From NCBI GenBank assembly GCA_945874125.1, contig CAMCFB010000005.1:1-52398 (forward strand): 52,398 bases of DNA, written 5' to 3'. The first letter of the stretch is position 1; every line of letters begins with the position of its first letter. Of this stretch, positions 1 through 52,398 are shown one piece after another. The position numbers and the translations under genes are program-made. The notes under the pieces were generated by a model. That model made no database searches. It was not told the origin of the DNA and was given only the letters and a program-made list of their open reading frames with translations. Origin of the DNA: Verrucomicrobia subdivision 6 bacterium. Lineage in GTDB: Bacteria; Verrucomicrobiota; Verrucomicrobiia; Methylacidiphilales; Verrucolacustridaceae.

Positions 1-1697
1 ACAATCCCCCTCTTTTCTGCCCTCGTTCCCAGCACTACGGCCAAGGCGTAGGCGTCCCGGGCCAACCTCTGCAGATTGTCGTTTACCCCCAGAGCCTCCC
101 TCAAATGTCCGGGAAGAAACTCATCAGATGTCACACTCTTTGGCACCGAACCTTCATGAAACGAGGCGACTGCGACTGAAGGTGAATCCTCCTCCGCCAG
201 TTCGAGCCATCCCACCATCTCAACCGCTCCTGCGCGAGCCGGCTCGGGCACCTGCTCATCTTGCATTTCGGCCAATACCAAACGAAGAAAGTCAGCCGTC
301 CGAATCTTTTCCAGATACGGCAATTTCAGGGACACCAATTCAGCCATCACTTTTCGGATTTGTTGCAATGAATCACGCATCATTCGGCCCGACGGAAGAT
401 CCAGATTCACCTCCATCTTCCCATAAATCTCGACGAGCATATCGGAGACCTTTTGTGCATGACCGGAGGCAGACCCCTCCGTCGGCTCCAATCCGATCCT
501 GTCTGCCAACTTTTTTGCCCAATCGGCAGCGGGGTGTCCTTCGGGAGGATCCATCTTTTCCGGCACATGCTTCTCCGCATACGCATCCAGCACTTCCGAA
601 GCCTTCAACCATACCCCCATTCCGTCCGGATGCCTCATCAGCAGGGCTGCCGACTCCCACGAGGGAGCTTCTCCCGGTTTTCTGGAAACATAATCCGCCA
701 CTGCTCGAAGAAAGCTGGCGACCCGACCCTCCCTCATCTTCTTTCCTTCCGCCCAGTGCGACTCCATCCCCTCTTCCCTCAACGCCTCGCGAATCCCAGC
801 TACGGCTTTTTCGTCCGCCACGGCCAGAGTGGCGCCAGGCCAGGTCTTCGCCATCTCGGCCAAACGCACCGCCTGATCGGCCGAACGCACCACCGCGTGG
901 ATCTGGCCACTCTCCAACTTGGCTTTGCGTTTCGCCCAGAATTCGGGATGCAACCGCCCCACCTCGTCAAAACCCTCCTTTTCACTTTCGGGCGCGAAGA
1001 CCAGCACCTGCGGAGGCTGGGAAAGACGTTGCAACATTTTCATAAAGATCGGGCGGATCTCGACCACACCGGCCAGCACGACCCGAACTTGCTGCGGAGT
1101 TCCCTTTTCGGCCAAAACAGCCCTTCGCTCGGCCGGATCCATCCAGCCGGCCTTCCTCAGGATATTTCGAACCTCTCCAAAAACTTCTTCCAACAGCTCC
1201 CACCGCTCCGCCTCAATTTCCGGTGCCTCGGGCATCTTTTCCGAGATTACCCGGGCGACCTCCGCAAAGCTCACTCCCTCCCCGCCCAATTCATTCCGTA
1301 GAGTCAACAAACGCCGGGCGAGCAACAGCTCTGGCTGCCCATTCCGTCCCACCCCTTCGGGTGTCTGGAACAGTTTGGATTTTTTTTCCTGGGGCAGGAG
1401 GCATAGAGCTTCCATCCAGGCAAGTTTTTGAGTTAGTTCTGGAGCCGCCGGAAGAAGTCCTGACGGGGCGCTAAAGAGATCGTCGACGATACGGGCGATC
1501 GTAGCGATTTTTGGAAGGAAAAGAGTCCGCTTTTGCCGGTCTGCCTCGACCGCCAGCTTTTCCAAAAGACGCCGCCCTGCCCGGGACCCTCGCACCACTA
1601 CCCTAACCTCTGACAAATCCTCAAAGTTCTCCAATAACCACTTTGCCGTGTGTCCAATCACAGGCTCTTCCCAACCTAGGAATGTACGGCTCATCAT
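1..1697 (-). CDS. AddB-like helicase/PD-(D/E)XK nuclease family protein (5' part, continues past the left edge)
   Basis: The minus strand is open without a stop from 1697 to position 1, giving about 565 residues of a longer protein. The visible part looks like the N-terminal and middle region of AddB/RexB-type double-strand-break repair subunits: an early 'VVVRGSRAGRRLLEKLA' segment, 'LPKIATIARIVDDLF', and near the edge 'VGWLELAEEDSPSVAVASF' followed by 'HEGSVPKS'. This resembles the AddB element in which a conserved 'GF/SFxEGxxP' follows the W-L-E-x-A stretch. AddB works with AddA in processing DNA ends. The nuclease domain and any iron-sulfur cysteines would lie outside the window. Two adjacent ATGs (1697 and 1692-1694) are possible starts; no strong ribosome site is visible. 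It is divergent from the MFS gene. Family assignment is by motif memory, so moderate. Confidence 0.7.
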   Translation of the reverse strand, partial: MMSRTFLGWEEPVIGHTAKWLLENFEDLSEVRVVVRGSRAGRRLLEKLAVEADRQKRTLFLPKIATIARIVDDLFSAPSGLLPAAPELTQKLAWMEALCLLPQEKKSKLFQTPEGVGRNGQPELLLARRLLTLRNELGGEGVSFAEVARVISEKMPEAPEIEAERWELLEEVFGEVRNILRKAGWMDPAERRAVLAEKGTPQQVRVVLAGVVEIRPIFMKMLQRLSQPPQVLVFAPESEKEGFDEVGRLHPEFWAKRKAKLESGQIHAVVRSADQAVRLAEMAKTWPGATLAVADEKAVAGIREALREEGMESHWAEGKKMREGRVASFLRAVADYVSRKPGEAPSWESAALLMRHPDGMGVWLKASEVLDAYAEKHVPEKMDPPEGHPAADWAKKLADRIGLEPTEGSASGHAQKVSDMLVEIYGKMEVNLDLPSGRMMRDSLQQIRKVMAELVSLKLPYLEKIRTADFLRLVLAEMQDEQVPEPARAGAVEMVGWLELAEEDSPSVAVASFHEGSVPKSVTSDEFLPGHLREALGVNDNLQRLARDAYALAVVLGTRAEKRGI

Positions 1698-1714
1698 CAG
1701 AAACCATACCCTAG

Positions 1715-1742
1715 CAGGTGGGACAAATTCCGTCCCATCCTG
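1715..1742. promoter_or_regulatory. Imperfect inverted repeat between divergent genes
   Basis: Arms 1715-1724 (CAGGTGGGAC) and 1732-1742 (GTCCCATCCTG) pair over ten bases with one bulge, around a 7-base centre. It sits in the 93-bp gap between the divergent AddB-like and MFS genes, so it cannot be an ordinary end-of-gene terminator. It could be an operator or a 5'-UTR hairpin. A 12-base piece of it, GGTGGGACAAAT, recurs at 4420-4431 upstream of the cupin gene. Function is unproven. Confidence 0.35.
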
Positions 1743-1790
1743 GATTTTAAGAAAGACGCCACATCCTGACCTACGTAAGATGCCTCCTCG

Positions 1791-3068
1791 ATGTCATCTC
1801 AATCTCCCGTCTACCGCAAGGTTGCCTTCCGACTCATCCCCATCCTCTTCTCCTGTTACATCTTGGCTTATATCGACCGGGTTAACGTTGGCTTCGCCAA
1901 ACTTGCGATGCGCGAGGTCCCCTGGTTCTCCGATGCCGTGTTTGCCGCAGGAGCAGGCATTTTTTTCGTCGGTTACTTTATTTTTGAAGTTCCTGCGAAC
2001 CTCATTCTGCACCGCACGGGAGCCCGACTCTGGATCGCCCGTATCATGATCAGCTGGGGAATCATCTCCACCTTGATGGCCTTCAGCTACAACGCTACCT
2101 CCTTCTACATTCTCCGTTTTCTCCTTGGAATAGCCGAGGCGGGCTTTTTCCCCGGCATTATCCTGTACCTGACCTACTGGTTCCCGCGTGAACACCGAGC
2201 CCACATGACCGCCATGTTTATGACCGCAGTCGCCGCCGCCGGCGTCCTCGGTAGCCCTATCTCAGGCTGGATTCTTCAAGTTTCCGACGGATGGCACGGG
2301 CTTCACTCTTGGCAGTGGCTCTTTATCTTAGAAGGCACTCCTTCCATTCTTCTCGGCCTCCTCGTACCCCTTCTCCTCACCGATCGACCTGAACACGCCC
2401 GCTGGCTGACCTCCACAGAAAAGTCCTTTATCCTCGAAAAGATCGATATCGAACAGCACCGCAAACTCGCCTCTGGCGAACACGCTTTCAGCCTGAAGGA
2501 TGCTTTTCGCTCTAAGCGAATTTGGATTTTCTGCCTCACCCAGTTCACCATCGTCTTCGGTCTCTACGGTGCCTCCTTTTGGCTTCCCCAGATCATTCAC
2601 GACACCCTGACCCCGGTGGACTGGCAGATCGGACTCTACTCAGCACTACCGTGGACCTGCGCCGCCTTTGGTATGGTCTGGGTCTGCCGCCATTCCGATC
2701 GCACAGGGGAACGCCGCCTTCATGTCGGCCTCTCTGCTTTAACCGCTGCCTTCGCCTTTGCCGCCAGCGGTTTCCCCGGCCTTCCCGGCTGGGCCCGACT
2801 CATCACCTTGGCTATCGCGGTCACGGGGGTTATGTCCACCACCTCATGCTTCTGGTCCGTGCCCACCGCCATCCTTTCTGGAACCGCCGCCGCCGCCGGC
2901 ATCGCTTGGATCAACTCGGTCGGAAATTTGGCTGGTCTGGTTGCTCCAGAACTTTTCCGCTGGATGAAAAGCCACCACGGAATGAGTGCGGCCCTTCTCG
3001 GTCTAGCCGCCATTCAGGCCTGCGCAGGGATCCTGGCCCTCGTCACCATCCAGCCAAAACGTAACTAG
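1791..3068 (+). CDS. MFS transporter, anion:cation symporter (ACS)-like family
   Basis: A 425-residue integral membrane protein with about 12 hydrophobic segments. The N-terminus ('CYILAYIDRVNVGFAKL') carries the Y-x-D-R-x-N-x-x-x-A pattern typical of ACS-family major facilitator permeases (glucarate, tartrate, phthalate and hexuronate carriers). 'RFLLGIAEAGFFPGIILYL' is the conserved TM4 region. It probably imports an organic acid or sugar acid with a cation across the inner membrane; the substrate cannot be read from sequence. ATG start; tail-to-tail with rmuC only 6 bp away, so no room for separate terminators. It stands alone, without an adjacent catabolic operon. Confidence 0.85.
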   Translation: MSSQSPVYRKVAFRLIPILFSCYILAYIDRVNVGFAKLAMREVPWFSDAVFAAGAGIFFVGYFIFEVPANLILHRTGARLWIARIMISWGIISTLMAFSYNATSFYILRFLLGIAEAGFFPGIILYLTYWFPREHRAHMTAMFMTAVAAAGVLGSPISGWILQVSDGWHGLHSWQWLFILEGTPSILLGLLVPLLLTDRPEHARWLTSTEKSFILEKIDIEQHRKLASGEHAFSLKDAFRSKRIWIFCLTQFTIVFGLYGASFWLPQIIHDTLTPVDWQIGLYSALPWTCAAFGMVWVCRHSDRTGERRLHVGLSALTAAFAFAASGFPGLPGWARLITLAIAVTGVMSTTSCFWSVPTAILSGTAAAAGIAWINSVGNLAGLVAPELFRWMKSHHGMSAALLGLAAIQACAGILALVTIQPKRN

Positions 3069-3074
3069 TTTTTC

Positions 3075-4334
3075 TCAATCGGAACCGTCGCCCAACATCG
3101 TTGGTAGTCTTTTTTCCGTTTTTGCGCCCAGCTCCCGCAGCTTCTCCGCCGTGCCGAGAATGTTTCCCTTCTTTTCGGAGAGTTTTTTCACCGCCGACTC
3201 ATGCGCCTCGTGAGCTTTCCCCAGCGCCTTGCCAACCTCCGTCAAGTCCCCGCAGAAGTTCGCTAGATCGTCGTGCAGTTTGCCACCCAGCCGGGCGATC
3301 TCCTGCACATTCTTATTTTGTCGCTCGATCTTCCACAAATTGGCAATTGTTCGCAGGGTCGACATCAGGGAACTCGGAGTCGTCAGCACAATCCGCTGAT
3401 CGAACGCATACTCAAGCAGATCCGGATTCGCCCGCAGAGCCGCCCCAAAGGCCGGCTCAATTGGGATAAACATCACGGTAAAATCCAGCGACCTTCCCTC
3501 CAGCAGGTCCGGATAGGCCTTTCCGGAAAGATCATCAATAAACCGCTTCACCGCCAACCCGTGCGCCTTGAGGCTCTTCTCCTGATCTGCCGGTTCCGTG
3601 GCCGAGCAGTACGCGTCGTAATCCACTAATGGCACTTTGCTGTCGATGACTATGGCACGGTTTTCCGGAAGAAAGATCACCGCATCCATCCGCTTCCGAT
3701 CAGCCGACTCCTGCGTCCGATACTCCCGACCCTTTTCCAGACCCGAAATCTCCAACGTCTTCTCCAGGACCATCTCTCCCCATCGACCCCGGACTCCCGA
3801 ATCATTTTTCAGGGCACTGGTGAGCGCATGGGTCTCCGATCCCAACTTCGTGCTCATGGCCTGAATCTGTTGGAGCTCCCTCCTTAAATCTCCCTGCAAG
3901 GTGGTTTCGGCCGTGTGCACCTCGTCCACCCGTTTCCGGAATGCCTCCATCCGATCAAGAATCGGCCTCAACTCGATCCCCACCTGCTTCTGATTATCCT
4001 CTGCCAATCGTTTTGTTCCCTCCGTCACCATCTGCTGGGCAACAGCGCGAAAATCAGACTGCAAACGAACGGCTAACTCCTCCTTCTCTTTTCTGGCCTC
4101 CATCAGGCTTCGCTCAGCCGACTGGCGTTCCGCTTCCGCCCTGACCCTACCCTCCCGTGCTTCCCGACATTCCGACTCTGCTTGTATGCGGGCTTGCTCC
4201 TGCTCCTCCGCTCGTCCTCGCGCCGCCTCTATCTCTCCCGAAATCTTACCCATCCTGCCCGAAAAGTAAGCGTACGCCCCTACCCCACCGGCTAGAAAAC
4301 CTAACAGCCCTGTTACCCAAATGACCCAGTTCAT
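3075..4334 (-). CDS. rmuC: DNA recombination protein RmuC
   Basis: 419 residues from the preferred ATG at 4334. A GTG eight codons upstream (4358) would only add residues before the membrane anchor. Layout: N-terminal transmembrane segment ('WVIWVTGLLGFLAGGVGAYAYF'-type, residues about 3-22), then a long Glu/Arg-rich coiled coil (about 30-120), then the RmuC domain with 'GVRGRWGEMVLEKTLEISGL' and 'DAVIFLPENRAIVIDSKVPL'. RmuC proteins limit DNA inversions between repeats and carry a restriction-endonuclease-like fold; 'DSKVPL' is the D-x-K part of that site. Length and order are normal for the family. Convergent with the MFS gene, divergent from the cupin gene. Confidence 0.92.
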   Translation of the reverse strand: MNWVIWVTGLLGFLAGGVGAYAYFSGRMGKISGEIEAARGRAEEQEQARIQAESECREAREGRVRAEAERQSAERSLMEARKEKEELAVRLQSDFRAVAQQMVTEGTKRLAEDNQKQVGIELRPILDRMEAFRKRVDEVHTAETTLQGDLRRELQQIQAMSTKLGSETHALTSALKNDSGVRGRWGEMVLEKTLEISGLEKGREYRTQESADRKRMDAVIFLPENRAIVIDSKVPLVDYDAYCSATEPADQEKSLKAHGLAVKRFIDDLSGKAYPDLLEGRSLDFTVMFIPIEPAFGAALRANPDLLEYAFDQRIVLTTPSSLMSTLRTIANLWKIERQNKNVQEIARLGGKLHDDLANFCGDLTEVGKALGKAHEAHESAVKKLSEKKGNILGTAEKLRELGAKTEKRLPTMLGDGSD

Positions 4335-4470
4335 CCGAAAATGGTTTCCCCCCGCCACTGCGGTGTCAATCGCCTACCCCTTAGCCGGCCTGCTTTCATC
4401 TCAACATCCTGCCATGAGGGGTGGGACAAATACAGGGTGACCCGACGAACTCACTTTTCTATGATCGGGC
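4335..4470. promoter_or_regulatory. Divergent intergenic region between rmuC and the cupin gene
   Basis: 136 bp that must hold promoters for both rmuC and the cupin/TauE pair. It contains GGTGGGACAAAT (4420-4431), also found upstream of the MFS gene at 1717-1728, followed by the short palindrome GGGTGACCC (4435-4443). No convincing -35/-10 pair was recognised. Evidence for a shared regulatory site is only the repeat. Confidence 0.25.
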
Positions 4471-4890
4471 ATGCTCATATTCACACCGCTTCTCCCACTC
4501 CTCATTTTGCTGCACTCCTCCACCTTGGCAGGTGATTTCCACCCCTCGGTTCAAGTTCAGGAAAATCTATCCACCACCACCAGCTGGGATGGAGAACCCA
4601 TCCACTACCCAGCGGGCACCGCCAAACTTTCGGGTGCGATTGTCACCCTCGCGCCTGGTACGGAGACAGGTTGGCACATCCACCCCGTCCCATGCATCGC
4701 CCTCATTCTTGAAGGGGAACTGCTGGTCGAACTCAAAGATGGCCGCACCAAAAAACTCAAAGCGGGCGATACTTTAGCGGAAGTCATCCAAACGCCCCAC
4801 AACGGCAAGAATATCGGGAAAGTCCCCCTGAAAATAGCCGTCTTCTATGCGGGCAACACGGAACTGAAAACCACCCTGCTCTGCCCGTAA
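4471..4890 (+). CDS. Secreted cupin-domain protein
   Basis: 139 residues with a hydrophobic N-terminal signal peptide (about residues 1-20, ending near 'HSSTLAG'). A single small cupin barrel follows: 'GTETGWHIHPVPCIALILEGEL' provides the H-x-H...E metal-binding pattern of cupin motif 1, and 'LKAGDTLAEVIQTPHNGKN' provides the G-D...H of motif 2. Single-domain exported cupins bind a metal and may act on a small molecule or merely sense it; no reaction can be assigned. The TauE/SafE permease gene starts 17 bp downstream, so the two are probably co-transcribed. Confidence 0.8.
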   Translation: MLIFTPLLPLLILLHSSTLAGDFHPSVQVQENLSTTTSWDGEPIHYPAGTAKLSGAIVTLAPGTETGWHIHPVPCIALILEGELLVELKDGRTKKLKAGDTLAEVIQTPHNGKNIGKVPLKIAVFYAGNTELKTTLLCP

Positions 4891-4907
4891 CTTCGGTCTT
4901 ACCGGGC

Positions 4908-5654
4908 ATGCCTGATCTATCCGCTCATGCCTGGTGGCTTGGCTTGGCTGCTGCGCTTTGTGCGGGCCTTTCCAAATCCGGTTTCGGACCCTTTGGCCTG
5001 CTCACCGTTATTTTGATGGCCGAAATCTTGCCCGCCCGTGAGTCGACCGGAGTCGTTCTGCCTCTCCTCATCTTTGCTGATCTTTTAGCGGTTCGCTCCT
5101 TTCAGGAGCACGCTTCCTGGCCGGCTCTTCGGGCTCTGCTACCCGCAACCGGGGTGGGCATTATCACCGGTTGGTGGATCATGCCTGCGATTCCCTCGGA
5201 GTTTTTTGGGCGCACTTTGGGCTGGATCATCCTTTGTCTCATCGGAGTCATTATCGTCCAACGGTTGCGTCCTCAACTTCTCGCAACCATCACCACCCAC
5301 CCCCTCCTCGGCATGGGTTGCGGATGGGCCGCCGGGGTGACGACCATGATTGCCAATGCCGCCGGCCCCATCACCGCTTTCTACTTTCTTTCCCAACGGT
5401 ACAGCAAAATGGTCATGGTCGGCACGGGAGGATGGTTTTATTGTGCCATCAACATCTCGAAACTCCCCTTCAGCTGGGAGCTAGGCCTGCTCAACGGAAA
5501 GTCTCTTCTTCTGGACCTGATCCTCTTGCCCGGCGTTTTGGTCGGCTTTTGCCTCGGCCACGCATTTCTCAAGCGCATCCCCCAGAACGTGTTTGAATGG
5601 CTCCTCATTCTCATGGCCGCCGCCGCCGCGCTGAGAATGATTCTGGTTTCCTAA
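4908..5654 (+). CDS. TauE/SafE family sulfite/anion exporter
   Basis: 248 residues, nearly all in about eight hydrophobic segments, with the family's typical 'GLSKSGFGPFGLLTVILMAEILP' near the N-terminus and a second-half repeat 'GCGWAAGVTTMIANAAGPITAFYF'. Both halves carry the G-x-x-(K/T)...N/G-x-x-x-P signature of the TSUP (TauE/SafE, DUF81) family. Members export sulfite, sulfoacetate or related anions across the inner membrane. No sulfur-metabolism gene is adjacent, so the substrate is open. Likely in an operon with the cupin gene; convergent with the M23 peptidase. Confidence 0.85.
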   Translation: MPDLSAHAWWLGLAAALCAGLSKSGFGPFGLLTVILMAEILPARESTGVVLPLLIFADLLAVRSFQEHASWPALRALLPATGVGIITGWWIMPAIPSEFFGRTLGWIILCLIGVIIVQRLRPQLLATITTHPLLGMGCGWAAGVTTMIANAAGPITAFYFLSQRYSKMVMVGTGGWFYCAINISKLPFSWELGLLNGKSLLLDLILLPGVLVGFCLGHAFLKRIPQNVFEWLLILMAAAAALRMILVS

Positions 5655-5678
5655 CCTGGCAAGATGGACGAGGGCTTG

Positions 5679-5692
5679 CTCTCTCCAGAGAG
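5679..5692. terminator. Short hairpin between convergent genes
   Basis: CTCTCTCCAGAGAG, perfect 6-base arms around CC, followed by 'GATTTTCC', lies in the 50-bp space between the 3' ends of the TauE/SafE and M23 genes. It could act as a weak two-way terminator, but the stem is short and AT/GC-mixed. Confidence 0.25.
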
Positions 5693-5704
5693 GATTTTCC
5701 CTAC

Positions 5705-6772
5705 CTACTTGGCAGGGGCAAACATCATCATCTCCATTGTCTGACGCCCAAACTTGCTCAACTTCATGCCACCCTTTCCATCTGCCTGAACCAACCCCCG
5801 GCAGTAGTACTTTCCTTCACTCGGTTTGCCAGGATTGGCGATCAACACGGGCTCGAAAACCACCTCGCTCCCTGCCTCCACTCTCAACGGCAAGCCCCAC
5901 GGAGTCATCTCGATCTGCCACGAACGTGCCCCGCTGCACTTTTCGGAAAACTCCACCCAATCGGTCCAGGCCACCCGTCCGGTGGGGGCAGGTACTTTCA
6001 CCAGGAAACCTCCCGGCTGAGCCGACAGCGCCTCCCGCCACGTCTTCGGTTTGCCCTGATGCGCTGCTTCGATCAGCGGAACTGGATCTAGGCCAATCAA
6101 ATTCAACCCGTGCCACTCGCCGTGTCGGTTCGGCTGCCAGAGACGCCCCGGCTTGGCCTGCTGCACCCAATCGTCAAATTTTGGGTTCAACTGAAAAACA
6201 ATCTCCCAGTGGAGATGCGCGCGCGACTGCACCAACCCCGGCCCCGTCCACCCCAAAACACCCAACGGATCCCCTGTCGCCAAAATCTGCCCCACTCGCA
6301 CGCAGACCGACCCCAAATGCCCATACAGGGAATAAACGGGAAGCCCGCCCCAATCGTGTCTCACAATCACCTGCTTTCCGTAGTCGGATATTTTCTCATC
6401 GTCATTCACCCGCACCACCACACCCGCGGCACAGGCGCGGACGGGGTCCAAAGGCTCTCCCTTCGCATCCCGTCGAAGCGGTCGGATATCCATTCCCTTG
6501 TGAAACCGTTCGAAAAATCGCGCCGGTTCAGGTTCCGACGTCCGCGTAAAACCAAACATTCCGGAGATCAACCGACGGCTGATGGTGGGTTGAAAGAATT
6601 TTTTGGGCTCATTCTCCAAAAGGAAGTGATTTTCCGTGGGTAGTTGCCACGGGATACGGTCCGTCTCTGGCTTTTCTTGCCCCACCCCCAACGACATGAG
6701 AAACGTACACAGCCCCATCACGGCCGAACCTGTAGATCGACCGATCGAGCCGAACGAGAGGGCAATTTTCAA
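5705..6772 (-). CDS. Exported M23 family metallopeptidase (LytM-type)
   Basis: 355 residues from a TTG start, giving a hydrophobic export signal over about residues 15-31; an in-frame ATG at 6718 is an alternative. The LytM/peptidase M23 domain is in the middle: 'FERFHKGMDIRPL' supplies the first zinc ligands (H...D) and 'QSRAHLHWEIVF' the H-x-H motif. Such enzymes cut peptide cross-links in peptidoglycan, or act as amidase activators when ligands are missing; here they are present. A C-terminal extension of about 130 residues after the peptidase domain is not recognised. It lies 16 bp downstream of the HtrA gene on the same strand, suggesting a shared envelope-maintenance transcript. Confidence 0.85.
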   Translation of the reverse strand: MKIALSFGSIGRSTGSAVMGLCTFLMSLGVGQEKPETDRIPWQLPTENHFLLENEPKKFFQPTISRRLISGMFGFTRTSEPEPARFFERFHKGMDIRPLRRDAKGEPLDPVRACAAGVVVRVNDDEKISDYGKQVIVRHDWGGLPVYSLYGHLGSVCVRVGQILATGDPLGVLGWTGPGLVQSRAHLHWEIVFQLNPKFDDWVQQAKPGRLWQPNRHGEWHGLNLIGLDPVPLIEAAHQGKPKTWREALSAQPGGFLVKVPAPTGRVAWTDWVEFSEKCSGARSWQIEMTPWGLPLRVEAGSEVVFEPVLIANPGKPSEGKYYCRGLVQADGKGGMKLSKFGRQTMEMMMFAPAK

Positions 6773-6788
6773 GATTTAGATCGGAGCG

Positions 6789-7913
6789 CTATCGCGCCTT
6801 CAACTTGACCGCCCCACTTCGCAGCGCAATGAAATTGCCCTGCTTGATCGCACCCACCACCGTCACCAAAACCTCCTCGCCCTCCTTCAGCTGCCGCACC
6901 GATCGCGGCAGCTCATCCAAAGTCCTCGCCGGCACTTGCCCCAGTCCGACAACCAACATCCCCTCTTGAATTCCTGCCCTCGACGCCGGGCTGCCCTTTT
7001 CCACCGCCGTGACCAGTAGCCCGATTCTGCCCTGATAGCCCAACTGCAACGACTCGTTCGGCGGGCAGTCACGCAGCTGGAGTCCAAATTTTTCTTTCAA
7101 GGCAACTCCGGCCGATCTTTGCACGGGGGGCTTGATCTTCCCCTCCACCACGGCAATCGCCTCCGCCACCCACTGCTTCACCCGCTCGGCTGGGATGGCA
7201 AATCCGATGCTTTCGACCGGAAGATTCTGGGCAATCGACATCTTGGCTGAACTCAAGCCCACCAAGTTTCCCTCCACGTCGACCAGCGGTCCTCCACTAT
7301 TTCCAGGGTTAATCGCGGCATCCGTTTGCAGAAGCCCCTCCATCGTCAAATCCCCAATGGTGAGTGTTCGATCCTTTGCACTCAAAATTCCGGCGCTGAC
7401 GCTGCTCTCGTATCCCACCGGGTTGCCCAGGACCAAAACGGTCTGCCCCAGCAAATTGGGGGATAGTTTTTCTAAACTGAGGTACGGCAAGGGTTCAGGG
7501 CTCTCGATTTTAATCAGCGCCAGATCGAGTAAATCGTCATCCCGCAATAGCACGGCCTCCGTGTCCTTCCCATCCGCCAAGGTCACCATGATCTTCAACT
7601 TCGCTGCCCGCTCCACCACATGCTGATTCGTGATGATGTAGCCATTCGGGCTGACAATGGCACCCGAGCCCAGATTTTTGATCGGGGTCGCTAAGATCCG
7701 ATTTCCCCGGGTCACCCCTCCCCCGAAATACCTTTCAAAGAAAACATCCCGCGGATCCCTCACCTCCTGAGTCACGATCCGCTCCGTGTTGATATTCACC
7801 ACCGCAGGTCGAACTTTCTCCACTGCCTTGACAATCGGCTCCTCGTGCGGCGCCACTGCGAAAACTGTGATGGCGTACGAAAATAGGAAAAAACAGCGAA
7901 ATAGCCTCATCAT
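6789..7913 (-). CDS. HtrA/DegP-like serine protease with one PDZ domain
   Basis: 374 residues with an N-terminal signal peptide ('MMRLFRCFFLFSYAITVFA'). The S1C trypsin-like domain shows the full triad: His in 'IITNQHVVERA', Asp in 'DDLLDLALIKIE', Ser in 'INPGNSGGPLV'. A single PDZ domain follows (about residues 270-365, 'RIGLLVTAVEKGSPASRAGIQEG'). HtrA proteins degrade or chaperone misfolded periplasmic proteins. ATG at 7913 chosen; a TTG directly before it (7916) and an ATG directly after (7910) are also possible. The downstream M23 gene is close enough to be co-transcribed. Confidence 0.92.
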   Translation of the reverse strand: MMRLFRCFFLFSYAITVFAVAPHEEPIVKAVEKVRPAVVNINTERIVTQEVRDPRDVFFERYFGGGVTRGNRILATPIKNLGSGAIVSPNGYIITNQHVVERAAKLKIMVTLADGKDTEAVLLRDDDLLDLALIKIESPEPLPYLSLEKLSPNLLGQTVLVLGNPVGYESSVSAGILSAKDRTLTIGDLTMEGLLQTDAAINPGNSGGPLVDVEGNLVGLSSAKMSIAQNLPVESIGFAIPAERVKQWVAEAIAVVEGKIKPPVQRSAGVALKEKFGLQLRDCPPNESLQLGYQGRIGLLVTAVEKGSPASRAGIQEGMLVVGLGQVPARTLDELPRSVRQLKEGEEVLVTVVGAIKQGNFIALRSGAVKLKAR

Positions 7914-8035
7914 CAAGAGATAACATATTCAGCAAAACACTCAAGTGTGCGAGTCGCGCTGAAGACGGATCAATTCTGCGAAAACTATTTTTTGATTCGA
8001 CCGCACCCTTTTCGGTTTTGCGCAGTTTAATCCCT
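7914..8035. promoter_or_regulatory. Divergent promoter region, htrA-like / DUF2851
   Basis: About 120 bp between two divergent genes, noticeably AT-richer than the neighbourhood (for example around 7976-7995). It contains the inverted repeat ACACT-CA-AGTGT at 7937-7948. Promoters for both genes are expected here; the exact elements could not be fixed by eye. Confidence 0.3.
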
Positions 8036-9406
8036 ATGCGGATGAACTATCGCCACTGGGTCAGGTCCAACCTCCTTCGGGAGGAGCCTAGCCCTATCCT
8101 TTCCGAGTCGGTCCTACAGAGAATCTGGTTTGAACAGCTTGTCCGACATCCCCTGATCACTTTGACGGGGGAGAAAATCACCCTCCATCAACCCGGCGTT
8201 TGGAATCACCGCGCCGGACCGGATTTTTTACGCGCCTCCTTCTCCACGTCCGAGGGTCGCACTTACACGGGCGATGTGGAGCTGCATCGCCACTCGTCCG
8301 ACTGGAGTGCCCACGCTCACTCCGAAAATCTAGCCTACCGTAATGTTCTTCTCCATGTTTTCTGGCAGGCCGACCCCTCCCTTTCCGACACCTCTCCTCC
8401 GCACATTCGCTCCATTGCGATCGAACACCAACTATCGGCTCCCCTCACCGAGCTGATCTCCCTCTTTCGCTCCTCTCCTGCACAGATCCTCACGGGTGAA
8501 AAGCCTGGTCACTGCCACCCTCTCCTCGTTTCGCTTCCGCCTGAGCAGCTCCGGGCGATTCTGGAAGAAGCAGGCTGGCATCGTCTTCGCCTTCGCCGCT
8601 CACTTGCCCAAGCGCGATGCCACACCCACGGCTTCGAACAAGCCACTTGGGTTGCCGTGGCGGAAGGGCTGGGCTTTTCCGAAAATCGGAAACCTTTCGC
8701 TTCTCTCGCCCGGGCTGTCCCGATCGAGAAGCTTTTACAACTATCCGATCCAGCCGATCGGGAGGCGGTTCTCTATGGGGTATCTCGTTTGCTGCCCGAC
8801 CCCACCCGAACCCCCGTCACTCCACGTGCCCTACCCTACGTCAAAGATCTATGGAAACGCTGGTGGTTTCATCGTGAGCTCTGGTCCCCCCATATTTTAC
8901 CCCTAGGCTGCTGGAAGTTGGGGGCCACTCGTCCGAACAACTCTCCCTTTCGCCGGGTAGGAGCTCTCTCCTGCCTCACCTATCCCCTCGTCTGGCAAAG
9001 CTGGATCGAGTCGGTCCGCCAAGGGGATGCGGATGTCTTCCTCAAAGTTCTCCGCTCCCTTTCGCACCCCTTTTGGGATCACCACGCCAGTTGGGACGGG
9101 CGCATTCTGCCCTCCTCCTCGCGACTGATTGGAATCGATCGCGCCAGCGCCCTTCTTTTTCATGTGCTGGGTCCGATGGCGGAGTGCTCGGAGGCCGATC
9201 TCGGCCAGCAGATGGAAACATGGCCAGCGGCGGGGGATGCGGGTCGCCTTCGCTCCGCCTCGATGCGACTGCTCGGCACATCGTTTCCTCCCGCGGATGT
9301 CCGCTCGCAACTTGCCCGCGAAGGCCTTCTTCAGATTTACAAAGACTTCTGCCGGGCCAAACCGTGCCGCGAATGCTCGATGCCCGAATTTTTACAACAG
9401 AAATGA
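8036..9406 (+). CDS. DUF2851 family protein
   Basis: About 456 residues from the ATG at 8036 (a TTG at 8018 extends it by six). The N-terminal third carries the DUF2851 hallmark series: 'GVWNHRAGPDFLRA', 'GDVELHRHSSDW' and 'YRNVLLHVFW'. The conserved acidic/His pattern (GPDF...GDVE-x-H...SDW) resembles a nuclease-like metal site, but the family's function is not established. The C-terminus ends in a Cys cluster ('CRAKPCREC'), which could bind a metal. Length fits the family. Convergent with the dipeptidase gene. Confidence 0.85.
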   Translation: MRMNYRHWVRSNLLREEPSPILSESVLQRIWFEQLVRHPLITLTGEKITLHQPGVWNHRAGPDFLRASFSTSEGRTYTGDVELHRHSSDWSAHAHSENLAYRNVLLHVFWQADPSLSDTSPPHIRSIAIEHQLSAPLTELISLFRSSPAQILTGEKPGHCHPLLVSLPPEQLRAILEEAGWHRLRLRRSLAQARCHTHGFEQATWVAVAEGLGFSENRKPFASLARAVPIEKLLQLSDPADREAVLYGVSRLLPDPTRTPVTPRALPYVKDLWKRWWFHRELWSPHILPLGCWKLGATRPNNSPFRRVGALSCLTYPLVWQSWIESVRQGDADVFLKVLRSLSHPFWDHHASWDGRILPSSSRLIGIDRASALLFHVLGPMAECSEADLGQQMETWPAAGDAGRLRSASMRLLGTSFPPADVRSQLAREGLLQIYKDFCRAKPCRECSMPEFLQQK

Positions 9407-9429
9407 GGAATGCGGCCCTTCAGTGGCCG

Positions 9430-10038
9430 CTACTCCAGCGCCTGATAATCCGCCCAATCCCTCAAATCGTAGTGCCACCACTCATCTGGCACCCCCGAAA
9501 ATCCAGCGGCAAACATGGCTCTTCTTAAAATCCGTGCCCTCTTCGCCACCTCCTTGGAAACATCGGAAAAATCCTCATCCGCTTTTTTGCTAAAATCGTC
9601 ATGGTCACTCGGCATTTCCAAAATCTTCCCATCCTTGTCCGCCAAACTCACATCCACACTCGATCCCCTCGTGTGACGACTCACCTTGGTCGGGGGCGTC
9701 AAAAACCTGCCATCCGGCTTGGCCGCCCACAACGCCTGCTGGGCATACCTCGGCCTCCACGCATCCCACAAAACCAAGCGATAACCCTTCTCCCGCAACT
9801 CCCGCGAGACCCGAGCCAACTTCGCTATCGTCTCCTGCCGCAACCAGGCCCGCCCATCAGAATAGATTTTCTTTCCCGTAATATTTCTCTCCGTCCCATA
9901 GCGAACTTCCAAAACGACTCCGGGCACATTTTCCGATGTGACCTCCACTAAGGCAGGGTTCCGCGGTTTTTCTTCAGCAAAAAGAATCCCCACCCCCGAG
10001 ACCAACCCCAACACCCAGGCAATATTTCGGGCAATCAA
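9430..10038 (-). CDS. VanX/DdpX-like D-alanyl-D-alanine dipeptidase (M15D), exported
   Basis: 202 residues with a signal peptide (about 1-21). The zinc-site motifs of the VanX/DdpX family are intact: 'SRHTRGSSVDVSL' (S-x-H-x-x-G-x-x-x-D) and 'DEWWHYDL' (E...W-H), plus the upstream 'RLVLWDAWRP' substrate-loop motif. Such enzymes hydrolyse D-Ala-D-Ala. Without vanH/vanA genes nearby, a cell-wall recycling or scavenging role is more likely than glycopeptide resistance. Its ATG overlaps the gltA stop by four bases (ATGA), so it is translated as the last gene of the TCA-cycle operon, an odd partnership. Confidence 0.85.
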   Translation of the reverse strand: MIARNIAWVLGLVSGVGILFAEEKPRNPALVEVTSENVPGVVLEVRYGTERNITGKKIYSDGRAWLRQETIAKLARVSRELREKGYRLVLWDAWRPRYAQQALWAAKPDGRFLTPPTKVSRHTRGSSVDVSLADKDGKILEMPSDHDDFSKKADEDFSDVSKEVAKRARILRRAMFAAGFSGVPDEWWHYDLRDWADYQALE

Positions 10039-11180
10039 CGCTGACTCAACGGGACCACTTTGCGCCCCAAAGCAGGCCCGACATACTCACTCGCGGGACG
10101 GAAAAGACGATTGTCCGACCACTGCTCCAACACATGCCCCGTCCAACCCGACATCCGCGCCACCGCAAAAATGGGGGTAAACAGGTCGGTCGGTAACCCC
10201 ATGCTGTAGTAAACCGTCGCCGAATAGAAATCGACATTCGCCTCCAACTTTTTTTCCGTCCGCATAATATGAGCGATGCGCTCACTCATCTGAATCCACT
10301 TGGGCTCGCCCAACTCTGCCGTCAGCTTCTCCGCCATCCGCTTGAGATGAGGAGCCCGCGGGTCCAACACTTTATAAACCCGATGACCAATCCCCATAAT
10401 TTTTTTCTTCTGCTCCATCTGCTCTTTCACCCAACCATCCACTTTCTCCAGCGAACCAATCTGCTGGAGCATGTGAATCACCCCCTCATTCGCCCCTCCG
10501 TGCAAGGGCCCCTTCAAGGTTCCGATGGCCGCACTGATCGCCGAATAAATATCGGTTAAAGTCGAGGCGCAGACCCGTGCGGCAAAGGTCGACGCATTCA
10601 TTCCATGATCCGCATGCAGTACATACGCCATATCCAGAGTCGCCACCGCCTCACGACCCGCCTCCTGCCCGTTTAAAAGGTAGAGAAAGTGCGCCGCCTC
10701 ACCCAGATCTCGGCGGATGGGCGGCAACGATTGCCCCCGGCGCGCCCGATGGAAATAGGCCGCAATCACTCCAATCTTCGCCGTCAGTGAAATTTGCCGT
10801 TGGCGATTCAAAACCACCTGCTCAGCCCCCACCGCCCCATAGTCGTACAGGCCCAACATCGATACGCAGGTGCGCAGAATATCCATCGGGCCCGCATCCT
10901 TCGGTGCCCCCAAGATATAATCGACCACCTCCTTGGGCAGATCTCTCTGACCCGCCAGATCTCTCTTCAATTCATCCAACTGCTTGGCGTTAGGAAGATC
11001 ACCCTCCCAAAGCAGATAACACGCCTCCTCATAGGTCACCTTTCCCGCCAGCTCATCGATATCGTAGCCCCGATAAAGCAATTTCCCCTCCAACCCCAAC
11101 ACATCGGAGATCGCCGTCCCCGTGGCCACCACTCCCTCCAATCCCTTGGCGATAATTTTTGGGGCAGAGTTCTCGCTCAT
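10035..11180 (-). CDS. gltA: Citrate synthase
   Basis: 381 residues from the ATG at 11180, placed directly after the sucD stop. A longer reading to 11354 lies inside sucD and is rejected. Catalytic residues are visible: 'HADHGMNAST' (first His), 'GIGHRVYKV' (second His) and 'NVDFYSATVYY' (Asp). It condenses oxaloacetate and acetyl-CoA to citrate. The length is that of the short, hexamer/dimer-type bacterial enzymes lacking the extra N-terminal domain of E. coli GltA. A 2-methylcitrate synthase activity cannot be excluded by sequence alone, but sucCD as operon partners favour the TCA cycle. Confidence 0.93.
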   Translation of the reverse strand: MSENSAPKIIAKGLEGVVATGTAISDVLGLEGKLLYRGYDIDELAGKVTYEEACYLLWEGDLPNAKQLDELKRDLAGQRDLPKEVVDYILGAPKDAGPMDILRTCVSMLGLYDYGAVGAEQVVLNRQRQISLTAKIGVIAAYFHRARRGQSLPPIRRDLGEAAHFLYLLNGQEAGREAVATLDMAYVLHADHGMNASTFAARVCASTLTDIYSAISAAIGTLKGPLHGGANEGVIHMLQQIGSLEKVDGWVKEQMEQKKKIMGIGHRVYKVLDPRAPHLKRMAEKLTAELGEPKWIQMSERIAHIMRTEKKLEANVDFYSATVYYSMGLPTDLFTPIFAVARMSGWTGHVLEQWSDNRLFRPASEYVGPALGRKVVPLSQR

Positions 11181-11181
11181 C

Positions 11182-12057
11182 TTATTTTCCCAGAGCTGCC
11201 GCCACCTCGTGCCCAATCTCGCCCAAATTCTTTGCCATCCGAACCCCCGCTTTTTGCAAAGCCTCGATCTTGGCCTGAGCTGTGCCTTGCCCGCCTGAAA
11301 TAATCGCCCCCGCATGACCCATCCGCCTTCCCGGAGGCGCCGTCGCCCCCGCAATAAAGGAAACCACTGGTTTCTTCACGCGAGCCCGGATGTACTCGGC
11401 CGCCTCCTCCTCCTCCGATCCCCCAATCTCGCCAATCATCACGATCGCCTTGGTATCAGGATCGGCGTGGAGATACTCCACCGCTTTTTGCAGGGTCAAT
11501 CCATGGATCGGATCTCCTCCCACCCCGATGCAGGTGCTCTGCCCCAAACCCTGACTGGTGATCTGCCAGACCGCCTCATAGGTCAACGTACCACTACGCG
11601 AAACCACCCCCACATGACCCGGCCGATGGATATATCCGGGCATAATGCCAATCTTGCAGGCCCCGGGAGTAATAATGCCAGGACAGTTCGGCCCAATCAA
11701 AACGCAGGAGCGCTCCGCTAAAGCGTGTCGCACCCGCATCATATCCATCACCGGAATTCCCTCGGTAATCGCGACGATCAACTGAATCCCTGCATCCGCT
11801 GCCTCCAAAATCGCATCTCCGGCAAACTCCGGCGGCACAAAAATCATCGAGGCATTGGCTCGGGTCGCCGCCACCGCTTCCGATACGGTGTCAAAGATGG
11901 GAACCGTGTCCTCAAATTTCTCCCCACCTCTCGCCGGCGTCACCCCCGCCACCACCTGCGTGCCATACTCTTTGCAGGCCGAGGCGTGAAATGAACCCGA
12001 TTTGCCCGTAATGCCTTGGACGAGCAGCCGCGTATTGGCATCCACTAAAACCGACAT
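11182..12057 (-). CDS. sucD: Succinyl-CoA ligase, alpha subunit
   Basis: 291 residues. The N-terminal CoA-binding domain begins '[19 protein letters not shown]'; the ligase domain holds the phospho-histidine in '[14 protein letters not shown]', and '[12 protein letters not shown]' is the conserved turn. With SucC it interconverts succinyl-CoA and succinate with ATP/GTP formation. It starts 1 bp after the sucC stop and gltA begins right after its own stop, giving the tight order sucC-sucD-gltA. Confidence 0.95.
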
Positions 12058-12058
12058 C

Positions 12059-13255
12059 TTATTTGCCTTTCTTTCCGGTAGCCGCCGCGACTGCTTTCTC
12101 TGCCCCCTCCATCAATCCCTCGGCCGGAATTAACGGGAGCCCCGACTCCTTTAAAAGTTTTCGCCCCTGCTCCACATTCGTTCCCTGCAACCGAACAATG
12201 ATCGGAACCCGTGGAGGATTGCTCTTGCAAGCCGCAATCATGCCCTGCGCCAAAAGATCGCACTTGAGGATTCCGCCAAAAATATTCACAAAAACCGCTT
12301 TCACCGAAGTGTCGGCTTGCAGCAAACGGAAAGCCGCCGTGATCATCTGCTCCGATGCCCCACCCCCCACATCCAGAAAGTTGGCCGGCTTTCCACCCGC
12401 AGCCTGGATCAAATCCAGTGTGGCCATGGCCAACCCCGCCCCATTCACCATACAACCGATATTTCCCTCCAGCCCGATATAATTCAAATGATGTTCCGCC
12501 GCCGCTAGATCCCTCGGATCCTCCTGCGAGGGATCCTGCAAATCCTGAATCTCCTTGTGCCGGAAGAGTGCGTTATCATCAAAATTGAGTTTGGCATCCA
12601 GCGCGACCACATCACCGCCCTTGGTCACGGCCAGGGGATTGATTTCGACCTGCGAACAATCCTTCTCAATGAAAAGCTTGTAAGCGGCATGCAGCAAACG
12701 ACAGGGAGCCCGCAATCCGGTCGATGGAAACCCCAGAAAAATACTTACCTTTCGTGCCTGATACGGCTGCAGGCCTAAACCCGGGTGAATGACCTCACGC
12801 AGAATTGCCTCTGGACTCTTTTCCGCCACCGCCTCGATCTCCACCCCACCTTGCTGGCTGGCCACAATGACGGGACACCCTGAATTTCGATCGAGCACAA
12901 TCGCCAGATAGAGCTCCCGCGCGATTTCGGTCGATTCACCTACCAAAACTGCGTGGACCGGTTTGCCCTCTGGCCCCGTCTGATGAGTGACAAGGGTGTT
13001 ACCAATCATGTGCTTGGCCACATCCCGGACTTGGTGTGGGGTTTTCACGAGGTGAACTCCACTTTTGTATCCGTCGGTAAAGTGTCCTTTCCCGCGGCCC
13101 CCCGCATGGACCTGTGCCTTGACCACAAAACTGTTGCATGGAAGAGAGCGAGCGATCGATTCCGCCTCCTCCGGTGTTTTCGCTACAGCCCCCCGCGGGA
13201 TCGCTACCCCAGAGGCGGCCAGCAGGTCACGAGCTTGGTATTCGTGGATATTCAT
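12059..13255 (-). CDS. sucC: Succinyl-CoA ligase, beta subunit
   Basis: 398 residues, normal for the family. The start '[17 protein letters not shown]' is characteristic. It has an ATP-grasp domain followed by a ligase domain with '[19 protein letters not shown]' and '[18 protein letters not shown]'. It binds nucleotide and, with SucD, makes succinate. First gene of sucC-sucD-gltA-dipeptidase; 67 bp separate its start from the end of gspD. No clear Shine-Dalgarno sequence precedes the ATG. The upstream gap has a TTGACT element but no convincing -10 partner. Confidence 0.95.
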
Positions 13256-13322
13256 ATAGAAGAAAAACTAATGACAGGGAGAGTCGTGGAAACAGGCGTT
13301 TGAGTCAACCCACCAATCCAAT

Positions 13323-15707
13323 CTAATCCTGCTTCGGCTCTTCCTCTGGCACCGCCTCGGTCCCGGCCGCCTGTAGACCCACATCCTTTCCCTTGGCACC
13401 ACTCCTCATCGTTAAGGGCTGGAGCTCCTTGGCCGAGAAACCCGTCAAATCCCGCTCCGTTTTACTAGTCTCACCTAACTCTTGATTCCCCATTACTACA
13501 GAGGGCTGGATCATCACTACCAGTTCCTGCCGAAGGGTTGAGTCAGAAGTGGATTTGAAAAGATTTCCCATCATGGGAATTGTCGACAGAAAAGGTACTC
13601 CGGCTACGGTTTTACTGTCTGTTTGCGTAACCAATCCACCCAGCAAAATAGTAGAGCGGTCAGGTACGATCACCGTGGTGTTCAGCTCTTGTGTCGCGAT
13701 CTCAGGTACAGTTACTCCCCCGCCGATACTTGTATTGGCACCTGGGATAATATTGTCGTTCGTTTGCACAATTTGCAGACTGATCTCCTTTTCGTTATTA
13801 ATGAGTGGAACCACCTCAATCTTAAGTACCACATCTTGGTACTGAATGTTCGACTGCTGGGAGCCTGAAGTCGTGGTGGCACTGCCTCCTGCACCTAAAG
13901 TGGTCACTGTGCTGGTTGGAACAGCAATTTTGCGTCCACTATAAATTGTTGCTTTTTTATTGTTGGCCGTAAAAACCGCCGGCCGGGAAGCAATGCGAAA
14001 GCGGCTAGTAGCTGTGAGGGCATTGATATACAGATCGATCGAGCCAAGAATAAATGTCGCAATCTGCATTCCCGGCAACGCACCGATCGCCACTTGTGAC
14101 ATCTGCCCTAGGGTGGCGGCAGCAGGAGAAAGAGGGGTAATTCCCTCCCTCTCTTGTCGGGTCGGATCCCCATCCACATTTGTCCCGTATACCGTTGTGG
14201 CACCCGAAATAAATGGATTGCCCCCAGATACGGAAGCCGCCCCCGTCCTTGGCCCACCAATATATTTCTGCAAAATATTGACGGCAAACTCATCATCATT
14301 ACTCACCTGCAACTGCCCAATCACGGTCGCCAAATACACTTGCATCGGTTTTTTATCCAACTTGGTCAGCAGCGCCTTCACCTTGTCTTTGGCCTCGGGC
14401 TGGCCAATGACCAAAATCGAATTCGCCCGATTGTCCGCAATCAACTTCGTCTTTCCCACAATCAACGATTCCGCCGCCTGCTCCTCCCCTGGTTCCGATA
14501 ACACATCCGCCTTTTTTCCGCCCGAACCTGAAGCCCCAGCCGCTCCTCCCGTCACCGCCCCCCCTGTCCCAATCCCTCCCGTCACCCGCCCCGTGGATTG
14601 ACTTCCCCCCGCCCCACCCTCACCCCCCTCATCCCCCTCCTCCTGCAACATATCCCCCAAAATCTGCAGCATATCGGTCGCCGCCACGTAATTCAGCGAA
14701 TGCTCGTACGGATCCGTCAGCTCCACCGCAATATCGAACTCCTCGATCAGCGCCTTGATTGCCGCAAAGTCAAAGGGACTAGCGATGACCAAAATCCGAT
14801 TCGTCCTCGTATCCGCAATCAGCTGAATATCCCCGGCAAACCCGCTTTTGCCTCCGCCAATGGTGACCCCGCTCGATCCAGTTGCCCCCGTTAAACCAGG
14901 AACATTCGGCTGGGCCGGTTGCCCAGTCGCTGCCTTCGCACCCCCACCCCCTGAGCCCTCCTCCCGCTTTTCCAAAATGGTCGTAATCAACTCCACCACG
15001 CGATCCGCATTCGCTTGCTCGAGGGAGATAAACTCCGATTTTTTTTCGGGGGCGGGTGTATCAATCAGATTTCGTACATCGATGAGTCTTCGAATCAAAG
15101 TCGAGTTCTCCGTAATCAACACCTGATTGGCCACCGGAACAGGGACGAGGCTGCCATAAGGGTGAAGGGTGATAAACTGCTCAAAGATAGGCACCGCGTC
15201 CGCCGCCGAAAGGTGGGTCAAAGGCATAACGTAGGACGCCACCACCTCCCCCTCCGGCAACTCATTCTCATTCGTAAAAAGAAACACTCCCTCACTCCTC
15301 GGATTCTTTCCCCCCGCCGTATTGATCACCTTCACCGAATTCTTATCCACCGCGATAAAAGCATAGCCGTTCAACAGAAGGGTGGATTCGATCAGCCGAA
15401 TCGCCTCGGCCTTCGATACCGGCTGATTCAAGGTCAAACTCAGATTTGCCCCACCCGCCAACAAGCTGGCGTCTTTAATCAGAGTCACCCCCTTCAGCCT
15501 TTCATAAACCATTAAAAAATCGGAGACTGGGTTATTCGGAAACTGAATCGTGTCGGGAGTAACCATCTCCTCCGCCTGGCTGCCCGCCACCTTTGGCGAT
15601 TGCGATGGGGTCACCAAGCCTGCGTTAGGAGCCTCGGGCAAATCCTGCCCGACTAATGAGTTCCCCAATAAAATCAATCCCCAAAGCGAAAAAACTCTCA
15701 ACTTCAT
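13323..15707 (-). CDS. gspD: Type II secretion system secretin GspD
   Basis: About 794 residues from the ATG at 15707, which has an AGGAAG ribosome site 5 bases upstream; a GTG at 15713 overlapping the previous stop is the alternative. Signal peptide at the N-terminus, then an N0 domain and N1-N3 repeats ('TNRILVIASPFDFAAIKALI', 'NSILVIGQPEAKDKVKALL'), then the secretin barrel with 'VPDRSTILLGGLV' and 'PFLSTIPMMGNLFKS'. It forms the outer-membrane pore through which folded proteins leave. Gly/Ser-rich low-complexity stretches sit at about residues 250-290 and 355-405, giving the visibly C-rich DNA near 14500-14660 and 14850-14960. Last gene of the T2SS run. Confidence 0.93.
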   Translation of the reverse strand: MKLRVFSLWGLILLGNSLVGQDLPEAPNAGLVTPSQSPKVAGSQAEEMVTPDTIQFPNNPVSDFLMVYERLKGVTLIKDASLLAGGANLSLTLNQPVSKAEAIRLIESTLLLNGYAFIAVDKNSVKVINTAGGKNPRSEGVFLFTNENELPEGEVVASYVMPLTHLSAADAVPIFEQFITLHPYGSLVPVPVANQVLITENSTLIRRLIDVRNLIDTPAPEKKSEFISLEQANADRVVELITTILEKREEGSGGGGAKAATGQPAQPNVPGLTGATGSSGVTIGGGKSGFAGDIQLIADTRTNRILVIASPFDFAAIKALIEEFDIAVELTDPYEHSLNYVAATDMLQILGDMLQEEGDEGGEGGAGGSQSTGRVTGGIGTGGAVTGGAAGASGSGGKKADVLSEPGEEQAAESLIVGKTKLIADNRANSILVIGQPEAKDKVKALLTKLDKKPMQVYLATVIGQLQVSNDDEFAVNILQKYIGGPRTGAASVSGGNPFISGATTVYGTNVDGDPTRQEREGITPLSPAAATLGQMSQVAIGALPGMQIATFILGSIDLYINALTATSRFRIASRPAVFTANNKKATIYSGRKIAVPTSTVTTLGAGGSATTTSGSQQSNIQYQDVVLKIEVVPLINNEKEISLQIVQTNDNIIPGANTSIGGGVTVPEIATQELNTTVIVPDRSTILLGGLVTQTDSKTVAGVPFLSTIPMMGNLFKSTSDSTLRQELVVMIQPSVVMGNQELGETSKTERDLTGFSAKELQPLTMRSGAKGKDVGLQAAGTEAVPEEEPKQD

Positions 15708-15709
15708 TT

Positions 15710-16333
15710 TCACTTCCTGGGTCCTTGCGGAATCGGAATGACCCGTCGGCGAATCACGGGTGGGTTCGGATTGGCGGCCTTAGCCCCAGGATTCTGCACC
15801 TGCGCGGGTTGCCCCGGCAGGCCGGGCACCGGAGGTTGTCCTTGCACAGGCACCGCCGCCATCGGCGGCGCTCCACCCCCCATTGCCTCATACTTCAGCG
15901 TGGCCATCTCATTTCCCTTTTTAATTTTTGCCTGCATTTTCGATGGATCCCCCGAAGCATCTTTTTTCAACTCCAACAAAATCATACCCTGCGCCGATGG
16001 CGACGCCTTCATCCCCACCAAAATCCGATCAGGCTTGGTTTTGTTTGCCACCATGACGAAATCCTCACCATCCATCCGAACATAACCGCCCAAAACCAAA
16101 TCCTTGGCGAAATCCGCCTCCGCCGTGGCCGAGGCCAAGGTGAAAGGGGACTTCTTGCCCAAGGCCGCGTAACGAGACACTTCCAGCGCCTTGGGCAAAC
16201 CCGAACGGGTCTCCGTGGCAGGCTCTGAAAGGGCGACTGGTGGCGGCATATCGGGACTCATCTGACCCCATCCTATCCCCTTCCCGACTAAAACGAGGAT
16301 AACCCCCATCCCGAATGTGAAGAACTTGTTCAT
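15710..16333 (-). CDS. Exported protein in GspC position, function unknown
   Basis: 207 residues. N-terminal signal peptide or anchor (about 1-22), a central region of about 100 residues ('FAKDLVLGGYVRMDGEDFVMVAN'-like, with beta-rich character), then a Pro/Gly/Gln-rich C-terminus ending in basic residues. The central segment recalls the small HR/PilP-like domains that GspC and PilP use to contact the secretin, but similarity cannot be claimed by eye. It overlaps gspM and gspD by four bases each side, so it belongs to the T2SS operon, and no other gspC candidate is present. I infer a GspC/PilP-like linker to GspD. Confidence 0.6.
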   Translation of the reverse strand: MNKFFTFGMGVILVLVGKGIGWGQMSPDMPPPVALSEPATETRSGLPKALEVSRYAALGKKSPFTLASATAEADFAKDLVLGGYVRMDGEDFVMVANKTKPDRILVGMKASPSAQGMILLELKKDASGDPSKMQAKIKKGNEMATLKYEAMGGGAPPMAAVPVQGQPPVPGLPGQPAQVQNPGAKAANPNPPVIRRRVIPIPQGPRK

Positions 16334-16857
16334 TCCTTGGCTGTCCTAAAAAATTGCCCGACCTCTGCCTCCCCCACCATTTTTGGGGGTTCTGGGCTCA
16401 ACTTGAGATTGAGAGAAATTAACGCCACCCCACCCTCCGGTTGATACAATTGCGCCGCCCACTGAACAAATTGCCCCAGACTTCCCGTTAATCTCATCCG
16501 ATTGCTCACCACCGTGCAGGCCACCCCTGGCTTCGGGCTCTGCAATGTCTGCTCCTCAATCTTGAGACCCGCCGCCGTCGCCGCACTTTGCGATTTTTTC
16601 TGCAAAGCCGGAGCCGGATTGTCCGTCGGAACCGTTTTTAAGTTCTTCTCCAACCAAGCCGACTTTTCCTCCCACTCCGCCTTCTGCTCCATCCAACCCT
16701 GCGCCTCTTCCAACTCCGCACTTTTCTCGCTGACAACACGCCGATTTGCCTGATCAAAACTCAAGACAACCTTGAGACCCAAAAGATGAAGACCCGCCAC
16801 CACCGCCAAGGCCAGAAATAGGGTTAACTTTTTTTCATGGCGCGTCAGCGTTCGCAT
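16330..16857 (-). CDS. GspM/PilO-like inner-membrane assembly protein
   Basis: 175 residues: a short basic cytoplasmic start ('MRTLTRHEKKLTLF'), one transmembrane helix (about 12-31), a periplasmic coiled coil (about 35-75, rich in Glu/Lys) and a ferredoxin-like C-terminal part. This is the layout of GspM and PilO, which pair with GspL/PilN in the inner-membrane platform. Sequence identity is low in this family, so position and topology carry the call. Its start overlaps the end of the GspL-like gene by 23 bp. Confidence 0.65.
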   Translation of the reverse strand: MRTLTRHEKKLTLFLALAVVAGLHLLGLKVVLSFDQANRRVVSEKSAELEEAQGWMEQKAEWEEKSAWLEKNLKTVPTDNPAPALQKKSQSAATAAGLKIEEQTLQSPKPGVACTVVSNRMRLTGSLGQFVQWAAQLYQPEGGVALISLNLKLSPEPPKMVGEAEVGQFFRTAKE

Positions 16858-18184
16858 CGGTCCCTCCTTCCTCCGTCACCACGGCTCCCACTGGAATCCC
16901 CTCCGCTTGAAATCGCGCGTTCCCGTTCGGCAATAAGGACGGTTGCGGATGCTTCCACTGGTAGGCCGCCAACATCGGTTCCTTCTTTAACCACTCGAAA
17001 TACTTCTCCGTCTGCTCCAAATCCTTGCCCTCTCCCTGCAAAAGCAATCTCCGCGTATTGTAATCAAAAGAAGTTAGTCGCACTCCCTCAATCTCTCCCG
17101 GATCCTTCTCAATCAGCGGACGCGAAACCTGCCACAAAAGCTCTAAGGCATTCAATTTCGGATTCACTAAAGCTCCCGCCTCCCTCCAACTCATCGCCGC
17201 ATCCCGAATCCGTCCCGACTCCTCCGCAATCTTCCCCAAATCACTCTCAATTCGGTACCGCTTCACCAGAGGAATCGAGATGTAAACTAACCCTGCCGTC
17301 ATCAAGACCGCATAGGCCAAAACCCCCAGCCGAATCATCTTTTTGCGTTCCCCCTGTTGCGCCTTGACCAACCTCCGCTCCGTCAAAACGGTCGGCTGCA
17401 AATCCCACGGCCCCGCCGGCAGACGGGGAACCGCCCGCGCCTCCGTTCGCACCGGGCAAGGCAGTTGCGACAATATTTGCCGGGCTTCACCCGGAATTTC
17501 TCCATCCTCTCGCACCACCAGCTGACTCAGCGCCCCGCAAGTTCCCTCCGCCTCCATTTGCGCCAACAATGACCCAACCTCAGTTGCCACCCCTGCGTTG
17601 AGCTCCCTCGCCAGCAACGGCTGCGTGTGCAGCCACTTCCCTCCGGTGTAGAAATCCATCACCCACCGCCCCAACTCCCTCCTCAAAACAGCCGATGCTC
17701 CACCACCTCCCGCGGGTAAAACGTGCCCGGCCACCTCATACCGACCCGCCTCCTCCAACAACCAATCCTCCTCCAATGCCCCCGCTAAGACCACCACCGC
17801 CTCCAACTGCCTCGACCCCGGCTCCCCCTCCCCCACCGCCGGAACTGGCTCCGTCCGAATCGACTCCATCGCCCAGACCGCACTGTCCGGATTCGTCCCC
17901 AAAAGATTTTTCGACTCCAGCGCAATCTTGGCCAAATCCCGCGGAACAATCCCCTCCTCCACCGGAATCCATAAGGGAATCGAAAAAAAGGATCGGGAAG
18001 GCAAACAAACCACCGCTCCCGCTACTTCCCCTAATTTCTTTGGACTCTCCACCGGCCCCACGCACTGGGCCCCATCCTCCGTCGTGCTCCAGGCTTCCCA
18101 CCCCTCTGGACCAGGAAAAATAAACACCGGCCCCTTGGCCTCTTTTCCCTTCCCCTTCTTCACCTTGGCCACTTTTGCTTTCAA
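16835..18184 (-). CDS. GspL/PilM-PilN-like assembly-platform protein
   Basis: 449 residues starting with TTG, which overlaps the gspK stop (TTGA); a GGAGGAGG ribosome site lies about 6 bases upstream. It has a cytoplasmic actin-like domain of about 280 residues, a single transmembrane helix near residues 285-305 ('RLGVLAYAVLMTAGLVYISI') and a periplasmic ferredoxin-like domain with a preceding helix. This is the GspL architecture: the cytoplasmic part recruits the GspE ATPase, the periplasmic part pairs with GspM. The N-terminus is unusually Lys-rich. Homology is by architecture and gene order. Confidence 0.7.
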   Translation of the reverse strand: MKAKVAKVKKGKGKEAKGPVFIFPGPEGWEAWSTTEDGAQCVGPVESPKKLGEVAGAVVCLPSRSFFSIPLWIPVEEGIVPRDLAKIALESKNLLGTNPDSAVWAMESIRTEPVPAVGEGEPGSRQLEAVVVLAGALEEDWLLEEAGRYEVAGHVLPAGGGGASAVLRRELGRWVMDFYTGGKWLHTQPLLARELNAGVATEVGSLLAQMEAEGTCGALSQLVVREDGEIPGEARQILSQLPCPVRTEARAVPRLPAGPWDLQPTVLTERRLVKAQQGERKKMIRLGVLAYAVLMTAGLVYISIPLVKRYRIESDLGKIAEESGRIRDAAMSWREAGALVNPKLNALELLWQVSRPLIEKDPGEIEGVRLTSFDYNTRRLLLQGEGKDLEQTEKYFEWLKKEPMLAAYQWKHPQPSLLPNGNARFQAEGIPVGAVVTEEGGTDANADAP

Positions 18185-19146
18185 GGAGCCTCCTCCTCAC
18201 TCCACCGCGCTCTGACCTGAGGAGGATTCGATTTTCGGGAGATCAGAGCCACAACTTTTCTTGTAGCTTCCCCCACCTGACCCGTCGAGGTCACCCGCCA
18301 AAGATCCTCCTCCTCCGACGTCACGCGATCCGCCCACGCCTCCGAATTCGGACCCAATAACCCCAGATTCACTACGTCGTCCTGCGTTTGGTCCACCTGA
18401 TCCGGCCCAGGTCGCGCGAGCATAAAGTTTTGTGCGCTTCCCGGCGCCAATCCCACCACTGCCTCGATCACATCTTGGTCTGCCGTTCGCAGGGATAATT
18501 TGCCCGAGCCAAAAACGGTGAACTTACTTAAAGCGTTCACCCCCTTGCTCCCCTCCCGAGCTTCTTTGGCCATCTCTGCCCAGCCGATCACATCTTCTAA
18601 CTCACTTACCTTTTCCAAAGGCCCGTTCCTCACATTCGCCTCCGTCGCGCTGTTCGAGCCGGAGGTGAATTCATCCGGATCAACCCAATCGATCAGCGCA
18701 TCGATCAGCGAGGAGGAGGTGCTCAAATTCACCTCCCAACCCGCAAAAAGATTCTGCAAGACGGCTCGGGCCACTCCTTTGTCCCCCAATAAAAGCGCAT
18801 TGATATTCAGTTTTCCCGCCTCCCCAATCATATCCTTTGCTTCAATCATAAATTTTATGGGTACTTTACTTTTTCCAACTTTCCAACCCTCCTGCAAACG
18901 TCTGGTTAATTGCTCGGAGGCCAACTCCATATCCCCCGGCAACAACCCCGGATGCATCGCCATCTGGATGCCCGACTCCGCCACCAACATTGCTCTCGCA
19001 TTTTGTAATGCCGCAATCTCCTGATCCAACTGCCGCTGCATGATTGCCGCCAGCCCCAGCATCGCCGTGGCGATCAGGCTCACCGCCCAAAGCACGATGA
19101 TCAAAGCCACCCCACTCGAACATTTTAACTCGTAGACCCTTTTCAT
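18181..19146 (-). CDS. gspK: GspK-like minor pseudopilin
   Basis: 321 residues. The N-terminus 'SSGVALIIVLWAVSLIATAML' is the GspK-type hydrophobic prepilin helix. The large globular domain includes 'GEAGKLNINAL', the hallmark 'D/E-x-G-K-x-N-x-N' of GspK, followed by a helical insertion with 'LIDALIDWVDPD'. GspK caps the tip of the pseudopilus with GspI and GspJ. Length fits. Spacing to gspJ is 3 bp. Confidence 0.85.
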   Translation of the reverse strand: MKRVYELKCSSGVALIIVLWAVSLIATAMLGLAAIMQRQLDQEIAALQNARAMLVAESGIQMAMHPGLLPGDMELASEQLTRRLQEGWKVGKSKVPIKFMIEAKDMIGEAGKLNINALLLGDKGVARAVLQNLFAGWEVNLSTSSSLIDALIDWVDPDEFTSGSNSATEANVRNGPLEKVSELEDVIGWAEMAKEAREGSKGVNALSKFTVFGSGKLSLRTADQDVIEAVVGLAPGSAQNFMLARPGPDQVDQTQDDVVNLGLLGPNSEAWADRVTSEEEDLWRVTSTGQVGEATRKVVALISRKSNPPQVRARWSEEEAP

Positions 19147-19149
19147 GAT

Positions 19150-19839
19150 TTACCCATTTGTATTCGTTACTGTCGCAATCACCGATCGCGTCACCGGATC
19201 CAGCGGTGCTTGACCCGTCGGGCTCATTCCCGCTGGGATCCAAAACGTTCCCACATTCGTCACGGTCGTTTTTCCCGCTTTTCTCTCCAGCGTCAGCCGC
19301 AAATAAGCGGGCTTCACCGGTTCGTTCCAATCGGGCCGATTCATCTTTTCCTGGTTCCGCGGATCCCCCGCTGCCCAAACCAGACTCTTCAGATCCCCCA
19401 TCAACCGAAACTCGTTCACCTCCGGTTTCTCCGGCCTTGGAGTGTTTGTCTTGATCAGAGATTCCACCATCCACAACTCCTTCCCATCCCCCGAAGGCGC
19501 TTTCCGTAATTCAAAGCCCAAGACCCGCACCCCATCGTACTGCTCTGGAAAAATTGCCATCGGCGCATTCGTCACCACCAACTCATATCCTCGCTGCCCA
19601 CCTCGATTCTCCAACGACACCTGCGAATTGATCGATAGATCCAGACACAACTGCCGGACCAAGGCAAAGAGACCGCTCACCTCCCGACTTCGCAGACTAG
19701 CCTGGGCCGACGCGTTCGCCCCCAAGACCGAAAATTGAACCATCTGAAAGATCACCCCAAAAATCAGCACCAAGATCGTCAGCCCAAGAGTGACCTCGAT
19801 CAGGGTAAACCCCGGATTCCCTTTAGAAAGGTCTCTCAT
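19150..19839 (-). CDS. gspJ: GspJ-like minor pseudopilin
   Basis: 229 residues from the ATG at 19839, which overlaps the gspI stop (ATGA); a longer reading to 19920 is rejected because it would add 27 residues before the prepilin signal. The type III signal 'KGNPGFTLIEVTLGLTILVL' (G|F-T-L-I-E) is clear. Size and place between gspI and gspK indicate GspJ. It would join the tip complex of the pseudopilus after cleavage by a prepilin peptidase encoded elsewhere. Confidence 0.8.
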   Translation of the reverse strand: MRDLSKGNPGFTLIEVTLGLTILVLIFGVIFQMVQFSVLGANASAQASLRSREVSGLFALVRQLCLDLSINSQVSLENRGGQRGYELVVTNAPMAIFPEQYDGVRVLGFELRKAPSGDGKELWMVESLIKTNTPRPEKPEVNEFRLMGDLKSLVWAAGDPRNQEKMNRPDWNEPVKPAYLRLTLERKAGKTTVTNVGTFWIPAGMSPTGQAPLDPVTRSVIATVTNTNG

Positions 19840-20261
19840 CGCTGGGGCCACATCAGGAGCGAAATGCTTTCCAGAGGCGCTCCCTTTTTCGTGGTGGCTT
19901 GAATCTGCACTTCCCACCACCCCGTGAAAAGCCGAGGTGCCGCACTATTATTAGTCCCAGGCAGTTCGATCGGTGGATCGATCGGATTCACCGCCGCCTT
20001 TAGGAAAAAAACCCCGTCATCCTCCACCTCCCGAAACTCTTTTCCCGTAGGCTGAAGATTATTGGTCACCGCCAAAATTCGCGCGGCACACGACTCCACC
20101 GCCTGCCTCCGCATCCCCGTGCGTAAGAGCTCCACGTTGATTCCAATCACCTCATTGAGGGCAACGGTAAACCCCACCGCCGCAAAGGCGAAAACCGCCA
20201 CCGCCAACATCACCTCAATCAACGTAAAAGAGGAATCACCCCGCCTCACGAATGGCCTCAC
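19836..20261 (-). CDS. gspI: GspI-like minor pseudopilin
   Basis: 141 residues with a prepilin signal 'DSSFTLIEVMLAVAVFAFAA' in which the residue before F is Ser rather than Gly, unusual because the peptidase prefers Gly at -1. Otherwise the length and 'RRQAVESCAARILAVTNNL' helix fit GspI, the nucleator of the tip complex. It overlaps gspH and gspJ by four bases each. Confidence 0.78.
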   Translation of the reverse strand: MRPFVRRGDSSFTLIEVMLAVAVFAFAAVGFTVALNEVIGINVELLRTGMRRQAVESCAARILAVTNNLQPTGKEFREVEDDGVFFLKAAVNPIDPPIELPGTNNSAAPRLFTGWWEVQIQATTKKGAPLESISLLMWPQR

Positions 20262-20722
20262 TTTTTCATCCTCGGTTCCGTCACGCTCTCCCCCGTCAAC
20301 GCACTAAAAGAAAACTGCTCCTCATTCTCATTATGTTTCAAAAGTACCCGAATCGGCTCAACCACCCCACCTCCCGTGATCAACCACTGGTAATCTTCCG
20401 GCGTAGTCCATCCATTCCGCCCCTTCGACCGATTCAAAGGAGTCACGATCATCATCTCGACCCCAGCTGGAAATGCCTCGCCGCCCACGGACTCCTTATT
20501 TAAAAGGATCCGTTGGGCAACCCCACTTTGTAATGCCGCCTCCCGCCCCTTGCCCGCCCGCTCTTCTAAAAGTCCACGCGCTGTTTCCAGATCCCGATCC
20601 CCGCCCGTGGAGGAAAGAAACACCACCGCTCCCCCCATAAAAACCACCGCGATCCCCACCGCCAGCATGATCTCCAGCAGTGTGAATCCCCCCTCTTCAG
20701 TCCCTCTTGGCCGCCGCCTCAT
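20258..20722 (-). CDS. gspH: GspH-like minor pseudopilin
   Basis: 154 residues with the prepilin signal 'EEGGFTLLEIMLAVGIAVVF' (G|F-T-L-L-E). The soluble part is beta-rich, as in GspH/FimT. It lies 18 bp after gspG, in the usual G-H-I-J-K order. Assignment between GspH and another minor pseudopilin rests on order and size. Confidence 0.78.
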   Translation of the reverse strand: MRRRPRGTEEGGFTLLEIMLAVGIAVVFMGGAVVFLSSTGGDRDLETARGLLEERAGKGREAALQSGVAQRILLNKESVGGEAFPAGVEMMIVTPLNRSKGRNGWTTPEDYQWLITGGGVVEPIRVLLKHNENEEQFSFSALTGESVTEPRMKK

Positions 20723-20740
20723 CCGGCCCTCCCCTCCAAC

Positions 20741-21154
20741 TTACTTCGAGCTGATATCGTCGCCCTTGCCCCCATCGTCTTTACGATCTGCACCGGTGGA
20801 ATAGACACGAAACCCTTTCGCGGAAGAAGCATCTACCTTGTACTTGTAATCTTGACCCCACGGGTCCTTCGGCAACTCCTCAAAACCTTTTCCCGTTCCC
20901 ACCAAAGCTTGCAAACCAGCCGACTGCGATAACGGAACCCCGCCGTTCTTCATCTCATACATTCGCACCTGAGTAATGATCGCCTGCAAATCTCCTCTCG
21001 CCCTCTGCTCTTTGGCGAACTCCAAATTTCCCGTCAGCATAAAGATGGCCGATCCCATCAGCACGGTGATGATACCCACCACCAACATGATTTCGATCAG
21101 GGTGAATCCAGCCGATTTGGTGGAACGACGACTCTTCCAATATTTTGATTTCAT
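20741..21154 (-). CDS. gspG: Major pseudopilin GspG
   Basis: 137 residues from the ATG at 21154, overlapping the stop of the unknown gene (ATGA); a reading extending to 21457 is rejected because it precedes the prepilin signal by about 100 residues. Signal: 'TKSAGFTLIEIMLVVGIITVL'. The C-terminal half has the GspG signature 'LPKDPWGQDYKYK' and an acidic calcium loop 'GADRKDDGGKGDDI'. It polymerises into the pseudopilus that pushes substrates through the secretin. Confidence 0.93.
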   Translation of the reverse strand: MKSKYWKSRRSTKSAGFTLIEIMLVVGIITVLMGSAIFMLTGNLEFAKEQRARGDLQAIITQVRMYEMKNGGVPLSQSAGLQALVGTGKGFEELPKDPWGQDYKYKVDASSAKGFRVYSTGADRKDDGGKGDDISSK

Positions 21155-22311
21155 TCTGTTCTTAATCCTACGACCCCACTGCCCGTTGACAATCCTGTCC
21201 GTAACTGCGGTTGTGCCCTTTTTCCCACAAAATGCTCTGCTGATTTCTGGATCGCCGGCGACAAAACCGGTGAACTTAGCACGGGTGGCTTCGCCTCGGC
21301 CGGCGTCGCCCTCAGCTCCTGACTCACCTCGCCAAAAACCACCTGCAAGCGCACTGCCCTCACGGTGATGGCTCCAGCCGAGCTGATCTGCCAATCCACC
21401 TGATTTTCCCCCCGGCGTAAAAGCCCCACCGGCACATACGCCACCACCTTGCGCCAACCCCCATACTTTAAACTTTGCCCAATCGCCCCTTGCCGAAATC
21501 CGGGGTCATCTAACCCAGGTAACTCCGCTGCCACCCCCTTCAGATTTTGCCCATTCACCACCAGCCACGGCTCTTCCTCCGGCGCTAATCCTGCCACTTG
21601 CGCCTCCAAACGCCCATAAGCAGGGGAGCCCGCAATTGGTGCCACAAAACGCACCGGATTTTGGGCGTCGATTTTGATTGGCCCCTCATCCAAAACCGCA
21701 TCCATCACCCGGCCCTTATCCTCATCCATCGGCCGATGCCGCCCCCCCCCATGCATCTCATCCCCCGGCAATACCTTTCCCGCCGAGGTTAAATACAACC
21801 CAACGGGCGCCGCCCACCCCGCCGCCAAAATCAAAGGCTCTACCCAAGTTAGCTCCACCCGCTCCACCACTGAATCCCCGCCGGTCGATTCCACGATCAG
21901 TTGACCCGGCCCACCTAAACTACTCCGCTCAATCAGCAAAGTCCGCTGATGCAAAGAGGCCGCCTTTTCAAATAAATTACTGCACAAGGTGACCGAACGA
22001 CCTGCCCCTTGCCAAATCACCCGCGCAAACCCGTCGTCGGGCTCCCGAAACACCACGGTCATGACCAACTTCGAATCCCCCGCCGGCGGTCGCAACTGCA
22101 CTCTCCAAATTGACATCTGCAACCCCCGCTGAGTGCTGACGGGCCCTGCCCAACTGGGTAACGGCTCGGTCGAACGCTTGACATCCCAGACCGCCGGAGG
22201 AATCGCATATCCGGGCGGCGCCTCCGCGGTGCCTTGCGATCCCGCCCACATCAGCAAGAAAAGCCATCCCATTCGGGCCAGACGATTGGTCCACTTCTTC
22301 ACACCATTCAC
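21151..22311 (-). CDS. Exported protein of unknown function inside the T2SS operon
   Basis: 386 residues from a GTG. An N-terminal signal peptide (about 8-30, 'RMGWLFLLMWAGSQGTAEA') is followed by a soluble protein with two beta-rich regions, about 45-165 and 210-345, and a Pro/Ser-rich tail. The second region ('PWLVVNGQNLKGVAAELPG', 'LLRRGENQVDWQI') reads like a galactose-binding/jelly-roll domain: phrases such as 'L-x-x-G-x-N-x-(V/I)' are typical of carbohydrate-binding folds. No family recognised. Its gene lies between gspF and gspG, 90 bp from gspF and overlapping gspG by four bases. It might be a periplasmic accessory factor or a co-encoded substrate. Confidence 0.55.
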   Translation of the reverse strand: MNGVKKWTNRLARMGWLFLLMWAGSQGTAEAPPGYAIPPAVWDVKRSTEPLPSWAGPVSTQRGLQMSIWRVQLRPPAGDSKLVMTVVFREPDDGFARVIWQGAGRSVTLCSNLFEKAASLHQRTLLIERSSLGGPGQLIVESTGGDSVVERVELTWVEPLILAAGWAAPVGLYLTSAGKVLPGDEMHGGGRHRPMDEDKGRVMDAVLDEGPIKIDAQNPVRFVAPIAGSPAYGRLEAQVAGLAPEEEPWLVVNGQNLKGVAAELPGLDDPGFRQGAIGQSLKYGGWRKVVAYVPVGLLRRGENQVDWQISSAGAITVRAVRLQVVFGEVSQELRATPAEAKPPVLSSPVLSPAIQKSAEHFVGKRAQPQLRTGLSTGSGVVGLRTE

Positions 22312-22400
22312 TTTGGCAGGAAACCCTCACTTTTCCCTGTTTCCCCCACCTCTTGCTCACCCCCAGCGTCAACAACCCTCGAACCAGCCCGAATAAGTTA

Positions 22401-23648
22401 TTAAAGGCTTTTTCGCATTCCCGACATCGCCCCGAAGATACTGGTGATAATCGAATACACCACCACACCCACCACCAGCGCGATCACCACAATGATCACC
22501 GGTTGAATTAAGGCCGTGATTCTCTGAATCTTCCGATCCATCTCCTTCTCAAATCTTGCCCCCGCCTTATCCAGCGCCTTCGACAAATCCCCCGTCTGCT
22601 CCCCCACCGCCACCAGATCCAAAAACATATCGGAAAATCCGCCCACCTGCCGCAAAGCCCGACTCAAAGAGTATCCCTCCGAAATCTGCACGGATGCCTT
22701 TTCCAAGCGTAACCGATAGTAGGAGTTCGGCGTGGCCTGGGTGACCAACTGCATCGCTTGCAACAAGGTCACCCCATTCGTCAGCAGGTTGGCCAAAGTC
22801 TGGCTAAACTGCGCATAGAAAGCCGCCTCGAGCACCGCTCCCGCTACCGGAATCTTCATCCGAGCCTGATCCCACCAGACCCGACCCAGCGGTTTCTGAA
22901 TCCACTGCCAAAAAACCAACCCCCCCAAAGCCAAGCTCACCGCCAGCAACCACCCGTAATGGATCAAAAAATAACTCGTGCCCAACAAAAGCTTCGTCAC
23001 CAACGGGGTCGTCTCGGGCGATTTGCTAAAGAGACTTTCCAACTGCGGCACCAAAACCACCACGAACAGCACCATCAGCAAGATGCCCGCCCCACTGACA
23101 AACATCGGATAGATCAACGCCTGAATGACTCGCCCCTTCAAATCACTCAGTTTTTTTAAGTACAACACTTGCCTTTTTAAAATTGAGCCTAATGCCCCGC
23201 TCACCTCTCCCGCCGCTACCAAGTTACAGTACAAATCGGTAAAACTCGCCGAAGCCGACCTCAGTGCCCGCGAAAGGCTCGTCCCCTCCCGCACCTGGTT
23301 GCGTAAACTTTGCGAGACCGCTTTCAGCGCCGAGGCCTCCGACCTCTGCTCCATCATTTTCAGCGCCCCCTCCAGTTGCAGTCCCGCGTCCAGCAGATCC
23401 CCCAACTCCTCCGTAAAAGCAATAATCTGTGCCTCATTCATCGGTTGCTCCACCGCGTACCCTCCGGCACCTCCCGCCGCTCCCCCCACCGCCCCACCCA
23501 CCCCCGCCGCCCCCTCCTCATACAATTTTAAGGGTCGCAACCGAAGCTTGCCTAAGTGCGCTAAGGCCTCCTGACGGCTCTTCGCCTCCAGTTTCCCGGC
23601 CGTTCGCCCACCCCCCGCCACCAAAGCCTCGTAGGCAAACGTGGCCAC
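22401..23648 (-). CDS. gspF: T2SS inner-membrane platform protein GspF
   Basis: 415 residues from a GTG at 23648, which has a strong AAGGAGG ribosome site 6 bases upstream and begins 'MATFAYEALVAGGGRTAGKL', the usual GspF start. An ATG at 23675 inside gspE would add nine basic residues and lacks such a site. Two T2SSF repeats (about 90-215 and 290-415), each followed by hydrophobic helices, with the conserved 'FTEELGDLLDAGLQLEGAL' and 'FAQTLANLLTNGVTLLQA'-type motifs. A Gly/Ala-rich linker lies near residues 48-70. It anchors the assembly platform to the GspE motor. Confidence 0.92.
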   Translation of the reverse strand: MATFAYEALVAGGGRTAGKLEAKSRQEALAHLGKLRLRPLKLYEEGAAGVGGAVGGAAGGAGGYAVEQPMNEAQIIAFTEELGDLLDAGLQLEGALKMMEQRSEASALKAVSQSLRNQVREGTSLSRALRSASASFTDLYCNLVAAGEVSGALGSILKRQVLYLKKLSDLKGRVIQALIYPMFVSGAGILLMVLFVVVLVPQLESLFSKSPETTPLVTKLLLGTSYFLIHYGWLLAVSLALGGLVFWQWIQKPLGRVWWDQARMKIPVAGAVLEAAFYAQFSQTLANLLTNGVTLLQAMQLVTQATPNSYYRLRLEKASVQISEGYSLSRALRQVGGFSDMFLDLVAVGEQTGDLSKALDKAGARFEKEMDRKIQRITALIQPVIIVVIALVVGVVVYSIITSIFGAMSGMRKSL

Positions 23649-23649
23649 C

Positions 23650-25359
23650 TCAACCCTCCTTGCTCTTCGACGCATCCACCACTGTCACCCGCAACACCTC
23701 CTCAATCGTCGTCGTTCCCTCCGCCACCTTCTCCCACCCATCGTCCCGCAAATTCCGCATCCCCTGCGATCTAGCCGCCTCTTTCAAGGCCGCATTCGTC
23801 GCCTTCGCCGTAATCATTTCCTGCAGTAAGGGAGTGACGATACAAATTTCAAAGATCGCTCGCCGACCCTGATAACCTGTTTGCCGACACCGATCACAGC
23901 CTACCGCCCGATGCGCCGTCGCCGCCTTTTCCAGCGGAATCCCGATGTCCCTTAAATACTGCTCCGAATATTGGGCCGGCTCACAACACCACGGACACAG
24001 CACCCTCACCAACCGTTGCGCGATAAACGCCCGCACGGAGGATCCCACCAAAAACGGCTCAATCCCCATGTCCACCAACCTCGTGATTCCCCCAATGGCG
24101 TCGTTCGTGTGCAAGGTCGAGAAAACCAAGTGCCCCGTCAACGCCGCCCGAATGGCAATCTCCGTCGTTTCCACATCCCGCATCTCTCCCACCATCACCA
24201 CATTCGGATCTCCTCGCAAAATACTCCGTAACCCCGCCGCAAAGGTCAGATTGATCTCCGGTTTGACCGCAATCTGCACCACCCCCGGAATCTTATTTTC
24301 CACCGGATCCTCAATCGTCACAATCCGCCGATCCTTCGTATTCAACGAAGCCAAAAAAGTGTACAGCGTAGTTGATTTTCCTGACCCGGTCGGACCCGTA
24401 ATCAATACAATCCCATTCGGCAAAGCCAAAAGATTCCGGACGCTCGCCTCATGAATTTCACTTAATCCCATTTGGGCAAAATCAAATCTCTGCTGCCCCA
24501 ACAAACGCAGACTGATCGACTCCCCCGTCACCGAAGGAATCGTGGCAATACGTACGTCGATCGGTCTCCCCTCAAACTCCAAATTAATCCGCCCGTCCTG
24601 CGGCAATCTCCTCTCGGCAATATCCAGATGAGCCATGATTTTAATGCGGGAAATCAGGGAGGCTTGGAACAGCTTGATCCGCGGGGGAACCGGAATATTC
24701 CGCAACACCCCGTCGATGCGGTAGCGGACCTGCAGATCATCCTCCAATGGCTCGATATGAATATCCGTTGCCCGCTCCTGCAACGCTTCCCGAATGATCT
24801 GGTTGACGAACTTGATCACCGAAGCTTCCGAGTCGTTCTCATCCAAAATGGTCGTTTCCTGCTCTAAATCATTCGCCGCCGCAAACTCCCCGCCCGCCTC
24901 CATAATCTCATCAAACGTTTCCGCCCCCACTCCGTACCCGCCTCGCAGCCCATCCAATACCGCTCTCCTCGGTGCCAACATCCACTGGGTATCTCCACCC
25001 CAAAATCCAGCCAGCGCCTGCCTTGCTAAATGATCAAACGGATCGAAACAAAGCACGGGCAAGGGTTCCCCCTCCGCCGGAGTCACCGGAAGTAAACGGT
25101 GCCGCAACGCGATCCTCGCCGGGAATTTCTCCCGGAGTGGCGCCGGAATAGGCGGAATCTCCCCCTGCCAAACTGGCAGTCCCAACGACTCCCCTAATTT
25201 ATGGGCAAAAACTTTTTCATCCACTTGCCCCGTCTCCAGCAGGGCATTGACCATCGATCGCTGCTCCACCGACGCATCCACCACCGCTTTTTCGCAAACC
25301 GGCAAATCCTTGGCCCCCGACTCTTGGGCCAACTGGAGCAAGGACTGGGTTAAACTCAT
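23650..25359 (-). CDS. gspE: T2SS ATPase GspE
   Basis: 569 residues. An N-terminal N1E domain (about 1-140) is followed by the secretion ATPase core: Walker A 'GPTGSGKSTTLYT' at about 322-334, Asp box 'TIEDPVENKIPG', Walker B 'NVVMVGEMRD', His box 'GHLVFSTLHTND'. Near residue 470 come paired Cys motifs ('CPWC', then 'CDRC'), the C-M domain that binds zinc in GspE/PilB. It powers pseudopilus assembly from the cytoplasm. PilB of type IV pili is the nearest alternative, but no pilA/pilT genes accompany it. Its start overlaps the M29 gene end by four bases. Confidence 0.93.
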   Translation of the reverse strand: MSLTQSLLQLAQESGAKDLPVCEKAVVDASVEQRSMVNALLETGQVDEKVFAHKLGESLGLPVWQGEIPPIPAPLREKFPARIALRHRLLPVTPAEGEPLPVLCFDPFDHLARQALAGFWGGDTQWMLAPRRAVLDGLRGGYGVGAETFDEIMEAGGEFAAANDLEQETTILDENDSEASVIKFVNQIIREALQERATDIHIEPLEDDLQVRYRIDGVLRNIPVPPRIKLFQASLISRIKIMAHLDIAERRLPQDGRINLEFEGRPIDVRIATIPSVTGESISLRLLGQQRFDFAQMGLSEIHEASVRNLLALPNGIVLITGPTGSGKSTTLYTFLASLNTKDRRIVTIEDPVENKIPGVVQIAVKPEINLTFAAGLRSILRGDPNVVMVGEMRDVETTEIAIRAALTGHLVFSTLHTNDAIGGITRLVDMGIEPFLVGSSVRAFIAQRLVRVLCPWCCEPAQYSEQYLRDIGIPLEKAATAHRAVGCDRCRQTGYQGRRAIFEICIVTPLLQEMITAKATNAALKEAARSQGMRNLRDDGWEKVAEGTTTIEEVLRVTVVDASKSKEG

Positions 25360-26483
25360 AACGTAAGAACCTTGGCCAGTCGCTCTGGATTCAGCCCCGC
25401 CAGCTCTCGGGTGACAAAACGCCCATCTTCCCGAATCACTTTTCCATCAAATAAGATTTTTCCTCCCCCATGCGCTCGATCCTGCAGATTGACCAGATCC
25501 CAGTGAATTTGGGACCGATTTCCATTGTCCGCCTCCTCATACGCTTGTCCGGGCGTAAAGTGAAACGACCCCGCAATCTTTTCATCAAAGAGAATATCCC
25601 GGATTGGATCACGAATGTAGGGATTTAATCCTAAAGAAAATTCCCCCACATACCTCGCCCCCTCGTCACTGGAGAAAATCTCCTCCAACTCTTGGCTCCG
25701 CTCCGCCGCGGTTGCCTTGATAATCTTGCCCTTGGCAAATCGCAAACAGACCCGATCAAATGGCATCCCGCGGTAGACCGCCGGCGCATTAAAGGTCACC
25801 TGCCCCTCGACGCTATTTTTTACCGGCGCGGTAAACACCTCCCCGTCGGGAATATTTCTCTCCCCCACGCAAGGAATCACCCCGATCTTCCGGATGGAAA
25901 ACCGCAGATCCGTTCCCGGACCCAAGATCTGGACGCGATCGGTCCGCTTCATCAAAGACACCAGCGGCTTTACCGCGCGGGACATTTTCCGATAATCCAA
26001 ATTGCAAACCTTGAAATAAAGATCCGTGAACGCCTCCGTACTCATCCCGGCCGCCTGCGCCATCGCCGGGGTTGGCCAACGTAAAACAACCCAGCGAGTA
26101 TGGTTAATCCGATAATCGGAAATCGGCCGCAGAATCTTTCCGGCCAATTTCTGCTTCTCCGCCGGCACGTCGCTCGACTCGAAGCTGTTTTGCGAACCCC
26201 GCAGCGCAATAAACGCCTGCATCGTTTTCATCCAGGCCAACTCATGCTTGCCCGAAAGCTTCAGGCCCGCTTCGGTCACCCCTCGCCCGATCTCTCTGGC
26301 GATTCGACCCGAGGAAATCCGAACACAGGGCTCCGCCCCACGCGCCCGCACCGCCCGAATCAGCTCCACCACAAAATCCTCTGGAATTTCCGCCGCATCA
26401 ATCCATACCCGATCTCCCCGCCGCAATGCGGTTGAGTACCCCGTCAAAACCTCCGCCAGCCGGGCGTAACGCGGATCGCTCAT
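25356..26483 (-). CDS. M29-type aminopeptidase
   Basis: 375 residues of the AmpS/aminopeptidase II (thermophilic metalloprotease) family. Recognisable pieces are 'EKQKLAGKILRPISDYRINHTRWVV'-type central region, 'NIPDGEVFTAPVKNSVEGQVTFN' and 'NRSQIHWDLVN', where the Glu and His residues of the two-metal site lie. It removes N-terminal residues from peptides in the cytoplasm. It is the first gene of the T2SS run, overlapping gspE by four bases, which suggests that expression of the secretion motor is coupled to it; a functional link to secretion is not known. Confidence 0.85.
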   Translation of the reverse strand: MSDPRYARLAEVLTGYSTALRRGDRVWIDAAEIPEDFVVELIRAVRARGAEPCVRISSGRIAREIGRGVTEAGLKLSGKHELAWMKTMQAFIALRGSQNSFESSDVPAEKQKLAGKILRPISDYRINHTRWVVLRWPTPAMAQAAGMSTEAFTDLYFKVCNLDYRKMSRAVKPLVSLMKRTDRVQILGPGTDLRFSIRKIGVIPCVGERNIPDGEVFTAPVKNSVEGQVTFNAPAVYRGMPFDRVCLRFAKGKIIKATAAERSQELEEIFSSDEGARYVGEFSLGLNPYIRDPIRDILFDEKIAGSFHFTPGQAYEEADNGNRSQIHWDLVNLQDRAHGGGKILFDGKVIREDGRFVTRELAGLNPERLAKVLTL

Positions 26484-26527
26484 CGGAAACTTCCCCCCTC
26501 GGGCCCGAAAGGGTAAGTTAAGGGCAG

Positions 26528-27118
26528 ATGAATGGTCATCCGGATAAGTTTCAACCAGTTGCCCTTTTTGGCAAGCTATCGGGCGTATTTCTCTTCACCT
26601 TGGCCGGCTTAACTTGGGCCGAACCCACCCCCGCCACTCTGTCAGGTGTTGCCACCATCCAACTCAAAAACATTGATACCCCACAAAATTTGGGCGGGAT
26701 GGACCTGGTCTTGGCGCCCGTTTCGGTCATTCCCGAGATTCGTCGTTTGCGGATGGAGACTTGGCGCACCGAAGGCTTAGCCATCCAACGAAAGCCAGAC
26801 GGGGAGGAGCAACCCGTCGGCATTAAAATTGATTTTGCCGATGGTTACAAGAATCTCGACCTCAAAGCCCTCAGCCAAGCCGCGGCCAACGCGGCCACCG
26901 CTCGCACCCGTACCGCCACCAACGGAACATTTACCTTCTCCAACGTCCCCGCGGGCCGGCACGCGCTTTATGCCCAATATAAAAGTCGTTACGCCGTGGC
27001 CTACTGGCTACTCGAAATCGATCTGAAATCTGGCCCATCCAACTCCATCGCCCTTTCCCAAACCAACGCCGCCGAAATCTTTAACCGCTTTATCAAGAAA
27101 TCCACCCCCTCCCCCTAA
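26528..27118 (+). CDS. Exported protein with carboxypeptidase-regulatory-like domain
   Basis: 196 residues with a signal peptide (about 12-31, ending 'GLTWAE'). After it comes a mostly beta-strand region containing 'TATNGTFTFSNVPAGRHALYAQY', the pattern of carboxypeptidase-regulatory-like/Ig-type domains ('G-x-F-x-F-x-x-V-P-x-G-x-Y'). Such domains bind partners or carbohydrate rather than catalyse. It is divergent from the T2SS operon (44 bp gap), so it might share control with it or be a secreted substrate; both are inference. Confidence 0.65.
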   Translation: MNGHPDKFQPVALFGKLSGVFLFTLAGLTWAEPTPATLSGVATIQLKNIDTPQNLGGMDLVLAPVSVIPEIRRLRMETWRTEGLAIQRKPDGEEQPVGIKIDFADGYKNLDLKALSQAAANAATARTRTATNGTFTFSNVPAGRHALYAQYKSRYAVAYWLLEIDLKSGPSNSIALSQTNAAEIFNRFIKKSTPSP

Positions 27119-27154
27119 CCCAACCCCAACCTCGCCCCTATACTCCACCTATCC

Positions 27155-27172
27155 GTGTTACAATTGTAACAC
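27155..27172. promoter_or_regulatory. Perfect 18-bp palindrome containing TACA-AT-TGTA
   Basis: GTGTTACAATTGTAACAC reads the same on both strands and is AT-rich in a GC-rich setting. Its core TACAATTGTA (27159-27168) fits the TACAnnTGTA operator of the BlaI/MecI/CopY repressor family. It lies in the 64-bp gap between two convergent gene ends, where an operator is not expected, so it may instead be a hairpin (stem 7, loop 4) ending transcription from both sides. Confidence 0.4.
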
Positions 27173-27182
27173 ACATAGGATG

Positions 27183-28943
27183 TCACCCATTCGTCGCTTG
27201 CCAAAGACGCCAGTACGCCCCTTTTTTTGTCAGCAACTCTTCCCCTTTACCCTCCTCCACGAGACGACCTTTTTCCAAAACCAGGATTCGATCCGCCCGA
27301 TGGGCCGCGTGCAGACGATGGGTCACCAGCAAGGTCGTCGGTCGACTCATCAGCTTGCCCAAAACATCCAGCAACTCTCTCTCGGTCGTTGCATCCAGCG
27401 CACTCGTGGGCTCGTCCAGCAGCAGAATCGGGGCGTCCCGTAAAAAAGCCCGGGCAATTCCAATCCGCTGCCGCTGCCCCCCACTCAACATCACCCCTCT
27501 TTCCCCCACCTGCGTCTGATATCCATTGGGCAGTGCCAGGATAAATTCATGCGCTTGCGCCTCTTGGGCCGCAGTTTCAATCTCTCGCCGCGAAGCCCCC
27601 AGCCGCCCATAGGCAATATTATCCGCCACCGTTCCGCTTAACAAAATCGTCTCCTGTAAAACCAGGGCCTGCCTCGATCGCAAATCCTGCTTGGCCAACT
27701 TTCGTAAATCGACGCCATGAATCGAAATACTTCCCTCCGTCGGATCATAAAAACGCGGCAAAAGGGATAGCAGGGTCGTCTTGCCTGCTCCCGTTCCGCC
27801 CACCACCGCCACCGATTCCCCCGGCTGAATGCGAAAGGTCAAACCCTGCAACACCTCATCCCCTCTCGCATACCGAAATCCCACCCCCTGAAACTCAATC
27901 GCTCCCGGCCCCGCCGGCAAACGTGTCGGCGTTTGCGGATCGGGCACCTCATCCGGCGTATCCAATACTTCAAAGACTCTTTGCGCCGCCGCCGCCGCTC
28001 CCTCCATCGACCAGGCCGTATAACTCAACTGCTCTAAGGGCGAATAGAGCATTCCCAGGTAGGCCAAGAAAACCAGCAGATCTCCCAACGTCATTCGTCC
28101 CGCCATCACCTCCCCCGCACCCGCCCATAAAAGCGCCGCCGTGCCCAACGCCAGCAATGTCCCCACCACCAGTGTGCTGGCCACATTTGTCATGGAGAGG
28201 CGCAGGTTGGCCTCCAGCGATTCGCGGGCTTCCCGCCGAAAAAGATCCACCTCGTGCGACTCTCGGCCAAAGGCATGCACCACCCGGATACTGGAAAGCC
28301 CCTCACTCGCCCTCGCCAAGACATCGCTCTCCTGCGCCTGCAGCGCCGCCGTCTCTTTGCGGATCCGGCCCGCATAACGCAAGATCGCCATCATCAGGAG
28401 CGGAACCACCCCTAGGGAAAGAAGCGCCAACAGGGGGCTCATCCGCCACATCACAAAAAAAGTTCCCCCCAACGTCAAAACCGAACCCAAAATCGTGGCA
28501 AACCCCCGATTGAAATAGGTCTGGACCGCTTGCGCATCATACGCCACCCGAAAACTGGAATCCGAGCTTCGCCGCCCATCGTGAAATCGCAGAGGCAAAG
28601 ATTGCAGATACGCGTATAACTCCGTTCGAACTCGTAAAAGTGCCTGCAGTCCCACCTCAATCAAGGTGTAGGTCTGGGCTAAATTTACCGCACCCCAAAG
28701 GAGATGGATGCCCACCAAAAGCCCGCACGTCAGGGACAAAGCCGCGGGGAACGACCACACCCCATCTCCCCAAGGAAAATGAATTCCCCCTTGTGGCGCT
28801 GGCAAAATCGAATCCACGACAAACTTTAAGGGCCACGGTTTGAGTAAATTCAACAGCGTCGCCGCAATGAGAAGGACAAACGCCACCAGAATTCGCCCCG
28901 CAAACGGGCGATAGTAGCGCAAAATCCGCCACATCAGACTCAT
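27183..28943 (-). CDS. ABC exporter (fused membrane and ATPase domains, MsbA-like)
   Basis: 586 residues from the ATG at 28943, overlapping the upstream stop (ATGA); a longer reading to 29048 is rejected. Six-helix exporter domain (about 1-310) plus nucleotide-binding domain: Walker A 'GGTGAGKTTLL', signature 'LSGGQRQRIGIARAF', Walker B 'ILLLDEPTSALD', H-loop 'LLVTHRL'. Half-transporter that would dimerise to export a lipid, glycolipid or peptide. Coupled to the GH/GT fusion gene, it probably moves the product of that enzyme or its lipid carrier across the inner membrane. Confidence 0.88.
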   Translation of the reverse strand: MSLMWRILRYYRPFAGRILVAFVLLIAATLLNLLKPWPLKFVVDSILPAPQGGIHFPWGDGVWSFPAALSLTCGLLVGIHLLWGAVNLAQTYTLIEVGLQALLRVRTELYAYLQSLPLRFHDGRRSSDSSFRVAYDAQAVQTYFNRGFATILGSVLTLGGTFFVMWRMSPLLALLSLGVVPLLMMAILRYAGRIRKETAALQAQESDVLARASEGLSSIRVVHAFGRESHEVDLFRREARESLEANLRLSMTNVASTLVVGTLLALGTAALLWAGAGEVMAGRMTLGDLLVFLAYLGMLYSPLEQLSYTAWSMEGAAAAAQRVFEVLDTPDEVPDPQTPTRLPAGPGAIEFQGVGFRYARGDEVLQGLTFRIQPGESVAVVGGTGAGKTTLLSLLPRFYDPTEGSISIHGVDLRKLAKQDLRSRQALVLQETILLSGTVADNIAYGRLGASRREIETAAQEAQAHEFILALPNGYQTQVGERGVMLSGGQRQRIGIARAFLRDAPILLLDEPTSALDATTERELLDVLGKLMSRPTTLLVTHRLHAAHRADRILVLEKGRLVEEGKGEELLTKKGAYWRLWQATNG

Positions 28944-31528
28944 CCCTGATCCACCTTTCCACTTAAGGGCAAGAGCTGGGCCCGCCGCGCCGCCACCCTC
29001 ACCAGATCCCCCACTCTTCGACGCAGTTGCCACCCCGTCCAGATCCACCCACCAACGGCCAAAGCCAAGATCGATAGGAACGCGGGCAAGGCTGCCCGGT
29101 AGGATAAACCCACCAAAACATCCGCCGTCACCGCCGTCAGGGCAAAAAGAACGCTAAAGGTGCTGGGCACGATCCCCTGATGCACCCGCGTCAATCGACG
29201 CCCATGCGGATAAATTTCGGTCAACGTTCGCAAGCGCACATGCCACCAGCGATTGGCAAAGATTTGGATATCCCAAGAGTTCCATCCCGTGTCCTGCGCA
29301 TAACGCCATCCCTCCTCCTCCAGAATCTTTTCCACCTCCTCCAGAAGACCAATTCGCTCCCGACCCTGCTCGCTCCAAAAGGCCAGCTCCCGCGAACGTA
29401 AAAGGGGCAAACTCGGCCCGGCATCCTTTTCCGGCGTCTGCACGACCGCGTCGGGAGTTCTCTTGCCCTTTAACCAAGTAAAGTATCGCGCCCAGTCACG
29501 CACCAAAGGCTGCAAAAGAGCCAAATAAAATACCGTCAACCGAGCCAAAACGGTGTCATGCCGTGGCTCAACTCGGGCCAACACCATAAAGGAGAGGGCG
29601 GGCAGCAAAGTAGCCCCCAACATGAGGAGCGGAAGAATCCGTAGCGGCTCGATTTGAACCGACACGAGAAAGATAAATAGAGTCAGCGCATTCCACTCCA
29701 ACCCCCCCACCAACTGGGCCCACGGGGAGGCTGGCTTGGGGTAAAGACACTGGAAAAATCCCGTGCCAAACACCCCGTGGTAAATGATCGGCCGATGAAA
29801 AACCCGCTCAAATCTGGGCAAACCATAAATCACTCCCTTCCATCGGGCGGAACCTTGCGGATCAAAGTAGTGCATATGCTTAAAACGCAGCATCGCCTCC
29901 GCTTCCCCATACCCCTTCTGCTGTCGAATATAAGCCTGCATCGTGAAACGACGGTGATGCCACACCAGTGCACTTGGACTAAATCCGATCCGATGTCCCG
30001 CTTGCAAAAGGCGCCAACACACGTCCACATCATCTCCCGCCGTGCGAAACTCCGCATCAAACCCGCCGATCTCATTCAAAACCGTCCGCCAGTAGGCCAT
30101 GTTACACCCGGGAATATGCTCCGCCTCCGTGTCGCTCAGCAAAACATGGGTCGGTGCTCCTGGGCAGGCCGCCACCGCTGCCGCCACCGAGTTTTTCGCC
30201 GGAGGGTTCGAGTTGGGTCCCCCCACCGCCGCGTAGGTCCCCGGTAGCAGCGTCGCCACCAGAAAGTAGAGCCAATCCGTATCCGGCATGCAGTCGGAGT
30301 CGGTGTAGGCAATAATCTCCCCCGTCGCCGCCTGCATTCCCACATTCCGCGCCACCGAAAGCCCCCGATTCGGCTGAAGGATATTTTTCACCATTGGAAA
30401 ATCGGCCGCAATCGACTGCGTATCATCCTTCGATCCGTCATCGACCAGGATCACCTCATAATCGGGGTAGCTCAGCTTCTGCAACGCCTCCAAACACCCC
30501 CGCAAGGTGGCTCCTCCATTGTAGCTACAGACGACCACCGATACTTTCGGGGTTCGGGAAAGAGGAAACTTTTCCACCAAGGAGTCGTGCGAGCTCAGGG
30601 TCTGGCTCGAGATCGCCCGGTAAGCCAACTTCGGTTGCCGATCTTTTTTCACCAAACCAAAGGCCCAATCCTCCACATCCACTCCGTCGGTAAACCACTC
30701 ATCCGTCCAAGAAAACAGAACCGTGCCGGCCAGCCCGCCCCGAAACACCTCTCCCCAATGGAGCGAAAGCAGATTCGCCTGCTCCTCCTCGCTGTGCCGG
30801 ATCGTATCCATGCCAAACTCGCCCAAGACCAAAGGACGATCCTCGGCCAGATTCTGCAACCGTGACAAATACGCCCGCAGATCTGGTCCGCGGTGTAAAT
30901 ACACGTTGTACGACAGAAAATCGGTTTCCCGGGGGATCAGATACTCGGTCGGAGGGAAGTTTGCGTACGCCGCCAACGCCTCCGAATCCTCATCCTTCAC
31001 CAAACGCACCAGCGAATCCAAAAACCCTTCCACCCGCTGCGGCCCATACCATCGAACTAAATCGGGCGGAATCTCATTATCGACAAAGTACCCCAAGATC
31101 GCGGGATGCCCCGCTCCACTCCTCGCCGCCCGACGAACCGATCCTCGAATCTCTTTCTGCACGGCCCGATCATCCAGAAAAAGAACCCGCCTCTGCCACG
31201 GCACCGTTACCAGTACCCGCAGCCCAAACTCCGCCGCCAAATCCAAAAACCACTTCCCGGGAGGATGATAAATGCGAAGGGTGTTAAAGCCGGCCGCCCC
31301 GATCAAAAGAAAATCTCTTTTGGCCTTTTCGGGGTGGCCTAAATGCTCCTCCCCTTCCCGAAAGGGACCGTAGGTGACACCCTGAATAAAATACTTCTCC
31401 TCCCCCGCATAAAGAAATTTTCCTCGAACCTGAACCCGTCGCCCCCGCAACGCACTGGTTCGATGTCGAACGATCGGCTCCGAAGACGCCGGCCAAGCAG
31501 GAAACAGCGGAACGGGCGCCGAGTTCAC
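28940..31528 (-). CDS. Glycoside hydrolase-like / family 2 glycosyltransferase fusion membrane protein
   Basis: 862 residues from a GTG overlapping the proA stop. Residues about 30-315 form a clan-A type glycosidase barrel ('YFIQGVTYGPFREGE'), with both candidate catalytic acids present: Glu152 in 'GYFVDNEIPP' and Glu237 in 'LVLGEFGMD'. Residues about 328-560 are a GT2 domain: 'VSVVVCSYNGG', 'DDGSKDD' (363-369), 'DSD' (410-412) and 'GGFDAEFRTAGDDVDVCWRL'. Two to four membrane helices follow (about 610-690 and 790-835) around a soluble stretch. It would make or remodel a polysaccharide at the membrane; sugar and acceptor are unknown. It is coupled to an ABC exporter downstream. Confidence 0.8.
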   Translation of the reverse strand: MNSAPVPLFPAWPASSEPIVRHRTSALRGRRVQVRGKFLYAGEEKYFIQGVTYGPFREGEEHLGHPEKAKRDFLLIGAAGFNTLRIYHPPGKWFLDLAAEFGLRVLVTVPWQRRVLFLDDRAVQKEIRGSVRRAARSGAGHPAILGYFVDNEIPPDLVRWYGPQRVEGFLDSLVRLVKDEDSEALAAYANFPPTEYLIPRETDFLSYNVYLHRGPDLRAYLSRLQNLAEDRPLVLGEFGMDTIRHSEEEQANLLSLHWGEVFRGGLAGTVLFSWTDEWFTDGVDVEDWAFGLVKKDRQPKLAYRAISSQTLSSHDSLVEKFPLSRTPKVSVVVCSYNGGATLRGCLEALQKLSYPDYEVILVDDGSKDDTQSIAADFPMVKNILQPNRGLSVARNVGMQAATGEIIAYTDSDCMPDTDWLYFLVATLLPGTYAAVGGPNSNPPAKNSVAAAVAACPGAPTHVLLSDTEAEHIPGCNMAYWRTVLNEIGGFDAEFRTAGDDVDVCWRLLQAGHRIGFSPSALVWHHRRFTMQAYIRQQKGYGEAEAMLRFKHMHYFDPQGSARWKGVIYGLPRFERVFHRPIIYHGVFGTGFFQCLYPKPASPWAQLVGGLEWNALTLFIFLVSVQIEPLRILPLLMLGATLLPALSFMVLARVEPRHDTVLARLTVFYLALLQPLVRDWARYFTWLKGKRTPDAVVQTPEKDAGPSLPLLRSRELAFWSEQGRERIGLLEEVEKILEEEGWRYAQDTGWNSWDIQIFANRWWHVRLRTLTEIYPHGRRLTRVHQGIVPSTFSVLFALTAVTADVLVGLSYRAALPAFLSILALAVGGWIWTGWQLRRRVGDLVRVAARRAQLLPLSGKVDQG

Positions 31529-32769
31529 TCCCGAATCTGCCCCTGCCCAGCCACCAAATATTGATACGAGGTCAACTCCTCCAACCCCATCGGCCCACGG
31601 GCATGGATCTTATCCGTGCTGATGCCAATCTCTGCCCCGAAACCAAACTCCCCCCCATCCGTAAACCGGGTTGAGGCATTCCAGTAGACCGCGGCCGAAT
31701 CCGCCCCCCGCATAAACTCCTCCGCCGCTTTCCGATCCTCCGTCACAATCGCATCCGAATGATGGCTCCCGTACTGCTCCAAGTGTTCCAACGCCCCCTC
31801 CACTCCGTCCACTACCCGAATCGCCATCGTCAAATCCAAATACTCCGTCTTCCACTCCTTCGGCGGCTGAAGATCTAAGCCCGACGCTTTCGCCGCCGCC
31901 TCATCCCCAAAAAGCTTCACCCCTTTGCCCTGCAAAGCTCTCCCGAGCTGAGGCAAAACTTTTTCTGCCCCCACTCGGTCGACCAAAAGGGTCTCCGCCG
32001 CGTTACACGTCGCCGGCCTCTGACACTTGGCATTCACCACAATCGCCTCGGCCATTTTGGGATCCGCATCCCGATGCACGAAAATATGGCAAACCCCATC
32101 CGCATGCTTGATCACCGGAACCCGCGCATGCTGCACCACCGTCGCAATCAAGCCCGTCCCCCCTCGCGGAATCAGCAGATCAATCACCCCCTCCAACCCA
32201 CACATCTCGGCCACACTCTCCCGCCCCTCATCCGCCACCAAAGCAATCACCTCCGCCGGCAAACCCCTCTTCACCGCCACTTGACCCAACACATCCGCCA
32301 GAACCCGATTGCTCTGTTTCGCTTCCCGCCCGCCCCGCAACAACGTGGCGTTCCCCGCCTTCAGGCAGAGAACCGCACTGTCGACCGTGACGTTCGGTCG
32401 AGATTCGTAAATGATCCCAATCAGCCCAATCGGGACACGGATCTTAAAAATCTCCAACCCATTCGGCCGTGTCCACCTCTTCACCACCTCTCCCACCGGG
32501 TCGGCCAATCGGGCCACTTGCCGAACTCCCTCCACCATCTCCTGAAATCTCTTCTCATTCAGCTCCAGTCGATCCAAGAGCGCACCCGAGGTCCCCGCCG
32601 CTCGCGCCGCTTGGACATCCTCCTCATTCGCTTTTCGTATTTTTTCCTCTTGGGCGGCCAGTCCGTCTGCCATCGCGCAAAGTAGTTGGTTTTTCTCCTC
32701 CGTCTTCAACCGAGCCAGCTTGCGGGAGGCAACTTTGGCCCGCTCCGCCAGGTTTCGTACCCCACTCAT
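31525..32769 (-). CDS. proA: Glutamate-5-semialdehyde dehydrogenase (gamma-glutamyl phosphate reductase)
   Basis: 414 residues, normal length. The catalytic Cys lies in 'NAKCQRPATCNAAETLLV'; the NADPH-binding region and 'IPVIKHADGVCHIFVH'-like segment match ProA. It reduces gamma-glutamyl phosphate to glutamate semialdehyde in proline synthesis. Overlaps proB by four bases upstream and the GH/GT gene by four bases downstream. Confidence 0.95.
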   Translation of the reverse strand: MSGVRNLAERAKVASRKLARLKTEEKNQLLCAMADGLAAQEEKIRKANEEDVQAARAAGTSGALLDRLELNEKRFQEMVEGVRQVARLADPVGEVVKRWTRPNGLEIFKIRVPIGLIGIIYESRPNVTVDSAVLCLKAGNATLLRGGREAKQSNRVLADVLGQVAVKRGLPAEVIALVADEGRESVAEMCGLEGVIDLLIPRGGTGLIATVVQHARVPVIKHADGVCHIFVHRDADPKMAEAIVVNAKCQRPATCNAAETLLVDRVGAEKVLPQLGRALQGKGVKLFGDEAAAKASGLDLQPPKEWKTEYLDLTMAIRVVDGVEGALEHLEQYGSHHSDAIVTEDRKAAEEFMRGADSAAVYWNASTRFTDGGEFGFGAEIGISTDKIHARGPMGLEELTSYQYLVAGQGQIRE

Positions 32770-33533
32770 TTCGCCACCCAGGTTCCCGGCGGGGTCCGCT
32801 CCACGCTCCGAAGCAAAACCCGATCGGATCGGCCATCGGTAATCACCACCCCGATTCCCCGACTCATGGCTAACCGAGCCGCCTCCAGCTTGGAGACCAT
32901 TCCACCGACCGAGCCGACACTGCCCGCACCGCCCGCATGCGCCAGCACCTTGGCGTCGATCGTTTTCACCCGCCGGATCAAGGTGCCCGTCCCATCGGGA
33001 CGACTCATCAAGCCCGGCGCATCGGTCAAGATCACCAGCCGATCCGCCCGCGCCAGGATGGCCACATGGGCCGACAACCGATCGTTATCCCCAAAGGCGT
33101 TCAGCAGAGCGATCTCCTCAAAGGAGAGGGCATCGTTCTCGTTAAAAATCGGCAGACAGTTTTTCAGCTTGAGCAAAGTCTGTAGCGTGGCCCTGGTGTT
33201 TTCGTAAATTCGGCGGCTGTCCAAATCCCATGAGGTCAGCAGAACCTGCGCTGCCAAAATTCGGTGAGGAGCCAAGGCCGCCCCGTACGCTTTCATCAAC
33301 AGCGGTTGCCCGATCGTCGCACACGCCTGCATTTGGGGACGGGACGTCGGCCTCTGCTTCCAACCCAGCGCCACCATGCCCGCACGAATTGCGCCTGAAC
33401 TGACGACAATGACCTCATGCCCCGAGCGGCGCAGTGTGGCCATCTGCTTCGCCCACGTTCGCAACTGAGCCTCGGCTAATCCCCCGGATCGCCCCGCCAG
33501 CAGGCTGCTCCCGATCTTAATCACCAGTCTCAT
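32766..33533 (-). CDS. proB: Glutamate 5-kinase, short form without PUA domain
   Basis: 255 residues from the ATG at 33533, which has an AAGGAGG ribosome site; a longer reading to 33623 is rejected. Amino-acid kinase fold with 'LVIKIGSSLLAG', 'VIVVSSGAIRAGM', 'IFNENDALSFEEI', 'FGDNDRLSAHVA' and 'GSVGGMVSKLEAA'. It phosphorylates glutamate, the first step of proline synthesis. E. coli ProB is about 110 residues longer because of a C-terminal PUA domain; this one lacks it, as in some other bacteria. Confidence 0.93.
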   Translation of the reverse strand: MRLVIKIGSSLLAGRSGGLAEAQLRTWAKQMATLRRSGHEVIVVSSGAIRAGMVALGWKQRPTSRPQMQACATIGQPLLMKAYGAALAPHRILAAQVLLTSWDLDSRRIYENTRATLQTLLKLKNCLPIFNENDALSFEEIALLNAFGDNDRLSAHVAILARADRLVILTDAPGLMSRPDGTGTLIRRVKTIDAKVLAHAGGAGSVGSVGGMVSKLEAARLAMSRGIGVVITDGRSDRVLLRSVERTPPGTWVAK

Positions 33534-33547
33534 AGGAAAAACCCTCC

Positions 33548-33856
33548 TTACGAATTTTTTCGTGACCAAACTTTCCGCATTTCCTGAATCAATCGATAGA
33601 GCGCGAAAGATTTCCCCACCCACCCCACCGGCGCCATCGCTGTTTTTTTACTCCCCAAAAAAAGAGAGACCAGCCCGAACATTGGCCCAACCCACTGTCG
33701 GCTCAAACGCCACACCTGCTCCCCCTCGTCCAGCCAAACCCCGATCGTCGAGGCCTCGGCACAAGCCTTCTGAAAATCCAGAGTCGCCCTCTGGGAGGAA
33801 GCCAGACACGCCCGGCGGATTTCCCGCGCCCGCGTCAGCGCCGGGAGCTCAACCAT
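33548..33856 (-). CDS. Small hypothetical protein (YqjK-like position)
   Basis: 102 residues, not recognised. The first half is helical and charged; one possible membrane-associated segment lies at about 57-68 ('GPMFGLVSLFLGS'), and the C-terminus is basic. It overlaps the YqjE-like gene by 22 bp and precedes proB by 14 bp. In many Proteobacteria a third small gene (yqjK) follows yqjD and yqjE; this occupies the same place, which is the only support for a related role. Confidence 0.55.
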   Translation of the reverse strand: MVELPALTRAREIRRACLASSQRATLDFQKACAEASTIGVWLDEGEQVWRLSRQWVGPMFGLVSLFLGSKKTAMAPVGWVGKSFALYRLIQEMRKVWSRKNS

Positions 33857-34200
33857 TCCCGGTCCCTCTGAAATTCTGCCACCGTGTCGGCAAAAGGCAT
33901 CCCCTCCCCCAAGACTCTCTTCCGCATTCGCAAAAACGCCCCTAAGGCCCCCAGCCCGTACAGGAAAGCTAAGGCCACCAGAGCGAGAATCCTCGCCTGC
34001 GGATCAGGCCAAACCGTTAAAACCACCGCCAAAGAAGCGACGAGGAGAGCCAAAATTCCTAACCCCAGTGCCACTGCCAACCAAAGCACCGCCTCCACCG
34101 CCCGCCACTTTTCCTCCTGCAACTCCGCCGCCAGCAAACGAAGCCGCTTCTCCACCACCTGAATCGAGGTCAAAGCCAGATCGCGGAGAGCAGAGATCAT
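33835..34200 (-). CDS. YqjE-like (phage holin superfamily III) membrane protein
   Basis: 121 residues: N-terminal helix ('LTSIQVVEKRLRLLAAELQEEKWR'-like amphipathic start), then two transmembrane segments (about 36-62 and 70-90) and a charged tail. This is the layout of the YqjE/DUF1469 'putative holin' family. Despite the name these are normal membrane proteins that accompany DUF883 (YqjD/ElaB) genes, as here (8 bp away). Confidence 0.75.
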   Translation of the reverse strand: MISALRDLALTSIQVVEKRLRLLAAELQEEKWRAVEAVLWLAVALGLGILALLVASLAVVLTVWPDPQARILALVALAFLYGLGALGAFLRMRKRVLGEGMPFADTVAEFQRDREWLSSRR

Positions 34201-34207
34201 GAGGCCT

Positions 34208-34534
34208 CTAGCGACGACTGAGCAGGGCGCCGATCAGCAGCCCCGCCACCAAAGCCACCCCGACCGACTCGTAGGGATGCTTACGGATCATCCGATCCGC
34301 CTCTTTCATTCCTTCTTCCGCCGCTTCCTTCACATCATCGAAATCTTCAAAGCGCTCTTTCGCCGCGGCAATCTTTTGGACGAGCTGCTGGCGCACCTCC
34401 CTCGCCCTCTCCCCCAACTCCCCCGCGGTGGATTCCAACAACTCCTCCGCGTGGGCAATCACCTCTTGGAGATGATGCCTCTCTTTCCCCGCGGATTTCT
34501 TGGAGCCAACCTTTTTTGTTTTCGTTTTGACCAT
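34208..34534 (-). CDS. DUF883 (YqjD/ElaB-like) tail-anchored membrane protein
   Basis: 108 residues with a Lys-rich start, a long amphipathic helical middle ('LLESTAGELGERAREVRQQL'-type heptads) and a C-terminal hydrophobic anchor 'SVGVALVAGLLIGALLSRR'. The end 'R(x)HPYESVG-x-A...G-x-L-x-G-x-L' is the DUF883 signature. E. coli YqjD binds ribosomes at the membrane in stationary phase; here only the family resemblance is shown. First gene of a run leading to proBA. Confidence 0.85.
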   Translation of the reverse strand: MVKTKTKKVGSKKSAGKERHHLQEVIAHAEELLESTAGELGERAREVRQQLVQKIAAAKERFEDFDDVKEAAEEGMKEADRMIRKHPYESVGVALVAGLLIGALLSRR

Positions 34535-34596
34535 CCCATCACTCTGCCAAGCCGACCCCTTGGGGGCAAGTTTCCCGCCCCACTCTCGCCTACCCC

Positions 34597-35751
34597 TTAA
34601 ATTCCCAAGTCTTTCGAGGCCAACTGCTTTTCCAGCATGCCGCGGGCGTGGTATCGGGCCCGTAAGCGGGGATCGAACCAGATCTCGGCAAACATTTGCC
34701 CTAGGACGGTAAAGACCCCTAAAAGAGGCATGGCTAACAGCAACCCGTAGACCCCACCCAACATTCCCCCCGAAAAAATCATCATCACCGTGATCAAAGG
34801 GTGCATCCGCAAGGCCCGTCCCACCGTGATCGGGGTGTAAAGAAACTCATCCAACAGTCGCACTCCTAAAAAAAGAATCACCACCGCCAAAATTAACCCG
34901 CTGGATTGGGGCGCCTTCACCGCCACCGTCGCTACCGCCAAGAGCCCGCCCAACCCCGACCCAATATAGGGCACCCAAGCAAAGACCGCACAGATCAACC
35001 CCAAAGCCATCGCATCCCAAAAGCCAAAGATTCCCGCCCCGTGCCCCAAGAACCATAAACCCAAGCCCAAACTCACCGTGTCCAGCATGGTTAAACCAAA
35101 CATCCCCCGAAAGTAGGCTCGCATCTGCTGGTCCATCCGATCAAAGAGCAGCAGGGTCTTTTCAAAAAAGGCGTTCGGCACCGCCCGCAGAACTAAGCGA
35201 TGAAAGGCCGTCCCATCCCGCAAAAAGAAGAAGGTCAGAAACGGCACCAGCAAAAGACTGGGCAACCAATGCAGAAGAAAGAGAGCCACATCCGCCACGT
35301 ACTCTTTCCCCGCCCCCGCTAAAAAGAGATTCAACTGCTCCTGCAGGCTATCCGCCAGCCGCGCGTTTTTGGCAAAGGCGAAACGCCCTTCCAAAGCCAA
35401 AAGATTGTCCCGAATCACTCCCTGCAGCCGATCCCAGTAAGTCGGAATCTGATCTTGGAAATTGGCCAGGGAACTCAGCATCGAAGGTAAAAGGGTCAGC
35501 GAAAAAATCAGGGTCAAAATGATCGCGGCACCCAAGAAGATTCCCAAGGCTTGCGCCGGGGTCACCCCGGCCAGCTGCAAACGCTGCAGCAACGGCTGGA
35601 CCAAGTAGTAAAGCACCACCGCTAAAATCAGCGGAAAGGCCAACCAAGCCACCGCTTTCAAAAGAAGAATGGAGCCCAACGAACCCGCAATCACCGCGAT
35701 CCAAATGATCGGGTGCTCCAAAGAGCGCTCCGGCGTCCGTTCCGCGTTCAC
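34597..35751 (-). CDS. AI-2E family transporter (TqsA/PerM-like permease)
   Basis: 384 residues from a GTG that overlaps the preceding stop. About eight transmembrane helices; the conserved second half includes 'LGLGLWFLGHGAGIFGFWDAM' and 'GSGLGGLLAVATVAVK', ending with 'GGMLGGVYGLLLAMPLLGV', the usual PerM/AI-2E family closing motif. Members export small molecules or act as ion antiporters; the name should not be taken as proof of autoinducer transport. Coupled to the cyclic-nucleotide-binding protein gene. Confidence 0.88.
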   Translation of the reverse strand: MNAERTPERSLEHPIIWIAVIAGSLGSILLLKAVAWLAFPLILAVVLYYLVQPLLQRLQLAGVTPAQALGIFLGAAIILTLIFSLTLLPSMLSSLANFQDQIPTYWDRLQGVIRDNLLALEGRFAFAKNARLADSLQEQLNLFLAGAGKEYVADVALFLLHWLPSLLLVPFLTFFFLRDGTAFHRLVLRAVPNAFFEKTLLLFDRMDQQMRAYFRGMFGLTMLDTVSLGLGLWFLGHGAGIFGFWDAMALGLICAVFAWVPYIGSGLGGLLAVATVAVKAPQSSGLILAVVILFLGVRLLDEFLYTPITVGRALRMHPLITVMMIFSGGMLGGVYGLLLAMPLLGVFTVLGQMFAEIWFDPRLRARYHARGMLEKQLASKDLGI

Positions 35752-36236
35752 GTGGAGGAGGGCTCGGGGGAGTGCCCCTCCGCCACGCGCCGTAACCGCA
35801 ACTCCAGCACCAGCGCAACTCCCATCGCAATTTTAAATCCTAATCGCGGCCTCGCCTGGGCCAAGGCGACCAACTCGGGACGAAACATCGCCAAAACCGT
35901 ACTGTCCTCCTCGGCCACGACTGTGGCCATCCGCGGCCCCGAACCCAACAAGGCCATCTCTCCAAAGGACTCCCCGGGTTGAATGACCCCGAGTACTTTC
36001 TTTCCCAAACGCCCTTTTCGATTCGCCCGCAATTTTCCACGAATGACCACATACATGCCCTCCCCCTCCTCCCCCTCATCAAAGACAATCTCCCCCGCCA
36101 AAAAGTGCCTTTCATGCAGGTGCAGCTTGAGCGCCTCCAACTCCATCCGATTACATTCCCGAAAAATCGGCACCCCCGAGACAATCTTCAACAAAGGATC
36201 CATCGGGGGCGCACGAAAGAGGGTGGTCAAATCCAT
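35748..36236 (-). CDS. Cyclic-nucleotide-binding-domain (Crp-type) protein without DNA-binding domain
   Basis: 162 residues from the ATG at 36236; a reading extending to 36398 crosses the promoter of the divergent STAS gene and is rejected. The CNB barrel is clear: 'IVFDEGEEGEGMYVVIRGKL', 'GVIQPGESFGEMALLGSGPRMATVVAEEDS', where the phosphate-binding cassette G-E-(x)-A-L...R-x-A-T is intact. There is no helix-turn-helix after it, so it should be a stand-alone sensor acting on a partner. It overlaps the AI-2E permease gene by four bases and is divergent from the STAS/Mla operon. Confidence 0.8.
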   Translation of the reverse strand: MDLTTLFRAPPMDPLLKIVSGVPIFRECNRMELEALKLHLHERHFLAGEIVFDEGEEGEGMYVVIRGKLRANRKGRLGKKVLGVIQPGESFGEMALLGSGPRMATVVAEEDSTVLAMFRPELVALAQARPRLGFKIAMGVALVLELRLRRVAEGHSPEPSST

Positions 36237-36330
36237 CCCAGCACCATCCCACCGAAGGACGCGAATCTCCAGCTTAAAACTTTTCCCTTTGCGCTTGGGG
36301 TTCGTCCCAAAGTCCCATATGATTTTCGCA

Positions 36331-36678
36331 ATGGAGATCCAAGAAAAAATTGCGAATTCGATCACCATTCTCACGCTCTCGGGGGAGATCGATCTCAATC
36401 AATCCCCCAAATTGCGCCTGGCGCTTCGCGAGAAAGCCAAAAATAAAACGCCCCAACTGCTTTTGGATTTTGCCGCCGTGGCCTATGTCGACTCCTCGGG
36501 TCTGGCCACCCTGATCGAATATTATCAGAGCGCAAAAACCTTCTCCGGAAAATTTGCCATCTGCTCCCTTGTCCCGCGCGTGCGCAGTTCCTTTGACCTC
36601 GTGCGGCTCAGCGAGGTCTTTACCCTCTACCCCGATCAAGCCGCTGCTTGTCAGGCCATGACCTCGGGTTCCGCTTGA
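36331..36678 (+). CDS. STAS-domain protein (anti-sigma factor antagonist / MlaB-like)
   Basis: 115 residues from the ATG at 36331; an in-frame ATG at 36319 adds four. A single STAS domain with 'LSGEIDLNQSPKLR' and the phosphorylation-site motif 'VDSSGLATL' (Ser55-Ser56). In SpoIIAA/RsbV proteins the Ser in D-S-S-G is phosphorylated by a HATPase kinase; in the Mla system a STAS protein, MlaB, sits on the ATPase MlaF. Here the gene is followed at once by mlaE (TTGA overlap), so it could be MlaB, and a HATPase kinase gene follows mlaD, so it may also be phospho-regulated. Confidence 0.85.
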   Translation: MEIQEKIANSITILTLSGEIDLNQSPKLRLALREKAKNKTPQLLLDFAAVAYVDSSGLATLIEYYQSAKTFSGKFAICSLVPRVRSSFDLVRLSEVFTLYPDQAAACQAMTSGSA

Positions 36679-37457
36679 AATTCTCTTTCGAAACGCTCCT
36701 CAATGCGGGTGGCTCCCGTCTGACCTACGGGCTCCTTAACCTTCGCATTCTGGGTTGGATTCTTTACGGATTCACCAAACCAGGAATTCTCGTCCCCTCG
36801 CAAATCCTCGCCCAAATCATCCGTATCGGTGTGCAAGCCATTCCCATGGCCAGTCTCGTCTCTCTTAGCGTGGGTTTCATCCTCGCCATGCAAAGCTCGA
36901 CCGAGCTTGGCAAAATGGGAGCCGATAGCTTCATTCCCGATCTCGTCTCCCTTAGCCTAATGCGTGAACTAGGCCCTCTTCTTGTGGCTATCATTGTTGT
37001 GGGTCGCAGCGGCTCCGCTGTCGCCGCCGAGCTCGGCACGATGAAGGTCAATGAGGAGATCGAAGCCCTTCGCGTCATGGCCATCGATCCAATCCGCTAC
37101 CTCGTCGTTCCCCGCTTTATTGCCCTCATGATCATGCTCCCCTGTATGACCATCCTGGGCACATGCATCGGCCTCGTCGGCGGATGGGCCGTCTGCACGA
37201 TCGAGTTGGGTATGCCCAGCTCCTTTTATATTATTCGATCCATGCAACGACCCGAACTGTGGGACCTCTATTCCGGCATCATCAAAACAGCCGTCTTTGC
37301 CCACATTCTCATCACCATCGCCTGCTACCAGGGATTGAATGTGGAAGGCGGGGCGGAGGGAGTCGGCCGCGCCACCACCTCGGCCGTGGTCTACTCCATC
37401 CTCTGGATCATTATCGCGGATGCCATTCTCACCGGCCTTTTCTTCTTTGCCCTATGA
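36675..37457 (+). CDS. mlaE: MlaE-type ABC transporter permease
   Basis: 260 residues from a TTG overlapping the STAS stop; an upstream TTG (36648) is possible. About five to six helices with family motifs: 'LILAMQSSTELGKMGAD'-like region (seen as 'GFILAMQSSTELG'), 'RELGPLLVAIIVVGRSGSAVAAELGTM' and 'VNEEIEALRVMAIDP'. MlaE forms the inner-membrane channel for phospholipid movement between inner and outer membrane. Coupled to mlaF. Confidence 0.92.
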   Translation: MKFSFETLLNAGGSRLTYGLLNLRILGWILYGFTKPGILVPSQILAQIIRIGVQAIPMASLVSLSVGFILAMQSSTELGKMGADSFIPDLVSLSLMRELGPLLVAIIVVGRSGSAVAAELGTMKVNEEIEALRVMAIDPIRYLVVPRFIALMIMLPCMTILGTCIGLVGGWAVCTIELGMPSSFYIIRSMQRPELWDLYSGIIKTAVFAHILITIACYQGLNVEGGAEGVGRATTSAVVYSILWIIIADAILTGLFFFAL

Positions 37458-38296
37458 GCCCCGCCCCGAAAAAAAGTCAGCCCGCCTCCGATGTCATCCT
37501 CGAGGTCAAGGATCTGGTGCAACGCTACAACGGACGCGCCGTCCTCAACGGCCTCAATTTCAAAGTCCGGCAAGGCGAAACCTTTGTCATCATGGGTGGC
37601 AGCGGTTGCGGAAAAACCACTCTCCTGCGAATTCTGATCGGCGCCCAAAAACCCACCTCTGGCTCCGTTCACCTTTTCGGGGAGGACATCACCCAAGCAT
37701 CCCCTCAAGAGCTCGACCGTATCCGACTTCGGTTCGGAATGAACTTCCAGTTTGGTGCCCTTTTCCAATCCATGACCGTGGGCGAAAATATCGCCCTGCC
37801 TCTTCTCGAGCATAGCCAAGTCGACCCCTCCCTCATCGAAATGATCGTCAAAATGAAACTGGAGCTGGTCGGCTTGACTGGTTTCGAAAACTTCAAACCC
37901 TCCGAACTCAGCGGAGGCATGCGCAAACGAGTCGGTCTCGCCCGCGCCCTCGCCCTCGATCCCGAACTCCTCTTTAGCGACGAACCCACCTCTGGCCTCG
38001 ATCCCGTCATGACCGCGGTGGTCGATCAGCTGACCCTCGATAGCACGCGCAAGATCGGCGTCACCGCGGTGGTCGTCAGCCACGATATGACCAGCTGCTT
38101 TCGCATCGCCACCCACATGCTCATGCTGGGCAACGGACCCCGCCAAGGGGAGATTATCGCCGAGGGCACGCCCGAGGAAATCCGCGCCAACCCCGATCCT
38201 TTCCTGCAGCAATTCGTCCGCGGGGAGGCCGACGGACCCATCGCGTTCCGCCTTTCGCAAGATGATTACTTGAAACACCTCCTACAAGAGGGCTGA
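37454..38296 (+). CDS. mlaF: MlaF-type ABC transporter ATPase
   Basis: 280 residues from the ATG at 37454 (ATGA overlap with mlaE). Walker A 'GGSGCGKTTLL', Q-loop 'FQFGALFQSMTVGENIALPL', signature 'LSGGMRKRVGLARAL', Walker B 'LLFSDEPTSGLDP', H-loop 'VVVSHDM'. The extended C-terminus ('FVRGEADGPIAF') is typical of MlaF, where it holds MlaB. It powers lipid transport through MlaE. Confidence 0.93.
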   Translation: MSPAPKKSQPASDVILEVKDLVQRYNGRAVLNGLNFKVRQGETFVIMGGSGCGKTTLLRILIGAQKPTSGSVHLFGEDITQASPQELDRIRLRFGMNFQFGALFQSMTVGENIALPLLEHSQVDPSLIEMIVKMKLELVGLTGFENFKPSELSGGMRKRVGLARALALDPELLFSDEPTSGLDPVMTAVVDQLTLDSTRKIGVTAVVVSHDMTSCFRIATHMLMLGNGPRQGEIIAEGTPEEIRANPDPFLQQFVRGEADGPIAFRLSQDDYLKHLLQEG

Positions 38297-38313
38297 ATGG
38301 TCAACTTGTCATT

Positions 38314-39018
38314 ATGAAAAAAGTGCGTTCCGACTTCCTCATCGCTGCCGCCGTCATTCTTTGCAGCTTGGTTCTTCTCGGCGCACTCTCCTTGGCCATC
38401 TCCGGAACCGATCTGAACCGCCCCAAAGCCGTCTTAACCATCGACCTGCCCAGCGCGGTCGGACTCGATCGTCAGGCCCAAGTCCGTTACGCCGGAACGA
38501 TCGCCGGCCGCATCCGATCCATTCGTCCTTTGACCGATGAGGAGCGCCTGAAAGAATCCCCCGGCTGCTTAATTCGTGTCGTGGCCGAAATCCGTCATCC
38601 CTTGCCCACCATTCGGTCCGGCACGGTGGCCGCGGTAATCTCCGATACGGTTTTGGCGGAAAAGTACCTCAACTTGGAACCCGGCCCCATCGTCAACCCT
38701 CCTCTGCCGCCAGGCGCACTCATCTACGCGAAACACTCCGCCAACCTGGATGAGGTGCTCACCTCGGGCAAATCCTTGATCGATGGGGTCAATACCCTCC
38801 TCACCAAAAATGAAACGGCCGTCACCCAAGCCGTCCTCGATATCAAAAATGTTTTGGAAAACTTTAAAGTAGTCGCGACCTACGCGAAAACTTTCATGGG
38901 AACGGTTGCCCGCAAGCCTTGGCGCCTCCTTTGGGGTGGGCCCGTTCCACGCCTCCCCTCGGAGGAGAGTATCCTCAAAACCGACCAAGTTGTCCCTGCC
39001 CCCGTACCCAACGATTAA
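38314..39018 (+). CDS. mlaD: MlaD-like MCE-domain lipid-binding protein
   Basis: 234 residues: one N-terminal transmembrane anchor (about 8-31), then an MCE domain ('VGLDRQAQVRYAGTIAGRI', 'VAAVISDTVLAEKYLNLEPG'), then a helical tail. MCE proteins form hexameric rings in the periplasm on top of MlaE and bind phospholipid. No mlaC or mlaA is nearby. 17 bp separate it from mlaF. Confidence 0.9.
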   Translation: MKKVRSDFLIAAAVILCSLVLLGALSLAISGTDLNRPKAVLTIDLPSAVGLDRQAQVRYAGTIAGRIRSIRPLTDEERLKESPGCLIRVVAEIRHPLPTIRSGTVAAVISDTVLAEKYLNLEPGPIVNPPLPPGALIYAKHSANLDEVLTSGKSLIDGVNTLLTKNETAVTQAVLDIKNVLENFKVVATYAKTFMGTVARKPWRLLWGGPVPRLPSEESILKTDQVVPAPVPND

Positions 39019-39026
39019 TACCCTTT

Positions 39027-39458
39027 GTGTCCGAGGAAATTTCCCGCCCCGAAGCCTCGACGGAAATCGAACTCGCTCCACCTCGCCTGCACGGCCTCCG
39101 CTCCTTGGCCGAACGATGGGCCCAAACCGTCGGATTTGACTCCACCGCGATCAGCGAAATTCTGGCCGGATTTGATGAGGCCTTAGCCAATATTCATCTT
39201 CACTCCTACTCGGCCCGCCCAGGTACGGTTCGGATCGATGTGGAAACGACCCCCCAAGAGCTCATCTTTCGTATTTCCGACCACGGCAAAGCTTTCATCC
39301 CCGAACACGCCCCCCGTCGCCAGCCCGGCGAGATCGGCCAAGGAGGATGGGGCATGCTCCTGATGCAAAAGGGGTTCGCCAGGATCGAGCGCAAACGCGT
39401 CGGCGGAAAAAATATACTTCTTCTCGCCCGCTCCCTTCCCGTCCAAAAAGGAAGGTGA
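39027..39458 (+). CDS. RsbW-like HATPase (anti-sigma factor / serine kinase)
   Basis: 143 residues from a GTG at 39027, 8 bp after mlaD. GHKL ATPase motifs: N box 'FDEALANIHLHSY', G1 box 'ISDHGKAF', G2 box 'GQGGWGMLLM'. These small kinases bind a sigma factor or phosphorylate a STAS partner. The STAS gene four genes upstream in the same operon is the natural candidate substrate; no sigma-factor gene is in the window. Its stop overlaps the MBL start by one base. Confidence 0.85.
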   Translation: MSEEISRPEASTEIELAPPRLHGLRSLAERWAQTVGFDSTAISEILAGFDEALANIHLHSYSARPGTVRIDVETTPQELIFRISDHGKAFIPEHAPRRQPGEIGQGGWGMLLMQKGFARIERKRVGGKNILLLARSLPVQKGR

Positions 39459-40324
39459 TGAAACTGCACTTCTGGGGCACCCGCGGAAGCATTCCCACCC
39501 CATCGACTGCATCCATTCCCACCCAAGAGTTTGGGGGTGACACCACCTGCCTCAGCCTGGATTGGGGGAAAGAAAACCTACTCATCCTCGACGCCGGCTC
39601 GGGCCTCCGCCAAGCTGGCCTCGAATGGGCCGCCCAAGGTCGCCGCGCCTTCACTTTTCTTTTTACCCACTCCCACTGGGATCATTTGCAAGGTTTCCCT
39701 TTTTTCACGCCCGCCTTTCGACCGGGTACCGAGATCACCATCTACTCCCCCCGCCTTCCCGGTGCCCACGCGGGAAATCTGATCGAGCGCTCCCTCCACG
39801 CCCAACAAAGCGAACCCTTTTTCCCAGCCGGATTTCCCATGCTCCGTGCGAAAATTATCTTCCACGAAATCCAACCTGGCCACCCGCTGCAACTTTCCGC
39901 TGGCTCCGACTCGCTGCAAATCCACGCGGCCGCCGTTTCCCACCCTGGCGGGTGCCTGGCCTACCGTGTCGAGGGCTCCCCTGGAGGAAAAAAGTGCTCC
40001 TTTGTTTTTGCCACCGATCATGAACCCTCGCCCTCCTCCCCCGGCCCTCTTCGCGAACTCGCCCACGAAACCGATCTCCTCATCTGCGACGGCCAGTACA
40101 CCCCCGCCGAGCATGCCCAACGTATCGGCTGGGGCCACGGCACCCCCGAACTGTGCCTGCAAGAGGCCGTCGCCGCCCGTGCCCGCCGCCTGCTGATTAC
40201 TCACTACGACCCCACCCACTCCGATGCCAATCTCGCCCAACTCGAAAAAGAGTTTCAAAAGACGTCTCACTCCTCCGGAATTCCCGTCGCCTTTGCCCGC
40301 CAAGGGCAAACGGTGGCACTGTAA
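39458..40324 (+). CDS. MBL-fold metallohydrolase (phosphodiesterase-like)
   Basis: 288 residues from the ATG at 39458. Metallo-beta-lactamase fold with 'FTHSHWDHLQGFPFF' (H-x-H-x-D-H), 'SHPGGCLAYRV', 'FATDHEP' and 'LLITHYDPTHSD'. The family contains cyclic-nucleotide and nucleic-acid phosphodiesterases; substrate unknown. Last gene of the STAS/Mla/kinase operon. The final 30 bases of coding sequence (40288-40317) occur again 1.36 kb downstream at 41651-41680, where the reading frame would end '...ALTP' instead of '...AL', suggesting that the original 3' end was displaced by an insertion. Confidence 0.85.
   Translation: MKLHFWGTRGSIPTPSTASIPTQEFGGDTTCLSLDWGKENLLILDAGSGLRQAGLEWAAQGRRAFTFLFTHSHWDHLQGFPFFTPAFRPGTEITIYSPRLPGAHAGNLIERSLHAQQSEPFFPAGFPMLRAKIIFHEIQPGHPLQLSAGSDSLQIHAAAVSHPGGCLAYRVEGSPGGKKCSFVFATDHEPSPSSPGPLRELAHETDLLICDGQYTPAEHAQRIGWGHGTPELCLQEAVAARARRLLITHYDPTHSDANLAQLEKEFQKTSHSSGIPVAFARQGQTVAL
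40288..40317 (+). repeat. Direct repeat copy 1 (3' end of the MBL gene)
   Basis: 30 bases matching 41651-41680 at 28 positions; the 22 bases 40296-40317 are identical to 41659-41680. Copy 1 encodes the MBL C-terminus (ARQGQTVA). The two copies bracket the ATPase gene. Confidence 0.9.
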
Positions 40325-40402
40325 AAAACCTCACTCTGGACCCGTGCTTGGGCCACGTTGAACCACCCCAAAACACCAATCGGGAATGTAACCATTTTTA
40401 TA

Positions 40403-40450
40403 TATATCGTAAAATGGTCTTGACCATAATACGGTATATCGTAATTTGGT
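40403..40450 (+). promoter_or_regulatory. Promoter/operator region of the ATPase gene with paired direct repeats
   Basis: An AT-rich block in a GC-rich chromosome. TATATCGTAAAATGGT (40403-40418) and TATATCGTAATTTGGT (40435-40450) match at 14 of 16 positions and start 32 bp apart, about three helical turns, as expected for two protein-binding sites on one DNA face. Between them lies the palindrome ATGGTC-TT-GACCAT's 14 bases (40414-40427), overlapping a TTGACC -35-like element (40420-40425). The second repeat ends 3 bp before the ATG, so a regulator bound here would block translation start or a near-leaderless transcript. Confidence 0.5.
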
Positions 40451-40453
40451 ACT

Positions 40454-41647
40454 ATGATTCCCCGGATGTACGACGGAATTTTGGCCGACCATTTCCGAAC
40501 CAATCGGCAAATGGCTTTTCTCGCCGGGCCACGACAGGTCGGAAAAACGGCGCTCGCCCGTCAAATGGCGGACCTTTATCTCAACTATGACAATCTGGAT
40601 GATCGCCGCGCCATTCTGCGGGGTCCTGCTGCCCTGGCCGCCAAAGCGGAATTGGATCGACCGCGTACCCACCTTCCCCTCATCGCCATGGATGAGATTC
40701 ACAAATTCCTAAAATGGAAATCGTTTTTGAAAGGTTTTTTCGATGGGTATGGAAGACAGTGCCGGGTTCTCGCCACGGGCAGTGCCCGCATGGATATTTT
40801 TCGAAAAGGAGGGGACAGTATGCTGGGACGATACTTTCTCTATCGCCAACACCCCTTCAGCGTAGGAGAAATTCTCCGCCCGCAACCTCCCCGCCAACTG
40901 CTACGTGACTCTTCGAAAATCGATTCAGCCTCGTGGGATGCACTCTGGAATTTTGGAGGGTTTCCCGAGCCGATGCTCAAACAAAGTTCAACTTTCCTCA
41001 GGAAATGGCAGGCGAACCGGATCGATTTGCTCTTGCGGGAAGACGTGCGTGACCTGACCCGCGTACAGGAGCTTCGCTCCCTCGAGACCCTCGGCCACAT
41101 TCTCGCCACCAGATCGAGCCACCAACTCATTTTCAGCAATCTTGCCCGGGAGATTTCGGTCAGCGTCGACACCGTCCGCCGTTGGATCGCGATTCTTTCC
41201 TACCTCTATATCGGGTTCGAACTCAAACCGTGGTTTAAAAATGTCGCCAAAGCTCTGCGCAAAGAGCCGAAATGGTATTTGCGGGACTGGTCGCCCATCT
41301 CCGACCTAGGTGCTCGTTGCGAAACATTTGCCGCCGGCCACTTTCTCAAAGCCGTCGAGACCTGGTCGGACCTGGGGTTGGGCCAATTCGAGCTCCGTTA
41401 TGTTCGGGACAAGCAGAAACGCGAGGTTGATTTCCTCATCGTCCGGAATCAAATCCCATGGACTCTCATTGAAATCAAAGCCTCGCGCAGTGTCCTCTCC
41501 CCTGCCCTTTACCATTTTCAAAAAGAAACAGGAGCCAAACACGCCTTTCAAGCGGTACTCGATTTACCCCATGAGGCGATTGACTGCTTTGCCTACCGCA
41601 CACCCGTGATCGTCCCGCTACGAACCCTCCTGTCCCAACTGCCCTAA
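40454..41647 (+). CDS. AAA-type ATPase with DUF4143 domain
   Basis: 397 residues. N-terminal AAA_14 ATPase: Walker A 'GPRQVGKTALA', Walker B 'LIAMDEIHKF', sensor 'VLATGSARMD'. Middle helical region with 'FGGFPEPML', typical of this family. C-terminal DUF4143 domain with 'REVDFLIV' and 'TLIEIKAS', a D...E-x-K pattern reminiscent of PD-(D/E)XK nucleases. Cellular role of the family is not established; its genes are patchily distributed and often look transferred. The gene has its own AT-rich promoter and is bracketed by a duplicated segment of the preceding gene, so it is probably a recent acquisition. Confidence 0.88.
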   Translation: MIPRMYDGILADHFRTNRQMAFLAGPRQVGKTALARQMADLYLNYDNLDDRRAILRGPAALAAKAELDRPRTHLPLIAMDEIHKFLKWKSFLKGFFDGYGRQCRVLATGSARMDIFRKGGDSMLGRYFLYRQHPFSVGEILRPQPPRQLLRDSSKIDSASWDALWNFGGFPEPMLKQSSTFLRKWQANRIDLLLREDVRDLTRVQELRSLETLGHILATRSSHQLIFSNLAREISVSVDTVRRWIAILSYLYIGFELKPWFKNVAKALRKEPKWYLRDWSPISDLGARCETFAAGHFLKAVETWSDLGLGQFELRYVRDKQKREVDFLIVRNQIPWTLIEIKASRSVLSPALYHFQKETGAKHAFQAVLDLPHEAIDCFAYRTPVIVPLRTLLSQLP

Positions 41648-41650
41648 ACA

Positions 41651-41680
41651 CACCTTTACCCGCCAAGGGCAAACGGTGGC
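41651..41680 (+). repeat. Direct repeat copy 2 (relic of the MBL gene 3' end)
   Basis: Second copy of 40288-40317, 3 bp after the ATPase stop. Read in the old MBL frame it gives TRQGQTVALTP then a stop (TAG, about 41690), so it looks like the original end of the MBL gene left behind the inserted unit. Confidence 0.88.
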
Positions 41681-41701
41681 TCTTACGCCTTAGCCCTAAA
41701 A

Positions 41702-42493
41702 CTAGTGGCCGGCGGCGGAGGCTAAGTCCCCCACGCGAGCTGGCTTGCGTGCCGCAAATTTTCCTTCTGGATTCACCCACCCATCCTTCCCATTGGCGGC
41801 GCTCACCTCCGCCCAACCTTCTTTAAATTTCTTTGCCCGCAAAAACTGAGGCTCAATTTTCCACTTCCCCTTGGCATCCACATAACCCCACATCGAACCC
41901 GATCGGGCCGGAATCAAGCCCTCACTCGAATCCCCCAACTCCTCAAATCTGGGCTCGACCAAAAAATTGCCCCTTGGATCGACTAAGCCCCACTTCCCAC
42001 CCACCGCCGCCGGGGCCATCCGATCCCCTACGGGAGAAGCTAACTCCATCCCTACGATTCCCTCGAAATAGTCGGTTTTATCGACCAAGCCGGGTTGTCC
42101 CCCCAACTGGACCGCCGCCACCCCCTCCCGCAAGGGACGGACATCGGAAAAGTAGGGTTTCACCACCCATCCCCCGTTTCGATCAATCAACCCCCAAAGC
42201 TTCCCCTCCCGCGCCGGCGCTAACCCCCCCGAAAAAGGCCCCACCCAATCGTACCGTTCCCGCCCGACTCGCTGAAAATCTTCATTCAACAAATACCAAT
42301 TTCTCCCCTCCCGCACCCCCGCTCGCCCCTCCGTCAACGGCCAAGCCCAATCCCATCTCGCCCTCACCACCAGCTCACCGGAACCATCCACGTAGCCAAA
42401 CTTTTTCCCCAACCGAACCGGCTGCACCTGCCCCATCTCCCCCGCCCAACTAACCGTGACAAATCCGACGACAAAAAATAGAAAAAATCTCAC
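41702..42493 (-). CDS. Exported WG-repeat protein
   Basis: 263 residues from a GTG, with a signal peptide (about 1-17). The rest is six or so WG repeats, each of the form '(K/L)WG(L/Y)(I/V)D-x-x-G-x-(W/F)-x-(V/I)-x-P-x-F': for example 'KLWGLIDRNGGWVVKPYF' and 'SMWGYVDAKGKWKIEPQF'. WG-repeat proteins are beta-rich binding proteins of the envelope or outside; partner unknown. Convergent with the ATPase unit; its stop is 21 bp from repeat copy 2, meaning that the insertion did not disrupt it. Confidence 0.88.
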   Translation of the reverse strand: MRFFLFFVVGFVTVSWAGEMGQVQPVRLGKKFGYVDGSGELVVRARWDWAWPLTEGRAGVREGRNWYLLNEDFQRVGRERYDWVGPFSGGLAPAREGKLWGLIDRNGGWVVKPYFSDVRPLREGVAAVQLGGQPGLVDKTDYFEGIVGMELASPVGDRMAPAAVGGKWGLVDPRGNFLVEPRFEELGDSSEGLIPARSGSMWGYVDAKGKWKIEPQFLRAKKFKEGWAEVSAANGKDGWVNPEGKFAARKPARVGDLASAAGH

Positions 42494-42512
42494 GTTGAAA
42501 TCCTCCTCTTAA

Positions 42513-42530
42513 CGTGGCCCCTCGGCCACG
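42513..42530. promoter_or_regulatory. GC-rich hairpin in a divergent intergenic region
   Basis: CGTGGCC (42513-42519) and GGCCACG (42524-42530) form a perfect 7-bp stem with a 4-base loop. It lies in the 129-bp gap between the divergent WG-repeat and resB genes, so it may be an operator or 5'-UTR hairpin rather than a terminator. No T-run follows. Confidence 0.3.
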
Positions 42531-42622
42531 CCGAACTGAGCCAGACTTGTGCTTTGGAACAATAACCTGTGACTAAAATTGGTCCCCCTTGTTCTTCCAA
42601 CAGATCGACCTATTCTCTTCCC

Positions 42623-44443
42623 ATGTCGGCTCCTACCTCCCGCGATGAAAAGATCCTCGCCCGCCGAGGCCAATCCGCCTTGTGGCGGGGGGTCCACGCC
42701 CTGGGCTCCATCCACCTCGCCATGCTCCTGCTCATCACCCTGACCGGAGTTTGTATCGCGGCCACTTTTCTCGAGTCCGGATTTAGCACCCGCGTCGCCC
42801 GCGCCTACGTTTACGGATCCCCCTGGTTCAATCTGTGGCTCCTCCTCCTCTGCCTGAATCTTATCTGCTCCACCATGACCCGCTGGCCTTGGCAAAAACA
42901 CCACCTCGGCTTCGTCATCACCCATGCGGGCATTATCATCCTTCTCGGGGGAGCTCTCGTCGGCCGTGCCCGCGGCTTCGAAGGCTCGCTCGATCTTTCC
43001 CGCGGCGCCCCCCCCGCCAACCAAGTTCTTCTCGATCGCCCCCGCCTCACCGTGGAAAGCCCCGCCACCGGCCAACTTTTCTCCACCCCCTTCGACCCTG
43101 AAGTTCGCACCCCGCGCCCCGATCGCCCTCGCCTCCTCCCCCTTCCCAGTTCTGACGTTCAACTCATCATCGACGGTTACACCCCCCGCTCCATCGAGAA
43201 AACCAACCTCCTGCCCGACCCCGCTTCCCCCAATCCAGGCATCACTCTGGAATTCACCGGCCCCTTCGGTCCTGAGCCCATCCAACTCCCACTCATTCTT
43301 AACTCCACCTCCGATTCCCGCGCCAACCTTGGCCCACAAACCATCGTCCAATTTCTCCCCACACTGCCATCCGCTACCCCACCCCCCACCGCTCCCACCT
43401 TTCGCGAAACCCAAATGGTCCTCGCCCGTGACCCCGCTCAACCCATCCTCCACAACTCCACTGGTGCCCCCAGCGGCTTTCGCTTTTTCCTCGGCTCCCG
43501 AAACTCGGGCGATCCCCTCGAACTGGAAATCCTCCGCCCGGACGGCTCGGGCGAAATCTACCGATTGACCGACCTACTCAACCGCACTCTCGAGGACTTC
43601 TCCGGCGCCAAAATCCTCGTCGCCCGCTACTGGCCCAATATGGTCCTTCGCGACGGACAACCTGCCACCGAGGGCGACCAACCCATTAACCCCGCCGTCC
43701 TCGTCATGCTCGAAGGCTCTCTCCCCGACACCTCCCCCTCCCGCCTCACTCTCTCCCCCGGGCCCACCCCCAACTCCCTCTTCTATCTCGCCGAATCTCC
43801 TTCCACCTCCCCCACCCGCGGTACCACCCAAATCGGCCAAACTTTTTCTCCCAGCTGGAAGGGTTGGTCCGTCCGTATCCTCACCTTGGAACCTCACGCT
43901 CGCATCGAAACCAGCACCGTTCCCTCAGAAAAGATGGAGTCCACCCCCGGCCGGCCCGCTCTCCACGCTTTCCTCCGCTCCCCCGACGGATCCTCCGGCC
44001 CCGCCCGCTGGATTGCCTCAGGCACCTCCGCCGTTCTCTCTACTCCCACCGCCACCTCCCGCATCGGCTTCGGTCTCGAACTACAAAATCTCCCCTTCTC
44101 CATCCGGCTCGACTCCTTCCAAGTCCCACGTGACCCTGGCACCGACGAGCCGGCCAACTTCCTCGCCACCGTCACCTTCACCGATGAAAAAAAGAAGGTC
44201 GAAGTGCCCGCCCAACTCGAAATGAACCAACCCGCCACCTATCCCCCTGGACTCCTCCCGCAAATCACCGGCCTCTCTTACAAATTCTCCCAAGCTGGCT
44301 GGGATCCTCAAGATCTCAATCGCACCACCCTGCAAGTCCTCCACGACCCAGGCTGGTTTCTCAAATGGAGCGGCTCCCTGCTTATGGTCGCCGGTATCTT
44401 CTCCATGTTCTACCTTCGTCGAGAACCTACCCCACGCACCTGA
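42623..44443 (+). CDS. resB: Cytochrome c biogenesis protein ResB/Ccs1
   Basis: 606 residues from the ATG at 42623; a GTG/TTG-type reading from 42569 adds 18 unlikely residues. Three N-terminal transmembrane helices ('HLAMLLLITLTGVCIAATFLE', 'NLWLLLLCLNLICSTM', 'FVITHAGIIILLGGALVG') then a large periplasmic domain and a final helix near the C-terminus ('SGSLLMVAGIFSMFYL'). This is ResB/Ccs1, partner of CcsA in system II haem delivery to apocytochromes. The DNA is extremely C-rich, with many Pro/Ser/Thr codons. Confidence 0.88.
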   Translation: MSAPTSRDEKILARRGQSALWRGVHALGSIHLAMLLLITLTGVCIAATFLESGFSTRVARAYVYGSPWFNLWLLLLCLNLICSTMTRWPWQKHHLGFVITHAGIIILLGGALVGRARGFEGSLDLSRGAPPANQVLLDRPRLTVESPATGQLFSTPFDPEVRTPRPDRPRLLPLPSSDVQLIIDGYTPRSIEKTNLLPDPASPNPGITLEFTGPFGPEPIQLPLILNSTSDSRANLGPQTIVQFLPTLPSATPPPTAPTFRETQMVLARDPAQPILHNSTGAPSGFRFFLGSRNSGDPLELEILRPDGSGEIYRLTDLLNRTLEDFSGAKILVARYWPNMVLRDGQPATEGDQPINPAVLVMLEGSLPDTSPSRLTLSPGPTPNSLFYLAESPSTSPTRGTTQIGQTFSPSWKGWSVRILTLEPHARIETSTVPSEKMESTPGRPALHAFLRSPDGSSGPARWIASGTSAVLSTPTATSRIGFGLELQNLPFSIRLDSFQVPRDPGTDEPANFLATVTFTDEKKKVEVPAQLEMNQPATYPPGLLPQITGLSYKFSQAGWDPQDLNRTTLQVLHDPGWFLKWSGSLLMVAGIFSMFYLRREPTPRT

Positions 44444-44446
44444 CCG

Positions 44447-46003
44447 ATGATCCGTCTTCTCTTTCTCCTTTTTCTCAGCCTCAGCCTGAGCTCGGGCTCC
44501 GCTCTGGCCCAAAACAAAGCGTCGCTCGCCGAAAACAACTCCGCTTACGACACGCTCCTCATCCAACACCGCGGACGCGTCAAACCCTTCCTCTCCTTTG
44601 CCCAAGAGCTCACCGCCTCCCTCACCGGGCGAAATTCCGTCTCTCTGCCTGACCATGGGAAAATCGGCTCCCGCCAACTCATCCTCTCCCTTTGGCAAAA
44701 ACCCGCCGGATGGGAAAATGAACCCATCATCCTCGTCGAGGATCCCGCGCTCCGAAAAACCTTAAATCTCGCCCACGATACCCGCCACTTCCCCCCCCGC
44801 CTCCTCGCCACCCAACCTCAACTGGCCGATCTCACCCGCCAAGCCGATGCCGCCCGCGCCTCCGGTCCCCAAACGGAAATCCCACCCCTCGCCCTCGCCG
44901 CCCAAACCGTCTCTCTCCGCCTCCGAATCTTCTCCTCCCTTATCTCTGGCGATGCTTTTCGCGTGGTCCCACCCTCCAGTGGCTCTCCCGCCGAAGCCCC
45001 CTGGTCCACTGCCCGCTCCCCGATCGATCTTTCCGATTTACTCGAAGCCCAAAAGCGAGCGGACCTGCCTTCCACAAAAATTCAGCTCGAAGTGGCCTAC
45101 CTTAAATATCACCCCTTCCGTTTGGCTTGGATCGCTTGGCTCCTCTCCGCCTTTCTTCTGCTCATCGCGGGCCAAAACGGAAAGCACGCTTTCCTGCCTT
45201 GGGGCAAAACCATCGCCTACCTCGGCCTTCTCCTCCTCATCATCGGCTTTGCCGCCCGCGTTTACATCGCGGGGCGCCCTCCCGTAACGAACATGTACGA
45301 AAGCATTCTTTGGGTCGCTTTCGGCGCAGGTCTTTTCGCGGTGATCTTTTCCATCCGGCACCGTTCCAACCTCTACCTCATCGCCGCCTCCCCCATCATT
45401 ATTCTCTCCCTCATTGCCTCCGATCTTCAGCCCGCCGTGCTCGATCCCTCCCTCAATCCGCTTGTCCCCGTCCTGCGAAGTAACTTCTGGCTCACCACCC
45501 ACGTGCTCACCATTACTTTAAGCTATGGCGCCTTTGCTTTAGCCGCCGCCCTCGCCCACTTTCTCATCCTTACTTCTATTCGCAAAAAATCCCCCTTGGC
45601 CAACGACGACCCCGGAGTCCTCCACCTTTACCGCTGCCTGCAGATCGGCGTCTTTCTGCTCGCGGTGGGAGTGATCTTAGGTGGCGTTTGGGCCAACTAC
45701 TCTTGGGGCCGTTTCTGGGACTGGGATCCCAAGGAAACCTGGGCCCTCATCGCCCTCATGGCCTACATCATTCTTCTCCACGGTCGCCTCGGTGGTTGGT
45801 GGGGCGGCTACGGACTCGCCGTCGGCTCGATCGCCTCCTTCCTCACCATCCTCATGGCTTGGTACGGAGTCAACTTTGTCTTAGGCAAAGGCCTCCACAG
45901 CTACGGCTTTGGCAACGGGGGCCAACTCTATGTCGGAGCTTTTGCCCTACTGGAACTGATCGTTCTCACCTTCGCCCTTGTCCGTCGTCCTCGATCGTCA
46001 TGA
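44447..46003 (+). CDS. ccsA: Cytochrome c biogenesis protein CcsA/ResC
   Basis: 518 residues, larger than the usual 300-400 because of an N-terminal signal peptide and about 190-residue periplasmic extension. The C-terminal half is the CcsA core with about eight helices and the haem-binding WWD motif 'WGRFWDWDPKETW' (about 419-431); conserved His residues flank it ('TTHVLTITLSYG', 'HSYGFGNGG'). With ResB it moves haem and attaches it to apocytochrome c. 3 bp after resB; its stop overlaps folB (ATGA). Confidence 0.92.
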   Translation: MIRLLFLLFLSLSLSSGSALAQNKASLAENNSAYDTLLIQHRGRVKPFLSFAQELTASLTGRNSVSLPDHGKIGSRQLILSLWQKPAGWENEPIILVEDPALRKTLNLAHDTRHFPPRLLATQPQLADLTRQADAARASGPQTEIPPLALAAQTVSLRLRIFSSLISGDAFRVVPPSSGSPAEAPWSTARSPIDLSDLLEAQKRADLPSTKIQLEVAYLKYHPFRLAWIAWLLSAFLLLIAGQNGKHAFLPWGKTIAYLGLLLLIIGFAARVYIAGRPPVTNMYESILWVAFGAGLFAVIFSIRHRSNLYLIAASPIIILSLIASDLQPAVLDPSLNPLVPVLRSNFWLTTHVLTITLSYGAFALAAALAHFLILTSIRKKSPLANDDPGVLHLYRCLQIGVFLLAVGVILGGVWANYSWGRFWDWDPKETWALIALMAYIILLHGRLGGWWGGYGLAVGSIASFLTILMAWYGVNFVLGKGLHSYGFGNGGQLYVGAFALLELIVLTFALVRRPRSS

Positions 46004-46377
46004 CCTCCAGCCTGTCGATCGTTGATCTTGAACTTCTCTGCCACATCGGAGTTCCTCCTGAGGAACGTGCAAAACCCCAAAAAATCCTCTGCACCGCCGT
46101 TTTTCCTGTTCCCGACTTCAAAAAGGCCGCTCAGAACGACAGCCTCGAGCACACAGTCAACTACTACGACCTCAGCCAACTCCTGCAACAAACCGCCCGC
46201 CAAAAAGAGCGTAAACTAATCGAAACGCTGGCCGCCGACCTCGCGCAGTCCACCTTCGCCGCATTTCCCATCCCTTGGGTCGATCTAGAGTTAAAGAAAT
46301 TCATTCTCCCCGAGACCCGCCATATCTCTTTTCAGGCCCGCTTTCTCCGCCCAAAATCGAAAAGCCGCCGTCGCTAA
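46000..46377 (+). CDS. folB: Dihydroneopterin aldolase
   Basis: 125 residues. 'IVDLELLCHIGVPPEERAKPQKI' contains the FolB/FolX opening (D-L-x-x-x-x-x-I-G-V-x-x-x-E-R); 'HTVNYYDLSQLL' is the conserved middle and 'RKLIETLAADLA' carries the catalytic Glu region. It converts dihydroneopterin to 6-hydroxymethyl-dihydropterin in folate synthesis. The typical 'Lys-100' is seen in 'LELKKFILP'. Coupled to ccsA, although functionally unrelated. Confidence 0.83.
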   Translation: MTSSLSIVDLELLCHIGVPPEERAKPQKILCTAVFPVPDFKKAAQNDSLEHTVNYYDLSQLLQQTARQKERKLIETLAADLAQSTFAAFPIPWVDLELKKFILPETRHISFQARFLRPKSKSRRR

Positions 46378-46398
46378 ACCGGATTTTCTGTCTCCCCC

Positions 46399-46423
46399 AA
46401 ATCCCTAACCCGTGATAGGGTTT
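46399..46423 (+). terminator. Weak stem-loop after folB
   Basis: AAATCCCTA (46399-46407) pairs with TAGGGTTT (46416-46423), one bulge, 8-base loop, just after the folB stop and before tRNA-Val. Could end the resB-ccsA-folB transcript; stem is AT-rich at its base and no long T-run follows. Confidence 0.3.
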
Positions 46424-46433
46424 CAGGTCTATT

Positions 46434-46508
46434 GCACCGTTAGCTTAGTGGTAGAGCGCCACCTTGACACGGTGGAGGTCAGAGGTTCAAGTCCTCTACG
46501 GTGCACCA
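46434..46508 (+). tRNA. tRNA-Val(GAC)
   Basis: Full cloverleaf: acceptor GCACCGT (46434-46440) with ACGGTGC (46498-46504); anticodon stem CCACC/GGTGG around loop TTGACAC, anticodon GAC at 46466-46468 (valine); T arm with GTTCAAGTC; discriminator A and an encoded CCA (46506-46508). It marks the point where strand composition changes. Confidence 0.95.
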
Positions 46509-46539
46509 TCCTCCAGTCCATTTTCTCCTCGACTCGACT

Positions 46540-46569
46540 CAACCCTGGGAACGACTCGAGTCCTAGGTT
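46540..46569. terminator. Imperfect inverted repeat between tRNA-Val and the LysR gene
   Basis: Outer arms CAACC and GGTTG, with a perfect 10-base palindrome GACTCGAGTC in the centre (about 46553-46562). It lies between the tRNA 3' end and the 3' end of the opposing LysR gene, a reasonable place for a two-way terminator. Confidence 0.3.
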
Positions 46570-46648
46570 GATCGACATTTGGATTCAACTAGGGTGTTTC
46601 CAGTCGCCCGTTTGGCCTGACCCAAACTTCAAAATAAGTCCACCACCC

Positions 46649-47524
46649 TTAAACGACTCCGCACAGCTGGCGAAGAAGAGAGGAGGTCGGCTCCCGCGAG
46701 GGATTCTTGGGTAAAACCAAAACTGCCTGGCACGAAAGATCAGGTTCCCGCAATGGGGCGGAGACGAGCCCCCGGGCCCGAGCCATCCCCGAAACCAACC
46801 GGGGCAGAACCGCCCAACCCAAGCCACGAATGGCCAACTCAATCACCGAGAGAATTTGATCACTGGAGAAAAGGATTTTCGGACGAACACCCGTCTTTTG
46901 CCCGAGATCCAAAAGTCGCTGGTCAATGCCGGCTGGATCGCGAAAAATGACGAGGGGACGATCTAATAATTCAATCAGCCGCCAGGATTTTCTCCCCTGA
47001 ATGAGAGAGGATTGCCGAGAAAAGACCGCGTACCCAGATACGGTTAAATTATGCATCTCCATACCAGGAGGGGCAAACTGCGGGCGGGTCATCAGCACCC
47101 CATCCACCTCCCGCTGGTGCAAAAGGTCAGGCAGCAGGGCATTGGCTCGCTCGATGATTTCCACGCGGATTTTTTCACCCAGTTTTCGGGCAGCCTCCAA
47201 GCGGATGGGAAGAAAACAGGCAGCCAGCAGAGGCTGAACCCCCAGCCGGACGGTCGGCTCCTCAAAGCGCTCCAGCCGAAGATCTTCGTGAAGATCCTGA
47301 AACTCTCGCTCAATTCGCTCGGCCCGACTTTTCACCAAGAGGCCAGCCGCGGTCGGTCGAATTCCGCGCGGAGTACGAATGAGTAATTTCTCCTCCATCT
47401 GATCCTCAAGGAGGCGGATCTGAACCGATAAGGAAGGCTGGGAAATTCGCAGAACCCGCGCCGCCCGACTCAAACTGCCGTGACGAATCACCCCAAGAAA
47501 ATAGCGCAGGCGAGACCACTCCAT
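46649..47524 (-). CDS. LysR family transcriptional regulator
   Basis: 291 residues. N-terminal winged helix-turn-helix ('GSLSRAARVLRISQPSLSVQ', about 16-35) followed by the two-lobed effector domain ('TVRLGVQPLLAACFLP', 'VDGVLMTRPQFAPPG'). LysR proteins usually control the divergent operon, here the GNAT/racemase/methyltransferase/symporter genes that start 104 bp away, in response to a pathway compound. Effector unknown. Confidence 0.92.
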   Translation of the reverse strand: MEWSRLRYFLGVIRHGSLSRAARVLRISQPSLSVQIRLLEDQMEEKLLIRTPRGIRPTAAGLLVKSRAERIEREFQDLHEDLRLERFEEPTVRLGVQPLLAACFLPIRLEAARKLGEKIRVEIIERANALLPDLLHQREVDGVLMTRPQFAPPGMEMHNLTVSGYAVFSRQSSLIQGRKSWRLIELLDRPLVIFRDPAGIDQRLLDLGQKTGVRPKILFSSDQILSVIELAIRGLGWAVLPRLVSGMARARGLVSAPLREPDLSCQAVLVLPKNPSREPTSSLLRQLCGVV

Positions 47525-47627
47525 TCCCTTAGGGTAGGGAAGAATAAATACTGGTATAGTTTTAAGTTATGGACTGAGTAGTTCGTTAGTATGAGTCGCT
47601 CCATGCCAAAACCACTAGCCTAACGAG
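47525..47627. promoter_or_regulatory. Divergent promoter/operator region of the LysR-controlled operon
   Basis: The stretch 47540-47575 is AT-rich compared with its flanks and contains ATAC-TG-GTAT (47548-47557), a small dyad of the type LysR proteins use, and TATAGT (47555-47560), a possible -10. Exact sites are guesses; the divergent arrangement makes control from here likely. Confidence 0.4.
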
Positions 47628-48071
47628 ATGGCTTCTGTCTGTTACCGCTGGATGCGGCCAGGTCAACCTTGGCCTGCCGGCTTGACCCTCACTGGATTGG
47701 CTCGCCGGATGCATGTGTGGCTCCAGCCCTATACCGACCGAACGGCTGATATCCGCCGCTGTTTGCAGTACGCCATGGATCGAAAGCGAGGAGGGCGGAT
47801 TCTCTTAGTCCGCTTCCATGGCGAATGGTCAGGTGTTGCCGTTGTAAACTTCACTGGGATGAAAGGCTACATTCCGGCCAATGTGCTGGTTTATCTTACC
47901 GTGAATCCCGCTGCCCGCGGCCAGGGATTGGGTACTGAACTCATGCAAAGAGTCCTGCGGGCTTGCCCGGGGGATTTTAAATTACACGTGGAGTACGATA
48001 ATCCCGCCCGCAGACTCTACGAACGTCTTGGTTTTCGAACGAAGTATGCCGAATACAGGTTTCAACGATGA
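47628..48071 (+). CDS. GNAT family N-acetyltransferase
   Basis: 147 residues. Acetyl-CoA site 'VNPAARGQGLGTELMQRVL' (R-G-x-G-x-G/A) around residue 97, followed by 'YDNPARRLYERLGF', the classical GNAT C-terminal motif. Acceptor unknown; in this operon an amine on an amino acid or its derivative is plausible. First gene, overlapping the racemase gene by four bases. Confidence 0.88.
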   Translation: MASVCYRWMRPGQPWPAGLTLTGLARRMHVWLQPYTDRTADIRRCLQYAMDRKRGGRILLVRFHGEWSGVAVVNFTGMKGYIPANVLVYLTVNPAARGQGLGTELMQRVLRACPGDFKLHVEYDNPARRLYERLGFRTKYAEYRFQR

Positions 48072-49228
48072 CCCGAATGGAAATCAACATCGACGCCCTG
48101 CAAAATAATTTTCGGGTGATCGACAAAGCCGTCCGCGCCTCCCAATCCGAGTGGTGTGTTGTGGCCAAACTTCTTTGCGGGTTTCGGGATGGCTTGGAGG
48201 CCTTGGCTGCCTGCGGGGCACGGACGTTTGCCGATTCACGCCTGCGTCATCTCGAGTCGATTCGCGAGATAGTTCCGGACGCGGAGACGTGGTACTTGCG
48301 GCCTCCGCCCCTTTCCCAAGTTCGTCGTGTGGTGGCCACTTGCACCGGGAGTCTGAATACCGAAGAGGCTGTTCTTATCGCACTCAATCAAGAGGCCGCC
48401 CGCCAAGGAGTCCGCCACAAGGTCATTTTGATGGCCGAGTTGGGAGAGAGAAGGGAGGGAGCCTCGCCCGAGGAGTTGGCTGGCTTGGCAACAGTCCTGA
48501 CCCGCTGCCCTCACCTCGACTGGGTGGGGCTGGGTGCAAATCTCGGTTGCCTACACGGAATTCTTCCCACCACAGAGCATTATGCCCAACTGAAGGTACT
48601 ACGTGAGTGGCTGGAAATGAAGTTTTCTCATCCCCTGCCCCTCATCTCCGCCGGCACCTCCCTCATGGTACCGGGGCTCATCGAGCAAAACCCCCCACCC
48701 GAAATTAACCATTACCGCATCGGGGAAATTCTTTTTTTGGGCAGGGATCTGGAAACGGGTAAGCCCGTTGCTCGCCTCCGCCAAGATGTATTTCGGCTTT
48801 TTGCCGAAATTGTGGAGCTGAGAGAAAAGGGTTGGTCCCCCTTGGGAGACGCCATGTCGGGCATTAGCCCTTTTGCTGGCGAGAACAAACCCGAAGGCCA
48901 AGAGGGCAAGCGTGGCTGGCGTGCCTTACTGGCGGTGGGGCGCCTGGACGGGGAGCTGTCAGGGCTGGTGCCGGAAGACCCACAGGTACAGTTGGCTGGG
49001 GCAAGCTCCGACCTTCTCGCCGTAAATTTGATCGGGGACAAGATCCGCTTCAAGGTAGGGGACTGCCTCAGCTTCCGTCCCGATTACTCTTCCGCTCTGG
49101 GGTTAATGCACAGTCACTATATTGAAAAAACCGTCCTAGCCGCTGAACCCATGACGGCAGGGGGAACGTGGCGCCGATGGCTCTCCCGACAAGCGGAGCG
49201 GCTCCGCGTGAGAAGAATTTTCCGATGA
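48068..49228 (+). CDS. Alanine/ornithine racemase-family PLP enzyme
   Basis: 386 residues. Fold-type III PLP barrel; the PLP lysine is Lys34 in 'WCVVAKLLCG'. The segments 'GARTFADSRLRHLESIRE', 'VILMAELGERREGASPEEL', 'GLGANLGCLHGILPTTEHY', 'LISAGTSLMVP' and 'INHYRIGEILFLG' follow the ornithine racemase (Orr) pattern rather than biosynthetic alanine racemase, for instance G-x-N-L-x-C and R-x-G-E. It would interconvert L- and D-forms of an amino acid, possibly ornithine or a related diamine. Coupled by four-base overlaps to both neighbours. Substrate is inference from family. Confidence 0.82.
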   Translation: MTRMEINIDALQNNFRVIDKAVRASQSEWCVVAKLLCGFRDGLEALAACGARTFADSRLRHLESIREIVPDAETWYLRPPPLSQVRRVVATCTGSLNTEEAVLIALNQEAARQGVRHKVILMAELGERREGASPEELAGLATVLTRCPHLDWVGLGANLGCLHGILPTTEHYAQLKVLREWLEMKFSHPLPLISAGTSLMVPGLIEQNPPPEINHYRIGEILFLGRDLETGKPVARLRQDVFRLFAEIVELREKGWSPLGDAMSGISPFAGENKPEGQEGKRGWRALLAVGRLDGELSGLVPEDPQVQLAGASSDLLAVNLIGDKIRFKVGDCLSFRPDYSSALGLMHSHYIEKTVLAAEPMTAGGTWRRWLSRQAERLRVRRIFR

Positions 49229-50277
49229 AGGTAGACTTGGAGGCACGGCAGAAAGACGATCAAATCGTCTGGGAGGATTGTGCGCAGACCTATGAGGAAC
49301 AGGTAGTGGAGGGGCACCCTGATATCCGATCCGCCGAATCGCTCGAGGAGGAGTGGCTGGGACACCTCTTGCGAAAGCGGTCTTGGCAACGACCTGAGCA
49401 AATTCACGTGGTCGAGGCCGGCTGCGGGTCGGCTCGGGTGCTCGCGCAACTGGCCGCCGCTGCTACCCAGACCGAAGATCTTGAACCGACAGACCGAAAG
49501 CTTTTGCAAGCTTATCGCCGCTTGCGCCCTGAGGGGGCGTTCCACTCGGCCTGGGCCCAGACATGCGGGAAAATGGTCGGTGTGGATTTTTCTCGCTCCA
49601 TGCTGGCTTTGGCCGAAGAAAGGTTCAGTCGGATTGGACTCAGCCGCTGGATTCAATCCCGCCAGGTCCAATTGATTCACGGCTCCGCTTTTCAACTCCC
49701 ACCAACCGCTCCCGGCCAACCTTGGGTCATTTGCTTGCTCAACTCCATCGGAGTGATGCAGGGGGAGGAGGGAGCAAGAGCTTTGTTGCGATCCGTTCGG
49801 CAGGCAGCTGGGGCCAGTGGCGTCGGCTTTATCAGTGCCTACCGGGCGGAAGCCATGGAGACGCACGGACTCAATCAATATGAGTCAACCTTGGAAGTGG
49901 CCGGAATCCCCGATTGGTTGGAGGGGGATGTTCCCACCGGTTGCCGGGCGCGCGCTCGGCAAACTCCTCGCGCCGGCGAGGCACAGGAGGTTTTGCCGGT
50001 GGATTGGGTGGATGAGAGCGGGGCCTTGACCGGTCAAGGAGAACTCAGGAGACAGCCCGACCGTGTTCGCCAAGTCTGCCTGACCGGACAAGTACGCACC
50101 CGCAGTGGTTATCAATCCCGCTGGTATCCATGGAGTCAAATGGCGCAGTTGGTTCGGGATGAGTGGGGCGAGGCGGGTTGGCAAATCTCCCCTGGAGGAC
50201 TCGATCGCCTGCGGGGCCGTCCCCTGCAGTGGTTGTGGTTTGATCCCACGGGCTGGATTCGTGAGAGCTTGGGGTGA
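49225..50277 (+). CDS. SAM-dependent methyltransferase, class I
   Basis: 350 residues from the ATG at 49225 (ATGA overlap). Motif I 'VVEAGCGSARVLAQL' at about 62-76 and post-I acidic motif 'MVGVDFSRSMLALAEERF', separated by an unusual insertion of about 40 residues that predicts as helical ('TDRKLLQAYRRLRP'). After the Rossmann core comes an extra C-terminal domain of about 130 residues rich in Trp. Not matched to a specific methyltransferase; the operon suggests methylation of the acetylated or racemised amino acid. Confidence 0.8.
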   Translation: MKVDLEARQKDDQIVWEDCAQTYEEQVVEGHPDIRSAESLEEEWLGHLLRKRSWQRPEQIHVVEAGCGSARVLAQLAAAATQTEDLEPTDRKLLQAYRRLRPEGAFHSAWAQTCGKMVGVDFSRSMLALAEERFSRIGLSRWIQSRQVQLIHGSAFQLPPTAPGQPWVICLLNSIGVMQGEEGARALLRSVRQAAGASGVGFISAYRAEAMETHGLNQYESTLEVAGIPDWLEGDVPTGCRARARQTPRAGEAQEVLPVDWVDESGALTGQGELRRQPDRVRQVCLTGQVRTRSGYQSRWYPWSQMAQLVRDEWGEAGWQISPGGLDRLRGRPLQWLWFDPTGWIRESLG

Positions 50278-51611
50278 GTGTCTCTTTCGAAGTTTACTTG
50301 CTGGCTGGCGCCTACCTGGCGTGGGTTTTTGGCAAAGGCATTCTCGCCAGTCGGCGCATCCACAATCTGGAGGATTACCTGCTGGGGGGACGAAGCTTGG
50401 GGGCGGGACTCCTGGCGGCAACGCTCGCCGCCACCTTGTTGGGAGGCGGCGCCAGTATGGGAATTTTTGGCCGAGCCTACGTGGAGGGCCCCTTCTTCCT
50501 CTTGGCCACTCTGGGGTGGTACCTCGCCCTGATTCTCACCGGACTTTTTTTGGCCGCCCCCATTCGAAATTCAGGAAAGGCCACCGTGGGCGAATTGGTG
50601 ACAGAGCGGTATGGTCCCGCGTTGGGCCTGACCTTGACCGGGCTCTCTCTCGCTTACTCCTTGGGCTTGCTGGCCGCCCAGTTGGTGGCCCTGCGCGAAG
50701 TGGCCCGCATTCTCTTGCCCGATTTCAACCCGGATTGGATCCTCGCCACCGGAACGCTGGTGGTGCTGCTGTATAACTGGGCCGGTGGATTTTGGGCCGT
50801 GGTCAAAACTGACCAAATCCAGTTTTTTGTCTTGGCCGGTGGGTTCACCTGCCTGGCCGTTTTAGCTGGCCAGCAGGGATGGTCTGCCCCCTCCTCCCAG
50901 CCGTTTACCTCAGGCGCGAGGGATTTGGCTTGGCTTTTTCCCGCTTTTTTTCTGGGGGAATTTTTAGCCCCCGCTTATTTTATGCGATTGGCCGCAGCGC
51001 GAAGCTGGGTCCAAGCCGTTCGGGGAACTGTTCTGGCGGGGGCAGGTCTGGCTTGCTTCTTTTTTCCGATTTTTTTCTGGCTGGTGCTCTACGCCCGAGA
51101 ACGTCTTCCCGGCTTAGAAGCAGGGCAAGCCCTGCCAACTTTGGTGGCGTCCTTTGGCAGTGTTTGGGTCAGCGGAATAATGCTCTCCGCCTTGTTGGCC
51201 GCGGTCATGTCTTCGGCAGACTCCATCCTCAATGCCGCAACGCTCGTGGTGATGCACGACTTTCACTTGCGGAAAAGATTTCACCCTTTACGGATAGCAC
51301 GAACAGTTTGCCTCCTCCTGGGAGTCTCCGCCGCTGGCCTGGCCTGGCTGCTTCCAGATATCATGCAACTTTTGCTTTTAAGCTATCAGGTGTGGGCCCC
51401 GGCGGTGACCGTGCTCTTGGCCGCAGCACTTTTTCGGCTGGTAATCCCTTCGGGGGCAGCATGGGTAGTTTTCTTGGCCGGACTGGTTTCCTCACTGCTG
51501 ACGGGATGGTGGGGGGGAGGTTCCGAACGGGCCATCGTCATTGGGGTGGGTGCTTCCCTCTTGGCGGCAATTCCGGCCGTAAGATTCTGCCGTGCTCCTC
51601 CCAAGGGTTGA
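50274..51611 (+). CDS. Sodium:solute symporter (SSS family)
   Basis: 445 residues from a GTG (GTGA overlap). About 12-13 helices; typical SSS parts are 'NLEDYLLGGRSLGAGLLAAT' near the start, 'GGFWAVVKTDQIQFFVL' and 'LSALLAAVMSSADSILNAA', where Ser residues line the Na+ site. It imports an organic solute with sodium, presumably the substrate or product of the operon's enzymes (for example an amino acid, polyamine or betaine). Last gene. Confidence 0.9.
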   Translation: MSVSFEVYLLAGAYLAWVFGKGILASRRIHNLEDYLLGGRSLGAGLLAATLAATLLGGGASMGIFGRAYVEGPFFLLATLGWYLALILTGLFLAAPIRNSGKATVGELVTERYGPALGLTLTGLSLAYSLGLLAAQLVALREVARILLPDFNPDWILATGTLVVLLYNWAGGFWAVVKTDQIQFFVLAGGFTCLAVLAGQQGWSAPSSQPFTSGARDLAWLFPAFFLGEFLAPAYFMRLAAARSWVQAVRGTVLAGAGLACFFFPIFFWLVLYARERLPGLEAGQALPTLVASFGSVWVSGIMLSALLAAVMSSADSILNAATLVVMHDFHLRKRFHPLRIARTVCLLLGVSAAGLAWLLPDIMQLLLLSYQVWAPAVTVLLAAALFRLVIPSGAAWVVFLAGLVSSLLTGWWGGGSERAIVIGVGASLLAAIPAVRFCRAPPKG

Positions 51612-51789
51612 AATCTCCGCGGTTTTATGATGCTGGGGTCGCAGGTCGGGGACGTACTTTTCTGCCAAGATTGAAGACGATTTCGCCAAAACCATACATC
51701 GGTTTGCGCTCTCCTGCCGGCACTGTTTTCGTTGCCCAAAGGCAACTCTTGGCCATAGATAATTTACAGATTCTTCTCATCCGCTCCGC
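51612..51789. other. Non-coding stretch after the symporter operon, with one hairpin
   Basis: 178 bp with no recognisable gene. A short open stretch at about 51655-51760 ('TYFSAKIEDDFAKTIHRFAL') is not recognised and ends at a stop. GTTGCC-CAAA-GGCAAC (51731-51746) is a perfect 6-bp hairpin followed by TCTT and may end the operon transcript. Likely decayed sequence, given what follows. Confidence 0.45.
51731..51746 (+). terminator. Small hairpin, possible operon terminator
   Basis: Perfect 6-bp stem GTTGCC/GGCAAC with CAAA loop, followed by TCTTGG; about 120 bp after the symporter stop. Weak because the U-tract is poor. Confidence 0.3.
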
Positions 51790-52131
51790 GTGGGCTTGTT
51801 CGGTATCGGCTTAGAGGCCTCCTGGCCCAAATTGGAAGGCCTAAAACCAAGATTGGAAGGCTACCCCAGCCAAGTGGCCGACAAGATCGCCCACCCTGGT
51901 GTTGAGATCTGCGACCTCGGCCTCATCGATTCCCCGGAAAAAGCCTTGGAGGCCAGTCATGCCATGAGGCGGGCGGACGTGGACACTCTGCATGTGGCCT
52001 GCGCCCTGGTTTTGGGAGCTAGCCAATTTTTGACCTTTGACGCCAAGCAGAGGTTGGTCGCACGTGAGTCGGGTCTGGAGGTCCCTGTGGAAAAAGCAAC
52101 CTCATGCCAAGAATCCGCCAAGCATTCGTGA
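51790..52131 (+). pseudogene. Chimeric remnant: sugar-isomerase N-terminus joined to a PIN-domain C-terminus
   Basis: An open frame of 113 codons from a GTG. Residues 1 to about 61 ('GLFGIGLEASWPKLEGLKPR', 'VEICDLGLIDSPEKALEA') match the beginning of L-fucose/L-arabinose isomerase-like proteins, normally about 450-500 residues. From about residue 62 it switches to 'DTLHVACALVLGASQFLTFD', the C-terminal part of a VapC-type PIN toxin domain (normally about 130 residues). The switch is at 'RRADVD', where both families have similar residues. Neither part is complete: the isomerase lacks its own ATG and over 80% of its length; the PIN lacks its N-terminal Asp. It overlaps the rhaM remnant. A functional fusion is improbable. 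Confidence 0.7.
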
Positions 52132-52398
52132 TGTCGGTGAACCCCGGCCAAGAAAAAGAGTACGAAAAACGCCACCGCCCGATCTGACCGGAGTTGGAGG
52201 CCGTTCTAAAAAAACACGGGGTCCACAACTACTCCATCTTCCTCCATATCGAGACCCGCCAACTGTTCGCTTATGCGGAGATTGAGGACGAGGCGCGGTG
52301 GCAGGCCATTGCCCAAACCCCCGAATGCCAGAAGTGGTGGCGCCATATGAGTGATGTCATGCCCTCCAACCCCGACTACTCCCCAACGGCCGTCACTC
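52104..52398 (+). pseudogene. rhaM: L-rhamnose mutarotase, interrupted by an in-frame TGA
   Basis: Reading from the ATG at 52104: 'RQAFVMSVNPGQEKEYEKRH', then TGA at 52185-52187 where the family has Trp ('RPI-W-PEL'), then '[20 protein letters not shown]', '[19 protein letters not shown]', '[15 protein letters not shown]'. About 98 of about 104 codons are visible before the window edge. RhaM interconverts the anomers of L-rhamnose; catalytic His and Tyr regions are present apart from the stop. One TGG-to-TGA change would explain it. Nearby genes use TGA as stop, so recoding is unlikely; a sequencing error is possible. Confidence 0.82.

Follow-up and report, generated by a model that had tools for sequence, protein, structure and literature searches.

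Insertion of a single-gene AAA+ ATPase–nuclease unit at a gene end with a 34-bp target duplication, and similar scars around other PDC-S01 genes

Here we describe a self-contained unit of 1,329 bp—a promoter region and one gene for an AAA+ ATPase–nuclease of the PDC-S01 family—that very probably reached this genome by lateral transfer and went in at the 3' end of an MBL-fold gene, where that gene and its convergent neighbour meet; 34 bp of target sequence were duplicated in the process. Genome comparison establishes the insertion itself, the single-copy empty site, the duplication, and the recurrence of such scars around other family members; self-mobilisation by the putative nuclease that the unit encodes is a possible driver. 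We address the unit and its target, the empty site in relatives, the encoded protein and its distribution, the array upstream of the gene, the scars around other members of the family, and the routes by which they may have formed.

The Inserted Unit and Its Target

The window, meaning the whole stretch of DNA that was analysed (52,398 nucleotides from a Verrucomicrobia subdivision 6 bacterium), is contig 5 of a 1.38-Mb draft genome in 77 contigs. Its relevant features are as follows.

39458–40324, + strand: target gene, MBL-fold protein (Lactamase_B_2, PF12706) of 288 aa, with the same length and end as in the closest relative
40290–40323, no strand: left copy of the 34-bp target duplication, still encoding the MBL C-terminus
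40324–41652, + strand: inserted unit of 1,329 bp (leader, promoter/operator region, one gene), missing at this site in relatives
40407–40451, + strand: operator-like array, common to close relatives of the ATPase gene
40454–41647, + strand: AAA_14 + DUF4143 ATPase/nuclease of 397 aa (PADLOC PDC-S01)
41653–41686, no strand: right copy of the 34-bp target duplication, a non-coding remnant in which the stop codon position is mutated
41702–42493, − strand: convergent neighbour gene with KFGYVD/KWGLVD-type repeats (recognised by eye alone); in the empty-site relative, this flank and the MBL gene are contiguous

Positions 40290–40320 and 41653–41683 form a direct repeat that matches at 29 of 31 positions, and alignment to the relative with the empty site extends it to a target duplication of 34 bp (40290–40323 and 41653–41686). 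The flanks that bracket the gene match each other with a blastn E-value of 2e-8, and the bracketing score at the ATPase locus is 25, against a maximum of 15 in 233 control windows of the same geometry on this contig; the repeat is therefore not a chance match. Exactly one gene lies between the copies, and the region 40324–41652 holds no integrase, transposase, methyltransferase, or second gene; within the window, no terminal inverted repeat bracketing the ATPase gene was found. On inspection, the insertion junction falls at the final base of the MBL stop codon. This arrangement is read most simply as an insertion of 1,329 bp (40324–41652, a promoter and one gene) that duplicated 34 bp of its target; the two copies in the window now differ by substitutions. 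A first-pass annotation of this DNA had proposed a discrete single-gene unit at the end of the MBL gene, bracketed by a repeat and free of integrase, transposase, and terminal inverted repeats; these proposals are borne out, with the repeat lengthened by alignment and the flanks contiguous in a relative.

The Empty Site in Relatives

Twenty congeners were searchable, and the MBL gene was located in most of them. The closest (G009, locus L003) encodes an MBL protein that is 92% identical, and its locus aligns to the window at 38001–40323 (95.6% over 2,323 nt) and again at 41653–42226 (84.3% over 574 nt). In the relative, 34 bases fall in both alignments: there is one copy there and two in the window, with the flanks contiguous. 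Every congener with readable sequence downstream of the MBL gene has other DNA at that place, and never the ATPase gene. A single copy of the repeat in relatives without the ATPase gene is what the first-pass annotation had predicted for an insertion; the opposite pattern that it had named, with the ATPase gene and both repeats in all relatives, is not what the congeners display, as they lack the ATPase gene there.

The same comparison bears on an explanation to which we give hardly any credence, namely that the repeat is an older tandem duplication of the MBL end (an alternative that had also been raised in that annotation) or an assembly artefact, either one unrelated to the ATPase insertion. 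An assembly of 77 draft contigs lends this some plausibility; however, the single-copy relative has neither a second copy nor the ATPase gene and its two flanks adjoin, the two copies in the window are not identical, and the same architecture recurs in unrelated genomes.

The last codons of the MBL gene reveal the fate of each copy. In the closest relative the gene ends GCT-CTT-TAG (Ala-Leu-stop), and the left copy in the window reads GCA-CTG-TAA, also Ala-Leu-stop, with only silent differences from the relative in the last codons. The right copy reads GCT-CTT-ACG, with ACG where the relative has TAG, so that the stop is lost. Judged by these codons, the left copy has remained constrained as coding sequence, and decay is under way in the right one. 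Most congeners with a readable MBL C-terminus stop directly after the leucine at this position; the exceptions are L006, which adds DPPR, and L012, which ends IDC, and neither ends ALTP. The MBL gene has the same length and end position with or without the inserted unit. Since the closest relative ends "...AL-stop" and no relative ends "ALTP", the gene was not given a new 3' end—this overturns two earlier proposals, that copy 2 had kept an ancestral "...ALTP" end and that the unit had brought in a replacement.

The flank to the right of the unit (window 41690–42226) is about 84% identical to the closest congener, against 95.6% on the left. The lower identity falls mostly within the different, convergent gene, where five other congeners reach 73–77%. 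This divergence may reflect either faster evolution of that gene or later recombination; recombination beside the unit is possible given the drop in similarity to the relative from 96% on the left to 84% on the right.

The ATPase–Nuclease Protein

The encoded protein matches AAA_14 (PF13173) with 76.1 bits (cut-off 27), DUF4143 (PF13635) with 86 bits (cut-off 28.1), and the PADLOC model for PDC-S01 with an E-value of 4e-50; all 64 aligned relatives also match PDC-S01 models in PADLOC. The Walker A motif spans residues 25–32, Walker B lies at D80-E81, and a helix-turn-helix-like segment lies at about residues 227–257. Residues G30-K31-T32, D80-E81, E290, D326, E340, and K342 are invariant in the 64 aligned sequences, and the last four are arranged as in PD-(D/E)XK nucleases. 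An AlphaFold2 model (mean pLDDT 93.5) has these putative nuclease residues set among a helix, three strands, a second helix, and a further strand. With the whole protein as query, the best Foldseek matches in the PDB are AAA+ DNA machines (RFC, Orc1, RuvB), with low overall TM-scores; no close PDB relatives were found by sequence. By its profile matches and conserved residues, the protein is an AAA+ ATPase fused to a predicted PD-(D/E)XK nuclease domain, and a member of the PDC-S01 family.

In one account (PMC12988326), PDC-S01 consists of an ATPase joined to a domain of the PD-(D/E)XK superfamily and ranks as the fourth most common defence across prokaryotes. The same source states that experimental validation is pending for most such defence candidates, and we found no validation of a phage-defence role for PDC-S01 in the literature consulted, the available part of that paper included. 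The description in that part makes no mention of mobility, flanking duplications, or an upstream operator array.

Lateral Origin and Distribution

The nearest homologue of the ATPase is 74% identical and comes from a metagenome-assembled genome labelled Chthoniobacter. The next is 57% identical, from Armatimonadota, and similar values are found in Planctomycetota, Proteobacteria, Acidobacteria, Lentisphaerae, and others. Within the genus, the 20 congeners hold only paralogues of 25–34% identity, in two genomes, and none was found to share the same ATPase insertion. Taken from these identities and this distribution, lateral acquisition of the gene is well established, and its presence is lineage-specific.

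The absence of a shared insertion among the 20 congeners weighs against a Campbell-type event, in which a circle carrying the unit and one target copy would recombine with the chromosomal copy by a single crossover, giving repeat-unit-repeat; such circles would come from recombination between the repeats in another strain. This model does predict the observed repeat-unit-repeat with a single-copy empty site, and the longer examples among other loci (100–240 bp) are long enough for RecA. However, a repeat of 34 bp is barely long enough for RecA recombination, and the model covers strain-to-strain spread at one locus, not the first arrival at a new one. We consider it improbable as the origin of the insertion in the window.

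Some further observations concern the wider distribution of these genes. Many genomes of the phylum carry numerous DUF4143 genes (G073, G144, G158, G190, G248, and others), several of them at least 14. A plasmid of Sinorhizobium chiapasense, pB, has a lone DUF4143 ATPase gene within a conjugation gene region (L319, 2489–3712), and a Bandiella plasmid has two adjacent ORFs annotated as AAA family ATPase and DUF4143 (L313, 2501–3523), which suggests a broken gene. No flanking duplications were found in eight plasmid-borne members.

The Upstream Operator-Like Array

The region before the ATPase start codon contains three half-sites: TCGTAAAATGGTC at 40407–40419, the inverted GACCATAATACGG at 40422–40434, and TCGTAATTTGGTA at 40439–40451. 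The array overlaps a −35-like TTGACC at 40420–40425; a sigma-70 promoter scan of the inserted unit gave no match above threshold. The close clade has the same design: before the start codon, units based on TCGTAAAATGGTC are repeated in inverted and direct orientation, overlapping a TTGAC −35-like element, and the array is common to most close relatives (window 40407–40451; upstream regions of L057–L136). At least two AATGGTC-like sites occur in 61 of 80 upstream regions, compared with 15 of 301 for neighbouring genes, and strong self-repeats are found upstream in 80% of cases, compared with 22% of neighbours and 4% of shuffles. Distant members differ; those on rhizobial plasmids carry TTTCAAATnGTC-like direct repeats.

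The half-site varies between several loci, yet the copies agree within any one locus, which points to a putative regulator with locus-dependent specificity. Most simply, this regulator may be the encoded ATPase protein itself, which has the helix-turn-helix-like segment near residues 227–257. In the search for terminal inverted repeats, inverted matches above shuffles were found at only a few loci among the relatives (L107, L057, L105). At L107, the operator palindrome (36 bp, 100% identical) flanks the ATPase gene on both sides as a direct repeat.

Scars around Other Family Members

Duplications of this kind, some of them of a neighbouring gene's end, recur around other AAA_14/DUF4143 genes; a survey for such cases, as proposed in the first-pass annotation, was thus successful. 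The close relatives with enough flank number 76, counting the window, and 13 of these carry a direct repeat with a score of 18 or more in the 400 bp on either side of the gene, against 3 of 418 control windows from the same loci. A uniform bracketing test (blastn E<1e-6, 500 bp each side) found a direct repeat around 32 of 161 AAA_14/DUF4143 genes and 9 of 255 neighbouring genes (p=9e-8), where the survey was of best-scoring matches, some from one genome, and the neighbouring genes were unmatched for accessory status. Several of the bracketed loci are dispersed or tandem repeats and not target duplications; once the count is restricted to repeats that occur exactly twice in the locus, 21 of the 161 genes remain as clean cases, and 5 of 247 among the neighbours (p=1.2e-5). 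Nearly all of this evidence comes from draft genomes. About 80–87% of family members have no recognisable duplication, and so most members may usually arrive in some other way, or the scars may fade with time.

Fic genes, which also form a single-gene accessory family, are bracketed in 5 of 46 cases, 2 of them clean; their rate is intermediate, and the difference from DUF4143 genes is not significant. For this reason the scar may not be specific to the AAA_14/DUF4143 family, and the Fic cases suggest the same mode of insertion in another single-gene family. Three Fic genes (L195, L203, and L277) are bracketed by long direct repeats of 117, 55, and 152 bp, respectively; the repeat at L277 resembles a duplicated gene end, and at L203 the right copy lies at +1 to +55 after the Fic stop.

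The clean duplications range from about 25 to 244 bp in length. The right copy often begins no more than about 60 bp from the ATPase stop codon, and about 75–200 bp usually separate the end of the left copy from the start codon; since the copies end near the gene borders, the moved unit is close to "promoter + one gene". In L032, L056, L170, L226, and the window, an upstream gene has had its 3' end duplicated; at L043 and L055 the duplication covers the 5' part of a downstream gene. At L055 the start region remains in the downstream copy, and in the window the target gene stays whole. No motif is common to the duplicated sequences; only two pairs are similar, both in non-clean loci.

Two of these loci, L032 and L055, have a clear single-copy empty site of their own. 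At L032 (G055), 182 bp from the 3' end of a 411-aa ORF are duplicated, and four congeners have a single copy with contiguous flanks. At L055 (G015), 47 bp from the 5' part of the downstream gene are duplicated, and both copies map to one place in four relatives, the window's own genome included. Support is weaker at L056 (G042), where the unit is missing in the congener G039, with the flanks 14 bp apart, and a dispersed element adjoins the repeat at the L056/G039 site. L043, with 100 bp duplicated around the 5' end of the downstream gene, offers partial evidence in that one relative has the downstream gene only.

The location at gene 3' ends, recurring in L032, L170, L226, and others, would fit a site-specific integrative element that supplies a replacement end and has its integrase in trans; the earlier idea of a minimal cargo moved in trans was of this kind. 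We regard such an element as very unlikely, and rejected site-specific 3'-end integration on the ends of the relatives' MBL genes, which are not ALTP, and the lack of a common core among the duplicated sequences. The unit holds no integrase gene, and the target duplications differ in sequence and length, some of them lying at 5' ends (L043, L055); with no common site and lengths of about 25–244 bp, they are a poor fit to a site-specific integrase.

Two other kinds of target were considered and set aside. The repeat in the window folds into a small hairpin; across the 21 clean cases, however, the median z-score for hairpins or terminators was 0.02, equal to that of control segments. ARAGORN calls no tRNA at the borders. 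The 168-bp repeat that brackets L061 (upstream −486 to −319 and downstream +202 to +369 of the ATPase gene) looks, by eye, like a tRNA 3' half on the minus strand; ARAGORN calls none there.

How the Insertions May Have Arisen

The duplications are consistent with a simple sequence of events. The target would be opened by two breaks or nicks, one on each strand, separated by 34 bp in the window and in general by tens to hundreds of bases; the unit would be joined into the breaks and the gaps filled, leaving an insertion with a long target duplication. In the window, the left copy would then keep the MBL gene intact as the right copy decays, and the insertions that survive would be those leaving both neighbouring genes working. 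The choice of target is probably not site-specific, because duplication length varies widely and there is no common motif. Ten genomes carrying such genes or the empty site were searched for a Ku homologue and none was found; hence Ku-dependent end joining was rejected, and the classical Ku-LigD pathway is not the repair route.

What made the breaks is the point on which two readings part. In the first, the gene is passive cargo: illegitimate recombination by the host joins incoming DNA into a staggered break in the chromosome, the duplication is a scar left by repair, and the cargo is retained as useful or addictive. Scarred genes would then be seen only since single useful genes survive. This is a rival on the driver and is compatible with the insertion event, and we hold it to be a serious contender at somewhat less than an even chance. 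It is favoured by the same scar, at a lower rate, around Fic genes, by duplicated sequences of variable length that lack a common motif, and by the absence of a separate mobility gene from the unit. Against it stand the strong enrichment of the scar relative to neighbouring genes and the lack of Ku in the ten genomes, which removes the classical end-joining route.

In the second reading, the breaks would be made by the nuclease: PDC-S01 genes would be self-mobilising single-gene elements whose protein binds its own upstream array and makes distant staggered breaks, giving rise to long target duplications. We rate this full version as unlikely.

Relation to Known Systems and Significance

Insertion with a long target duplication has been described for restriction-modification genes (Nobusato et al. 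2000; Furuta et al. 2010; via PMC3874152 and PMC1643837). As far as the available parts of these sources go, the likeness is close—a small unit unlinked to a known mobile element, a duplication that is long (around 100 bp in order of magnitude) and variable, and an empty site with one copy in a related genome. The cargo there is a restriction-modification system, whereas here it is one AAA+ ATPase–nuclease gene with duplications of about 25–244 bp. Integrative elements and genomic islands also enter gene 3' ends with a direct repeat; however, here there is no integrase, replacement 3' end, or common attachment core, and duplications occur at 5' ends too. Insertion sequences and DNA transposons likewise duplicate their target, usually by 2–14 bp; in contrast, the insertions described here have no transposase or terminal inverted repeats, and their duplications are far longer and more variable.

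The type of event is thus already known from restriction-modification genes, and what is new is its repeated use by an abundant family of single-gene ATPase–nucleases. The PDC-S01 family appears to spread one gene at a time, and the scar, together with the clean empty sites, gives a concrete and testable route of spread for an abundant defence candidate. The long-target-duplication mode reaches beyond restriction-modification genes, with a hint that it extends to Fic genes as well. Whether the protein binds its own gene can be asked directly by way of the conserved operator-like array. If PDC-S01 genes do mobilise themselves, an abundant "defence candidate" would be, at least partly, a selfish nuclease gene that spreads itself.
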